From the IMG/VR virus record IMGVR_UViG_3300037153_000006, positions 1-31,134 of that record: 31,134 nt of DNA; one strand, given 5' to 3'. Made by a program: the position numbers and the translations under genes. The notes beneath the pieces were generated by a model. The model saw nothing but the letters and a program-made list of their open reading frames with translations, was not told where the DNA came from and did not search any database. This document shows positions 1 to 31,134 of the stretch, piece after piece; position 1 is the first letter of the stretch; every line of letters begins with the position of its first letter. The stretch comes from a virus.

Positions 1-16
1 TGTTAAACAGGACGTC
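1..16. repeat. Terminal overlap, left copy
   Basis: The first 16 bases (TGTTAAACAGGACGTC) are identical to the last 16 of the window (31119-31134). This is too short for a biological direct terminal repeat and fits the overlap left when a circular assembly is cut. The gene on the minus strand here closes correctly across the join. Confidence 0.85.
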
Positions 17-352
17 GTCGCCGCGGAAAACGACCGCGCGATCGGGACAACCCGTCGCGACCAGGACGGCGCGATCCAGGTCGGAACATCCCGCGTAAAA
101 CTCGGTTCGCTCGATTCCGTCCAGGGTTCGGAACCAGCGATACACCAACAACGCCGCGTCGCGCGCCTTGGATTCGATCGCGGTTCGCGTCGGCGGAAGG
201 GTCAACGGGTCGATTGGACGAACGACCGGCGACCGACCGTCGAGCGGTAACGGTTGGTCGGCCAGGCGCGGACGATTCAACGCCTGGCGCGACGCCGACA
301 TCGAACGCCGCAGGGATTCGCGATGCGACCGCGATCGATACGCTTTTCCCAT
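1..352 (-). CDS. Hypothetical protein, cut by the window join
   Basis: Not recognised. The gene starts with ATG at 352, overlapping the stop of the upstream gene as TAATG, and stays open to base 1. If the window is circular it continues at 31118 and stops with TGA at 31087, giving 127 residues. The first ~50 residues are Arg-, Ser- and Pro-rich and probably disordered; the C-terminal half looks folded and holds two Cys (in AGCSD and TGCPD). It lies between a RecT-operon gene and the DUF1376-type replication gene, so an early role is likely, but no function can be assigned. Confidence 0.75.
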   Translation of the reverse strand, partial: MGKAYRSRSHRESLRRSMSASRQALNRPRLADQPLPLDGRSPVVRPIDPLTLPPTRTAIESKARDAALLVYRWFRTLDGIERTEFYAGCSDLDRAVLVATGCPDRAVVFRGDDVLFN

Positions 353-1089
353 TACGACCGCCGAACGGGAATCTGTCGGGAAAAAAATCGGATTCCAGGA
401 ACCTTTACGGTTCCCTTCGTCCGCCTGGCAAACGTCGTTAGTCCTGCGTCGTCGAACTGCACGAACAGGCGATATTCAGGCCGGACGATCAACGACAACG
501 CGCGGGCGCGATTTTGCGGCGTGTCGCCGCCGACGGGTTCCCATGTCCAATCTTCGCGATACGACAAACCGGCGACGTCGGGAACGGCGGTCGGCAACGT
601 GACGGCGGGAACGTCGATCGGTTGATGGCGGACCACGTCGGCCAGTTCTTTTTGTCCCGCCTTTTCCAGTGATTTCGCTTCCGCCTTCCGCCTGGCGATT
701 TCCTTTTCCCGTTCTTCGGCGGCGATGCGTTGTTGTTCTTCGCGGCGGATCCGTTCTTCGCGTTCCTTGTACGCCGCGAGTAGCGCGCGGGCGCGACCCT
801 TCAACAGTTCGGCGGGTTCCAGGAACAACGCGCGAACCTGACACGCGGATTTCCAGGTTCGATGCGCCGACAAACAGACGTCGTCGAACGACGGTTTAAC
901 GCGATCGATAAATCGCGACACGCGTAATTCCAGGTCGGCAACGCCCGCGTATTCCGACGGCGACACAATTTCCGTCGGTAACGCGCGTTCGACATCGGCG
1001 ATCAACGCGGCGCGGTCGTCTTCGAGCGTTGCGCGGTTGCGCGGTTCTAACAACACGATTTCCGATTGCGGTTCGGTTGTCGTCGACAT
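352..1089 (-). CDS. Conserved phage protein with central coiled coil (recombination operon)
   Basis: 245 residues. Residues ~100-150 form a highly charged helix rich in Glu, Arg and Lys, a likely coiled coil. The C-terminal ~75 residues (containing YREDWTWEPVGG and the end pattern VPGIRFF) resemble a domain I know from phage proteins encoded beside RecT or ERF genes; its role is not established. The start ATG at 1089 lies just after the previous stop (TAA ending at 1090). Position in the early operon, downstream of annealing protein and exonuclease, suggests a recombination or replication accessory role, by context only. Confidence 0.8.
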   Translation of the reverse strand: MSTTTEPQSEIVLLEPRNRATLEDDRAALIADVERALPTEIVSPSEYAGVADLELRVSRFIDRVKPSFDDVCLSAHRTWKSACQVRALFLEPAELLKGRARALLAAYKEREERIRREEQQRIAAEEREKEIARRKAEAKSLEKAGQKELADVVRHQPIDVPAVTLPTAVPDVAGLSYREDWTWEPVGGDTPQNRARALSLIVRPEYRLFVQFDDAGLTTFARRTKGTVKVPGIRFFSRQIPVRRS

Positions 1090-1587
1090 TTAGAACAACT
1101 CGCAATCTTCGGCGGCGACCGCCGAACGTAGTTCTTCGATTGGTCGTAGTTGATTCACGGGAACGAAAAACGCGGGTCGCCCGCCTTGCGGGTCATCCCA
1201 CCATCGATCGTTTTTGGCGTCGCGTCCGAACAGATACCCGACCAGTTGGAACCGTTGCGGCGAATCCGTTGGATAGACCAGGACGAACGGCGCGTCGTCA
1301 GGGTCGGCGCGATGGACAATTAATCGGCGGTTCGGCGTCGCGACCGTTCGAACTTGGATGTTCAACCCGACGTCGGGCGCCGCGACGCCGATATTTCCCG
1401 ACCAGTACAGGTTCAACGCTTTCGCGACCGCGATTTCGCCCGCGACGCCGAGTGTTGTGATCATGGGAACGTCGTTCGGGTTCGCCCCGTACCCGATGCG
1501 CGCCTGGCGCGACGCGCAAGCAACGCAACGAATCGCCGCCGCGCATTGCGCGACCGCGTATTCTTCAATCGTCAGGTCGACAATCAC
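1090..1587 (-). CDS. Possible PD-(D/E)XK-fold nuclease-like protein
   Basis: 165 residues from a GTG at 1587 that overlaps the previous stop as GTGA, the coupling seen elsewhere in this operon. A 'GEIAVAKAL' helix is followed by 'PDVGLNIQVRT', then a strand ending FVLVY. That order (Glu in a first helix, Asp, then a strand with Q-x-R where E-x-K is usual) is reminiscent of PD-(D/E)XK restriction-type folds; the last motif is degenerate. Near the N-terminus there are three Cys (one in AQCAA, two in IRCVAC). A nuclease or nuclease-derived role in the recombination operon is inference; it may be catalytically inactive. Confidence 0.72.
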   Translation of the reverse strand: MIVDLTIEEYAVAQCAAAIRCVACASRQARIGYGANPNDVPMITTLGVAGEIAVAKALNLYWSGNIGVAAPDVGLNIQVRTVATPNRRLIVHRADPDDAPFVLVYPTDSPQRFQLVGYLFGRDAKNDRWWDDPQGGRPAFFVPVNQLRPIEELRSAVAAEDCELF

Positions 1588-1889
1588 GGCGCGCCGCAAC
1601 CGATCTGCCGCTTCGCAAACAGGGTCGCCAGGTCGCGCAAGTGTTCGCGAACGGCGACGGTTTCCACGTCGGCGCGCCGATAGACGCCCGCGTAATCGTT
1701 CGTCCATTCGACGGCGTCGCCGCCGAGCACGGGATCGATTACGAAGGCGCCGTCCGCCTGGTCGATCTGTACGATCCAACCGATGATCGGTTCGGCGCGG
1801 AACGACGTCACGTTGCCAGGTTCCAAAAACACGGCGACCCAGTCGCCGACCGCGGGATAAAACGAATGGAAACGAAAGGAATTAGACAT
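1584..1889 (-). CDS. Hypothetical protein, beta-rich
   Basis: 101 residues, not recognised. The start ATG at 1889 overlaps the end of the exonuclease gene by 8 bases and the stop overlaps the next GTG. The middle has alternating hydrophobic residues and aromatic positions typical of a small beta-barrel (GDWVAVFLEP, GWIVQID). No catalytic motif or membrane segment is visible. It is part of the early recombination operon by overlap on both sides. Confidence 0.75.
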   Translation of the reverse strand: MSNSFRFHSFYPAVGDWVAVFLEPGNVTSFRAEPIIGWIVQIDQADGAFVIDPVLGGDAVEWTNDYAGVYRRADVETVAVREHLRDLATLFAKRQIGCGAP

Positions 1890-2583
1890 CGCGGGATCCG
1901 TGTTGGCAGCGATTGCGGCGGAAATGAACGCAGGACAACGCGGCGAAGAACACCATTAAATCGCGCGGGTCGAAGTACGGCGCGGGCGTTCCTGGTCGCC
2001 CGTCCCGATGCAGTTTGACGGCGCGACGGCGAACGGGTCCGTCATAACCGATCGACGGGATCAAACAATCGCGGATTCCGCATTCGTACGCCGCGGTTTG
2101 AATCGGCGCCGCGACATCGTCCGGCGATCCCGTTTTCCAATCGTCGATCGACAACGCGCCGTCGCCGTCGAACCCGACGTAGTCGATCGTTCCGGCAAAC
2201 CAGCGCCGCGTATGCCAGAACCGATATTCGACGGCGATCGGTTTACCGTCGGCGTCGCGCAATGGCGTTTTCTTTAGTTCCGCCAGGTATGCGATCGCCG
2301 AATCGACATACCCGCGGTAGCGCGGATCGCAATCGTCGACGTCGTAATCGTCTTCGAGGTACGCGTGTAATACCTGGTGAACGTATGTCCCGCGCGCCTG
2401 CGCGTCGGACAGAATGCCGTTCGGGATCATGCTGAAATCGACGAATCGTTCTTCGTTCAACACTTGCGTAACCGACGGCGCGACGATCCCGTCGATCGTG
2501 TACACGTGGCGGTCGGCGTCGAACGCGGTTACGAACGGTTTTAGGGTCGGCGCCGCGGCGGGTTTCGATCGTCGCGGCGTCAT
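1882..2583 (-). CDS. PD-(D/E)XK exonuclease, RecB/Cas4-like
   Basis: 233 residues. It probably resects DNA ends to give the single strands used by the RecT-type protein encoded just upstream. Motifs in order: SVTQVL at ~37-42, G65-x3-H69 (GTYVHQ), Glu119 in AVEYRF, GTID with Asp134, the active-site pair Asp148-x-Lys150 (DWKTG), and QTAAYE (Gln162, Tyr166). This is the usual RecB-nuclease order (GxxxH, E, GxxD, DxK, Q-x3-Y). Its start ATG overlaps the upstream stop as ATGA. Pairing of such an exonuclease with an annealing protein is well known in phages; the exact substrate is inferred. Confidence 0.85.
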   Translation of the reverse strand: MTPRRSKPAAAPTLKPFVTAFDADRHVYTIDGIVAPSVTQVLNEERFVDFSMIPNGILSDAQARGTYVHQVLHAYLEDDYDVDDCDPRYRGYVDSAIAYLAELKKTPLRDADGKPIAVEYRFWHTRRWFAGTIDYVGFDGDGALSIDDWKTGSPDDVAAPIQTAAYECGIRDCLIPSIGYDGPVRRRAVKLHRDGRPGTPAPYFDPRDLMVFFAALSCVHFRRNRCQHGSRDV

Positions 2584-2834
2584 TGGACGTTGTTCGCCGC
2601 GACGAAATCGCGGATTTCTTCGCCGATTGATCCGACGACCGCGGCGGCGAAATCGTCGTCGTAATCGTCGCCGCCCAACATGACGATCGTTTCGTAGACA
2701 ATCGACGCGCCCGAAAAAAACACCAGGCGATACGCCAACATTTGCGCGTCGGACGCGTCGAGCGGAACCAGCTTCGCCCGCAACATTTGCCAGGCGCGAT
2801 CGATTAGATCGGCGGGAACGGCGGTCGCGGACAT
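2580..2834 (-). CDS. Hypothetical small acidic protein
   Basis: 84 residues, not recognised. It is mostly helical with an acidic stretch (GGDDYDDDF) in the second half. It lies between the RecT-type gene (5-base spacing) and the exonuclease gene (ATGA overlap), so it is translated with the recombination pair. Acidic small proteins in this position may act as partners of the annealing protein or as DNA mimics; nothing in the sequence decides this. Confidence 0.75.
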   Translation of the reverse strand: MSATAVPADLIDRAWQMLRAKLVPLDASDAQMLAYRLVFFSGASIVYETIVMLGGDDYDDDFAAAVVGSIGEEIRDFVAANNVQ

Positions 2835-2838
2835 AACA

Positions 2839-4011
2839 TCAACCCGCCGCCAGTTCTTCCAGGATTTTGCAGGCGGACCCGTTCGGTAATTTGCCGCGTT
2901 TCCAGGTCACAGTAAACGGCGTTCGCGTTCCTTCGGCGGACGCCGCCAGGTCGTAAATCGTTTGGTCGCGCGATACAAAGTCGTACGACATCGGCGGCGC
3001 GCCTTTCAGGTCAACGCGCGCCCGAATTTTGTAGTAGGGATCGCCGCCGCCCGTCGGCGGTTTAACGAACGCCGTGTCGACGATTACTAAATGTTCAATG
3101 ACGCCGCCGTTTGCACTGTTCGGTTCGGGCGTCGGTTTCGATGGCGGCGGCGTCGTATGCGGCGCCGTCGGAATGTCGGTCGTTTCGTCGGGCGGTTCGT
3201 CGCCTGGTTCGCGGGCGGGCGGCGACGGTTCGGGTTCGCGCGGGTCGGGCGGCGCCGACGGTTCGTCGTCGATCGTCGTCGTCGGCGCCGCGAGTTTCGC
3301 CGACCGACGAACGGGCGGCGCGGGCGGCGGCGCGGGAACAACGGTCGTCGATTCGGCGTCGACGTAATCGGACAGTTCTTCGACCAGGCGGATCCCGCGC
3401 AGTTCCGCGGGGAACGCATCGCGACCGCCGAACCCGCGGGCGCGCATTTTCAACATGCGCGACGGGTAATCCGTCCAGGGTCCAGCCTTCCGCCATAACT
3501 TCGCGACCTTCGCGTCGGCAACCGAAAACGTCCCGACGAACGGATCGGGATTTCCCTTCCGCCAAAACATCGCGACCGCCCGCGTTAGATCGTTTTGCAG
3601 GTCGGCGGGCGTCAACGCGTCAACTTCGGATCCGTCGGGTCGGACGAAATATTCCCGATGGCGGTCGTACTTCGGCGCCGCCATGATCACGCCTAAAAAT
3701 CCTTCGGCGTACAACCCTGGTCGACCGTTGATCACGGCGATCGATTGCAACGCGGCGATCGGCGGTAATCCCAGTTCTTCGCCGAGTAGAATCGCGACCA
3801 AACAATCGGCGGGTTGTTTCCGGTATTGCGTCGGAACAATGTTCGACAACGCGAACCGATCCGACAGCTGAATCGCGACCGATAAATTTCCGGCCAACGT
3901 CCAACCCGATCCGCGCGCCATCGCGGGACCATGCGCGACGGGCGTTAGCGATGTCGATTCGCGTTCCAGGTCGGCGGACGTTCGCAGGTCAGGCGGCGCG
4001 GTTTGCGGCAT
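2839..4011 (-). CDS. recT: RecT-family single-strand annealing protein with extra C-terminal domain
   Basis: 390 residues from ATG 4011, chosen because GAAGGTGA lies 4 bases upstream; longer starts lack a binding site. Residues ~30-220 match the RecT type: a helix with PADCLVAILLGEELGLPPIAAL, then SIAVINGRPGLYAE, a WxKAGPW loop, PSRMLKMRARGF and GIRLVEELSDYV. After this comes a ~80-residue Pro/Thr/Glu-rich linker and then a folded C-terminal domain of ~88 residues (IEHLVIVDTAF to KILEEL) with alternating strands, perhaps an OB-fold. Standard RecT proteins lack this tail. The protein should anneal complementary single strands together with the exonuclease encoded at 1882-2583. RecT identity is firm; the tail's fold is a guess. 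Confidence 0.88.
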   Translation of the reverse strand: MPQTAPPDLRTSADLERESTSLTPVAHGPAMARGSGWTLAGNLSVAIQLSDRFALSNIVPTQYRKQPADCLVAILLGEELGLPPIAALQSIAVINGRPGLYAEGFLGVIMAAPKYDRHREYFVRPDGSEVDALTPADLQNDLTRAVAMFWRKGNPDPFVGTFSVADAKVAKLWRKAGPWTDYPSRMLKMRARGFGGRDAFPAELRGIRLVEELSDYVDAESTTVVPAPPPAPPVRRSAKLAAPTTTIDDEPSAPPDPREPEPSPPAREPGDEPPDETTDIPTAPHTTPPPSKPTPEPNSANGGVIEHLVIVDTAFVKPPTGGGDPYYKIRARVDLKGAPPMSYDFVSRDQTIYDLAASAEGTRTPFTVTWKRGKLPNGSACKILEELAAG

Positions 4012-4015
4012 GTGT

Positions 4016-4168
4016 TCACCTTCGATCGTTCGGCGTTCCGTCGTCGCGGCGCGCGTGCGCGTATCGATCGACGGATCCAAGGTCCGATAGTGGATTGGTC
4101 GGGCGGCGCCAACGCCAATAGACGATGGCGGCGACGATGATCGCGACGGCGGCGGTTTCGGTCGTCAT
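4016..4168 (-). CDS. Small single-pass membrane protein
   Basis: 50 residues. ATG at 4168 overlaps the stop of the excisionase-like gene (ATGA), and the stop lies 4 bases before the RecT-type start, so it sits tightly inside the early operon. Residues ~5-18 form one short hydrophobic segment (AAVAIIVAAIVYW) followed by WRWRRP, so the basic C-terminal tail should face the cytoplasm. Small membrane proteins at this place can act in exclusion or host takeover; no family is recognised. Confidence 0.6.
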   Translation of the reverse strand: MTTETAAVAIIVAAIVYWRWRRPTNPLSDLGSVDRYAHARRDDGTPNDRR

Positions 4169-4371
4169 TGCACCCGCCGCAACGATGGGCGCCAACGGTT
4201 CGCCAGGTATTGATCGATTAGGTCGGCGCGATAGCGCGCAACCTTTCCAACCCGCGGGCGCAGTTCTTCGAGGAACGGCAACCGCCCTGCACGTTTCAAC
4301 TGTTCGAACGTGCTGCGCGGCATGTTCAACGCTTCCAGTACTTCGACGGTCGTATAGCAACGCCGCGGCAT
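4165..4371 (-). CDS. Excisionase/MerR-like helix-turn-helix protein
   Basis: 68 residues. The pattern YTTVEVLEALNMPRSTFEQLKRAGRLPF is a winged HTH of the excisionase/AlpA kind: a TTxEV helix, a recognition helix starting at PRSTF, then a KxGRLPF wing. Arg/Lys-rich C-terminus. It is the second gene of the leftward early operon, where a directionality factor for the integrase or a second early regulator would be expected. The integrase itself lies on the opposite strand. Role as Xis is likely but not shown. Confidence 0.78.
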   Translation of the reverse strand: MPRRCYTTVEVLEALNMPRSTFEQLKRAGRLPFLEELRPRVGKVARYRADLIDQYLANRWRPSLRRVQ

Positions 4372-4391
4372 TGGGATCCCCCTGGCGGCGT

Positions 4392-4619
4392 TTAGGCGGG
4401 TCGTTGGTCGGCGGTCGGCGGCGGCGTCAGGTCGACAGGGACTAGTTCTTCCGGTTCCAGGTTCAACGCCCGCGCCAGGCGGACGACGTTTTCATACGAC
4501 GCCAACCGATCGGGATCGCTCTCCAGGCGGGAAATAATCGTGATGTCGACGCCCGACCGCCGCGCTAGTTCCGCCTGCGATAGTCCGGCAACCTTCCGCA
4601 ATTTCTTCAGGTCAACCAT
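4392..4619 (-). CDS. Cro-like XRE-family regulator
   Basis: 75 residues. A complete XRE helix-turn-helix spans residues ~3-60: LKKLRKVAGLSQAELARRSG, then ITIISRLES and ENVVRLARAL. The length (no sensor domain) is typical of Cro. It is the first gene of the leftward early operon, starts at ATG 4619 with AAGGGGG seven bases upstream, and faces the larger HTH gene at 4749. It likely binds the shared control region to shut off the repressor promoter during lytic growth; direction of control is inferred from position. Confidence 0.85.
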   Translation of the reverse strand: MVDLKKLRKVAGLSQAELARRSGVDITIISRLESDPDRLASYENVVRLARALNLEPEELVPVDLTPPPTADQRPA

Positions 4620-4660
4620 TGCGGTTCCCCCTTACGGTTAAACCTTACTGTCGGACCGCA

Positions 4661-4689
4661 ACGCTAAACCTGCGCTTGTTTTTTGTCAA
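4661..4689 (-). promoter_or_regulatory. Leftward early promoter (PL-like)
   Basis: On the minus strand a perfect -35 TTGACA (4689-4684) is followed after 17 bases by TAGCGT (4666-4661), a weak -10. It would drive the Cro-like gene and the whole recombination operon. The -35 overlaps that of the rightward promoter. Confidence 0.55.
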
Positions 4690-4704
4690 GCGTTGCCGTA
4701 TAAC
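4676..4704 (+). promoter_or_regulatory. Rightward repressor promoter
   Basis: TTGTTT (4676-4681), a 17-base spacer and TATAAC (4699-4704) form a plausible sigma-70 promoter for the repressor gene at 4749. It overlaps the leftward promoter, so the two should be mutually exclusive. Confidence 0.55.
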
Positions 4705-4748
4705 CGCGTTGAAATGGATGTTCGTGTTGGACCGCAACAGTTGACCTT

Positions 4749-5402
4749 ATGGTTCAAACCCCAAACGCGCGACAGAAAAAAGAACAGGTCGAACAACCAA
4801 ACAACGATCGCGACGTCGCCGTGTTCGTGTCAGACGCCGCCGACGATCATTCGCCCGCCGACGCGCCAACAACGATCGCGCCGATCGTTGAAGGCGACGC
4901 CGAAACCGCGTTCGTCGACGCCGCCGCGGGAATAGGCGTTGAACGCGTGCGAATCCCGTACGACGTGATCGGCGCGACGATTAAGGCGTTGCGTCAACGA
5001 AAGCGTTGGCGCCAGGTTGATCTAGCAAGCAAGGCGGGCGTTGCTGAAGGCACGATCACGGGCGTCGAACTTGGACGCCGAACGCAAATCCCGAACGTTA
5101 AAAAAATCGCCGCCGCGTTAGGCGTCGATTTCCAAACATTGACGTCAGGCGACGCCGTCGATCGCACGTCGTTGGACGATTTGACCGACGAAGATTTGAT
5201 GATCGCCCGCCTGTACAACCAGGCGGCGACGCCGATCAAAATTACCATCCGTCGACTACTGCGAACCGAGAACATCGACATCGCGGAACGCTTCGACCGA
5301 TTGGACGAAGACAGGCAACGCCGTGTCCGCTTGATCATTGACGCGGAACTAGAACAACAATTGGTCCGCGTCACCAAAACGGCAACAAAAAACGTCAGGT
5401 GA
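4749..5402 (+). CDS. Repressor-like XRE helix-turn-helix protein
   Basis: 217 residues. Residues 1-65 are acidic and Ala/Thr-rich, probably disordered; residues ~70-135 form an XRE domain (IGATIKALRQRKRW, VDLASKAGVAEGTITGVELG, NVKKIAAALG). The last ~70 residues are charged helices (RRLLRTENIDIAERFDRL, RRVRLIIDAELE), with no LexA/CI-type Ser-Lys peptidase, so release by RecA-driven self-cleavage is not expected. ATG 4749 is used; no clear binding site precedes it. Divergence from the Cro-like gene points to the lysogeny repressor. The N-terminal extension is unusual for a phage repressor. Confidence 0.8.
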   Translation: MVQTPNARQKKEQVEQPNNDRDVAVFVSDAADDHSPADAPTTIAPIVEGDAETAFVDAAAGIGVERVRIPYDVIGATIKALRQRKRWRQVDLASKAGVAEGTITGVELGRRTQIPNVKKIAAALGVDFQTLTSGDAVDRTSLDDLTDEDLMIARLYNQAATPIKITIRRLLRTENIDIAERFDRLDEDRQRRVRLIIDAELEQQLVRVTKTATKNVR

Positions 5403-5425
5403 AATTGTCGTGAAGGAAACCCGCA

Positions 5426-5836
5426 ATGTCGCGACCCGTTTTGAAATTTCGCGCCCGTCCTGCGTCAATGGCACACGAACAACCAACGAAGAAAACGTCC
5501 GCCGAACGCCTAGCGACAATCCAACGGATCGACGATCACGTCGCGAAGGTTCGCCGCCTGGTCGACGCGGCGCGCAATCGCCACATGCTAACCCGCATGA
5601 TGATCCGGTTAGCGCAGGCGGATCCCGCCGAACAGGATCCCGAAAAACTGAAGGCGGCAGAACACTACGTCAACCTGTTTACCGTTGCGCGCCCAGGTTG
5701 GCAGGCGGTACCCGCGGCGGAGAACTGCGGGCGAATCCTAGTCGCGGCGACCGTCGCGGCGACCGACAATTACCATTTTGCTGTCGGCGTCGCGTTGGGA
5801 TCGCGCGTAGTCCAACACCAAACCAGGGGGAAATAA
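5426..5836 (+). CDS. Hypothetical helical protein (lysogeny-side operon)
   Basis: 136 residues, not recognised. ATG 5426 follows AAGGAA by 8 bases; an inner ATG at 5468 is possible. Residues ~25-75 form charged helices (RLATIQRIDDHVAKVRRLVDAARN), the rest alternates hydrophobic and Ala-rich segments (ILVAATVAATDNYHFAVG). It is the first gene after the repressor, and its TAA stop is followed directly by the ATG of the next gene, so the two are probably co-translated. Function unknown. Confidence 0.72.
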   Translation: MSRPVLKFRARPASMAHEQPTKKTSAERLATIQRIDDHVAKVRRLVDAARNRHMLTRMMIRLAQADPAEQDPEKLKAAEHYVNLFTVARPGWQAVPAAENCGRILVAATVAATDNYHFAVGVALGSRVVQHQTRGK

Positions 5837-6334
5837 ATGGAATCGATCGATCCGTCAGCATACACGCCAGCACTCGGATCTACGTTCGTTCGTGAATTGA
5901 CCGATCGCGACAAAGGCGCCGCCCTGCGGATCGGGCGCGACGCTTGGTCGCGACACGAAGTTGGGGAACGATTGCGGGTCGTTCACACGCGCGCCTGCGC
6001 GATCCTGTCGGCGATCTGTCGACAGTTGAAAGTCCAATCAACCCGCGACCTGTACAACAGCACGTCGCCCTACACGTTCGCGGATTATCCCGCGGGCGTT
6101 ACCACGTTGTACGTGATGTTCGCCGCCTTTCGCGATAAAGACCTTGATCCTGACGCCTGGTACGCGAAGGGACAGGAACAGGCGATCGTGTCGTTCTTCG
6201 CCCTGAAACATCGCGAACAGGTCGCCAACCAGCGCACGCGCGCCGACCAGGAACGGCGCCAACGTCGGGATCGAACCCGCCGTCAGACGTCCGCCGTCAA
6301 CAAAATCCTGTCGACGGCGAGCGATAAACCGTAA
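5837..6334 (+). CDS. Hypothetical protein with basic C-terminal tail
   Basis: 165 residues, not recognised. GGGGGAA precedes ATG 5837 by 4 bases. Residues 1-120 look folded and mainly helical, with aromatic residues (TFADYPAGVTTLYVMFAAF). The last ~40 residues are strongly basic (RADQERRQRRDRTRRQ) and could bind nucleic acid. It is coupled to the gene before it. No catalytic motif can be seen. Confidence 0.72.
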   Translation: MESIDPSAYTPALGSTFVRELTDRDKGAALRIGRDAWSRHEVGERLRVVHTRACAILSAICRQLKVQSTRDLYNSTSPYTFADYPAGVTTLYVMFAAFRDKDLDPDAWYAKGQEQAIVSFFALKHREQVANQRTRADQERRQRRDRTRRQTSAVNKILSTASDKP

Positions 6335-6362
6335 ACATTCCTGGTAACGCGGAAGGGAATCA

Positions 6363-6875
6363 ATGAAACAAACGCTATTGCAACAATTGATCGCCGAACG
6401 GGACGAACTAAACGCCGCGATCGCCGTCCTGCAACGACGATTCGGCGCGACGTTCGGCGGTCGGGCAATGCGCGCCGCGACGACCGCGATCACGCGGGCG
6501 TCGTCGAACGGGAACGTGTCGTCGAACGGACAGGAACCGCAACAGAAACGCATCGGTCGCCCGCCAGGACGCCCGAAGGTGAAACAGGAACCGCTGTTCC
6601 GCGGCGCGGGTCGCGACATCGCAACGATCCCGTTGCCGTCGGGCGTCAGCTTCGACGGGATCGAATTTCCCCAAGCGGTCGCGTTGGCAGTTCGGGCGGT
6701 GAAACAACCGATCCCGACGCCCGAACTAACGCTGTTACTCGAAACCGCAGGCGTCAACATTCCACACGGCAAAATACCTGCGCGCCGCTATGTCGGAATG
6801 ATCGCCGCCAACCTGAAAAATCAAAAAGTGTTGGCGAAGACGCCCCGCGGTTGGATGAAAGGTTCGCGCGCCTAA
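6363..6875 (+). CDS. AT-hook protein with C-terminal winged-helix-like domain
   Basis: 170 residues. Residues 1-27 are a short helical (coiled-coil) segment, residues ~60-70 hold an AT-hook-like core (GRPPGRPK) that binds the minor groove of AT-rich DNA in known proteins, and the last ~75 residues (from FPQAVALAVRAV to GWMK) have the pattern of a winged helix such as the HARE-HTH type. ATG 6363 has AAGGG 5 bases upstream. It is probably a DNA-binding regulator or accessory protein of the lysogeny operon. AT-hooks suit the AT-rich iteron array of this genome, but no link is shown. Confidence 0.75.
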   Translation: MKQTLLQQLIAERDELNAAIAVLQRRFGATFGGRAMRAATTAITRASSNGNVSSNGQEPQQKRIGRPPGRPKVKQEPLFRGAGRDIATIPLPSGVSFDGIEFPQAVALAVRAVKQPIPTPELTLLLETAGVNIPHGKIPARRYVGMIAANLKNQKVLAKTPRGWMKGSRA

Positions 6876-6889
6876 AGAAACGCGCGAAA

Positions 6890-6913
6890 CCGCGCGACCC
6901 TGCGAACGCGCGG
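6890..6913 (+). terminator. Hairpin after the AT-hook gene
   Basis: A perfect 7-bp stem, CCGCGCG (6890-6896) and CGCGCGG (6907-6913) with a 10-base loop, starts 15 bases after the stop codon. There is no T run, so it is only terminator-like; it may pause or process the operon message. Confidence 0.4.
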
Positions 6914-6920
6914 ACTGGAT

Positions 6921-6960
6921 CCTAAATTTAGGTTTGTTGGTTTGAACCGTCGGGACCAAC
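6921..6960. promoter_or_regulatory. Cluster of palindromes in the operon gap
   Basis: CCTAAATTTAGG (6921-6932) is a perfect 12-bp palindrome, unusual in GC-rich DNA. It is followed by GGTTTGAACC (6939-6948) and by GTTGGT (6936-6941) paired with ACCAAC (6955-6960). Together they look like an operator or promoter-control site ahead of the gene at 6986. No convincing -10 box was found. Confidence 0.4.
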
Positions 6961-6985
6961 CGACAACACGGTCGACGTGTGCTTT

Positions 6986-7231
6986 ATGGCGAATCCGTCC
7001 GAATCCGTTCGCGCCGCCGCCGTCGCCGCGTACTACGATCGCCTGCGAACCGCGCCGCCGCCCGTCGACAACGCGGCATTCCCCGCAGGCGCCGACATGA
7101 TTTTTTACTGTCGCGCCTGTCGCCATGTTTGCGACATTAAACCCGAATCGTATTACTTTCCGCCGAACCGCTATTGCAGTGAATGTCGCGGGTTGATCGA
7201 CCAGGGTTGGATCCCGCGACCATTGGTCTAA
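6986..7231 (+). CDS. Small zinc-ribbon protein
   Basis: 81 residues from ATG 6986; a GTG at 6977 would add three residues, and neither has a ribosome binding site. Two Cys pairs form a zinc ribbon: CRAC (with HVC just after) near residue 46 and CSEC near residue 70. The segment between them is rich in Tyr and Pro (YYFPPNRYC). The first ~30 residues are an Ala-rich helix. It follows the only sizeable gap in the operon and may have its own promoter. Function not known; zinc ribbons of this size are often nucleic-acid or protein adaptors. Confidence 0.65.
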   Translation: MANPSESVRAAAVAAYYDRLRTAPPPVDNAAFPAGADMIFYCRACRHVCDIKPESYYFPPNRYCSECRGLIDQGWIPRPLV

Positions 7232-7317
7232 AGGCGTAGTCGACTAGTGCGTACGTCCAACTGGCGTCGGACCAATAGTCCATAGACGATCGCGGTTCGT
7301 TTGTGGAAGGGGGAAGA

Positions 7318-7734
7318 ATGGAAGCGAAGCGGTACGAAACGACAATTTCGATCGCCGTTCAATTGGTAATGACGACGCCCGACGAATCGGCGCGCCAGGC
7401 GGCGATCGGCGAAATCACGCGGTACCTAACCAGTTGGCGACGAATCCCGTTAGCAGTGTCGCCGAGCGGAATTGATATTTTCGTCGGCAACGTCGCCGAA
7501 CTGCAACGACGGACGCCGACCGCGAGCGATACCGAATTGTTGAACGCGATCACGGTTCCGCCGTCGGCGGACGACGGGTTGGAAAACGCGCGCCGGATTC
7601 ATCAGTACTATATCAATCGATCGCGCGCCGATCGGACGCCGCGTTCGTTTCTGTATTTACATTTGGGATACCTGGTCGCGACGATCGATCGCCTTGTCGT
7701 TGCATTGCGCGACGCGACGCCGCCGAAACATTGA
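7318..7734 (+). CDS. Hypothetical helical protein
   Basis: 138 residues, not recognised. ATG 7318 is chosen because GGAAGGGGGA lies just upstream; an in-frame GTG 15 bases earlier lacks a site. The protein is predicted helical with amphipathic segments (LNAITV, RRIHQYYINRS, YLHLGYLVATIDRLVVAL); no motif or membrane segment is clear. It opens the second, very tightly packed block of the rightward operon. The 86 bases before it (7232-7317) contain AGTCGACT and GGAC/GTCC palindromes but no clear promoter. Confidence 0.7.
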   Translation: MEAKRYETTISIAVQLVMTTPDESARQAAIGEITRYLTSWRRIPLAVSPSGIDIFVGNVAELQRRTPTASDTELLNAITVPPSADDGLENARRIHQYYINRSRADRTPRSFLYLHLGYLVATIDRLVVALRDATPPKH

Positions 7735-7739
7735 ACGCG

Positions 7740-7973
7740 ATGGAACGACAACGCCGATCGCCGATCGCCGGACGCCCGAAGGGTCGTTATCTGGTGATGC
7801 GTTATGGTCCGCGTCCAGGGTGGGCGGCGCGATGGGTTTCGATCGCCGGACGATGGCGAACACTCGCCGACGCGTTCGAACACGCGCGAACACTGCATCG
7901 GCGATTCGACATTCGAACATGGATCGCCGCGCCAGGATTTCCCGCCACGTTGCGGACCAGGAAACGACCATGA
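7740..7973 (+). CDS. Small basic hypothetical protein
   Basis: 77 residues, Arg-rich with several Trp (WAARWVSIAGRW, RTWIAAPGF). ATG 7740 follows the previous stop by 5 bases and its TGA overlaps the next ATG (ATGA). The pattern G-x-W-x-x-R-W-V-S-I suggests a small beta-sheet with one helix (LADAFEHARTLHRRF). Not recognised. Base composition matches its neighbours. Confidence 0.62.
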   Translation: MERQRRSPIAGRPKGRYLVMRYGPRPGWAARWVSIAGRWRTLADAFEHARTLHRRFDIRTWIAAPGFPATLRTRKRP

Positions 7974-8221
7974 CGGACGCCGCCCACGCCGCGTACATTC
8001 GGAAAAAAGGCGCGCATCGTCGCCGCGACCTTGAACGGTTGAAGGAACACGCCGCCGCGTTGCCGCTTGTTGTAACCGACGAAGGCGACAAGTACGCGGT
8101 TTGGACCGCCGCCGACCAGGTCGGCAAAATTCCATTGGTCGCGGGTCGGTACGAAGTAGTGTGGTCGTACATGCGCGGTTGGCGCGATTGCGTCGACGCG
8201 AACGGCGGGAACCTGTTATGA
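7970..8221 (+). CDS. Small hypothetical protein
   Basis: 83 residues, overlapping both neighbours by ATGA, so translation is coupled. A basic helix (RKKGAHRRRDLERLKEHAAA) is followed by a strand-rich part (LPLVVTDEGDKYAVWTAADQ) and a C-terminal segment with Trp and Tyr (YEVVWSYMRGW). Not recognised. The beginning resembles a short nucleic-acid-binding helix, but this is only composition. Confidence 0.62.
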   Translation: MTDAAHAAYIRKKGAHRRRDLERLKEHAAALPLVVTDEGDKYAVWTAADQVGKIPLVAGRYEVVWSYMRGWRDCVDANGGNLL

Positions 8222-8457
8222 ACGACGAAGATTTGATCGTTGTCTGCATTCGCGCCGACGAACCGTCGCCGTGGAAGGCGACGAACCTGGTTACGTCCTG
8301 CGCCTGGTGTGGCGTCGCCGTTCAATACCGCCCGCATGCGCCCAACGCGCCGAAGGTTTGCGTTCAGTGTTTCGCCGACCGCGCCGAACCCGACGACGAT
8401 TATTTCGTGACGCGAACAACGGTCGCCGAAGTGTTGGCGGAACTTGGAAAAAACTGA
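8218..8457 (+). CDS. Small CxxC...CxxC zinc-ribbon protein
   Basis: 79 residues, starting inside an ATGA overlap with the previous gene. Two Cys pairs, CAWC (~28-31) and CVQC (~48-51), about 20 residues apart, with Val/Tyr/Pro between, form a zinc-ribbon knuckle. N-terminal VVCIRADEP adds a possible strand. C-terminus is acidic then helical (VAEVLAELG). The second zinc-ribbon protein of this operon, otherwise not recognised. Confidence 0.65.
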   Translation: MNDEDLIVVCIRADEPSPWKATNLVTSCAWCGVAVQYRPHAPNAPKVCVQCFADRAEPDDDYFVTRTTVAEVLAELGKN

Positions 8458-8458
8458 C

Positions 8459-8650
8459 ATGGTCGACGACGACCAGGCGCCGCGGATCCGTATGACGGCG
8501 ATCGACGACATCGCGGCGGCGTTCGCCGCGGGTTGGATCGCGGCGATGCGCGACGAACGCGGCGACGATTGGTCGCCGGATGTCGAAGACGGATTAGAAA
8601 TCGCCGTCGCCTTCGACGAATGGAAAAAGGGGGAACCGCCCAATGGATGA
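8459..8650 (+). CDS. Small acidic helical protein
   Basis: 63 residues with a strong excess of Asp and Glu. ATG 8459 lies one base after the previous stop. A central helix (IDDIAAAFAAGWIAAMRDE) is followed by a second acidic helix (VEDGLEIAVAFDEWKKGE). Not recognised. The GGGGGAA inside its 3' end serves as the binding site of the next gene, which it overlaps by 8 bases. Confidence 0.6.
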   Translation: MVDDDQAPRIRMTAIDDIAAAFAAGWIAAMRDERGDDWSPDVEDGLEIAVAFDEWKKGEPPNG

Positions 8651-8825
8651 TCCGGTCACTAGGGTTGAATCGGCGATCGTGATCGATTACGACGACGGAA
8701 CGATCGCAACGCGGACGTTTCCCGACGGGCGGGTCGCGATCGTCTTCCGCCTGACGTTCGGGCGCGCCCGACTAGGCGTTCGCGCCGCCACGTCGAACCC
8801 TTGGACGTTCGACGACGCCTGGTGA
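8643..8825 (+). CDS. Small hypothetical protein, ends at an in-frame TGA
   Basis: 60 residues from ATG 8643, preceded by AAGGGGGAA. It is strand-rich (AIVIDYDDGTIATRTF, VAIVFRLTFGRARLGV) and ends DDAW. The TGA at 8823-8825 is followed in the same frame by 46 codons of well-formed coding sequence (next feature). From memory of similar phage and bacterial proteins, 'DDGWC-Y-TPEAA' continues without interruption, so this looks like a gene broken at one codon, or one read through. As written the product lacks its C-terminal third. Confidence 0.6.
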   Translation: MDDPVTRVESAIVIDYDDGTIATRTFPDGRVAIVFRLTFGRARLGVRAATSNPWTFDDAW

Positions 8826-8966
8826 TACGACACACCCGACGCCGCGGTCGCGGCGTTACTCGCCTGGTCGCCGGACGCCGCCGAACCTGACGGTTGGATG
8901 CGTCATCCCGCCACGGGTCGCCGTCGACCTGGCGGCGATCCCGCCTGCGAATACATCAACAAGTAA
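8826..8966 (+). pseudogene. In-frame continuation of the 8643 gene after a TGA
   Basis: The frame continues from TAC 8826 to TAA 8964-8966 with 46 sense codons, typical NCG-rich codon use, and a well-formed end: YDTPDAAVAALLAW, then DGWMRHPATGRRR and DPACEYINK. The last part resembles a conserved tail (GW-x-RHP-TGRRRP-GDP-EY) that I recall from other small phage proteins. No start codon is found before ATG 8898, so it cannot be a normal separate gene. A point mutation from TGC/TGG, a sequence error, or stop readthrough are the choices. No selenocysteine element is evident. Confidence 0.6.
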
Positions 8967-8976
8967 AGTTGGCCGC
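8965..8976 (+). repeat. Distant integrase arm-type repeat
   Basis: AAAGTTGGCCGC is identical to the two copies at 10485-10496 and 10498-10509 in the integrase gene end. It lies ~60 bases before the TATAAT box of the integrase promoter, so it may let integrase (or Xis) control its own gene. Confidence 0.6.
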
Positions 8977-9013
8977 GCCGGAAACGCCCAATATTCCCAA
9001 GGGTTTAGTAGCT

Positions 9014-9042
9014 ATGCGCGGAATCCTATTTCGCGGTATAAT
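9014..9042 (+). promoter_or_regulatory. Putative integrase-operon promoter
   Basis: A perfect -10 TATAAT (9037-9042) stands 44 bases before ATG 9086 in a 119-bp gap. The -35 position (ATGCGC) is poor, so an activator may be needed. The gap follows the broken gene and carries the arm-type repeat at 8965, consistent with separate control of integrase. Confidence 0.5.
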
Positions 9043-9085
9043 CTGAGCGGTCGGATTTTCGGCCAAACAGCGAAAGGGTTAGAAC

Positions 9086-9382
9086 ATGAAGGTTCATTAC
9101 GAAAAGGGATTTAGCGGCGAAGGGATTTGCGGCGCCGCGATCGTCGGCGGTCGGCGGTCGGCAACGTTGACCGTCGACCGCGCCGCCGTCAATTGTCGCG
9201 AGTGTAACGCCTGGTTAGCGGCGCGACCTGTCCACGCGATTCGCGCCTGGTCGGGCGTCGCCGCCGACGAATCGCCGCTATGCGGCGCGCATCGCCATCA
9301 CGTCGACGTCGCGGCGTTCCGAACGACGAACGCCGCTTGCGTGACCTGCGCGCCCTGTCGCGCCATCCAGGAAAGGAACTAA
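9086..9382 (+). CDS. Cys/His-rich small protein ahead of integrase
   Basis: 98 residues. Cys occur as EGICGAA, NCREC, PLCGAHRHH and ACVTCAPC, enough for one or two zinc sites. ATG 9086 follows AAAGGG by 7 bases, and the stop is 6 bases before the integrase ATG, so the two form one unit. This is where excisionase or an integrase partner often lies, but the sequence does not look like a known Xis. Function unknown. Confidence 0.68.
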   Translation: MKVHYEKGFSGEGICGAAIVGGRRSATLTVDRAAVNCRECNAWLAARPVHAIRAWSGVAADESPLCGAHRHHVDVAAFRTTNAACVTCAPCRAIQERN

Positions 9383-9387
9383 CGACC

Positions 9388-10536
9388 ATGCCACGTATAA
9401 CGCGGATCAAGGGAACCCGCCCGAAGAACGACACCAGCATTGAAGCGTTTATCCGGGTCAACAAAAAACTCTACACGAAGACGTTTCCGAAACCTGTCAC
9501 GCCCGAAGACGTCGCCGCGATCCGTAAATGGCGCGACGACACGAAGGCGGCGAACGGCACCATGACGGCGACCGGCGACGGGTTCGGCGCCGACGTGGAT
9601 CGGTACCTGTCGCAACGGTCGTCGATTCCGTCGATCCGCAAAATCGGCGGCGTCCTGCGCGCATGGGTTCGGGCATTGGGCGCCGACCGCCATCGGCACA
9701 CCATCACAACCGACGACGTCAACGCCCGCCTGAACGACCTAAACGCGCGCCTAGCGCCAGGAACCGTCATCAATCATCGAACCGCGTTGCGCGCGTTTTT
9801 CTACTACCGCGATCCGAAACGCGGGAATCCTGTTCGCGGGTCGTTCCATCCCGGAACGCCGAAGGCGGAACCACGCGGGCGGGATATGGCATTGATCGCG
9901 CGGGCGATCGACGCGATGTTTGATACGCGTTGTTCGACGGGAAAACCTAGCCTGGCGAAGATTCGCGCCCGCGTGGTCGCCTTTACCGGATTACCGCCCG
10001 CGATCCTGAAGGAAATCAAATCGTCGGACCTGCGCCCGAACCCGACGGCGCCGACACACGTTCTAGCGCCGCGGCGGAAAAAGGGCGGCGGCGTCGAATC
10101 GCGCCTAGTCCCGTTGACCGAACAAGGGTCCGCCGCGTTCGTCACGTTTCACCAGGCGAACGCCTACGGGAAATTCCGAACCGAAACCGTCAATCAGGCG
10201 TTTAAGGCGGGTTGCCGGAAGGTTGACATCGACCCGACGTCGATCGTGCTGTACGACGCCCGCCATTCGTTCCTAACGCAGATTTACCGAACCACGAAGG
10301 ATACCGACACGGTCGGGCGGTTCGGGTTGCACGCGGAAGGGTCGCCGCTACCGTCGCGCTATACCAAGGTCGCGCACGAAGACGTCGACAACGCGGTCGC
10401 CATCGACGTATCGGCGGCGTTGTCGGCGGCGATGTCGGCGGCGGCGCCGAAGGCGGCGCGGCGTCGCGGAACAACTAGGGACAAAAAGTTGGCCGCTAAA
10501 GTTGGCCGCGACCGTAAGTTGGCGTTAGTCAGTTAG
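9388..10536 (+). CDS. int: Tyrosine-type integrase
   Basis: 382 residues from ATG 9388 (GAAAGGA upstream); longer in-frame starts overlap the previous gene. Residues ~60-145 form the SAM-like core-binding domain, ~165-330 the catalytic domain. Lys231/Lys232 (RRKKGGG) lie in the beta-hairpin, Tyr289-x2-Arg292-His293 is the YxxRH variant of the HxxRH box, His315 and the nucleophile Tyr325 (SRYTK) follow. The first catalytic Arg, expected in 'TGLR', is replaced: FTGLPPAIL (201-207). Related integrases with TGLP exist, so activity is plausible. The 3' end of the gene overlaps arm-type DNA repeats. It should integrate the phage at attP just downstream. Confidence 0.92.
   Translation: MPRITRIKGTRPKNDTSIEAFIRVNKKLYTKTFPKPVTPEDVAAIRKWRDDTKAANGTMTATGDGFGADVDRYLSQRSSIPSIRKIGGVLRAWVRALGADRHRHTITTDDVNARLNDLNARLAPGTVINHRTALRAFFYYRDPKRGNPVRGSFHPGTPKAEPRGRDMALIARAIDAMFDTRCSTGKPSLAKIRARVVAFTGLPPAILKEIKSSDLRPNPTAPTHVLAPRRKKGGGVESRLVPLTEQGSAAFVTFHQANAYGKFRTETVNQAFKAGCRKVDIDPTSIVLYDARHSFLTQIYRTTKDTDTVGRFGLHAEGSPLPSRYTKVAHEDVDNAVAIDVSAALSAAMSAAAPKAARRRGTTRDKKLAAKVGRDRKLALVS
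10485..10523 (+). repeat. Integrase arm-type repeats, int-proximal set
   Basis: AAAGTTGGCCGC occurs at 10485-10496 and 10498-10509, and the shorter AAGTTGGC at 10516-10523. The first two are 13 bases apart and so are read in different frames of the integrase gene; identity is therefore kept at DNA level, as expected for protein-binding sites. Confidence 0.7.
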
Positions 10537-10734
10537 TTAGCGACAGACGGGTCGTCCTGGCAAGACGACCCGTCTAGCGCCCGCCGCCGCCGCCTTCCGC
10601 GTCAGTTTTCCCCAAAACATTCAGGAAATCGTTAGGAAATTCGCAAAAAACGCGCGCCGATCGCGCCCGTTCGGTATGCGTGGATTTCCTTGGTTTTACC
10701 CTGTTTTTTAGGTCAAAAGTTGGCTAAAAGTTGG
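10537..10734. other. attP region
   Basis: This non-coding stretch after integrase is flanked by arm-type repeats on both sides, the typical plan of attP. Inside are a 12-bp hairpin (10545-10575), AGGAAATC at 10623-10630 with its inverse GATTTCCT at 10683-10690, and a second AGGAAAT at 10634-10640. The AT-richer part 10610-10710 is the best place for the core. The exact crossover cannot be found without the host site; no tRNA 3' end is recognised. Confidence 0.6.
10545..10575. terminator. Strong hairpin after integrase
   Basis: AGACGGGTCGTC (10545-10556) and GACGACCCGTCT (10564-10575) form a perfect 12-bp stem with a 7-base loop, 8 bases after the integrase stop. No T run follows on either strand, so it may be an unusual bidirectional terminator between convergent int and late genes, or part of attP. 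Confidence 0.6.
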
Positions 10735-10736
10735 CT
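10715..10736 (+). repeat. Integrase arm-type repeats, distal set
   Basis: AAAAGTTGGCT occurs twice in tandem (10715-10725, 10726-10736), followed by a partial GTAGTTGGAC. The core AAAGTTGGC is shared with the int-proximal copies and has the same orientation. Confidence 0.7.
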
Positions 10737-10941
10737 AGTAGTTGGACGTTGACGGCGGACCCTGTCGGCGGGCGTTAAGGTCCGACCAGGTCGCCGATCG
10801 TCGTTCCTGGCGGCGCCTGGCGCGTCGGCGGGCGGGTTTCGTTGATGGGCGGCGGCGCGAACGATTGGAACCCTTCCCAGCATGTTCGACCGTTCGTCGC
10901 CGACGGTTTCTTTTTTTCGCCGCGGTTGCGCCGCCGCCCAA
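10735..10941 (-). CDS. Doubtful small Arg-rich ORF
   Basis: 68 codons from TTG 10941, extremely basic, with AGG close to the start and the upstream stop 10 bases away. It would be the last gene of the late operon. Its 3' end runs into the arm-type repeats and the composition may only reflect CG-rich non-coding DNA. Listed because the 10737-10951 stretch otherwise holds no gene. Confidence 0.25.
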   Translation of the reverse strand: MGGGATAAKKRNRRRRTVEHAGKGSNRSRRRPSTKPARRRARRRQERRSATWSDLNARRQGPPSTSNY

Positions 10942-10951
10942 CCTGTTCAGG

Positions 10952-11140
10952 TCAACGACACAACCAACCGCAAACCCACCCGTGCAGGACGGCGATTAGG
11001 AACGCGACGACCGCCGAAATAATCAACGCGCGAATCATCCGATGCAGCGTCGGCCATTGCGTTTCGATAAATTGCAATACCGCCCAAACGAACAACGCGT
11101 GTACCAGGAACCCGATCAACGCGTGCAGTTGTACCGGCAT
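10952..11140 (-). CDS. Holin-like two-helix membrane protein
   Basis: 62 residues from ATG 11140, with AGGGGGA six bases upstream. Residues ~5-25 and ~39-57 are two hydrophobic helices (LIGFLVHALFVWAVLQF; ALIISAVVAFLIAVL) joined by a short loop with Arg and His. This size and plan fit class II holins, and its place at the end of the late operon, after the tail fibre, fits a lysis gene. No homology to a named holin is recognised, and no endolysin gene is next to it. Confidence 0.6.
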   Translation of the reverse strand: MPVQLHALIGFLVHALFVWAVLQFIETQWPTLHRMIRALIISAVVAFLIAVLHGWVCGWLCR

Positions 11141-11151
11141 CGTTTCCCCCT

Positions 11152-11556
11152 TTAGCGGCGAACGGTCGCCGACACGCTTAACGGTTGTAGAAACGTCGTC
11201 GCCGACGCTTCGCGCAACAACACGCCGTCCAGGTAAATTTGCGCGACCAGGAACGGCGGCGACAACGACGAAAACGATTGCGGCGTTACTTCGAGCGATA
11301 CCAGCAAAACCGCTTGGTTGCTTCGCACGCGAACCGACCACGGTAGGCCGGTTACAACCTGCGTCATACCGTTATCCGAATCGGCATAGCGGATCGTCGT
11401 ACTGATAGCGGTTCCCTGTACCCGATATTCGATTAGGTAATCGCCGACGCGACCTGGCGCCGTCGGCGACGACCCTTCGCGATCCGTGTACACCTTCGTA
11501 CACGCCGCCGCCGCCAACGCCAACCCGACGATCAACGCGACCCGTACGCGTTGCAT
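11152..11556 (-). CDS. Secreted lipoprotein, MmpS/Ig-like beta-sandwich
   Basis: 134 residues from ATG 11556 (AAGGGGGG upstream). Residues 2-18 are a signal peptide ending AAAA before Cys19, a lipobox, so the protein should be lipid-anchored outside the cytoplasmic membrane. The mature part is strand-rich: YLIEYRVQG, TTIRYADSDNG, LPWSVRVRS, VLLVSLEV, IYLDGVLL. The 'YxDxxG-x-TQ-x-LPWS' core resembles the MmpS/Ig-like fold of small bacterial lipoproteins. Placed among late genes beside the holin-like gene, it could act in lysis (spanin part) or be a surface protein that blocks other phages. Role not determined. Confidence 0.7.
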   Translation of the reverse strand: MQRVRVALIVGLALAAAACTKVYTDREGSSPTAPGRVGDYLIEYRVQGTAISTTIRYADSDNGMTQVVTGLPWSVRVRSNQAVLLVSLEVTPQSFSSLSPPFLVAQIYLDGVLLREASATTFLQPLSVSATVRR

Positions 11557-11587
11557 GTTGATCCCCCCTTTCGCGGACACGCGGTTA

Positions 11588-11860
11588 TTAGACGCCCGTT
11601 CCGATCAATTGCTTGATCCAGGTCGACGCGACCAACGCATCTTTTAACGCTGGCAGGTCGCCGATAAAAAATCCCTTGACCGCGTTGATTTCGTCCTGCG
11701 TCAACCCGAGCACGATTAGATCGGCGTCCTGCCAGGTTTCCAATTGAATACGGAACGCGTCGCCGCGTTGGATCGCGTCGCGAATCAACGACGCCAGGTC
11801 GCCCGCGGTTTGTTGAATTTGATCGGCGGTGAATTGTTTCCCCGCCATAATGATCGCCAT
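11588..11860 (-). CDS. Small helical protein after the tail fibre
   Basis: 90 residues, ATG 11860 after AAAGGGGGAAC. Mainly helical: TADQIQQTAGDLASLIRDAI, LGLTQDEINAVKGFF, ALKDALVASTW, ending LIGTGV. I recall similar small proteins behind tail fibre genes in environmental phages but no function. It may be a fibre chaperone or a virion component. Confidence 0.7.
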   Translation of the reverse strand: MAIIMAGKQFTADQIQQTAGDLASLIRDAIQRGDAFRIQLETWQDADLIVLGLTQDEINAVKGFFIGDLPALKDALVASTWIKQLIGTGV

Positions 11861-11870
11861 CGTTCCCCCT

Positions 11871-12383
11871 TTACATTGCGTAGACGGCGCCGAAAATTAG
11901 ATCGAAATTGACGCCGATTTGCGACGCGTCTAGCGCGCCCGTTGACGACCCGCCCGCCGCCGCGACGGACACTAATTGCGCGAACGTCGACCCGTTCGGA
12001 ATGTACCCGCCGAGCGATGCGACGTTGACCGCTAGGTTGGCGACGTACCCGACGACAAATCCGCCCTGCGCCGCCGCCGCCGCCGATGCCGCGGGAAATC
12101 CGCCAATCGACACGGCGCCCGCTAACGATCCCTTGCTTGATAACGTCAGGCGTCCGCCGAGTATGATGCTGTTGTTGTTCCGCTGATAGACGCCTGCGCG
12201 CGACGCGTACGTCGGCGTTCCGCCGCCCGATCCGTTTAGCGTCGGCGTCCACAATCCGTAACCCTGCATCCCATCGATCGCGTCTAACAAACCCTTGATC
12301 GTGTTTTTGTTCCACACGGTTCCGACGTTGCCGGACCCGTCGTCGTCAACCAGGTTGTTCCACCATGTTCGATCGATCGCCAT
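11871..12383 (-). CDS. Putative tail fibre / receptor-binding protein
   Basis: 170 residues. ATG 12383 lies just after the hub stop (11 bases) with GAAGGGAA upstream. The N-terminus (WWNNLVDDDGSGNVGTVWNKNTI) resembles the start of small tail appendages; the rest is Gly-, Ala- and Ser-rich with regular strands (GLWTPTLNGSGGG, GVYQRNNNSIILGGRL), common in fibre tips. Position directly behind the hub supports a receptor-binding role. It is short for a fibre, so it may trimerise on the hub. Confidence 0.68.
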   Translation of the reverse strand: MAIDRTWWNNLVDDDGSGNVGTVWNKNTIKGLLDAIDGMQGYGLWTPTLNGSGGGTPTYASRAGVYQRNNNSIILGGRLTLSSKGSLAGAVSIGGFPAASAAAAAQGGFVVGYVANLAVNVASLGGYIPNGSTFAQLVSVAAAGGSSTGALDASQIGVNFDLIFGAVYAM

Positions 12384-12393
12384 TGCGTTCCCT

Positions 12394-14301
12394 TCAGGCG
12401 CGAACCCGCCGCAATAGATCGGAGAACGAATACAGTTTGTTACTCGCGGTAATCGTTCGCAGCGGTCGTATCGGCGCCGCGCCGCCGCCGATCGCAATTT
12501 CCGAGAATTGAATCGACGTAATCCGGTACGTCCCGACGATCGCGGGCGTCGCCAGGTTGATCGCGACGGTTCGTCCAATCTTCAACGTGTCGTCGCGCGA
12601 TTCGAACGTGACGGTTTGTTGTGGCGTTTTCCGATCGCGGATATACGCGTTAATCACGAATTGCAGTTCCGCCAGGGCGTACCGTCCGTCGTCAACGAAC
12701 GTGACAAATTCGCCGTCCGCTTCGACGACGGGCGTTATGTTTAGGCGGTTCGCCATCGCTTGCGCCGCGGTCGCGTCGTACACTTCCAGGCGAATATTGA
12801 CGGCGGCGCCAGTTTTGATCGCGAAGAAAATCGACCCGCCGCCGCTTGCGGGAATGCCGATCAAATGCGCGACGTTCTTTACGGTTCCTGCGCGGATCGG
12901 CGCCGTGATCGATCCGGGTCCGCTCGCGGGAATCCCGGTTAGCGATCCTGGTCCCGACGCCGCGGATTTCCCCGTGTAGCGAAATACCTGGTTCCCTGGC
13001 GCGACCGCCCAACCCGACGTCAGGAACGGCGTTAGTTCGTCGATCGGCATTGACGTTGCGCCCGCGGGAATCGGAACCGTACTCCCGCCCGCCGCGTTTG
13101 CCGCAGGCGGTAGGCGTTGGGTTCCCGCAGGAACCGCGTTAATCAAAACCCAGGTTTGAACATAGGGATCGTATTCGGCGACCAGGCGACAGGTTCCGAC
13201 CGCGCCGTTTGTCGTCGAGCAGTAGACGCCGATTTTTTTAACCGCGGGATCGGGCGCCGCGGGTAACGGATCGCACATGATCGCCGTGAGCGATCCCGCC
13301 GACGTGAGCGTTACCGCCTTCGTCGGACCTAAATTCGTTTCGCCCGTGTTCGTAATCCAGGTATAGCCAACCTGATAGGTTCCGATCGGCATTGGTCCGC
13401 CTGTCGCCGCGACCGCGATCGGCGCCGCCGCGGGCGGACCCACGATCCCGGTATTTCCGCCGCCTTCCGCGGCGCCTGCGACGCCCGTATAGGAAACGAC
13501 CTGCGTTCCAACTTCGACCAACCCGCCCGCGGCGTTGTACCAAACCGATTCGTCGACTGGAATCGACGTTCCGCCGACGGCGACATCGGCCATTGCGTTC
13601 GCGCCGCCGCCGCGACCAACAATTCGCGTCGCGACCTGCGACAAATCTTCCGCCAGGCTATGACGGCGCGAACCGCGTGGTTGCGCCTGCGTAATCGGCG
13701 CCGCCGTCAACCCTTCATCTAAAAAGAAATGCAGGTCGCCGGAATAGTCGACGTACCAATATCCGCCGATGCGATCGGCGATGCGCGACAACGCGTCCGA
13801 TACGGTTTCGTTCGTGAATTGGATTTCGTCAACGACCGGCAGGTTGGCGGCGACGTTGTTGGTTGTGACGCCGCGGGTAAATCCCGACACGATCGACAAC
13901 ACGATCGCGGTCGCGGAAAAACCCGTGTATGTCCAAATGACCTTTTTCCGATCTAGCAACCAGGTCGGATCGATGCAGGCGATGTCGTAGGCGACCAACG
14001 CGGGTCGTTCGCCTTCATAGACGGCGGTTGTTTGCAGGATCCGCCCACCGAACAATTGCATATCAGGCGAACGTTGTCCGACCCACACGTCGATCCGTTG
14101 ACCGGCGACGGGCGTAAAACCCGACACGCGAAACGACGCCGTATCGGGCAAATGATTTAGTTGCTGCGAAATGGTCGCGTTGGCGATCCGCAGGTTGCGA
14201 ACAACGCCATTGATTTCGACGCGATAGACGGCGCGGTAATAGTTCAATCGCGACGCGTTCAGGCGGAACGTGTTTAACCGCGCCTGTTGGAGTACCGCCA
14301 T
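12394..14301 (-). CDS. Tail hub / central tip protein
   Basis: 635 residues, first gene after the tape measure. The N-terminal ~230 residues (YRVEINGVVRNL, DTASFRVSGF, GQRIDVWVG, FTNETVSDALSRIADRIGGYWYVD) and the C-terminal ~110 (LQFVINAYIRDRKTP, IGRTVAINL) match the split beta-barrel plan of gp27-type hubs. Between them lies an insertion of ~270 residues with a duplicated ~30-residue unit at 245-274 and 416-445 (TS-x-P-x-DE ... YTG) and an Ig/FN3-like part at ~300-395. The tip should trimerise, close the tail tube and carry the fibre. No lysozyme or peptidase domain is visible. ATG 14301 follows the tape-measure stop by 3 bases. Confidence 0.82.
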   Translation of the reverse strand: MAVLQQARLNTFRLNASRLNYYRAVYRVEINGVVRNLRIANATISQQLNHLPDTASFRVSGFTPVAGQRIDVWVGQRSPDMQLFGGRILQTTAVYEGERPALVAYDIACIDPTWLLDRKKVIWTYTGFSATAIVLSIVSGFTRGVTTNNVAANLPVVDEIQFTNETVSDALSRIADRIGGYWYVDYSGDLHFFLDEGLTAAPITQAQPRGSRRHSLAEDLSQVATRIVGRGGGANAMADVAVGGTSIPVDESVWYNAAGGLVEVGTQVVSYTGVAGAAEGGGNTGIVGPPAAAPIAVAATGGPMPIGTYQVGYTWITNTGETNLGPTKAVTLTSAGSLTAIMCDPLPAAPDPAVKKIGVYCSTTNGAVGTCRLVAEYDPYVQTWVLINAVPAGTQRLPPAANAAGGSTVPIPAGATSMPIDELTPFLTSGWAVAPGNQVFRYTGKSAASGPGSLTGIPASGPGSITAPIRAGTVKNVAHLIGIPASGGGSIFFAIKTGAAVNIRLEVYDATAAQAMANRLNITPVVEADGEFVTFVDDGRYALAELQFVINAYIRDRKTPQQTVTFESRDDTLKIGRTVAINLATPAIVGTYRITSIQFSEIAIGGGAAPIRPLRTITASNKLYSFSDLLRRVRA

Positions 14302-14304
14302 TGC

Positions 14305-16284
14305 TCAGAACCGGATCCCGTTGGATTTCATTTCGCCGACCAACTGTTGACTAATCGTTCGCCCGTCGCGGCGATCGTCGGCGGTCGTTCCGTTGACGTT
14401 GACCGTTAGCGTGCGATTTCCCCAGGCGGCGCCGCCGCCCATTGCGGACGCGATTTGATTTTCGTAGAACGATTGGTATCCCGCCTGCGATCGATATTCG
14501 CGCGCCTGTTGGGTTTGGAACATCCCGTATTGCGCGGCGATTCCGCCGCGTTGCAGGTTGCGCGTTGCGTCCAGTTCCGCCTGCGCCGCCAGTTGAAGGT
14601 AATCGGACGCCGACCGCGTCACCAGTTCGTACGACGCCGCCAGTTCTTTATTCGCGTCCGCCGCCTTTTTTGTCTTTTCGGTTTTTTCGGGAATTTTGGC
14701 GTTTTCTTCGTTCAACGCGAACATGTAATCCTGTTCCGCTTGCCAGGCTTTCATCCACGCCGCTTCCGCCTTCGCCGCCGCATCGACAATCAAATTACTT
14801 TGCGCTTGGACGATCGTTCCCGCCTTCGTAAACTCCTCGCCCAACCCGGAAACGACGGGCGGAATTTTCAACGTCGCCCAGTACGTATCGGACATTGCTT
14901 GCGGCGCCGTTTGTCCGAACTGTCCGTACACTTGGATCGCCGACGACATCGCCGTGTTTATTTTTTGCTGTTGTTCCGGCAGGATCATTGACACGCGCGA
15001 CAGGTCGCCGATCGCGGCGACCAGATCGTTAGCGGCGGAAATTTTGTCCAGGCCGAAAATTTGTTGATGCGCGTTCGCGATGCGACCCGCCGCCGCTTGC
15101 GCCTGTTGCGCTTCGTACTCCAACGCCTTCGCGCGGTTCTCCGCATCTTCGACAAATTCGCTCGTCGATTTTTTTCGCCGTTCGGCGCGTTCCTGTTCTT
15201 CGCCTTCCATGCGCGCCATGTCGTTTCGGATCGCCTGTAGATTCGACATCGCGACCGCGGCGGCGGCGGGTCCGATTTTGATCGCCTGTTCGACGAAGGT
15301 AAAAAACTCTTTCCAACCCGACGTGATCATTTGGATCGCGTTTAGGGTTGTGCCGATGATCGTTCCGGTGACGATTACGACCTTGTCTTTAAGGCGACCC
15401 CAGGCGTCTTCGGCGTCCGCCAACGCCTTGATCGTGTCGTTCGACATCGTCGACGCCTGGTCGCCAACTTCCTTGATCCCCGCCTTGATCGCCGGTAACA
15501 GTTCGGCGCCCGCCTTTCCGAACAGTTCGGTTGCGACCTTTGCCTGTAGCATCGGGTCTTCGATCCGGCGAACCGCTTCGGCGATTTCGACGAACGCCTG
15601 TTCGGGATTCATTTCCCGAACTTCGTCGAATTTCACGCCGATCAAATCGAGCATTGCAATTGTCGATTTGTCGCCGTCGCCTAGACGTTTGTTCATTTCG
15701 AACAACGCCCGATCGACGGTTTCGATCGACGCGCCCGATTGGTCGGCGGCGTACTTGAACTTTTGGACCGCTTCGGCAGAAATGCCGAGTTTGTCCGACA
15801 GGTCGTTGATCTGTCCCGCCGCGGAGAACACGCCGCCGACGAACCCGATCAACGCGTCGGCGGTAAACGCCAGGCCGATCGTTCCGGCGATCCCTTTCAG
15901 CGACGACGCGATTTTGTCCAGGCTAGACGGAATTTTTTTGGTTTCTTCGTCCGCTTTGCGCGTCGCCCGTTCCGCTTCTAACCAGGCGTCAGGCGCAACC
16001 TTTCCCAACCGCTGATACTTTTCGATCGCTTCGTTTAGGGTTTTGTTGACCTTTGCCTGTTCGTCGTCGGTTAGCTTCGCGGCGCCGCCGATCCGATTCA
16101 TCGCTTCGACGGCGATCGTTGCCTGCGACGCGATCCGGTTTCCCTGAAACGCGTTGGTCGCGCGGTTTAGACGGTCTTCTACTTTGTTGGCGCCCGATTC
16201 GAATCCTTCAAGTTGAACCTTCGCCTTTGTGACGGCGGCGTAAAAGGATTCGAAATCCGCGGTAAGCGTTCCCTTTAAGGCCAT
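14305..16284 (-). CDS. Tape measure protein
   Basis: 659 residues, the largest tail gene, right after the frameshifted chaperone, whose end it overlaps. Long Ala/Lys/Glu-rich helices dominate; a hydrophobic patch at ~130-165 (IAGTIGLAFTADALIGFVGG) is typical. A motif LSDKLGISAEAVQKFKYAADQSG is common in tape measures. At ~0.15 nm per residue it would set a tail of about 100 nm. A second charged block (EEQERAERRKKSTSEFVEDAE) lies near the middle. It guides tail tube assembly and is ejected with DNA. Confidence 0.9.
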   Translation of the reverse strand: MALKGTLTADFESFYAAVTKAKVQLEGFESGANKVEDRLNRATNAFQGNRIASQATIAVEAMNRIGGAAKLTDDEQAKVNKTLNEAIEKYQRLGKVAPDAWLEAERATRKADEETKKIPSSLDKIASSLKGIAGTIGLAFTADALIGFVGGVFSAAGQINDLSDKLGISAEAVQKFKYAADQSGASIETVDRALFEMNKRLGDGDKSTIAMLDLIGVKFDEVREMNPEQAFVEIAEAVRRIEDPMLQAKVATELFGKAGAELLPAIKAGIKEVGDQASTMSNDTIKALADAEDAWGRLKDKVVIVTGTIIGTTLNAIQMITSGWKEFFTFVEQAIKIGPAAAAVAMSNLQAIRNDMARMEGEEQERAERRKKSTSEFVEDAENRAKALEYEAQQAQAAAGRIANAHQQIFGLDKISAANDLVAAIGDLSRVSMILPEQQQKINTAMSSAIQVYGQFGQTAPQAMSDTYWATLKIPPVVSGLGEEFTKAGTIVQAQSNLIVDAAAKAEAAWMKAWQAEQDYMFALNEENAKIPEKTEKTKKAADANKELAASYELVTRSASDYLQLAAQAELDATRNLQRGGIAAQYGMFQTQQAREYRSQAGYQSFYENQIASAMGGGAAWGNRTLTVNVNGTTADDRRDGRTISQQLVGEMKSNGIRF

Positions 16285-16777
16285 TGCGGATCTGTTTCCT
16301 GGCGCGACAGTTCGTCGACAATCACGCGGTAAACATCACGATCTAGTTGACCGACCCATTCGTACCGCCAACCGAAATGTCGGGCGATTGCAAGGTCGGC
16401 GACGACGTCGGAACGCCATTTAGGATTTTTTTTTCCGCGTCGCCCGCGTCTTCGTGGCGTTCGATCGCCGCCAGGATTTCGCCGAGTTTTTCCGGGAACA
16501 ATTGTTCTAGGTACGATTCGATCTGGTCGTCGGCCAGGCCGCGCAACGACAAGTGTTTCCCGTTGTCGTCGGTCAACGACCATTCGAGCAGATACGCAAC
16601 CGCCCGCGACAATTCGACGCGCAACGGATCGATTTCTTCGCGACCGTTCGCGCCGATGCGCGCCATGCGGCGGAACTGGCGGCGCGTTTCGCCCGCCGTC
16701 AAATACTTTCGAACCTGCAACCATTGACCGCCCGACAGGTCGATCCGTGTTTCTTCGGGTTTAACGAACCAGGACAT
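16275..16777 (-). CDS. Tail assembly chaperone, -1 frameshift fusion (GT-like)
   Basis: The long chaperone, ~167 residues: codons from 16777 are read to AAA 16429-16427, then the ribosome slips back one base and continues AAT CCT AAA TGG to TAA 16277-16275. The added ~50 residues (NPKWRSDVVADLAIARHFGWRYEW ... split here by function, ending DPQWP) hold a compact helix rich in Trp and Tyr. As in phage lambda G/GT, a small fraction of ribosomes would make this form, which recruits tail tube subunits to the tape measure. The second frame has no start of its own and overlaps the tape measure start by 10 bases. Confidence 0.85.
16343..16777 (-). CDS. Tail assembly chaperone, short form (G-like)
   Basis: 144 residues from ATG 16777, overlapping the upstream gene by 17 bases. 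It is alpha-helical (RKYLTAGETRRQFRRMAR, LRVELSRAVAYLLEWSL) and acidic, with SLRGLADDQIESYLEQLFPEKLGEILAAIERH as core. After the slippery run the zero frame adds 29 low-complexity residues to TAA at 16343. Location between tail tube and tape measure and the A run identify the G-type chaperone. Confidence 0.85.
   Translation of the reverse strand: MSWFVKPEETRIDLSGGQWLQVRKYLTAGETRRQFRRMARIGANGREEIDPLRVELSRAVAYLLEWSLTDDNGKHLSLRGLADDQIESYLEQLFPEKLGEILAAIERHEDAGDAEKKILNGVPTSSPTLQSPDISVGGTNGSVN
16426..16434 (-). other. Slippery heptamer for -1 frameshift
   Basis: The minus strand carries nine A in a row, read as GAA AAA AAA ATC in the zero frame. This contains A AAA AAA, a strong -1 slippery site. 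Slipping joins the chaperone to a frame that ends exactly at the tape-measure start. Confidence 0.85.
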
Positions 16778-17057
16778 TCGGTTTTCCTATTTCAAAGGGT
16801 TGACCCAACTTCGCGGCGAAGGGTCCGCGGACGGGCGGAACGTTGCCGACGATCGGCCAACGCCACGATCCGCCCGCATGCGGCGCGACGAAGAACAACG
16901 GACGTTGCGCGACCTTGAACGCGTCAACGTCGACCAGGTTTCCCGTAACCCACCATTGACGCGACAACGGGTCGCGGGCGACCTTGTACCCGTTGACGGC
17001 GGCGGCGACGTAGTACGACCATTCGATCCGCGCGACGACGCCGCTAATTTCCGCCAC
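16761..17057 (-). CDS. Hypothetical tail-module protein
   Basis: 98 residues from GTG 17057, two bases after the tail tube stop. Strand-rich with many aromatic residues (WSYYVAAAVNGYKV, RQWWVTGNLV, GSWRWPIVGNVPP). Not recognised. Because it lies between the tube and chaperone genes it may be a small tail tube decoration or chaperone. It overlaps the chaperone start by 17 bases. Confidence 0.7.
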   Translation of the reverse strand: MAEISGVVARIEWSYYVAAAVNGYKVARDPLSRQWWVTGNLVDVDAFKVAQRPLFFVAPHAGGSWRWPIVGNVPPVRGPFAAKLGQPFEIGKPNVLVR

Positions 17058-17060
17058 GAA

Positions 17061-17495
17061 CTACGCCGCAACGCGCGACGCTAGCGGCGTGACGGGTTCG
17101 CGCGCCCACGGTCCCGCGGCGACGAAGTTGGACGAAATCGACACGGCGCCCGTTGACGACACGTTGATCGATGCGTCCAGATACGCCAGGCCGGACCAAA
17201 GGAACGTCGGTTCCAGGGTCGTCGGGATCAAATCCAACCAGACGGGCGTATCGCCTTCCGCGGCGTCGAAGATTGGACCGGACGCCGCCGAATCCCACCA
17301 ACCGCCGATCGTTCCCTTCAAATCCATCAACCCTTGAACGTATTGCTTGTTGACGTCGCCGAACGCGGTAACGTCGACCTTGTCGCGCGCCATGTCTAGC
17401 GACCAGGCGTTTAACGACGCGACGGCGACCGCGGACGTTCCCGTCCCGCCCGCGGGATCCAGCTTGACCTGTCCTTTGTAACCATGAACGCGCAT
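17061..17495 (-). CDS. Major tail (tube) protein
   Basis: 144 residues, ATG 17495 after AAGGGGGAAAC. Pattern of tail-tube proteins: N-terminal strand (HGYKGQVKLD), 'LNAWSLDMARDKVDVTAFGD' with the conserved D-x-x-D-V-T-x-F, and 'GLMDLKGTIGGWWD', then a C-terminal sheet (YLDASINVSSTGAVSISSNF). Hexameric rings of this protein form the flexible tail. It precedes the chaperones, as expected in siphophages. Confidence 0.82.
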   Translation of the reverse strand: MRVHGYKGQVKLDPAGGTGTSAVAVASLNAWSLDMARDKVDVTAFGDVNKQYVQGLMDLKGTIGGWWDSAASGPIFDAAEGDTPVWLDLIPTTLEPTFLWSGLAYLDASINVSSTGAVSISSNFVAAGPWAREPVTPLASRVAA

Positions 17496-17509
17496 CGTTT
17501 CCCCCTTCG

Positions 17510-17941
17510 CTACTTAGGCGACGTGATCGGTTGCATCCACAATTCGTATTCGCCGCCGCGATGTTGCCATTGCGTGTCGGATTGTTCTTCCACTTCGGGA
17601 AACCGGATTGGAGCGATCCGCCTGCAACGCATGGTGTGATACCCGACGACGACCAGGTCGACGGCGTCATGTAACAGTTCGTCGATCCGCGCCGCCGCCG
17701 CCTTCGCGTCGACGCCCGACGTTCCGAGCGTTACCGCCTTGACCGCGTACTGGAATCGTTCCCAGGCGCGATCGCCGAATTGATCAACGTCTTCGTTGAA
17801 CTGCCTAGTGACGGTTACGAACTTTTGCGACCCTGGCGGCGCGATGGCGTACCAAACGCCATTCGGTACGATCGCGAGTAACGCCGCGTCGTTCCCCAGG
17901 CGCGCACAAATCGCCGCGTCAACGTCGCTAGGATCCGCCAT
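17510..17941 (-). CDS. Tail completion / terminator protein (DUF3168-like)
   Basis: 143 residues. N-terminal 'DVDAAICARLGNDAALLAIVPNGVWYAIAPP' followed by FVTVTRQF and a helix 'AAARIDELLHDAV' is the plan of DUF3168/gp17-type proteins that cap the tail tube and join it to the head. ATG 17941 overlaps the upstream gene by 14 bases. The order joining proteins, terminator, tube is standard. Confidence 0.8.
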   Translation of the reverse strand: MADPSDVDAAICARLGNDAALLAIVPNGVWYAIAPPGSQKFVTVTRQFNEDVDQFGDRAWERFQYAVKAVTLGTSGVDAKAAAARIDELLHDAVDLVVVGYHTMRCRRIAPIRFPEVEEQSDTQWQHRGGEYELWMQPITSPK

Positions 17942-18356
17942 CGTCCGTAACCCGTAATCCCGCCTGTTCCAACAACACGCGGAACCGTTCCCACATACGG
18001 CGCCGATGTTTCGCCATACGCGGAATAAACACGTTCCCCGCAGGCATCGATCCGCGATTCCAACCCTTATTGGTTTTCCGCGTCGCGGCGCCGTATTCGA
18101 AAATGTTCGCGTGTTGCGCGGCGCTAATCACGGCGACCGAATATCCGAACGGCGACGGTTGAACCTGTTGGCGGACGCGAACGCCTTTTTTCAGGTTGCC
18201 GGTTTCGCCTTCGGGATACGCGTTCCGAATGTCTTCGGCGGCGGCGTCCGCGGTTCCGTCAATGATGGCGACCGCGGCGTCGCGCAACGCTTCCGGCAGG
18301 TCGCGCATTTCCGCCTTTAGTTCCGCCAACCCGTCGATCCGAAACGTTGTCGCCAT
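17928..18356 (-). CDS. HK97 gp10-like tail joining protein
   Basis: 142 residues. It starts with FRIDGLAELKAEMRDLPEAL, has the conserved 'AYPEGETGNLKKGVRVR' segment and 'ANIFEYGAATRKT', then 'IPRMAKHRRRMWERF', all in the order of the HK97 gp10 family. This protein connects the head-completion ring with the tail terminator. Start ATG 18356 lies 3 bases after the previous stop. Confidence 0.85.
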   Translation of the reverse strand: MATTFRIDGLAELKAEMRDLPEALRDAAVAIIDGTADAAAEDIRNAYPEGETGNLKKGVRVRQQVQPSPFGYSVAVISAAQHANIFEYGAATRKTNKGWNRGSMPAGNVFIPRMAKHRRRMWERFRVLLEQAGLRVTDDGGS

Positions 18357-18359
18357 CGG

Positions 18360-18767
18360 TTACGACCAATTCGGCGTCGACCCGATCGACGGCGGCGTTA
18401 GCGGGCGCGCCGTCTTCGACGGTTCGCCGTTATCCAAAATTTCCGCGCAAATCAGGATCAACGCGATGTCGCGTTCGTCGACGTTCTGAACCGATTGCAC
18501 TTCGAAGACGCGACCTTTGAACGTCAACCGCGTCAGCACGGTAACGCCAGGGTGAAATCGCATACGAACCAAATGCGTCGCGGTCGCGAGTACGGTTCCC
18601 GCGGTAACGCGTTCCAGGTCGCGCGCCGACGCCGCTTGGATCGACGCGTCGACGACAGGCGGATCTAGCGGCGCGTACCCGTTCGTAAATCCGCCGTCGC
18701 CGTCGGGAACGTTTCCCGTCGGGTTCTCCAGCGACACGCGATGGCGGTATGTCCCGACGGGCGCCAT
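18360..18767 (-). CDS. Head closure / head-tail joining protein
   Basis: 135 residues. 'GTYRHRVSLENPTG', 'ASIQAASARDLERVTAG', 'THLVRMRFHPGVTVLTRLTFKGRVFEVQSV' and 'ERDIALILICAEI' match the Phage_H_T_join / SPP1 gp16-like stopper family (beta-barrel). It should sit below the connector and stop DNA leaking. C-terminal ~20 residues are a Pro-rich tail. Confidence 0.83.
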   Translation of the reverse strand: MAPVGTYRHRVSLENPTGNVPDGDGGFTNGYAPLDPPVVDASIQAASARDLERVTAGTVLATATHLVRMRFHPGVTVLTRLTFKGRVFEVQSVQNVDERDIALILICAEILDNGEPSKTARPLTPPSIGSTPNWS

Positions 18768-18771
18768 AACG

Positions 18772-19083
18772 TCACGCGATTGCGGGATCGCGCAGGCGCG
18801 CCAGGCGCCGCGTAATCGCGTTCCATAGTTCTTCGTCGGGCGCGTCGACGCCGTAATCGTCGCCGCGATGTTCGTACAGGCCGGTTAGGACGTCCAGGAT
18901 CGCCGACTGCACGATCGGATCGTCGGCGGGCGTTCCGGGATCCGTCCAACGCGTTCGACCCGACAACACGAAATCGACGACGATCGCGGACGCCTGTTGC
19001 AGTTTTTGCGTCACGTCGGAATCGTGATCGTTGTCGGTAATCCGAAGATGCGTCTTCGCGTCGGCGAGTGTAAGAACCGCCAT
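18772..19083 (-). CDS. Head-tail connector (HK97 gp6-like)
   Basis: 103 residues. 'LTLADAKTHLRITDNDHDSDVTQKLQQASAIVVDFV' and the C-terminal 'AILDVLTGLYEHRGD' are typical of gp6-like adaptors that add a ring below the portal. Start ATG 19083 shares a base with the preceding stop (TAATG). A good match in length to the family (~100 residues). Confidence 0.85.
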   Translation of the reverse strand: MAVLTLADAKTHLRITDNDHDSDVTQKLQQASAIVVDFVLSGRTRWTDPGTPADDPIVQSAILDVLTGLYEHRGDDYGVDAPDEELWNAITRRLARLRDPAIA

Positions 19084-19568
19084 TACGCGCCGCCGTTCCC
19101 GTTCGTTTTCGCGTCGCGACCCTTCCGCACCATCAACCGCCAGGCGTTGATGTCGTTGCCAGGTCGAAACGTCGTCGGTTTGTTGCAATGCCAGGCGTTT
19201 CCGCCATGCGTGACGATGTCGCCGACAACGTACGCGACGCCTTCGCAATAGGCGCCCTGGTAACGCATCAACGGCAACACGATCGGAAACGTCTTCGCGA
19301 CGCCGCCGCGGGCGAACCGCAACGACAACGTTCGTTCGCCGTCGAAATCGACCGACACGTCGTCGATCCCTAATCCGTCGGCGCCTGGTTCGCCGCGTTC
19401 GCCGCGTTCGCCAGGCGGACCCGGAACCGCGGCGCGCGATTCGACAGCGCCCAACCGTTCGCCGATCGCGGCGATGGCGGCGTCGGTCGTCGCCATCCGC
19501 GCCAGGACAGGCGCGATCGACCGTTTGACCGTTCCGACGACGACGTCGGCGATGGCGTCAGGCGTCAT
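19083..19568 (-). CDS. Collagen-like and carbohydrate-binding head protein
   Basis: 161 residues. Residues 1-45 are helical (VKRSIAPVLARM, AAIAAIGERLGAVES), ~48-66 are Gly-x-y triplets (GPPGERGERGEPGADG), ~70-98 a beta part, and ~100-150 resemble the chitin-binding type 3 / CBM5-12 fold: YQGAYCEGVAYVVGDIVTHGG, NAWHCNK, INAWRLM. The two Cys may bridge. Located between portal and connector, it is probably a head decoration fibre that binds sugars on cell or environmental surfaces, like capsid-attached Ig-like proteins. It overlaps the portal gene by 11 bases. Domain reading is firm; virion location is inferred. Confidence 0.75.
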   Translation of the reverse strand: MTPDAIADVVVGTVKRSIAPVLARMATTDAAIAAIGERLGAVESRAAVPGPPGERGERGEPGADGLGIDDVSVDFDGERTLSLRFARGGVAKTFPIVLPLMRYQGAYCEGVAYVVGDIVTHGGNAWHCNKPTTFRPGNDINAWRLMVRKGRDAKTNGNGGA

Positions 19569-20958
19569 ACAACCCTTCCGCGATGGATTTTTGGTTCGTC
19601 AGGTAATACAGGCGCGCGACCATGTCGTCGTCGGTCGCGTCGTCGTCTTCGTTGTCGTCGGCGCCGTCCGTAATCGCCGCGGGCGGCGGCGTCGGTTTCG
19701 CGAACGGATCGTCGGCGTCACGCGCGCCCAACGCTTCGAGCGAATAGTTTTGCTGTTGTAAATACGGCGTGTCGCCGCCTGCGACGGGTCCAAGGTCGAA
19801 GTAGCGTTTTCGTGCTTCGTTCGGCGACAGGCAACCCGACCCGACGCCGTCCGCCGCCGCCTTCGTCTTCGTCGGCGTGTCCATGCGTAGCAGGTCGTTT
19901 AGATCAAATTCGGTCCCGTAGGGTTTCGGCAGTTCCAACCCTTCGTCGAGCGACAATTCGAAGTTTTCGATCAACGCCTGCAAACATTGCGAGTAGTACT
20001 GTTGATTCAACGCTTCGATGTTGTTGTAGTTCGGCGGCGGACCGACGCCGACCATGTACGACGGAACGTGGTAGCACGAACACACGGTTTCCGCCGTCCA
20101 TTTCAACTGGTCGATCAACTGCGCGTCGGTCGCGTTGACCGACATTGGTTCGTATTTCAATCCGTCGCCGAGTACCGCAACCTTGCCAACATTGTTCGCG
20201 CCGCCGAAGTTTTCGTCCCAGTAGTCTTTAACGCGTTTCGCGGCGTCGTCGCCGATCTGTCCTGGCGCCGTCAGGACGCCGCCAGGTTGCGACCCGTTCG
20301 CAAAAAACGTCGTCGAGTTTTCCTGAATTTTCAAACCCTGCGCCGCCGCCGACCCGCAGGCGTAGATCGGCGTGACGCCGATCAACGGATGGAACAAACA
20401 CACCATCGGGTCGTGAATGATTTCGCGGGCGGGAACCGTGATCGATTCGCCGTCCAGGTTCGACAGGTTGTCGCGGCGTAGTTCGTAGTAGACGGCGCCG
20501 TCAGGCGCGACCAAGGGAACAACGCGACACGGATCCAACACGTACAACGCGATAACAACGCCGCGGGCGTCGCGTTGTTTCAACACGTACGTGTTCCCGT
20601 GTACCAGCTTCGACGTTAGCCATTGTTCGACGAACTTGATCCGCGTTTGATAGCGGTTCGGTTTGCGGAGAACCGGCGAAAAGGCGGGAACGTCGACGGG
20701 CGACCAGATCCCGTTCGCGTCTTCGGCAACCAGGCGTAACCCGTTCTTCGCGATGTCGGACGCGATCAACGTGACGCAGGCGAACACGGCGAAGTACGAC
20801 AACGCCGTGTCCGACCCGATTTCGTCGTTTTTCTGCCAGGCGCCCGTGTACGGTTCGCGGACGACCGGAAACCAACCGCCCGATCCCCGTCGTCCTGCTA
20901 ACGGGTTCAAGGGTTGGCGTACGGTCGCCCGCGTAATATCGAATCCGAAGATTCGCAC
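19558..20958 (-). CDS. HK97-family portal protein
   Basis: 466 residues from GTG 20958, six bases after the capsid stop. Hallmarks: 'SDTALSYFAVFACVTLIASDIAKNGLRL', 'LVHGNTYVLKQRDARG', 'EIIHDPM', 'FFANGSQPGGVLTAPG', 'CSCYHVPSYMVGVG', 'YNNIEALNQQYYSQCLQALIENFE' in the HK97 portal order. Twelve copies form the DNA gate and bind terminase. The last ~40 residues are Asp-rich and likely flexible. Gene order here (capsid before portal) is reversed compared with HK97, where portal, protease and capsid follow terminase. Confidence 0.95.
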   Translation of the reverse strand: MRIFGFDITRATVRQPLNPLAGRRGSGGWFPVVREPYTGAWQKNDEIGSDTALSYFAVFACVTLIASDIAKNGLRLVAEDANGIWSPVDVPAFSPVLRKPNRYQTRIKFVEQWLTSKLVHGNTYVLKQRDARGVVIALYVLDPCRVVPLVAPDGAVYYELRRDNLSNLDGESITVPAREIIHDPMVCLFHPLIGVTPIYACGSAAAQGLKIQENSTTFFANGSQPGGVLTAPGQIGDDAAKRVKDYWDENFGGANNVGKVAVLGDGLKYEPMSVNATDAQLIDQLKWTAETVCSCYHVPSYMVGVGPPPNYNNIEALNQQYYSQCLQALIENFELSLDEGLELPKPYGTEFDLNDLLRMDTPTKTKAAADGVGSGCLSPNEARKRYFDLGPVAGGDTPYLQQQNYSLEALGARDADDPFAKPTPPPAAITDGADDNEDDDATDDDMVARLYYLTNQKSIAEGLYDA

Positions 20959-20964
20959 GTTGAT

Positions 20965-22377
20965 CTATTTCTTCGGCGTCGGCGGCGGCGTTGCCGTCCG
21001 CGCCGCGGAACCCGAACCCGCCGCCGCGCCGAGTAGCGCGCCGCCTGCGAACGGATAAACGGCGTCGGTTAGGTACTTCACCGCCGCAGTTCGCGCCCGT
21101 TGCCAGTTGATCATGCGTTCGGCGCGCAACCCGACCAGGTTGTTTTGCCACAGCGACGTAAACACGGTCGTTGCATCGGCGGGATTCATCGGGTTGTCCG
21201 CCATTTGCAACGACGCTTCGCGCGACACGTCGATCGCGATCCCGCCTTCGTCCGCGAACAGAATGTCGGGACCAGACAACGCGATCACGTTGGTTCCCGC
21301 GGCGTTCGATGCAACGACGTTGAACCCTTCCGCGGTTCCGCCCGCAACGCCCATGTTTGGAAACACTTTGTTTCCCTGCGCGTCGCGCAACATTCCCATT
21401 GCTAGGGCGTTGGTTTCGTTCATGATCAACGTGACGGTTCCGAGCGGATAACCCGCCGCGGCGAAATGCGACAGTAGCGCGCCCAAATCCGCCGACGGAT
21501 CGTCGGACGATGCCGCGGTCGCGGCGCCGTTTGTAATCGACGCAGGCGACACGTTCGCAACGACCGCGACCGCGGGATCAATGAACTGCACGTCAAGGAA
21601 CTGCGCGATCCCCGCGATCATTTCCTTGCGGACGATGTCTTCCGCCGACGGCGACGACAGTTTCGCCAATTCGTCGGTAATGACGATGATTCCCGCCGCT
21701 TTCGAAAATTGAATCGCGGTTGTCGTCAACGCCATTTTGGTAACGGGTTTCGGCGCGCCTTGACCGACCCACCCGTACGTTCCGCCGCCCGTTTGCAACG
21801 GAACTTGCGTATTGAATGGAACCTGTCGAAGATTCGGGATTTTGCCGATGATCGTCGCGGGTCGAAGCAATTCCAAAAATTCGTTCGTCGCGTTTTGGAT
21901 TTGCACCAGGACGCCCGCCCACGAAGGATTTACGGTATCGCCTGGCGCGACCGCCGCCTTGATCATCCATTCAACTTCGGGCGTCGAATCCTTCCACGCC
22001 TTGGCGTACTCCAAGGCGCGCATCGAATCGCCGCGGGCGCGCAATAGCGCCATCGCCGATCGAACGAACGCGGTTCCCTTCGGTACCGTCGGGCGAACCG
22101 ATACGATATTCCCGCCGCGTTGCGCGGACGCGTCCGCCTGGCGGTTGGTTGTCGTGATCGGCGTTGCCGCGGCGATGTTGGATTGTTCCAAGGTCCGCAG
22201 GCGCGACAAATGGTCGTCGATCCCTTTGACCTTGACGTCTAGCGCGTCGTATTCCTTCGCGTCGTCTTCGTTCAACGTCGCGCCCGTTTCCGCCGCCTTC
22301 GCCATCAATTCCGACATGCGGGTTACTAGCGGCGCGCGGGTATTACTCCATTGCGTGATCTGTTCGGTTGTCGTCAT
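20965..22377 (-). CDS. Major capsid protein from internal start
   Basis: 470 residues from ATG 22377, inside the fused frame. GGGGGA stands 8 bases upstream, one of the best sites in the window. The product would begin MTTTEQITQW, a typical start of an HK97 capsid delta domain: helical scaffold residues ~1-80, then a Thr/Ala-rich hinge (AAATPITTTNRQ), then the shell domain with 'WAGVLVQIQNATNEFLELLRPATIIGKI', 'YGWVGQGAPKPVTKM' and 'LWQNNLVGLRAERMINW'. It is expected to be the main capsid protein made, with delta removed by the protease. Confidence 0.75.
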   Translation of the reverse strand: MTTTEQITQWSNTRAPLVTRMSELMAKAAETGATLNEDDAKEYDALDVKVKGIDDHLSRLRTLEQSNIAAATPITTTNRQADASAQRGGNIVSVRPTVPKGTAFVRSAMALLRARGDSMRALEYAKAWKDSTPEVEWMIKAAVAPGDTVNPSWAGVLVQIQNATNEFLELLRPATIIGKIPNLRQVPFNTQVPLQTGGGTYGWVGQGAPKPVTKMALTTTAIQFSKAAGIIVITDELAKLSSPSAEDIVRKEMIAGIAQFLDVQFIDPAVAVVANVSPASITNGAATAASSDDPSADLGALLSHFAAAGYPLGTVTLIMNETNALAMGMLRDAQGNKVFPNMGVAGGTAEGFNVVASNAAGTNVIALSGPDILFADEGGIAIDVSREASLQMADNPMNPADATTVFTSLWQNNLVGLRAERMINWQRARTAAVKYLTDAVYPFAGGALLGAAAGSGSAARTATPPPTPKK

Positions 22378-22905
22378 GGGATGATTCCCCCGTGACGGTC
22401 CCGCGACGGCGGGTCGGTTATGGACGGACGCGTCCGATTGGTCTAACGCTTTAACGACGTGTATTGACGCAGCGACATTCGCAGGGATCGCGACTAGCGA
22501 CACTTCTAACACTTCGATCTGTCGGAATCGCAACCCGCCCGATTTCAATTGTTCGACGGCGTCATTAACGACGCGGAACCCGATCGAAATTCCCATCAAC
22601 AAACCCGCCTTGATCGAATGCCAGGCTTCGTCGACGCGGTCGCGAACCTTTCCAGGGTCGGCGACGGTCGGTAGCAATGCTTCGAACGGGATTCCGTCGG
22701 CGGTCGCCGTCTTCAACGTGGCGCGCCCGACGGGTTGGGTTTTGTCGTGATGGAGTAACAGCGGTAGCGGATTACGGAACGTGACGCCGTCGGCGTCGAC
22801 GATGTCGCCGTGTCGATCGGGTTCGGGCGTCGTCGCGATCCCGGCGATATAGCGGCGGTCGGCGTCGACCGCCTTGATCGTCAGGATCGAATAGGCGCGA
22901 TTCAC
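20965..22905 (-). CDS. Prohead protease fused in frame to major capsid protein
   Basis: 646 residues. Residues 1-155 are the HK97-type (S78) protease: 'RYIAGIATTPEPDRHGDIV', His52/His53 in LLLHHDK, Ser107 in GISIGF, and 'EVLEVSLVAIPAN'. Residues 156-176 link it to the capsid part (177-646; delta domain plus HK97 shell). The frame is open throughout. The start is GTG 22905 with no good binding site and an in-frame TGA just upstream, so the long form is probably rare compared with the internal capsid product. The protease cleaves the delta domain during maturation. Protease-capsid fusions are known; the dual start is the notable part. Confidence 0.93.
   Translation of the reverse strand: MNRAYSILTIKAVDADRRYIAGIATTPEPDRHGDIVDADGVTFRNPLPLLLHHDKTQPVGRATLKTATADGIPFEALLPTVADPGKVRDRVDEAWHSIKAGLLMGISIGFRVVNDAVEQLKSGGLRFRQIEVLEVSLVAIPANVAASIHVVKALDQSDASVHNRPAVAGPSRGNHPMTTTEQITQWSNTRAPLVTRMSELMAKAAETGATLNEDDAKEYDALDVKVKGIDDHLSRLRTLEQSNIAAATPITTTNRQADASAQRGGNIVSVRPTVPKGTAFVRSAMALLRARGDSMRALEYAKAWKDSTPEVEWMIKAAVAPGDTVNPSWAGVLVQIQNATNEFLELLRPATIIGKIPNLRQVPFNTQVPLQTGGGTYGWVGQGAPKPVTKMALTTTAIQFSKAAGIIVITDELAKLSSPSAEDIVRKEMIAGIAQFLDVQFIDPAVAVVANVSPASITNGAATAASSDDPSADLGALLSHFAAAGYPLGTVTLIMNETNALAMGMLRDAQGNKVFPNMGVAGGTAEGFNVVASNAAGTNVIALSGPDILFADEGGIAIDVSREASLQMADNPMNPADATTVFTSLWQNNLVGLRAERMINWQRARTAAVKYLTDAVYPFAGGALLGAAAGSGSAARTATPPPTPKK
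22386..22391 (-). promoter_or_regulatory. Internal ribosome binding site of the capsid part
   Basis: GGGGGA on the minus strand, 8 bases before ATG 22377, within the codons that link protease and capsid. It matches the site used by most genes here and supports a separate capsid product. Confidence 0.7.
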
Positions 22906-22961
22906 GGCGCGCAGGATCGCGCGACGTCAACCGTTCGCCTATTTTTGAGTACAAAACCTAC

Positions 22962-23147
22962 TTATTTGGAACGCTCAGAATTTTCGGATTCCGCTCGAGT
23001 ACGGCGGCGGATCCATTCCGCGATCGACACGCGATCGCGTTCGGCGGCGGCGAACATTTTGTCGTATTGCGTCGACGACACGCGAACCGTAACCGGGATC
23101 GATTCGTCCTTGTCGGCGATCGGCGGGCGACCAGGCGGGCGCGTCAT
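22962..23147 (-). CDS. Small ribbon-helix-helix protein
   Basis: 61 residues. N-terminal 'RPPGRPP' is AT-hook-like; 'SIPVTVRVSSTQYDKMFAAAERDRVSIAEWIRRRTRA' is a ribbon-helix-helix DNA-binding pattern (strand IPVTVRV, then two helices). ATG 23147 overlaps the terminase stop (ATGA). It may repress late or host genes, or help packaging. No other information. Confidence 0.75.
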   Translation of the reverse strand: MTRPPGRPPIADKDESIPVTVRVSSTQYDKMFAAAERDRVSIAEWIRRRTRAESENSERSK

Positions 23148-24820
23148 TTGGATCCCCCTACCACGAAGATTTGGTACTGCGGCGGCGGGTCGGCGGGTTC
23201 TTCGAGCGTTGCCAACTTGCGCGCCAGTAACGCGGCGATTACGGGATCGATCCGACCACGCGATTTCTTTTTGATCGGGTAAATGTTTTCTTTATTGTCC
23301 GTCTGTACAACCGCGTTCGCAATCGACCAGGTCATTAGATCGTTCCCGCCCGCGTCGATCTGTCCGTCCAAGACGTCCGCTTCGAACGCCTTCGACGGTT
23401 GCGACATTTGTTGGAACGTTTGCGGGATGTCGACGACCGCGAATCCGTCGTCGGACAATTGCTTCATTAGGTTGCCTGCGTTCCACGGATCGATCCCGAT
23501 CTGTTGGACGTCGTATTTGTCGGCGGCGGCGCGGACGATGTCGCGTACGACGTCCTGGTCGATCTGGTTTCCGGGATTCGTTCGCAGGAACCCGCGTTCA
23601 ATCCAGACAGGATACGGCGCGCGGTCGCGATGGGCGCGAACGACGACGGTATCGGCGGGCGTCAAAACCCACGGGATCAACCGCCAACGGGTTCGCGTTC
23701 CGTTGGGCGGGAACGCGGCGACGACCGCGGTTAGATCGATTTTCGACGACATGTCGATCCCGATCCAACACGGTTCGCCGCTTAGATCGTCCGGCGACCA
23801 AACCGATTGACCGCGGCGCCAACCTTCCAACGACAACCAGGGCGCCGACGTGTTGACCCAAATATCCAACCGCTTTTGTTTGAACGCGGCGGCGGCGGCA
23901 GGCATCGCGATCGCCTTCGTCGCCAATGCGCGTAAATCGTCAGGTTTGACCGACACACCATAGTTCGGATTCGCCTTTCGCCAGGTCCGTTCGTCGGTCC
24001 AATCGTCGTCAATGTCGGCGTGTGCAATGAACGCGAAGAACGTATCGTCGACCAGGACGCGATCCAGGATTTTGCAGGCGTAATCGTGTTGGTCGCCGCA
24101 GGGCGTAAACGGATCGTTTCCCGCGGTTGTGATTTGAAAATTGAGCGGTTGTTGGCGGGCGCCCGTCGCGGTTTCCATCACGTCGAGCATTCCGCGATCC
24201 TTTTGCGCGTGGTATTCGTCGTTAATGATTAGGTTCGGGTTCAATCCGTCGGTCGAATCGCGGTCGGCGCCGAGCGGTTCCAGCTTCGACGCCGACGAAT
24301 CGCGATGCAGGTTCGCGACCAGGACGGTAATTCGCGACCGCAGTTCGGCGGACGCCAACACCAACCGTTTGCAATCGTTAAAAACAATCTTCGCCTGGTC
24401 GCGTTTCGTCGCCAGGCAGTACCCTTCCGCGCCTGGTTCGCCGTCGAAGAACGACACGTACAACGCGACGATCGCCGCTTCGAGCGATTTCCCGTTCTTC
24501 CGCGGGATTTCGTTGTAGGCGGTTCGGAACCGTCGTAATCCCGTGTCGACATGGATCCAACCGAAAATCGATCCCAGGCGGAATCGTTGGTAGGGTTGCA
24601 AATGGATCCGTTGACCGGACCATTCGCCTTTGTAGTGTTTCAGGCGTTCGGCGAAGCGGAAAAATCGTTCCGCCCGTTCGATGTCGAACCGATACGGGAA
24701 CGCGGACGATACCTTCGTCGCGCGGTCGCGTTCGTGGCGCGCACACGATAAGACGTGATACCGACCCGCGGCGACCTGTCCCGAAACGACCGACCGCGCG
24801 TACGCGTCGATCGCGTGCAA
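23144..24820 (-). CDS. terL: Terminase large subunit
   Basis: 558 residues from TTG 24820 (AAGGCGG upstream). ATPase: adenine motif 'LQPYQRF', Walker A-like PRKNGKS (106-112), Walker B 'LIINDE' with Asp201-Glu202. Nuclease: Asp356 (WIGIDMS), Asp444 (IGIDPW) and an Asp near 494 (NDLMTW). This is the HK97/P27-type Terminase_1 family. The enzyme pumps DNA into the head and cuts it at packaging ends. It lies after the small subunit with one zinc protein between. Confidence 0.97.
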   Translation of the reverse strand: MHAIDAYARSVVSGQVAAGRYHVLSCARHERDRATKVSSAFPYRFDIERAERFFRFAERLKHYKGEWSGQRIHLQPYQRFRLGSIFGWIHVDTGLRRFRTAYNEIPRKNGKSLEAAIVALYVSFFDGEPGAEGYCLATKRDQAKIVFNDCKRLVLASAELRSRITVLVANLHRDSSASKLEPLGADRDSTDGLNPNLIINDEYHAQKDRGMLDVMETATGARQQPLNFQITTAGNDPFTPCGDQHDYACKILDRVLVDDTFFAFIAHADIDDDWTDERTWRKANPNYGVSVKPDDLRALATKAIAMPAAAAAFKQKRLDIWVNTSAPWLSLEGWRRGQSVWSPDDLSGEPCWIGIDMSSKIDLTAVVAAFPPNGTRTRWRLIPWVLTPADTVVVRAHRDRAPYPVWIERGFLRTNPGNQIDQDVVRDIVRAAADKYDVQQIGIDPWNAGNLMKQLSDDGFAVVDIPQTFQQMSQPSKAFEADVLDGQIDAGGNDLMTWSIANAVVQTDNKENIYPIKKKSRGRIDPVIAALLARKLATLEEPADPPPQYQIFVVGGSK

Positions 24821-24853
24821 CCGAGTACCCGCCTTGATTCCGTTTCCGCGTGT

Positions 24854-25057
24854 CTACGGGAACACGATTTCGTATTCGATTCCGTCGACGACGACGACGG
24901 GTCGTTCGCCTGGTCGCAGGTCGGCGCGTCGCGGTTCGCGTTTCGGCGGTCGCGGCGGATTCGGGAACGGAACGCCATCGTTTTCGCAACGCCGACACAA
25001 TCCGCGATGTTGCGCGCAACGAACGCCACACGCCTTACATGCGATCTGCCGATGCAT
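24854..25057 (-). CDS. Small zinc-finger protein between terminase genes
   Basis: 67 residues from ATG 25057, with AGGGGGA just upstream. Cys pattern CKAC ... RC ... CRRC within residues 7-25 suggests one zinc site; the rest is Pro-rich then a strand (PVVVVDGIEYEIVF). Such small zinc proteins are often found beside terminase genes in phages, with unknown role. Confidence 0.72.
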   Translation of the reverse strand: MHRQIACKACGVRCAQHRGLCRRCENDGVPFPNPPRPPKREPRRADLRPGERPVVVVDGIEYEIVFP

Positions 25058-25072
25058 CGTTCCCCCTGGTCG

Positions 25073-25558
25073 TCAATGCGCGGTCGTCGGCGCGTCGTCA
25101 AATTCGGAAAACGAATCGCCGCCAGGCGCCGACGGTCCGTCGGACATTTTCACGCGCGACCGCGCCGACGGCGTCAACCCTAGTTCCGGCCATAACTTCA
25201 AACACGCCGCTAACGCCTGGCGTTGGATCGCTAACCAGGGATTCGGCATTTTGTAACCCGATCGCGACGCCGTCAGGATTCGCGGGCGCGCATGTTTTCC
25301 AGCTTCCAGGTATCGCGACCATTCAACGCACAAGGCGATCAACGCGGCGCGATCCGCTTCGGTTACTTGTCGGATCGTTTGTAGCATCGGCGCCAGGCGT
25401 TTCCATTCGCGAACCGCTTCGGCGTTGCCGACCAGTTCCCGCGGAACCGTTCGTAGATCGGTCGGCGGCGGTTCGGGTTCCTGCGCGTTGATGGTTCGCC
25501 GACCTGCGTTCCCTGTTAGACGGCGACGCGCCGTCGACATCGGTTTGGTACCGCGCAT
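25073..25558 (-). CDS. terS: Terminase small subunit (P27 family)
   Basis: 161 residues from ATG 25558 (CAGG 6 bases upstream). 'MRGTKPMSTARRRLTGNAGRR' is the classic beginning of P27-type small terminases, then 'EPEPPPTDLRTVPRELVGNAEAVREWKRLAPML', 'VTEADRAALIALCVEWSRYLEAG', and 'WLAIQRQALAACLKLWPELGLTPSARSRV', which again match the family. It recognises the packaging site and recruits the large subunit. It opens the late operon. Confidence 0.93.
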   Translation of the reverse strand: MRGTKPMSTARRRLTGNAGRRTINAQEPEPPPTDLRTVPRELVGNAEAVREWKRLAPMLQTIRQVTEADRAALIALCVEWSRYLEAGKHARPRILTASRSGYKMPNPWLAIQRQALAACLKLWPELGLTPSARSRVKMSDGPSAPGGDSFSEFDDAPTTAH

Positions 25559-25669
25559 AATCAACCTGCTAGAATCGGAGCGGTTCGGCGGCGGCGGCGC
25601 GATCGGCTTGATTCCCCGATCCCGTCGTTTTGACCGTCCGCGTTCGGTCGCCGCCGATCTGTTTCCTTT
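25559..25669. promoter_or_regulatory. Divergent gap between late operon and lone plus-strand gene
   Basis: This 111-bp gap should hold the late promoter (leftward) and a promoter for the gene at 25670. I see no good -35/-10 pair on either strand, so a phage-encoded activator may be needed. GATCGG/CCGATC pairs occur (about 25601-25621). Confidence 0.4.
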
Positions 25670-26092
25670 ATGGCAAAACGAAAAAATCGATCCGCGGTTC
25701 TGCTCGGTCGCCGCGGCGGTCGCGCGAAGACGCCGAAACAACACGCCGCCCGCAAACGCAACGCGACGAAGGCGGGTCGCCCGCGGCGCGTTTGTATCCA
25801 TTGCGGCGGCGCGGTCGTCGGCGGACACGTCGTTCGCAAACAGGACGAACGTTGCGGCGCGCATGGTTGGCGATGGCAACAACGCAACGCGCCATTAACC
25901 CGCGCGATCGTCGAACGCGAAATCGCCGACCTGCAAACCCTGTTGGCGTCGTTGCCGACCGAACGGATTGACGACGACCTGACGCGCCTTATCGAACAGG
26001 GCGGCGAAATCGTCGCGACCGACGACGGACCCGACAACAACCAGGCGCCCGACCAGGGCGCGCCCGTCGACGACCCGTCGACGATTCCCTGA
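25670..26092 (+). CDS. Lone plus-strand basic/zinc protein, possible regulator
   Basis: 140 residues. The first ~40 are strongly basic with GRRGGRAKTPKQHAARKR and AGRPRR (AT-hook-like), then CIHCGG and a further Cys, possibly one zinc site, a helix (TRAIVEREIADLQTLLASL) and an acidic Asn/Asp/Pro tail. It is the only plus-strand gene between 10.5 kb and the end of the window, divergent from the terminase. No ribosome binding site precedes ATG 25670, so it may be leaderless. It may be a DNA-binding switch between early and late transcription, or a moron; unrecognised. Confidence 0.6.
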   Translation: MAKRKNRSAVLLGRRGGRAKTPKQHAARKRNATKAGRPRRVCIHCGGAVVGGHVVRKQDERCGAHGWRWQQRNAPLTRAIVEREIADLQTLLASLPTERIDDDLTRLIEQGGEIVATDDGPDNNQAPDQGAPVDDPSTIP

Positions 26093-26369
26093 CGTTCCCG
26101 ACCTGACGTCGGATCGACCCGCCGTCGCGTCCTGGCGCCCGTGGTATGGTCGGGTTGTGACGTTGCCGACCGCCGCGGGCGCCGTGTTCGCCTGCATACA
26201 GAAACCTGGTTCGATCGACCTAAACCCGACCCGAAAAGGCGCGATCGCACGCGCGACCCGCCCGCGCCGGTTTGGACATGTCATCGCGAGTGAACATTTT
26301 CGATCCCCCCGGTTTTCTGCATACAGGATTTTCGCGATCCGCGATCGCCGCGGTTCTCAGTTCGGCAAA
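26093..26369. other. 277-bp convergent gap with repeats, possible cos/terminator region
   Basis: Plus-strand gene 25670 and the leftward early operon converge here. The stretch holds two copies of CTGCATACAG (26192-26201, 26317-26326), CCCGACC/GGTCGGG inverted segments (about 26097-26103 and 26148-26154), and two GCGATCGC palindromes. It lies near terminase genes, so a packaging site is possible. No T-tailed hairpin was found. A 25-codon ORF (26297-26220, minus) has GGGGGG upstream of its ATG and may be real, with low confidence. Confidence 0.45.
26192..26326. repeat. Direct repeat CTGCATACAG, two copies
   Basis: Identical 10-mers at 26192-26201 and 26317-26326, 125 bp apart. The sequence is an imperfect dyad (CTG-N4-CAG) and stands out in the GC-rich gap. 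It could be a regulator site or part of a packaging site. Confidence 0.55.
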
Positions 26370-26624
26370 TCAACTGCGACGTGTTGTCCAGGGCGGCGCG
26401 TTATGAACAGGAACAGGTTCGCCGCCTTCGTCCCGTGGATGGGCGGTAATGCGCGCCGCTACCATCGCCGCCTGTCGGCGAACCGCCTTCGGTCGACGGA
26501 CGCCGCAACGATTACCGAACGTTGCACTATCGGTTAAGGCGCCGCCTGACGGACAACGCGTGACGCCGACCGTTCGTTCGTGATGCATGATCGCCCGACG
26601 TTGTAGAAATTCATCGCGGGTCAT
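26370..26624 (-). CDS. Small hypothetical protein, last of the early operon
   Basis: 84 residues, ATG 26624 with GGTGGGGG immediately upstream; it overlaps the previous gene by 14 bases. The start (TRDEFLQRRAIMHHERTV) is a plausible helix; after ~40 residues the sequence becomes Arg/Pro-rich. Not recognised. Moderate coding support. Confidence 0.5.
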   Translation of the reverse strand: MTRDEFLQRRAIMHHERTVGVTRCPSGGALTDSATFGNRCGVRRPKAVRRQAAMVAARITAHPRDEGGEPVPVHNAPPWTTRRS

Positions 26625-26937
26625 ATCCCCCACCTTTCGACATTCGCGCGAACGTCGCGGCGAAATGTTTCCCGATCGCCTGGCGGCGCCCGCGGCGCGC
26701 GTTGATCGAATCCTGGTCGGGCGTCGGTTCCTGTTCGGCGCCCAACCCGTAATAAATTCCTTCGCCTTTCAAAATCTGTAACACGGCGTCCGCCTTCATC
26801 GGCGACAGAACGTCGTCAACTTCGTCGACGGTCGGGATTCCCAACCAATGACAACGAACGTGTCCGCTCGGGTCGAAGGCGTCGAACGCGGTTCGATGGC
26901 GGCGGCGTGGTACTTCGAACGGTTGTTCGGGAATCAT
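26611..26937 (-). CDS. Hypothetical protein
   Basis: 108 residues from ATG 26937, coupled to the previous gene by ATGA. 'CHWLGIPTVDEVDDVLSPMKADAVLQILKGEGIYYGLGA' looks folded; the C-terminus is basic (RRGRRQAIGKHFAATFARM). Not recognised. It belongs to the small-gene tail of the early operon. Confidence 0.6.
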   Translation of the reverse strand: MIPEQPFEVPRRRHRTAFDAFDPSGHVRCHWLGIPTVDEVDDVLSPMKADAVLQILKGEGIYYGLGAEQEPTPDQDSINARRGRRQAIGKHFAATFARMSKGGGYDPR

Positions 26938-27140
26938 TGGTCGTGTACTTCGAACACTGCCGATCCGCGTGGATGCGCGTACAGGAACAACGCGCCACAC
27001 GCGCAGGTATCGCCATCGTTGAACGGGTCCGCCCAACGATGGATCCCTTTGACGATCGAACAGGCGACCGCCGCGGCGTCGTCGCGGGCGGCGTGTCCGC
27101 CTGGCGACGGGTTCCGAACTTGCGGCGTCGACCGTTTCAT
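26934..27140 (-). CDS. Small CxCG-motif protein
   Basis: 68 residues, ATG 27140 five bases after the beta-helix stop. The end 'HRWADPFNDGDTCACGALFLY' holds a Cys-x-Cys-Gly turn together with an earlier His and resembles small zinc proteins common in phages. The first 20 residues are basic and Pro-rich. ATGA overlap with the next gene. Function unknown. Confidence 0.62.
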   Translation of the reverse strand: MKRSTPQVRNPSPGGHAARDDAAAVACSIVKGIHRWADPFNDGDTCACGALFLYAHPRGSAVFEVHDQ

Positions 27141-27145
27141 GTTCG

Positions 27146-28600
27146 TTAGCGTCGGCGTCCATAGCCTTCAAACGCGCCGACGCCGTACCCGTCGACAACC
27201 AGGTCGGCGGCGTCGGCGGTCGCAACGTGCAGGTTGTTCGGTAGATTTTTTTTGAACGTCGAATTGTCGCCCGCGAAGGCGTTATCCGACATTGCGCCGC
27301 CAGGAAAGTAATCCGGCCAGTTGGCGCCGTTCTTTTGGTCGGTTCCGTTCCAGTTCAACGACGTCCCGTACGCGCCGATGTTCTGGACGATGTTTCGGAC
27401 GAACCGAAATCCTTGGACGCCTGCGGGCGCGTTCCCTTGAATGTATTGATTCCCGTCCATTTGAATCGTGTTGTATTCAACGTGTAGATCGATCGGCGTT
27501 TTCCCGATCTGCATAAACCAACCCTGTCCGCCGTTTTCGCGTTTCGAAATCTGGAAATAGTTGTCAACGATCGTGATGCGCGCCGACGCGACCGTCGGAC
27601 CTTCCTGTCCGAACCCGAGAATATTGAACCCGCAGGACGCGCCCGTTACCGTGTTTCGCTCGAACGTGTAATCACTGACGGTTGCTTCGGGTAACGGACC
27701 GTCGTTGACGGGCGTTATTACCAACGCGTACATCTGTCCCGCCGCCCACGAATTTTCCAGAACATTCCCCGTGATAGCGATCCGTTTGCCGACCTTAAAT
27801 TCGATCAAGTTTTTGACCGTGTAGTTTTTCGATTTCCATTCGAGCGGTTTACGGATCGTGTTGCCGCGGATCGTGATGTCGGCGGGAATCAATCCAGGGA
27901 TCAACGGCATTGATCCGCCGAACATAATATTTTCGCCCGCCGCTTCTAGCGTGTTGTCTTCGATCAAAAACGGACCTTCGCCGTTCCAACCGCAGATCGC
28001 TTGCGTGTCCTGACCTGCGCGGAAAATGTCGCCGATATACGACCGGCGAATCGTCAGGTTTTTGCAGTTGGCGCCGATGCCACGTTTGGCGCCGTCGGTT
28101 GCGTGTCCGCGAATAATGACCTGGTCGAACGTGACGCGGTCGGGTTGTTGTTCGGGCGTCGTTTGCGGATCCGATTCGGTCCCGTCGGCGGATCCTGCCA
28201 TGACGATGTCGTTTAGATTTTTCCCGCCGATGGCGACACACGCGATCGCGACGTCGCAGGTTCGCGGCATGACCTGCAACCCGTCCGGCAGTAACGCCAG
28301 GGCGGGCGCCGCGTCGGGCGTAATCCGTCCGTCGACGACGACGCCGCCCGTTCGAATCGTGACGGGTTTTTTGATTTTAAATCGTCCCGCATATTCGGCG
28401 CCGCCGACCAGTTCCAGGATCGCGCCGTCGGGCGCGTCATTGATCGCCGCTTGTAGATCGCCGCCCGCGGGAACGGTAATCACGTCGCCGTTCGGCGGTT
28501 GCGGATCGGGCGGTTGCGGTTCGGGTTCGGCGTCCGCCTTTTCCCGCATTTCGTACGCCAGGTCTTCCAGGTCGGACACTAACTCATCCCAGGTTCGCAT
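27146..28600 (-). CDS. Right-handed beta-helix protein (spike or depolymerase candidate)
   Basis: 484 residues from ATG 28600 (AGG 7 bases upstream); longer frames are shadows of the HNH gene. Residues 1-25 are a helix, ~25-38 a Pro-rich linker (EPEPQPPDPQPP), and ~40-480 are regular strands of the pectate-lyase type with repeats 'I-x-I-x-x-N-x-I': DITIRGNTIRK, RIAITGNVLEN, YTFERNTVTG, RITIVDNYF, HVEYNTIQM. No signal peptide. Beta-helix phage proteins usually cut or bind surface sugars as tail spikes, but this one lies between HNH and terminase, outside the tail genes. Other members of this family occur as enzymes in bacterial genomes. Virion location is not shown. Confidence 0.8.
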   Translation of the reverse strand: MRTWDELVSDLEDLAYEMREKADAEPEPQPPDPQPPNGDVITVPAGGDLQAAINDAPDGAILELVGGAEYAGRFKIKKPVTIRTGGVVVDGRITPDAAPALALLPDGLQVMPRTCDVAIACVAIGGKNLNDIVMAGSADGTESDPQTTPEQQPDRVTFDQVIIRGHATDGAKRGIGANCKNLTIRRSYIGDIFRAGQDTQAICGWNGEGPFLIEDNTLEAAGENIMFGGSMPLIPGLIPADITIRGNTIRKPLEWKSKNYTVKNLIEFKVGKRIAITGNVLENSWAAGQMYALVITPVNDGPLPEATVSDYTFERNTVTGASCGFNILGFGQEGPTVASARITIVDNYFQISKRENGGQGWFMQIGKTPIDLHVEYNTIQMDGNQYIQGNAPAGVQGFRFVRNIVQNIGAYGTSLNWNGTDQKNGANWPDYFPGGAMSDNAFAGDNSTFKKNLPNNLHVATADAADLVVDGYGVGAFEGYGRRR

Positions 28601-28608
28601 GATCGCGC

Positions 28609-28974
28609 CTAACCCTTCCGCGTGTTGCAGGACACGCATAGCGATTGATGATTCGCCGGATCGAACATCGCGCCGCCGTCGCGCAACGACCGTATGTGGT
28701 CGGTAATCGCGGCGCGAACCTGCATCCCTGCACGAACGCAGGCGGAATGTTCGTCGTACAACTTGCCGTCGCGTCGTTGTCCACACCAGGGAAACCGACG
28801 CAACCAGCGTTGCGAATACTGCGCCCAACGCCAGTCGTACCCGCGCGCCGATGCGCTTTTGCGTTGCGCGTCCAACGCCCGATCGCGTTCCGCCTGGTGT
28901 CGCGGACAGTACGTCGCGCCGAGCGGAATCAACCGCCCGCAATGCGGACGCGGACACGGTTTCGAAATCGCCAT
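28609..28974 (-). CDS. HNH (HNN-type) endonuclease
   Basis: 121 residues. ATG 28974 shares a base with the previous stop. N-terminal zinc part: CPRPHCG, TYCPRH. Catalytic part at residues ~60-121: WCGQRRDGKLYDEHSACV, then TDHIRSLRDGG with His93, Asn108 (PANHQSLC) and CVSCNTRKG. The last His of the motif is Asn117 (CN where CH is usual), so it is an HNN variant. In HK97-type phages an HNH protein works with terminase to cut at packaging ends; here it is 3 kb upstream of TerS with the beta-helix gene between. Confidence 0.87.
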   Translation of the reverse strand: MAISKPCPRPHCGRLIPLGATYCPRHQAERDRALDAQRKSASARGYDWRWAQYSQRWLRRFPWCGQRRDGKLYDEHSACVRAGMQVRAAITDHIRSLRDGGAMFDPANHQSLCVSCNTRKG

Positions 28975-29228
28975 CAATCCAGATCCGCGAACAGCGGTAA
29001 ATCGCCTTCGTCGCGCGCCGCCGACAACAACGCTTGGATTTGTCCTTCGCGTTGTTCCTTCAATCGCGCCAATTTGTCTTTCGCGTCGGCGATGCGTTTG
29101 TCGATTTTCGCTAGGTTGGTTTCCATGTGTCGCATTTGATGAAATCGGCGCGCCGCCCGTTCTTCGGTAATGTTCGCCGGATCGTTGTTGGTTCCGTCGT
29201 CGCGCGGTTCGTCGTTCGGCGTTGCCAT
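28974..29228 (-). CDS. Small coiled-coil protein
   Basis: 84 residues from ATG 29228 (a second ATG three bases earlier is too close to the GGGGG). The middle is a long amphipathic helix (MRHMETNLAKIDKRIADAKDKLARLKEQREGQ split over ~35 residues) followed by an acidic end (DLPLFADLD). N-terminus is acidic, disordered. Coupled to the previous gene and HNH by TGATG overlaps. Function unknown. Confidence 0.7.
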   Translation of the reverse strand: MATPNDEPRDDGTNNDPANITEERAARRFHQMRHMETNLAKIDKRIADAKDKLARLKEQREGQIQALLSAARDEGDLPLFADLD

Positions 29229-29497
29229 CATTCCCCCTGTTCGTGTCGTTCCCGCCAGTTCGTTTCGGCGACCGTGCCAACCCGATCGCCTGGCGGCGCG
29301 ACGATCGGCAAACCCAATTGCACGGGCGGTAATGGAACGTCGATCGTCCCGCGTTCGGATTCGTAGTAGCGACACAACCAGGCGTCGTTCGCGAACAGCG
29401 TTCGTAACACTGCCTGCGCGCCCGCGTCGCGGTCGGGAAATTCGGCGAACACGGCGGCGGCGATCGCTTCGGCCAACTGCAACGTTGTCGTAATCAC
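29228..29497 (-). CDS. Hypothetical helical protein
   Basis: 89 residues from GTG 29497 in a GTGA overlap. 'LQLAEAIAAAVFAEF', 'AQAVLRTLFANDAWLCRYYES' are helices, followed by a Pro-rich strand part (IDVPLPPVQLGLPIVAPPGD). No motif recognised. It belongs to the tightly coupled early set from RusA to HNH. Confidence 0.65.
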   Translation of the reverse strand: MITTTLQLAEAIAAAVFAEFPDRDAGAQAVLRTLFANDAWLCRYYESERGTIDVPLPPVQLGLPIVAPPGDRVGTVAETNWRERHEQGE

Positions 29498-29751
29498 GTT
29501 CGTGTGTCCCGCGCCGCTTGAATCGCCTGGCGCCAACGATCGCCGCCCGCGTCGTCGAACAAATGCGGTTGTCGCGTCAGGTCGTCGAACGCGCGTTCGG
29601 TTGTCGGAAGTTTGTCCAGGTCGAACGATTCGGCGAACGCTTGTCGGGCGTCTTCGCCCGCGGCGCCGTGGAACAACCCGCCACACCAACACAAACATTT
29701 GGCGCGTTTCGCCGTGTGACAACGTTTCCCGCATACCCGCGTTTTTCCCAT
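29494..29751 (-). CDS. Cys-rich 'CGKRCH...CxCWCGG' zinc protein
   Basis: 85 residues, ATG 29751 after GGAG. Residues 7-25 hold five Cys and one His: VCGKRCHTAKRAKCLCWCGG, followed by LFHGAAGEDARQAF. I recall this compact motif from many phage and bacterial small proteins with unknown role. The rest is helical. It lies directly after RusA. Confidence 0.72.
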   Translation of the reverse strand: MGKTRVCGKRCHTAKRAKCLCWCGGLFHGAAGEDARQAFAESFDLDKLPTTERAFDDLTRQPHLFDDAGGDRWRQAIQAARDTRT

Positions 29752-29757
29752 CGGTTG

Positions 29758-30168
29758 TTACTCCAATTCGCGGACGATGATTTCCGCCCGCGGCGGCGAC
29801 CCGTACCGCTTGTACGCGTCGACGGTTACGACCTGCGAATCGTCGCGATAGACGACGCCCGTTAATCCGTCCAACACGCAACGGATTAATTTGTCTAAAT
29901 CCGGTTTTTTCGTCGGCAACCGCGCCGCCTTTCCAGGTTGTTGCAGGAAAAACCAAATCGACAAAGTAATCGGACCCGTCGACGGTTGTTCCGACGGCGC
30001 CGCCGCCTTCGCCGCCCAACCGATCGCGTCCTGCCAGGAACGCGACCGCGCGTTGTCCGACGTGATGTCGGCGACGAACTGTCCGTCGCGTCGGCGACGA
30101 ACAAACCCGCGGGTTGATCCCTTCGGTTCGGGTTTGCCTGCGACGGTAAAGGCGATCGCCCGCGTCAT
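29758..30168 (-). CDS. rusA: RusA-type Holliday junction resolvase
   Basis: 136 residues from ATG 30168. 'FTVAGKPEPKGSTRGF', then the hallmark 'KKPDLDKLIRCVLDGLTGVVYRDDSQV' with Asp90, Asp92, Asp100 and Asp109-Asp110, and 'RAEIIVRE'. RusA dimers cut four-way junctions left by recombination and replication, here together with RecT and exonuclease. Full family length. Its start is one base after the previous stop; no strong binding site, so it is likely translationally coupled. Confidence 0.95.
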   Translation of the reverse strand: MTRAIAFTVAGKPEPKGSTRGFVRRRRDGQFVADITSDNARSRSWQDAIGWAAKAAAPSEQPSTGPITLSIWFFLQQPGKAARLPTKKPDLDKLIRCVLDGLTGVVYRDDSQVVTVDAYKRYGSPPRAEIIVRELE

Positions 30169-30169
30169 A

Positions 30170-30481
30170 TCAACCAATCGATCGGATTCGCGCGCCCAAC
30201 GCCGCCAGGAACGCGACGGATTCCGCCTGCGAATACGGCGGCGGCGGTCGCGCGGCTGTCGTTGCAGGTCGCGACGTTCGCGGCGGGTCGCGTTTGACGA
30301 CGTGTTCGACCGCCCGCATTGCGGAATGAATCGCGTCGGGTCGTTCGGGATACGTCAAACCTAACGCGACGATTCGATCCTTGATTCGCTCCGACCATTC
30401 GACGTTGTCGAGCGTTGGATCCGCCTTCAGTGAATCGCGGGCGATCGCGTATAGCTGACGCCATCGAACCGGATGTCGCAT
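30170..30481 (-). CDS. Hypothetical protein after the iteron region
   Basis: 103 residues; ATG 30481 has AAAAGG about 9 bases upstream. Helical N-terminal part (WRQLYAIARDSLKADPTLDNVEWSERIKDRIVALGL) followed by Pro-rich C-terminal linker (TSRPATTAARPPPP) and a last helix (SQAESVAFLAALG). Placed between origin-like repeats and RusA, a replication role such as a helicase loader partner is possible but not seen in motifs. Confidence 0.7.
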   Translation of the reverse strand: MRHPVRWRQLYAIARDSLKADPTLDNVEWSERIKDRIVALGLTYPERPDAIHSAMRAVEHVVKRDPPRTSRPATTAARPPPPYSQAESVAFLAALGARIRSIG

Positions 30482-30739
30482 AACGGGACGCCTTTTTGTC
30501 TTTTTGGTTTTTTCTTCGGAAAATGCGGCGCGACGCGTTAGCGGCGCCAAACGTACGTAGATTTAGATCCTGTAGATCCTGAGTACGTACGACGGTGGTA
30601 CTAAGTACTAAGTACTCTTTTCTTAATGGTATATACGTTCGTATATACGTTCGTATCGGAAAAGGCGTACGGACGTATATTCGGACGTTGATACGAACGT
30701 TGATACGAACGTATATACGTTCGTATATTCGAACGTATG
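30482..30739. other. Putative replication origin region
   Basis: A 258-bp gap, clearly AT-richer than the rest, directly downstream of the DUF1376-type replication gene. It contains eight 10-bp iterons (30633-30736), tandem TAGATCCTG x2 (about 30563-30580), CTAAGTA x2 (30601-30614) and GTACGTAC motifs. Reading frames through the repeats are accidental. This plan (iterons, short tandem repeats, AT-rich zone next to an initiator) fits a theta origin. Confidence 0.7.
30633..30736. repeat. 12-bp-period iteron array
   Basis: Copies of ATACG(AA/TT)CGT start at 30633, 30645, then after a 22-bp step at 30667, 30679, 30691, 30703, 30715 and 30727. Within each set the period is exactly 12. The copies at 30691 and 30703 are identical (ATACGAACGT); those at 30633, 30645 and 30715 are ATACGTTCGT; the others carry one or two changes. 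Confidence 0.88.
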
Positions 30740-31090
30740 CTATTTCCATCGCGTTTCGATCGCCTTCCGCGCCTTCGCGGATCGTTCGTGCGCTTTTTGC
30801 CATTCGCGGAACAATCGCGGGTTAATAATCCCGTGTCCCTTTTCGACGAAACACGATTTAACGATTGGTCGCCCGACCGTTCGCCAACGTTTTTTTAGTC
30901 CCGACAAGAACGACAGTTCGTATTCGTCTTTAGTTAATATCCCGTTCGGCGCGTTCCATTGATGGATCAATAACGCCAGGTACGCGCCGCGTTGTTCGAC
31001 CGTGAATCCATTCACCTTCGCCGACGACAACCAGGCGTCGACGAAGAACGGGAAATACGGCAATCGGGCGTCGTTGTTGTTTGTGTTCAT
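30740..31090 (-). CDS. DUF1376 (YdaU-like) replication protein
   Basis: 116 residues from ATG 31090, overlapping the previous stop as ATGA. 'YFPFFVDAWLSSAKVNGFTVEQRGAYLALLIHQWNAPNGIL' is the DUF1376 signature, followed by a winged-helix-like region 'GIINPRLFREWQKAHERSAKARKAIETRWK'. Members are phage replication initiators or helicase-loader partners. It is short (often 200 or more residues with a C-terminal domain), so here the domain stands alone and the iterons lie directly behind it. Confidence 0.83.
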   Translation of the reverse strand: MNTNNNDARLPYFPFFVDAWLSSAKVNGFTVEQRGAYLALLIHQWNAPNGILTKDEYELSFLSGLKKRWRTVGRPIVKSCFVEKGHGIINPRLFREWQKAHERSAKARKAIETRWK

Positions 31091-31134
31091 ACGGCGCGTT
31101 CGACGATTGATTTTTGGTTGTTAAACAGGACGTC
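31087..31134 (-). CDS. 3' end of the gene cut by the window join
   Basis: Completes the minus-strand gene of 1-352 if the molecule is circular. Frame: ...CTG TTT AAC AAC CAA, ending in GTA TGA at 31087, with the ATG of the DUF1376-type gene overlapping the stop. Confidence 0.75.
   Translation of the reverse strand, partial: DVLFNNQKSIVERAV
31119..31134. repeat. Terminal overlap, right copy
   Basis: Identical to bases 1-16; see the left copy. Confidence 0.85.

Follow-up and report, generated by a model that had tools for sequence, protein, structure and literature searches.

A conserved internal start at the protease-capsid junction of fused phage head genes, with a predicted capsid-only product

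Described arrangements and the fused gene of the window

In phage HK97 the portal gene is located ahead of the protease gene, and the head operon consists of separate portal, protease and capsid genes in that order. This arrangement was not encountered in the window (the whole stretch analysed here, i.e. 31,134 nucleotides of IMG/VR virus record IMGVR_UViG_3300037153_000006), which displayed the order TerL (terminase large subunit) - protease/capsid - portal. In-frame internal starts inside a protease gene, giving rise to a shorter structural product, are a feature of phages lambda (C/Nu3) and Mu (I/Z). Their nested product is a scaffold, while the one predicted here is the capsid protein itself, composed of delta region and capsid domain; the window therefore departs from the lambda C/Nu3 type.

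HK97 proheads contain ~60 protease and 415 capsid molecules and D3 proheads ~90 and 540, which amounts to about one protease per six to seven capsid subunits (PMC12749128). The gene of the window shares with HK97 gp4/gp5 and with D3 a prohead protease, an N-terminal delta domain on the capsid protein and the HK97 fold, in contrast to their separate protease and capsid genes. In Pseudomonas phage MD8, protease, scaffold and capsid are joined in a single gene, gp5 (PMC8508860). Unlike the window, MD8 carries a ClpP-type protease, and an internal start was not mentioned by its authors (PMC8508860). Within MD8 gp5 (L170:4371-6452), ATG220 is situated just past the protease and displays a Shine-Dalgarno sequence (SD; -6.9), so that MD8 may provide a third example of a start at the junction.

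PHROG 617 includes Pseudomonas phage PAJU2 ORF3, annotated as 'prohead protease fused capsid protein', Escherichia phage JLK-2012 gp65 and Salmonella phage FSL SP-016. Its profile covered both parts of the window's protein (residues 2-617 against 10-626 of 626, 3.8e-128), and its members displayed the same full-length architecture (~39-42 % identity) and the same order of TerL, protease/capsid and portal. Their records annotate one product and no internal start, and the window differs from them by its long start devoid of SD. NCBIfam family NF045541 (scaf_prot_MCP2) likewise joins an S78-type protease to a capsid protein and has an SD-led ATG at the junction. The window is not a member of it, since it scored 44.2 bits, over the protease part only, against a curated cut-off of 525, and the capsid parts do not align. 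The nearly end-to-end match to PHROG 617, the annotation of PAJU2 ORF3 and the description of MD8 indicated that the fusion is real but already known. The initial annotation had counted the fusion among the novel features, and this did not hold, as such genes are already represented by PHROG 617, NF045541 and phages PAJU2 and MD8. What is apparently new is a nested gene with a dual start in which the capsid protein would be the inner product, in a known family lacking such annotation. No internal capsid start in fused genes was found in the literature, of which subscription papers were little covered, and this is weak evidence for novelty.

The proposal that a single frame of 646 codons holds both a protease and an HK97 capsid was borne out by profile matches to the two domains; the frame is located on the minus strand (Table 1). 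Within the 646-aa protein, Peptidase_S78 was matched with 45.2 bits (Pfam, cut-off 21), Phage_capsid PF05065 with 53 bits (cut-off 24.2) and TIGR01554 with 60.9 bits. Foldseek matched the capsid part to the capsids of Bxb1, D3 and HK97, which places it in the HK97 fold. His53 and Ser107 were invariant among 40 aligned relatives, and S78 protease activity is predicted. In the AF2 model the linker region was disordered (pLDDT <50 at residues 144-175), and the helices of the delta region began at residue 179, two residues past Met177. Maturation cleavage probably takes place near the conserved K316.

Table 1. Coordinates of the fused gene, its parts and its neighbours in the window
Feature	Position	Strand	Basis or remark
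Fused prohead protease / HK97-fold major capsid gene, long form	20965..22905	-	GTG 22905, 646 aa; phrog_617 full length, 3.8e-128
Peptidase_S78 (prohead protease) domain	22450..22770	-	residues 46-152, Pfam
Conserved His and Ser codons of the protease	His53 22749-22747, Ser107 22587-22585	-	invariance among relatives
Linker	22378..22449	-	residues 153-176, predicted disordered
Delta (scaffold-like) region of capsid protein	21958..22377	-	residues 177-316; AF2 model, alignments
HK97-fold capsid domain	21067..21888	-	residues 340-613; Pfam, Foldseek
GTG start of long form, no SD	22903..22905	-	
GATCCT, -10-like hexamer, 7 nt before GTG; possible leaderless promoter (inference)	22913..22918	-	
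Hairpin enclosing long-form start	22890..22943	-	z -3.9
GGGGGA, SD-like word of internal start	22386..22391	-	8 nt upstream of ATG
Internal ATG, codon 177, predicted capsid-only start (470 aa)	22375..22377	-	kept in relatives
TerL, upstream	23144..24820	-	
Portal protein, directly downstream	19558..20958	-	

The junction start among fused and split relatives

Including the window, 169 loci were gathered from viral contigs, from a set with one genome per species and from phage records; frame checking divided them into 138 fused and 31 split loci. These relatives are not independent, and clusters at 60 % identity as well as a second family (NF045541) were used. All 138 fused genes displayed an in-frame start at the junction (134 ATG and four GTG), located five to nine codons ahead of a conserved EQI motif. 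Mean pairing to the anti-SD, which is only a proxy for initiation, reached -6.42 kcal/mol at the junction against -3.04 kcal/mol at 1928 other internal ATGs. The corresponding means over 41 clusters were -6.78 and -2.90, the junction being stronger in 37 of them (p 1.2e-10). A position-free column scan of the fused gene recovered a conserved ATG with a strong SD only at the junction and at the gene start, and the same scan inside the portal and TerL genes yielded no comparable internal site.

Pairing at the junction also exceeded the synonymous-codon expectation (cluster means -6.62 versus -5.08, p 2.6e-6). This test was weak on single sequences, of which 6 % attained p<=0.05, and amino-acid choice carries part of the SD signal. 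Synonymous change was reduced just before the junction start (pS 0.295 versus 0.48). The synonymous-codon test, pS and the linker pN/pS given below were obtained with 140 fused loci including the split loci L143 and L160, the effect of which was very small. Junctions of fused relatives were less structured than random sites (-9.2 versus -13.9 kcal/mol). Judged by sequence, the gene thus has the make-up of a dual-start nested gene, with a conserved in-frame internal start and its own ribosome-binding site.

Homologues with separate protease and capsid genes, a search for which had been suggested as a check, were found in the 31 split loci, spread over many clades. Their capsid gene began at the codon homologous to the junction start and displayed its own SD, which supports the internal start; protease and capsid genes often overlapped by four bases (ATGA). 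On the capsid tree, 13 changes between the fused and split states were counted, at least 10 of which were forced by supported branches. A conserved C-terminal tail, with a consensus of about RVVKL..PARDRA.PFVIRSIKR, was displayed by 24 of the 31 split proteases and by none of the 138 fused linkers. From these patterns we infer that an unfused protease may be docked in the prohead by its tail, which fusion would make dispensable, a tether replacing the docking tail. Shared descent may account for part of the tail pattern.

Loci of the remote family NF045541 were parsed with motif-anchored frames. In each of the 26 parsed members, pairing at the best SD-led junction ATG was stronger than the average over the best sites of the gene's other stretches (mean -7.4 against -2.7, p 1.5e-8). 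A dual start thus seems to be characteristic of these fusions in general and not a peculiarity of a single clade.

The starts of the window and their predicted products

Two further elements of the initial annotation, an ATG (22377) at the capsid junction with GGGGGA eight nt upstream and a long-form GTG without binding site, were verified in the sequence. Pairing to the anti-SD amounted to -8.6 kcal/mol at ATG 22377 and +0.3 kcal/mol at GTG 22905. Since 14 of the 15 GGGGGA sites of the window were followed by an ATG within 3-10 nt, compared to 6.8 % of random places, this word is the ribosome-binding word of the phage. AGGGGG was followed by an ATG at 12 of 12 sites, and other words of like make-up at 8 of 153. 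The GGGGGA sites, among which 22386-22391, 23153-23158 and 5826-5831, were a near-exclusive mark of gene starts. Base pairing between the GGGG of the SD and a UCCC that immediately precedes ATG 22377 can give a small hairpin; its stability was not above that expected for its composition (z -0.44), and the window's own junction was more structured than most of its gene. ATG 22377 may consequently need ribosomes arriving from upstream for its opening.

That ATG 22377 gives rise to a second capsid product in the same frame, as postulated, was strongly supported by the comparison of fused, split and NF045541 genes. This one gene thus very probably gives rise to a pair of nested proteins, of which the protease-capsid fusion would be the minor and the capsid protein the major one. 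Ribosomes initiating at GTG 22905 would produce a minor fusion of protease, linker, delta region and capsid (646 aa), and those initiating at ATG 22377 would produce, in larger amount, a capsid protein of 470 aa that includes the delta region. Both products would co-assemble, so that, within the prohead, a minority of lattice subunits would bear a flexibly tethered protease. This enzyme would cut off the delta regions, and also its own tether, ahead of DNA packaging. Such proportions would match the protease share of HK97 and D3 proheads. A low ratio of fusion to capsid is plausible given these proheads and given that, in the window, the GTG is devoid of SD and bound in a hairpin while the ATG is SD-led. 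A protease tethered inside the shell would fit the helical delta region following the linker and the absence of the tail from fused forms.

If only the 646-residue product were made, the protease of every subunit would be cut off in maturation and the GGGGGA-ATG would be incidental. The frame is indeed open throughout, its linker is under protein-level constraint, the SD of the window is partly bound in a hairpin, and the genes of PAJU2 and of MD8 (PMC8508860) were described simply as single protease-capsid genes. This explanation is nevertheless very improbable, as it leaves unaccounted an SD-led start exactly at the junction in each fused gene of both families, a capsid gene beginning at that same codon in split relatives, and the lack of a comparable site in portal and TerL. 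Conversely, two separate genes might share a frame by chance, the linker being an untranslated spacer and no fusion being made, and the occurrence of split relatives in many clades and the repeated interchange of states could be understood in this way. However, none of the 138 linkers contained a stop codon, although shuffled linkers were open only about half of the time. The joint chance of this was ~1e-15 over 43 clusters (in a set including two mis-sorted split loci), a statistic that is only supporting because fused loci were chosen by their open frame. Linkers vary, but their pN/pS of ~0.52 across the family, below 1, denotes purifying selection and hence translation of the long form too; in addition, conserved KSxD...AASG residues extend into the linker. 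A chance sharing of frame is accordingly given next to no credence, and the open linkers together with their pN/pS indicate that both products are likely made.

How the long form is initiated is a further question for the window's clade, which comprised about 60 loci, all of them fused. Its long starts were devoid of SD (-2.6 versus -7.2 elsewhere), while most relatives outside the clade displayed good SDs at both starts, a point against a low ratio of fusion to capsid. Synthesis of the long form from a leaderless mRNA, with a promoter just before the GTG, is considered possible rather than probable; it would add to the two-product explanation and is not opposed to it. A -10-like hexamer was located 7-9 nt before the long start in 27 of 50 dereplicated clade members compared to seven of 76 other loci, and nAnnCT was found at exactly 7 nt in 18 of 59 clade loci (0-8 at other spacings). 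Neither a -35 nor a sigma-70 promoter was found before the GTG, where only the position of the -10-like hexamer was non-random; moreover, GATCCT is a weak hexamer, and the hairpin over the GTG, specific to the window, could equally signal repression. The long start of the window may be leaderless rather than simply weak. In that case a missing SD need not mean weak translation, and the ratio would result from transcription and initiation mode together. A conserved hairpin over the long start was also considered as a general mechanism and dropped, as it was not conserved in the clade (mean z -0.93 versus -0.56) and was strong in the window only.

A more extensive generalisation is advanced as speculation and is rather unlikely to hold in full. 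Under it, fused protease-capsid genes would as a rule carry a dual start that has escaped annotation; in two remote families or more, most of the capsid protein would be made from the junction ribosome-binding site, and the tether would stand in for the docking tail of unfused proteases. In the window's clade, a leaderless long form and an SD-led short form would then be two initiation modes setting the ratio of protease to capsid.

In databases, each fused gene is annotated as one protease-capsid polypeptide. Should the junction start be used, the abundant structural protein of the virion would begin ~175 residues past its annotated start, which would bear on proteomics, structure building and capsid engineering. 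The dual start is a possible way for phages to hold the ratio of protease to capsid low after gene fusion. Fused and unfused relatives form a natural series on what brings the protease into the prohead, be it tail peptide or tether.

Composition and gene neighbourhood of the window

GAG/CTC was depleted about fivefold on both strands of the window (94 occurrences against ~526 expected, observed/expected 0.18). The depletion spanned the whole window and all frames; TerL, for example, contained 21 GAA and no GAG codons. GGAGG was absent (28 expected) and GGCC displayed an observed/expected ratio of 0.11, while the GAG ratios of relatives ranged from 0.70 to 1.43. In line with this window-wide avoidance, GGGGGA apparently replaces the absent GGAGG.

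The genes followed each other in the order small terminase, TerL, a 61-aa NikA-like ORF, protease/capsid, portal and connectors. The NikA-like (ribbon-helix-helix) ORF separated TerL from the capsid gene at positions 22962-23147; in several relatives of the clade the fused gene seemed to adjoin TerL almost directly. The gene past the portal (19083-19568) displayed a CBM5/12-like carbohydrate-binding domain, and its product matched the extreme C-terminal region of portal PHROG 2271, as though an appendage of the portal had split off into its own gene.
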